Positions 1 through 5,885 of a DNA stretch of 5,885 nt are shown here, piece by piece. Every line of letters starts with the position of its first letter. Within the stretch, counting starts at the first letter, position 1. The DNA comes from Anaerolineales bacterium (lineage in GTDB: Bacteria > Chloroflexota > Anaerolineae > Promineifilales > Promineifilaceae), in contig JAGQGA010000225.1 in the NCBI GenBank assembly GCA_020432595.1, positions 1 to 5,885 on the forward strand, written 5' to 3'. A program made the position numbers and the translations under genes. The notes under the pieces are model-generated. The model saw only the letters and a program-made list of their open reading frames with translations. It was not told where the DNA came from and did no database searches.

Positions 1-88
1 GAATAGAGGCTCATCGCCGACAAAAGAGTCCAACTTAACGTTTCACATCAATTTTGCACGGTTTTTAACCGATTTTTTAAGGTTTGTC

Positions 89-116
89 GCTTTGAGAATC
101 GTCTCAAGGCTTTTTT
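89..116 (+). terminator. Putative intrinsic terminator on the plus strand
   Basis: Positions 89-97 (GCTTTGAGA) pair with 102-110 (TCTCAAGGC) to give a nine-pair stem with one G-U pair. It is closed by a four-base loop (ATCG) and followed immediately by six T residues (111-116). This is the classic rho-independent arrangement for transcription entering from the left edge. The stem is only moderately GC-rich, so efficiency is uncertain. No gene that would use it lies inside the window. Confidence 0.55.
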
Positions 117-309
117 GGCTTTTCTGCTTTAGCCGAAACTAAAGTGATTATAATTTTCGAGAGAAACATTTTCTGGACACCTTTTATACTAGAAGCAGAA
201 ATTTTTGGGTTTTGAATATTGTCCCACTCTGACAGTTCATGAGCAAACCAACCTGGAATTTATAGCCAGATAGAAAAAGCTCTTCTACTGTTTGTTGCTG
301 GGCTGGGGC

Positions 310-319
310 AACGGCCGTT
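310..319. repeat. AACGGCCGTT palindrome, copy 1
   Basis: Exact copy, just beyond the TGA stop of the first XRE gene (minus strand), so non-coding in the present annotation. Confidence 0.9.
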
Positions 320-598
320 TCACCACATGCCCCCGCTCATTGTTTTCAAAAAAGGTAAAGAAGTTAACGGCCGTTCCCCTCGGGCGATTTCGACAAAAAC
401 GTCGTGCTGGTCGGTGGGGATTTGCAGGGTTTTGCCGAGGGCTTGGGCGAGTTCGGCTGAGGGTTGGCGTTCGTCGGCCTCGATTTTTTTGATCATGGCA
501 AGCGAGCAGAAAACGGCCGTTGCCACCTCCCGCTGTGTCAAACGCAGCTGCTTGCGCCGCTGTTTTAGCCATTCGCCAAAAAAGTAGGTGTCCATCAT
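320..598 (-). CDS. Short XRE-family helix-turn-helix protein, probable stub of a larger regulator
   Basis: The predicted protein is 92 residues. Residues about 8-50 form a Cro/C1-type helix-turn-helix: FGEWLKQRRKQL, then LTQREVATAV (helix 2), then the recognition segment CSLAMIKKIEADERQPS. The tail FVEIARGERP (68-77) is typical of Chloroflexota regulators in which the XRE domain leads into a long ATPase and TPR region. Here the protein ends 15 residues later (LTSLPFLKTMSGGMW), so the rest is missing. The start at 596-598 is chosen because AAGGA (607-611) lies eight bases upstream; longer starts add a non-domain leader. A second diverged copy lies at 2353-2495. A small free-standing DNA-binding protein is possible, but a decayed 5' stub is at least as likely. 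The DNA carries two AACGGCCGTT copies inside the frame. Confidence 0.65.
   Translation of the reverse strand: MMDTYFFGEWLKQRRKQLRLTQREVATAVFCSLAMIKKIEADERQPSAELAQALGKTLQIPTDQHDVFVEIARGERPLTSLPFLKTMSGGMW
366..375. repeat. AACGGCCGTT palindrome, copy 2
   Basis: Exact copy inside the first XRE gene, read on the minus strand in the frame giving E-R-P-L (residues 76-79). Confidence 0.9.
459..598 (-). repeat. Diverged 140-bp repeat, XRE copy A
   Basis: This segment, from the start codon through the end of the helix-turn-helix codons, aligns with 2353-2495 along its whole length with one 3-base length difference. At protein level about 42 of 50 residues agree. The sequence just upstream of both starts also shares AGACAG followed by an AT-rich leader, so the copies derive from one gene family, including its 5' flank. 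Confidence 0.85.
512..521. repeat. AACGGCCGTT palindrome, copy 3
   Basis: Exact copy in the first XRE gene, read on the minus strand as T-A-V within the helix-turn-helix (residues 27-29). The same place in the diverged XRE copy also carries the palindrome. Confidence 0.9.
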
Positions 599-630
599 AG
601 CGATATTCCTTACCTGTCTTTTTCGCCCTG

Positions 631-636
631 ATTGTA
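631..636 (-). promoter_or_regulatory. Possible -10 element for the first XRE gene
   Basis: The minus strand reads TACAAT here (five of six matches to TATAAT). It would place a transcript start near 624, ahead of the ribosome binding site at 607-611. No good -35 hexamer lies 16-18 bases upstream. The position between the CPBP terminator and the XRE start suits a separate promoter. The evidence is weak. Confidence 0.3.
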
Positions 637-671
637 TCCCAAAAGGGAGACCAACCGAATCCAAACAGAGG

Positions 672-698
672 AAAAAGAGCAACCCTTGTGGTTGCTCT
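672..698 (-). terminator. Intrinsic terminator of the CPBP protease gene
   Basis: Positions 676-684 (AGAGCAACC) and 690-698 (GGTTGCTCT) form a perfect nine-pair stem with a five-base loop. On the minus strand the stem runs into five T residues (672-676, the last of which is also in the stem). It lies about 33 bases after the CPBP stop codon and ahead of the XRE gene, separating the two transcription units. Confidence 0.8.
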
Positions 699-730
699 CC
701 TGCATTTGTTTGATTGCGTTGGAGCCTTGT

Positions 731-1552
731 TTAACTCATGACGGCAACAATCATTACCAGCCACCCCAGCCCATTGAACAAAGCGTGGGCGATGAAAGCG
801 GGCCAGTTGTTCTTTGTCCGTTGCGAAACATACGCCATTGGTAAACAAACGGCGAGCAAACCAATCAAGTCCCACCATTTGTGAACGTGGAAGGCTGTCC
901 ATAGCAGCCCGTGCCACACCCAAGCATAGCGACCATGTGTTGCTTCTTGCCGTGGGAGCAGGTAGCCACGCCACCACAATTCTTCGCCGACGATGTTAAA
1001 GAAAAACATGATGAAATAGAGAATCACAACACCCCAGTTGCCTGAAATGTGTCCCCCAACCATGTTGTCTAATACGGCCGTTGTTAACCCTACACGCGGG
1101 TCGAGTAATGCTGGCAGATAATGGGGTATAGGCATCCAGCCCTGTGTTGCCATCGTTGCTACGGCATTCAATAGACCATAGCCAACCATGATCACCGCAA
1201 ATAGTCCCAACCCTTGCAAAATCGCTCTGAGCGTGAGGCGTGGATAGCGAAAACGCTGACTGAAGGCTGGCCATGTTAGCGGATAGCCATCAGCTTTGTG
1301 ATACATGACCAGGGCCGCTGTCAGCATCAAGGCCATGGGTACGCTGTAGCCGACAACCATGCTTTCAAATGGTGTCAGTCCGATGATCTGTAATAATGGA
1401 ATTACCCAATGAATGCTAATGACCATCACGAATGACGGAATCCCAAAGGCGAGGGTGGTTTGCCACCAGCGCAACGGCCGTTGCCCGCCGTCCTTCGTAC
1501 CCAGTTCCATGTGATTACTCTGTTGATTATTCATAACGTGTGTTTGTAACAT
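731..1552 (-). CDS. CPBP family intramembrane metalloprotease (CAAX protease-like)
   Basis: The predicted 273-residue, very hydrophobic protein has about six to seven membrane segments (roughly 33-55, 63-84, 110-132, 173-189, 211-224, 228-241, 250-270). It carries the signature motifs of CPBP/CAAX-prenyl-protease-type glutamic/metal proteases. These are GEELWWRG with Glu190-Glu191 and Arg195 (EExxxR), WTAFHVH at 218-224 (the second motif, with Trp in place of the usual Phe four residues before His222), and HALFN at 256-260 (HxxxN). Family members cleave or process peptides within the membrane; prokaryotic ones are often tied to bacteriocin maturation or immunity, but the substrate here is unknown. 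The start at 1550-1552 has AAGGAG nine bases upstream. It lies 69 bp downstream of tetR, with a matching operator in the gap, so it is very probably a target of that repressor. It ends in its own terminator. Confidence 0.9.
   Translation of the reverse strand: MLQTHVMNNQQSNHMELGTKDGGQRPLRWWQTTLAFGIPSFVMVISIHWVIPLLQIIGLTPFESMVVGYSVPMALMLTAALVMYHKADGYPLTWPAFSQRFRYPRLTLRAILQGLGLFAVIMVGYGLLNAVATMATQGWMPIPHYLPALLDPRVGLTTAVLDNMVGGHISGNWGVVILYFIMFFFNIVGEELWWRGYLLPRQEATHGRYAWVWHGLLWTAFHVHKWWDLIGLLAVCLPMAYVSQRTKNNWPAFIAHALFNGLGWLVMIVAVMS
1073..1082. repeat. AACGGCCGTT palindrome, variant copy (one mismatch)
   Basis: TACGGCCGTT on the plus strand. It lies in the CPBP gene and is read on the minus strand as T-A-V (residues 158-160), with GTA in place of GTT as the Val codon. 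The only imperfect copy, it differs at a synonymous third position. Confidence 0.75.
1473..1482. repeat. AACGGCCGTT palindrome, copy 4
   Basis: Exact copy near the start of the CPBP gene, read on the minus strand in the frame giving Q-R-P-L (residues 24-27), in the poorly conserved region before the first membrane segment. Confidence 0.9.
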
Positions 1553-1561
1553 GATTTTGCT

Positions 1562-1567
1562 CTCCTT
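1562..1567 (-). promoter_or_regulatory. Ribosome binding site of the CPBP gene
   Basis: The minus strand reads AAAAGGAGAG ahead of the ATG at 1552, with AAGGAG nine bases upstream. This favours the first ATG over the internal Met7. Confidence 0.75.
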
Positions 1568-1570
1568 TTA

Positions 1571-1592
1571 TGATACATACATGACTGTATGT
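1571..1592. promoter_or_regulatory. Probable TetR operator upstream of the CPBP gene
   Basis: An imperfect 22-bp palindrome. Read on the minus strand it is ACATAC-AGT-CATG-TAT-GTATCA. Aligned with the operator at 2236-2257 (plus strand here against minus strand there), 18 of 22 positions agree, including ATACATACATGA and GTATGT separated by two bases. It ends four bases before the AAGGAG ribosome binding site and overlaps -10-like hexamers (TATCAT or TATGTA on the minus strand). Bound repressor should therefore block transcription of the protease gene. No clean -35/-10 pair could be settled here. Confidence 0.75.
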
Positions 1593-1621
1593 AAATACGG
1601 CAAAAAAATATCTGTCTCAAT

Positions 1622-2230
1622 TTAGGCGGCAATACCTTGCAAGAATATTGCCGCAAATTTAGGGGCTTGTGCCGCAAGCGAAAATGCCTCGCGGTTACTA
1701 AGCCATAAGCTGATCAGGCCGTTTTGAAAGGCAATAAAGGCCCGTGCTACGTCAAAAGGGTCTAGATCAGACCGTAAATCTCCATTTTGAATGCCCTGTT
1801 GCATCAACATGGCAACCCCTTCTACAACTGTGATCGCTTGTTGCTGCCGCATGGCTTCAAACTCTAGCAATTCTGGATCATGTCCGGTCTTGAATAACGT
1901 CAACTCGGTAATTTGGCGCATTTGGCGATTATTCTCCAATAAAGTCAACGAGTTGATTAAGATGTGCGCACAGATTTCCGTGAAGCTGCCGCCACTTGCC
2001 ATTGCTTCCTGTATTGCGCTGCTCCCGATTGTCGAAGCCTCAGTGATGAGATCGTTGTACAGCTTGGCCTTGTTTTCAAAGTGATGGTAAATCGCCCCTC
2101 TAGTGACATTGGCTGCGTTAGCGATGTCGGCCAGGCGGGTGGCATGATACCCCTTTTGGCTGAAAACCGATAATGCAGCTTCCAAAATATCCTGTCGTGT
2201 TTGGGCGGCTTCTTCCGTTGTCCGTCTCAT
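1622..2230 (-). CDS. TetR/AcrR-family transcriptional repressor
   Basis: The predicted protein is 202 residues, the usual length for the family. The N-terminal DNA-binding domain (about 9-55) reads AAQTRQDILEAALSVFSQKG, then TRLADIANAANVTRGAIYHHFENKAKLY. This matches E. coli AcrR closely in the recognition helix (VTRGAIYxHF). The C-terminal part (60-202) is an all-helical ligand-binding region with no recognisable ligand signature. The start at 2228-2230 (MRRTTEEAAQ) is chosen because the promoter TTGACA-N17-TAGTAT puts transcription initiation at about 2230-2231. The upstream in-frame ATG at 2237-2239 and the longer frame back to 2350 would then lie outside the mRNA. No ribosome binding site precedes it. 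It is followed by the CPBP gene. The operators in front of both genes imply autorepression and repression of the protease, released by an unknown ligand. Confidence 0.92.
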   Translation of the reverse strand: MRRTTEEAAQTRQDILEAALSVFSQKGYHATRLADIANAANVTRGAIYHHFENKAKLYNDLITEASTIGSSAIQEAMASGGSFTEICAHILINSLTLLENNRQMRQITELTLFKTGHDPELLEFEAMRQQQAITVVEGVAMLMQQGIQNGDLRSDLDPFDVARAFIAFQNGLISLWLSNREAFSLAAQAPKFAAIFLQGIAA

Positions 2231-2235
2231 AGTTA

Positions 2236-2257
2236 ACATACTATCATGTATGTATGT
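2236..2257. promoter_or_regulatory. Probable TetR autoregulatory operator
   Basis: An imperfect 22-bp palindrome, ACATAC-ATA-CATG-ATA-GTATGT on the minus strand, lying between the -35 and -10 hexamers of tetR and overlapping the -10. The arms ACATAC/GTATGT and the central CATG are perfectly symmetric. With one flanking base it contains TACATACAT on the left and GTATGT on the right, at the spacing of the 24-bp E. coli AcrR operator as I recall it. The site position and the matching copy at 1571-1592 support direct autorepression. Confidence 0.8.
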
Positions 2258-2266
2258 AAATGTCAA
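2238..2266 (-). promoter_or_regulatory. tetR promoter (TTGACA-N17-TAGTAT), implying a leaderless transcript
   Basis: The -35 TTGACA (2261-2266) is a perfect consensus. The -10 TAGTAT (2238-2243) matches five of six bases, and the spacer is 17 bases. Transcription would begin about seven bases after the -10, at or next to the A of the ATG at 2230. The spacer is filled by the operator. Confidence 0.8.
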
Positions 2267-2352
2267 GAGGCAAAATCTACAATTTCCACAAAACCACCCT
2301 GCTGGCCGTCGGGGCGTTGGAGAATATCGGCCAAGGATTGAACAGATCAACC

Positions 2353-2495
2353 GAGGGTTGGCGTTCGTCGGCTTCGATTTTTTTGATCATGGCGGTGGAG
2401 CAATAAACGGCCGTTGCCACTTCGCACTGTGTCAATTTCAACTGCTTGCGTCGCTGCTTGAGCCATTCGCCAAAGGAGTAGGTACCAATCATCAT
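2353..2495 (-). repeat. Diverged 143-bp repeat, XRE copy B
   Basis: Partner of the segment at 459-598, in the same orientation about 1.9 kb away. It has one extra codon near the start (MMIGTYSF against MMDTYFF). Confidence 0.85.
2406..2415. repeat. AACGGCCGTT palindrome, copy 5
   Basis: Exact copy in the XRE remnant, read on the minus strand as T-A-V and homologous in position to copy 3. Bases flanking it differ between the two XRE copies while the palindrome itself is unchanged. Confidence 0.9.
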
Positions 2496-2520
2496 GCTAT
2501 TTCATATTCATCTGTCTGCG

Positions 2521-2949
2521 CTATTGTTTATCGTCCATGTCCTTCCACACCGCTTTCTCCTTAGCAGACAGTTCGACAAACAAATCTTCGCCATAGTTTA
2601 TCCGCAATAATTTCACCGCTTCGTGTAATTGATCATAATCAGCGGTTACGCGGCCATGAAGCGAACTTTTGGAAACGCGTGACCAAGAAACATGCAGCTT
2701 ACGTTTTCTAAACTTAACCCAGCACTCTGCCGTATATAAGTTACCCTTGCCATCCTGATATTCAACTACATACCGAAGTCGGCGACGCGGAATAGAGATA
2801 ACGCTTACCTCCGATCCCCCACTGGCTATAATATTCTGATAAATTTGCGCCCGTGCAATCTTCTCACGTTCATGATCAACAAAAATAATGATGATGATGA
2901 AAGAAACAACAATTGAGCCAAGAACAAACCCTATAATGGATTCCAGCAT
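2521..2949 (-). CDS. Small single-pass membrane protein of unknown function
   Basis: I do not recognise this family. The predicted 142-residue protein has an N-terminal membrane helix (about 3-24, ending in a run of isoleucines), then a basic/charged linker (DHEREKIARAQ). A cytoplasm-like domain follows (about 38-142) with alternating strands (EVSVISIPRRRLRYVVEYQD, LYTAECWVKF, KLHVSWSRV) and a helical C-terminus. The lack of a second membrane segment suggests a signal-anchor protein. The start at 2947-2949 is chosen because AAGGA lies seven bases upstream and the frame further upstream runs into the S51 gene. It follows that gene by 35 bp in the same direction and is probably co-transcribed with it. 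The short run of ATGATGATGA at about 2888-2898 only encodes part of the isoleucine stretch. Confidence 0.75.
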   Translation of the reverse strand: MLESIIGFVLGSIVVSFIIIIIFVDHEREKIARAQIYQNIIASGGSEVSVISIPRRRLRYVVEYQDGKGNLYTAECWVKFRKRKLHVSWSRVSKSSLHGRVTADYDQLHEAVKLLRINYGEDLFVELSAKEKAVWKDMDDKQ

Positions 2950-2984
2950 GTCATAATCCTTGGCATGAAAGAACGCCAGCTTGT

Positions 2985-3716
2985 TTACACCGCACCAGCC
3001 ACATGAATGGAAAGCTGAACCACGTTTTCCGATTGTCTCCATACATGATAACAATGCCCTCGACCATAAACACGCATCTGCTGGTCACTAACGGCTAGTA
3101 GGGTATTTTCATCAATAGCCCAGCCCTCATCTACTAACCCCAATTTGACAGCGTGAATAAGGCGGGTTAGCGTTCCCATCTGGCTGGCATGAACATCGAC
3201 AGCAAATGGCACTAAGCCTAACCCTTGTCTTGTTGTCAGCGGGTCGATCCCTTCGCTGGCACCGACAAACAAGATGTCGCGTTGCTGTGCCTGCCAGCCA
3301 CCCACAATGGCAGTTTGAGCCGCAATGGCAGCCCCGGCGGAGGTGCCGCCATAGGGAATCTGGGTTTCTTGCAAATAGGCAAGCCACGCTGGGTTTACAC
3401 AGAGTGCTTGTTGATAGCTAGGGGTAACGCCACCGCAAACAAATAAACCCGATGGCGCAATGTGGACAAGCATTTCATAGGTGAGTGGGTTTGTTTTTGT
3501 GGCGTAAATGGGAGCTATATTGTCTGCGGGGAAGCCGATGCTGGTGAAGATGGTGCTGTAGGCTTGTTGGCTTTCAAAAACGGCCGTTTCCTCCTCCTCC
3601 AAAACCAAAGCCAGCTTACCCGTCTCCCCCACCATCATCGCCGCAACAAACTGCCCAAACGTCTCTCGACGACTGGCTACATCATCCCCACCCCCATGAA
3701 GGAATATTCTACACAT
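2985..3716 (-). CDS. Peptidase S51 / cyanophycinase-like protein (type 1 glutamine amidotransferase-like fold)
   Basis: The predicted 243-residue protein opens with the beta-strand and glycine turn IFLHGGGDD. It carries the nucleophile elbow GGTSAGAA at 123-130 with the presumed catalytic Ser126, the signature shared by cyanophycinase and dipeptidase E. A GLGLVPFAVDVHASQ segment (165-179) supplies a candidate His176, where cyanophycinases have a DQHF motif. IDENT at 201-205 corresponds to another conserved block. FVCGGVTPSYQ (92-102) stands where cyanophycinases usually have GGDQ, so the substrate may differ. Family members cleave beta-aspartyl or Asp-X bonds in the cytoplasm; no cyanophycin synthetase is present in the window. 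The start at 3714-3716 has GAGGT five bases upstream. It is divergent from the GNAT gene and heads a likely two-gene operon with the membrane protein. Confidence 0.85.
   Translation of the reverse strand: MCRIFLHGGGDDVASRRETFGQFVAAMMVGETGKLALVLEEEETAVFESQQAYSTIFTSIGFPADNIAPIYATKTNPLTYEMLVHIAPSGLFVCGGVTPSYQQALCVNPAWLAYLQETQIPYGGTSAGAAIAAQTAIVGGWQAQQRDILFVGASEGIDPLTTRQGLGLVPFAVDVHASQMGTLTRLIHAVKLGLVDEGWAIDENTLLAVSDQQMRVYGRGHCYHVWRQSENVVQLSIHVAGAV
3579..3588. repeat. AACGGCCGTT palindrome, copy 6
   Basis: Exact copy in the S51 gene, read on the minus strand as T-A-V (residues 44-46), directly after a run of glutamates. Confidence 0.9.
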
Positions 3717-3720
3717 ACAC

Positions 3721-3727
3721 TACCTCT
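3721..3727 (-). promoter_or_regulatory. Ribosome binding site of the S51 gene
   Basis: The minus strand reads AGAGGTA ahead of the ATG at 3716, with five bases between GAGGT and the start. This supports the chosen start. Confidence 0.6.
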
Positions 3728-3828
3728 GGAATTTTTCACCCTGAGCCATATCCGCTAGAATCCACTCAGCTCATGCAAAATAGATCGTTCACCTTATGGC
3801 CCCACAAAAGGGTTACTGCTTTTACGAC

Positions 3829-3834
3829 ATTATA
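3829..3834 (-). promoter_or_regulatory. Possible -10 element in the S51/GNAT divergent region
   Basis: The minus strand reads a perfect TATAAT, about 112 bases ahead of the S51 start. The -35 region at 17 bases (GTGGTT) is poor. No better promoter for either divergent gene was found in 3717-3872, so the assignment is tentative. Confidence 0.35.
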
Positions 3835-3872
3835 GGCTTAAAAATTCACGAAACCACACAGAGAAGATACAA

Positions 3873-4346
3873 ATGGAAAGAAACATGATCATAATCACCC
3901 TTCTCGCCGATCACCCTGAAACCATTCCCACCCTTTGCCAATGGTTTCGCGCCCAATGGCCCGCTTATTATGCCGAGCGCACCCTAACCGATATTGCCCA
4001 AGATTTTGCCGAGGAAGCCAACCGCACAGGTATAGACATACGGCTGGTAGCCTTCGCCGACGGCGAGTTAGCAGGGACAATTACGCTGCGTGAGGAAGCA
4101 ACCTGGACTTTGCCCGAATATGGACCAGGCTTGGGGGGCTTACTCGTTACTGAACCATACCGTGGCCGGGGAATTGGCTCCGCGTTGGTCACCGCGGGCA
4201 TGAATGTGGCGCGGGAGCAGGGGTTTGCGCGGGTTTATGCGACAACAACGGCGGCACGGGGTATTTTGGAACGTTTGGGGTGGCATCAAGTTCAGGTGGC
4301 CTTGCCGGACGAGGAACATGGGTTGCTTTATGAGGTTGAGCTTTAA
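3873..4346 (+). CDS. GNAT-family N-acetyltransferase
   Basis: The predicted 157-residue protein is the usual length for a single-domain GNAT. It moves an acetyl group from acetyl-CoA to an amine whose identity cannot be read from the sequence. Motif A is clear: GGLLVTEPYRGRGIGSALV (88-106), with the coenzyme A pyrophosphate loop RGRGIG at 97-102. It is preceded by strands LVAFADGELAGTITLR (58-73) and followed by the helix MNVAREQGFARVYATT and ARGILERLGWHQVQ (128-141), the typical motif B. The N-terminus (TIPTLCQWFRAQWPAYY) resembles GNATs annotated only by fold. The start at 3873 has a weak GAGAAG six bases upstream; the ATG at 3885 is nearly as good, preceded by GGAAAG. It is the only plus-strand gene, divergent from the S51 gene and convergent with the PLP enzyme. 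Confidence 0.88.
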   Translation: MERNMIIITLLADHPETIPTLCQWFRAQWPAYYAERTLTDIAQDFAEEANRTGIDIRLVAFADGELAGTITLREEATWTLPEYGPGLGGLLVTEPYRGRGIGSALVTAGMNVAREQGFARVYATTTAARGILERLGWHQVQVALPDEEHGLLYEVEL

Positions 4347-4356
4347 AACGGCCGTT
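4347..4356. repeat. AACGGCCGTT palindrome, copy 7
   Basis: Exact copy starting on the base after the GNAT stop codon. It is non-coding and extends by one base on each side to a 12-bp palindrome, AAACGGCCGTTT. Confidence 0.9.
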
Positions 4357-4393
4357 TAGCCACCGCTTTCATCAGCCTCTATATTCATTCGAT

Positions 4394-4435
4394 AAAAAAG
4401 AATGGAGATTGGTAAAAGAACGCAATCTCCATTCT
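4394..4435 (-). terminator. Intrinsic terminator of the PLP-enzyme gene
   Basis: Positions 4399-4411 (AGAATGGAGATTG) pair perfectly with 4423-4435 (CAATCTCCATTCT), giving a 13-pair stem with an 11-base loop. Read on the minus strand it runs into TTTTTT (4394-4399, one of which is also in the stem). It starts ten bases after the TAG of the PLP enzyme. On the plus strand no T run follows, so it should not serve the convergent GNAT gene well. A second CAATCTCC at 4437-4444 repeats the stem arm at 4423-4430 and could compete in pairing. Confidence 0.88.
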
Positions 4436-4445
4436 CCAATCTCCA

Positions 4446-5885
4446 CTAACCGCCTTGCACCCGTTTGTTAAACGCCACAATCAGCCGGTCAATTTCGTCA
4501 GCCTTGCCGTGGATCGAAGTCCAATAGCTATCGTCATACCACTGCGCCTGAATTTCAGCGTAGGTTTTGCCCTGCTGCTCCACCCAAGTGTAATATTTCA
4601 GGTTGTGGATACGCTTGCGGTCATAGTAGCCAAGCTCCTGCACATGGTCAATGGTCGTACCCATGATATAGCGCTGATAAATGCCAGCCGCATCCAACAT
4701 CGAAAGCGCCCCGTGTGCCGCATCCATTTCCTGCACGCGACTGCCGTACATGTCCATCGAGTCGGTGGCAACGGTTAGCACCACGTCATCTTCGGTCATT
4801 TCGTAATATTTGGCAAATTTAACGGCCGTTAACACATTCGCAATCCCCGAAATCCCTAGCAGCCGCAATTGATGCACCATGCTCTCCTCCACACCCTGGT
4901 TCACCAAAAACTCCTGCCCAATCTCATCGTTAAACAGCCGCATAATGTTCATCGGGGCATTATCATCAATCGCCACCACCATGTCGGTGTTTTTGATGTT
5001 GTGTACCCACGGCACATGCTTGTCGCCAATCCCCTCAATACGGTGGTCGCCAAAGCCGTTGTTGAGCAGCGTCGGGCATTGCAGTGCCTCGCTGGCAACA
5101 ATTTTGCTGCCGGGAAACTGCTGCTTCAAGAAGTCACCACACGCTATCGTACCCGCCGACCCAGTGGATGAGACGATGCCCCGGTAACGGCCGTTAACCG
5201 CCCCCAACACCTCCATCATCGCCGCCCCCGTCACCGTGTAATGCCACAGGTAGTTGCCAAACTCATCAAACTGGTTAAAAATCACCAAATCCTGACCCGA
5301 CTGCCGCAGCTCCCAGCATTTGTCAAAGATTTCCTTCACATTGCTTTCCGTACCCGGCGTTTTAATAATCTCACCCGCCACCGACTCCAGCCAAGCAAAC
5401 CGCTCCCGGCTCATCCCCTCCGGCAAAATGGCAATGGATTCACACCCCAGCAGTGCCGAATCATACGCCCCACCCCGGCAATAATTCCCCGTCGAAGGCC
5501 ACACCGCCTTCTGCGTCGTCGGGTCAAACTGCCCCGTCACCAAGCGTGGAGCCAGGCAGCCAAACGCCGCCCCCACCTTATGCGCCCCCGTTGGGAACCA
5601 TTTCCCCAGCAGCACCACCACCCGTGCCTTCGTTCCCGTCAGCGAAGATGGCAGTTCCATATAATTAACCCCACCAAACCCGCCACCGTGCGCCACCGGC
5701 TCATTATGCCATGTAATGCGGAACAAATTGACCGGGTTAATATCCCACAGCCCCACGCCACCCAACTGCTGCTTCACCTCAGCCGGAATCAACGCCGGGT
5801 TTTTCATCTGGGCAAACGTCGGAATCACAATCCGCTGCTCCCGCGCCCGCTGCACCGACCGCCCCAATGCTTCTTCATGAATCAT
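4446..5885 (-). CDS. PLP-dependent fold-type II enzyme, cysteine-synthase/TrpB-like, exact reaction unknown
   Basis: The frame covers 479 residues and begins with an ATG at the very edge of the window, so the start may lie further upstream. The order of motifs is that of tryptophan synthase beta-superfamily enzymes. WFPTGAHKVGAA (96-107) holds the presumed Schiff-base Lys103, in a TGAHK context like TrpB. STGNYCRGGAYDSALLG (131-147) is the substrate-binding Asn loop. SSTGSAGT (239-246) is the phosphate-binding glycine loop, followed by GSKIVASEALQCPTLLNNG and HRIEGIG (281-287), as in cysteine synthases. GISGIANVLTAVKFAK (344-359) and TVATDSMDMYGSR (371-383) match the C-terminal pyridine-ring region. 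The C-terminal 95 residues (KYYTWVEQQGKTYAEIQAQW) are beyond the usual core. It is probably a beta-replacement or beta-elimination enzyme of amino-acid metabolism, but the substrate is not determinable. Transcription ends at the hairpin at 4394-4435. Confidence 0.88.
   Translation of the reverse strand: MIHEEALGRSVQRAREQRIVIPTFAQMKNPALIPAEVKQQLGGVGLWDINPVNLFRITWHNEPVAHGGGFGGVNYMELPSSLTGTKARVVVLLGKWFPTGAHKVGAAFGCLAPRLVTGQFDPTTQKAVWPSTGNYCRGGAYDSALLGCESIAILPEGMSRERFAWLESVAGEIIKTPGTESNVKEIFDKCWELRQSGQDLVIFNQFDEFGNYLWHYTVTGAAMMEVLGAVNGRYRGIVSSTGSAGTIACGDFLKQQFPGSKIVASEALQCPTLLNNGFGDHRIEGIGDKHVPWVHNIKNTDMVVAIDDNAPMNIMRLFNDEIGQEFLVNQGVEESMVHQLRLLGISGIANVLTAVKFAKYYEMTEDDVVLTVATDSMDMYGSRVQEMDAAHGALSMLDAAGIYQRYIMGTTIDHVQELGYYDRKRIHNLKYYTWVEQQGKTYAEIQAQWYDDSYWTSIHGKADEIDRLIVAFNKRVQGG
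4821..4830. repeat. AACGGCCGTT palindrome, copy 8
   Basis: Exact copy in the PLP-enzyme gene, read on the minus strand as T-A-V (residues 353-355) within a conserved helix. Confidence 0.9.
5186..5195. repeat. AACGGCCGTT palindrome, copy 9
   Basis: Exact copy in the PLP-enzyme gene, read on the minus strand as N-G-R (residues 231-233), the third possible frame. It sits inside a longer palindrome, GGTTAACGGCCGTTAACC, less its outer GG pair on the left (TAACGGCCGTTA is fully symmetric). Confidence 0.9.

Follow-up and report, generated by a model that had tools for sequence, protein, structure and literature searches.

A highly iterated palindrome system in one family of Chloroflexota

The 8-mer ACGGCCGT is the word of a highly iterated palindrome (HIP) system in one Chloroflexota family, where, by whole-genome counts, 27 of the 52 genomes have about 990 to 2102 copies per Mb, with up to 15,176 in a single one, and where the same 27 genomes hold a word of the same composition, TGCCGGCA, at 9 to 67 per Mb. 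All 8 of the 298 genomes drawn from the class that reach at least 990 copies per Mb belong to this family. The word is an extreme outlier among short palindromes in whole-genome over-representation, its density lies inside 500 to 2500 copies per Mb, and it is dispersed over coding and non-coding DNA in several frames. The counts are from the genomes of relatives and not from that of the DNA with which the work began; the relatives were found via its gene for a PLP-dependent enzyme, and the closest relatives of that enzyme are mostly labelled Chloroflexota or Anaerolineae. G012 was excluded from the main group, as its 2887 copies in 6.6 Mb were not borne out by a 16.6-kb sample. The preliminary description had likened the word to cyanobacterial HIP1, and the likeness has held in that the word is palindromic, present in thousands of copies at 500 to 2100 per Mb, found in coding and non-coding DNA and in all frames, and replaced in some relatives. 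The genome-wide count that it proposed came out far above expectation in relatives, and thousands of copies in many genomes contradict an enrichment limited to one short stretch or one gene family. It knew of no published description; none was found in the literature searched for this Chloroflexota palindrome either.

The window, by which is meant the whole 5,885-nt stretch analysed, has nine exact copies of the 10-mer AACGGCCGTT and one single-mismatch copy, TACGGCCGTT, at the very positions first reported, none being assigned a strand. The first AACGGCCGTT (310..319) is non-coding and adjoins the 3' end of XRE-type helix-turn-helix gene 1 (320..682, minus strand; Pfam HTH_3, 8.3e-10), within which lie two more, read as RPL (366..375) and TAV (512..521). 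A CAAX-protease-like membrane protein gene (731..1552, minus; Rce1-like, 3e-15) contains TACGGCCGTT (1073..1082, TAV), in which the 8-mer ACGGCCGT is intact at 1074-1081 and the one mismatch to the 10-mer is an outer one, and also a AACGGCCGTT read as RPL (1473..1482). There follow a site-free ORF for a TetR-family regulator (1622..2350, minus; TetR_N, 1.2e-18), whose true start may be shorter since its 5' end overlaps the next gene, and that gene itself, XRE-type gene 2 (2277..2495, minus; HTH_3, 5.4e-07), a short paralogue of gene 1 with a TAV site (2406..2415). Further TAV sites are in a peptidase S51-like gene (3579..3588, within 2985..3716, minus; Peptidase_S51, 0.00039, under the curated cut-off) and in the PLP-dependent enzyme gene (4821..4830, within 4446..5885, minus; PALP, 7.1e-16), which also has the single NGR site (5186..5195), and a second site outside called genes (4347..4356) stands immediately 3' of the stop codon of a GNAT acetyltransferase gene (3873..4346, plus; Acetyltransf_1, 1.2e-14). 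The tally of TAV five times, RPL twice and NGR once agrees with that given earlier. Matches to the 10-mer with at most one mismatch number 10, as against a mean of 0.27 and a maximum of 2 in 200 dinucleotide-preserving shuffles, and, as claimed, each of the 10 CGGCCG hexamers in the window is part of one of the longer sites. The two XRE-type genes are 82% identical over 50 amino acids and 77% over 212 bp of DNA, and the sites at 512 and 2406, being at their homologous position, are not independent. The divergence of the PLP gene from its relatives is too great to show sites that they have in common with the window.

That the 10-mer, and not the hexamer, is what is enriched stands for the sublineage of the window but not for the family, whose unit is the 8-mer ACGGCCGT on a CGGCCG core with AACGGCCGTT as a sublineage extension: the latter accounts for 82-84% of sites in two genomes (G314 and G315) and about 5% in six. 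Relatives have other words in place of ACGGCCGT, which were recognized by ranking 8-mers in fetched stretches, namely TCGGCCGA in G313 and G108 (1207 and 1504 per Mb), GCGGCCGC in G193, TGCCGGCA, a word without the CGGCCG core, in G319, and bare CGGCCG in G164, G293, G335-G337 and G216. The variants are symmetric only, with the outer base pair switching jointly on both sides. Replacement by another palindrome is not universal, as no HIP was seen in small samples of each of G001, G316 and G317.

Sites are kept in place. Conservation at orthologous positions had been suggested as a check, and between G246 and G312 (85.1% identity) 99 of 108 sites are conserved, as against 37% of 1524 control words of the same composition and 39% of 364 that contain two CpG. 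Mismatches per position are about 0.00-0.03 inside the word versus 0.06-0.34 in the 10 flanking bases on each side, the step falling exactly at 8 bp. In each of the 16 comparisons reported, pairs with fewer than 15 sites being left out, site conservation exceeds control (0.67-1.00 versus 0.18-0.67). Polarized events are few: with G312 as outgroup G246 and G003 show four gains and three losses, 36 of 50 sites being kept in all three versus 193 of 1374 control words, while G246 and G311 show one gain and two losses with 13 of 18 kept, and the comparison with G310 as outgroup has 10 sites only. In rpoB, ACGGCCGT columns are common to 13 of 14, 12 of 14 and 11 of 15 ACGGCCGT genomes. In-place conversion between word types was not seen in this gene, where the TCGGCCGA genomes G108 and G313 carry their word at a different column; the word at column 1016 is also in three bare-CGGCCG genomes and the HIP-free G316, so that this column is not type-specific.

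Relative to composition, enrichment is about 70-fold, within coding DNA and outside it alike (observed over expected with sites masked is 67-70 and 68-118, respectively, across G246, G313 and G004; 70 and 68 in G246 itself). The 739 coding sites of G246, beside 42 non-coding ones, have frame offsets of 410, 229 and 100, and the proteins have not been spared; the word has reshaped them at the DNA level, toward TAV or SAD and SAE according to the word. The tripeptide TAV occurs 396 times in G246, where residue frequencies lead one to expect 52 and dipeptides 90, and 384 of these are palindrome-coded, leaving 12 that are not; SAV and TAI are at about half of expectation. In the TCGGCCGA genome G313, TAV is at a normal level (20), whereas SAD (76 versus 17 expected, 68 HIP-coded) and SAE (99 versus 18, 92 HIP-coded) are in excess. 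The earlier dismissal of a protein-motif reading is upheld by the three frames, the non-coding sites and the conservation at the level of DNA. One-step neighbours of the word in G246, counted on both strands, are commonest at the outer positions (157, 55, 32 and 23 for positions 1 to 4), and most of the non-synonymous ones show no depletion. Gaps shorter than 30 bp are depleted: in G246 they stand at 0.41 times the expected number, a level to which none of 85 control words falls, and in G313 at 0.12 (none of 122). This fits a bound footprint and not blind mutation, though protein constraint could account for part of it. Beyond about 100 bp spacing in G246 is near random (KS p 0.13), and there is thus no sign of a density set-point in that genome.

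Viral records share the word. Among 28 examined, which were picked for density, 21 have 1.6-3.7 sites per kb, and the other seven have at most 0.25; hallmark phage genes are present in several. The retrieval pattern demanded two close sites, so the records are biased to dense ones and cannot test exclusion, and the short-gap depletion was not seen in them. Scans for TCGGCCGA and TGCCGGCA gave at least 120 viral stretches each, mostly chance pairs among the matches listed, with single dense examples among those being L511 (11 TCGGCCGA in 11.1 kb and no ACGGCCGT) and L627 (13 TGCCGGCA in 11.7 kb).

What might read such a word? Of the three possibilities raised at the outset, a methylation target, a protein site and a product of biased mutation or repair, the data lean to a site recognized by protein, given the short-range exclusion and the symmetric switching. 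The best reading, to which we would accord about an even chance, is of a duplex-DNA site read by a putative homodimeric or other two-fold symmetric protein and kept by selection, rather than by biased repair, acting on each site. Every copy would bring a small, roughly additive benefit; copies would arise at any place where the encoded protein can bear them, and would then be retained. Were the specificity of the protein to change, both half-sites would change jointly and the genome would settle into a new equilibrium at other positions. Phages that infect these hosts, meeting the same protein, would acquire the same word. No candidate reader protein was identified. It is possible, though we hold it with some doubt, that the palindrome is a methylation-independent, genome-wide duplex mark, taken by a symmetric binding protein or nuclease for ‘self’ or serving it as an architectural element, with every copy counting, thousands of protein positions being rewritten, phages copying the word and a change of specificity flipping it throughout the genome. 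The ratios of observed to expected and the conservation would be the same under selection as under biased repair.

A coupling to methylation on the model that Elhai proposed for cyanobacteria, in which the word is the target of a solitary methyltransferase and owes both its origin and its upkeep to methyl-directed mismatch repair, has much in its anatomy to commend it, since the extensions to longer palindromes, the alternative words and the concentration of deviations at positions 1 and 8 come close to those of cyanobacterial HIPs, and every HIP genome studied by Elhai (PMC4390886) is reported to have a matching methyltransferase, this being a finding and not part of the HIP definition. We nevertheless think it unlikely here. 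The solitary enzyme specific for GGCC or CGGCCG that had been suggested did not emerge as a common feature, and among PF00145, PF01555 and PF02086 no methyltransferase tracks the word over 52 draft genomes, nor does each HIP genome have a matching one. A universal C5 enzyme (PF00145) is discounted by matches in just 24 of the 52 and by none in 13 of the 27 ACGGCCGT genomes; of these 13 drafts, G312, G331 and G325 have no PF01555 match better than 4.3e-8, G180 having one at 9.5e-10. A universal N4/N6 enzyme of PF01555 fares no better, for although 48 of 52 genomes have some match at E of at most 0.001, those of G312, G331, G323 and G325 are weak only. The C5 enzymes examined are diverse, and those of the bare-CGGCCG genomes, tried as CGGCCG-specific, are instead Dcm-like (L107 and L089 by search, L088 and L090 by 65-75% identity). 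A Dam-like D12 gene, present in 42 of the 52, speaks for the coupling, but the frames extracted, 21 less the two wrong-strand ones from G323 and G324, form one ortholog group (58-73% identity) across ACGGCCGT, TGCCGGCA and HIP-free genomes, and GCGGCCGC offers no target to an enzyme that modifies adenine. A phage-encoded methyltransferase as common cause was likewise dropped, there being weak similarity only to the host enzymes compared.

A blind drive, by which Vsr-like or other biased mismatch repair would turn near-matches into a functionless word, accommodates the like enrichment of coding and non-coding DNA, the capture of synonymous near-misses evident in the 12 TAV that are not palindrome-coded and in SAV and TAI at about half of expectation, and, since viral DNA passing through the host would be affected too, the sharing with viral records; against it are the short-range exclusion in G246 and G313, the undepleted non-synonymous neighbours and the several viral records that, at 2.3 or more per kb, are denser than hosts, albeit chosen for density, and we deem it distinctly unlikely. 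A Chi-like or self-marking site, such that DNA bearing the word escapes a helicase-nuclease or some other defence machine and host and phage accumulate it, would agree with a lineage-specific, over-represented word in core genes and viral records, and Chi-like words do differ by lineage; strict two-fold symmetry and joint switching of the outer bases point rather to duplex recognition, known Chi sites being asymmetric, and this seems improbable. Chance, assembly artefact, a protein motif or a single repeated gene family can draw on no more of the window than the two of its ten copies that lie in paralogous genes, and, in the face of the shuffles, of copies by the thousand in many genomes that were assembled separately, of three frames and non-coding DNA and of conservation at the DNA level, is scarcely to be entertained.

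A family with at least five alternative words offers natural replicates, and a comparison of complete genomes from ACGGCCGT, TCGGCCGA and GCGGCCGC hosts ought to reveal which gene determines the word. Lineages with no matching enzyme in the families tested set HIP apart from methylation, so far as the tests go. A force at the DNA level on the proteome biases analyses of protein evolution, and for uncultured phages the word provides a simple marker of the host.

Several known systems invite comparison. Chi sites (RecBCD/AddAB) are short, over-represented, lineage-varying and can matter to phages, but they are asymmetric and strand-oriented, whereas the Chloroflexota word is an exact palindrome, for which strand bias is impossible, and switches symmetrically. 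The DNA uptake sequences of Neisseriaceae and Pasteurellaceae resemble it in being dispersed at about one copy per kb; they are not exact palindromes, however, and viral sharing would be unexpected from uptake alone. Type II restriction-modification targets have in common with it a palindrome of 6-8 bp and a GGCC core, yet such sites tend to be avoided, according to the abstract of PMC4687349. The present word is instead about 70-fold enriched, and no C5 or PF01555 enzyme matching it is a common trait. Closest is cyanobacterial HIP1, though the word here is ACGGCCGT and its hosts Chloroflexota. To our knowledge the function of HIP1 has gone unexplained for decades, the main clue so far being the matching methyltransferases. 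Elhai's 2015 paper (PMC4390886) describes HIP1, GCGATCGC, as an 8-bp GC-rich palindrome at about 1000-2000 per Mb in coding and non-coding DNA and all frames, exchanged in relatives for other palindromes, some of which differ from it only in the outer base pair (GCGATCGC/TCGATCGA, as with ACGGCCGT/TCGGCCGA/GCGGCCGC here), and extended to a palindromic 10-mer at 88% of sites in Synechocystis 6803 (82-84% in G314 and G315); in both systems one-step deviations are commonest at positions 1 and 8 and rarest at 4 and 5. In that paper the word ‘phage’ does not occur, and hence there is no viral comparison to set beside the sharing of the Chloroflexota word with phage-like records. The Chloroflexota HIP belongs to another phylum, has a core of CGGCCG rather than CGATCG and is tracked by no methyltransferase family tested; it is apparently independent of its cyanobacterial counterpart.

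The window carries nine exact copies of the palindromic 10-mer AACGGCCGTT and one single-mismatch copy, TACGGCCGTT, while shuffled versions of it yield, with up to one mismatch to AACGGCCGTT allowed, a mean of 0.27 matches and a maximum of 2. The reading frames and gene assignments of the copies in the preliminary description were correct on re-check. Those at 512 and 2406 both lie in XRE-type genes, paralogous to each other, at 320-682 (-) and 2277-2495 (-), the latter being the shorter (DNA 77% over 212 bp, protein 82% over 50 aa).

Relatives were gathered with the window's PLP-enzyme gene (4446..5885, -), giving 80 loci with a top identity of 74%, most of them labelled Chloroflexota or Anaerolineae. 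The 8-mer ACGGCCGT, which lies inside AACGGCCGTT, is strongly enriched in five of these loci, L003 (47 in 21.4 kb), L004 (33 in 21.4 kb), L005 (11 in 10.1 kb), L006 (9 in 9.3 kb) and L057 (8 in 5.9 kb), the remaining 75 having 0-3 copies. That enrichment extends genome-wide was borne out in five relatives: 15,031 copies in the 7.2-Mb G003, where the reversed word TGCCGGCA occurs 130 times, 12,611 in G004, 6,888 in G006, 6,777 in G005 and 6,466 in G014. A density of at least 990 copies per Mb is reached by eight of the 298 genomes sampled across the class, all eight in one Chloroflexota family, and 27 of that family's 52 genomes have 991-2102 per Mb, the next-highest having 514. G012, with 437 per Mb genome-wide yet no enrichment in a 16.6-kb sample, is possibly a mixed bin. 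Six of the 298 class genomes, of 3.3-5.5 Mb (G034, G066, G137, G168, G254 and G260) have none at all, which suggests strong avoidance there of the word or its core. A separate observation is that locus L113 (G246 C1) has short dispersed repeats, at about 2779-2920, 8998-9089 and 12643-12717, that align to numerous contigs of G003, G311 and G266 with about 80-98% identity.

The favoured word differs between genomes. Among 8-mers in the stretches retrieved, the most over-represented is ACGGCCGT in G246 (787 in 400 kb), G004 (352 in 175 kb), G005 (141 in 133 kb) and G003, TCGGCCGA in G313 (278 in 200 kb) and TGCCGGCA in G319 (64 in 64 kb); genome-wide, TCGGCCGA reaches 9,414 in G313 and 7,668 in G108 (62 in 40 kb when further genomes were surveyed), and TGCCGGCA 3,665 in G319. 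A sampled stretch of G193 has GCGGCCGC 73 times in 40 kb against 3.3 expected, while G164 (90 in 20 kb), G293, G335, G336, G337 and G216 have bare CGGCCG with no preference in the outer bases. No highly iterated palindrome (HIP) was found in samples of G001 (34.7 kb), G316 (5.7 kb) and G317 (17.9 kb). The share of ACGGCCGT sites extended to AACGGCCGTT is 84% in G314 and 82% in G315, 50-55% in G180, G331 and G146, and about 5-6% in G003, G310, G246, G311, G312 and G266; the window, with the full 10-mer at 9 of its 10 sites, resembles G314 and G315.

Individual sites are conserved at matching places between close relatives: from G246 to G312 (85.1% identity) 99 of 108 sites were kept, against 37% of 1524 same-composition words, and the mismatch profile is low within exactly eight positions. 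Across the family, single site columns in rpoB (matched in 26 genomes, 25 loci being used) are common to 13/14, 12/14 and 11/15 ACGGCCGT genomes. With sites masked, enrichment relative to an order-2 expectation in coding and non-coding DNA is 70 and 68 in G246, 69 and 92 in G313, and 67 and 118 in G004, the higher raw density in G246 coding DNA (2.05 versus 1.09 per kb) being due to composition. If fixation bias is at work, ln 70 would put its scaled strength at about 4, enough to reduce substitutions that destroy the word to less than a tenth; mean mismatch inside sites is about 0.018 versus 0.149 overall, about an eighth.

The word also reshapes protein sequences. The tripeptide TAV occurs 396 times in G246, against 52 expected from residue frequencies and 90 from dipeptides, with 384 palindrome-coded and 12 otherwise coded, and DGR, YGR, NGR and HGR follow the same pattern. 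G313 shows inflated, palindrome-coded SAD and SAE, with TAV normal, and pooled non-HIP loci have neither inflation (TAV 43 versus 40). Offset-0 places where the residues permit the word are occupied at 97% in G246 and G004 and 91% in G313, though the word itself multiplies such places.

Scanning viral contigs for AACGGCCGTT in the vicinity of ACGGCCGT yielded 80 stretches. In 48 of these the density of ACGGCCGT is 1.2 per kb or more, some of the 48 being short and hardly extending beyond the matched pair. Among 28 records counted whole, the 21 chosen as dense have 1.6-3.7 per kb and the seven chosen as sparse at most 0.25; one dense record has 227 copies in 65.5 kb versus a single TGCCGGCA. 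When 20 proteins from eight dense loci were searched, portal and terminase were matched in L342, portal in L303, terminase in L327, tape measure in L313 and endolysin in L341, only partition, FtsK-like or ATPase-type proteins in L283 and L322, and nothing in L346. From the shared word we infer that these records, which may include some prophages, infect the HIP family. Two phage-like HIP-rich records have DNA methyltransferase genes (L327:9824-11098:- and L342:9695-10948:-), the L327 protein also matching ParB-like families. Among the matches listed, viral L511 has TCGGCCGA 11 times in 11.1 kb and no ACGGCCGT, and viral L627 has TGCCGGCA 13 times in 11.7 kb, possible counterparts of the other word types.

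Is the word made or kept? Gaps between sites are near exponential in G246 (CV 1.02, KS p 0.13) and more even in G313 (CV 0.83, p 0.016), and those shorter than 30 bp reach only 0.41 of expectation in G246 and 0.12 in G313, a depletion equalled by none of 85 and 122 control words of similar count, respectively. Biased repair generating the word would be a partial explanation, accounting for enrichment and near-miss capture but leaving this short-range exclusion unexplained. The exclusion, the exact symmetry of the 8-bp types, the joint switching of outer bases, the sharing with viral DNA and the per-site maintenance fit a duplex site under selection, where a putative symmetric protein would read the palindrome in double-stranded DNA and selection would maintain it site by site.

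Repair coupled to methylation could also make the word, but so far lacks its enzyme. The solitary methyltransferase that the preliminary description envisaged did not emerge as a common trait: over the 52 family genomes none of PF00145 (C5; matched in 24), PF01555 (48, in some only weakly) and PF02086 (42) tracks the word, the PF02086 enzymes forming one ortholog group across genomes with different words or without one. Dcm-like C5 genes are present in G164, G335, G336 and G081. The assemblies being drafts, single gene absences are weak evidence, unlike C5 absence as a pattern over 13 ACGGCCGT genomes.

No earlier description of this AACGGCCGTT/ACGGCCGT HIP system was found in searches of the CC0, CC BY and CC BY-SA literature. 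A study of three Lake Biwa Chloroflexi genomes (PMC6329791) gives GANTC, TTAA and GCWGC as their common methylated motifs, the word not being among them, and passages of another methylome paper (PMC12772301) yielded no motif corresponding to it. Cyanobacterial HIPs, of which HIP1 is one, are, in Elhai 2015 (PMC4390886), tied to methyltransferases; whereas no enzyme of the three methyltransferase families tested tracks the word here, the two systems have the same anatomy.
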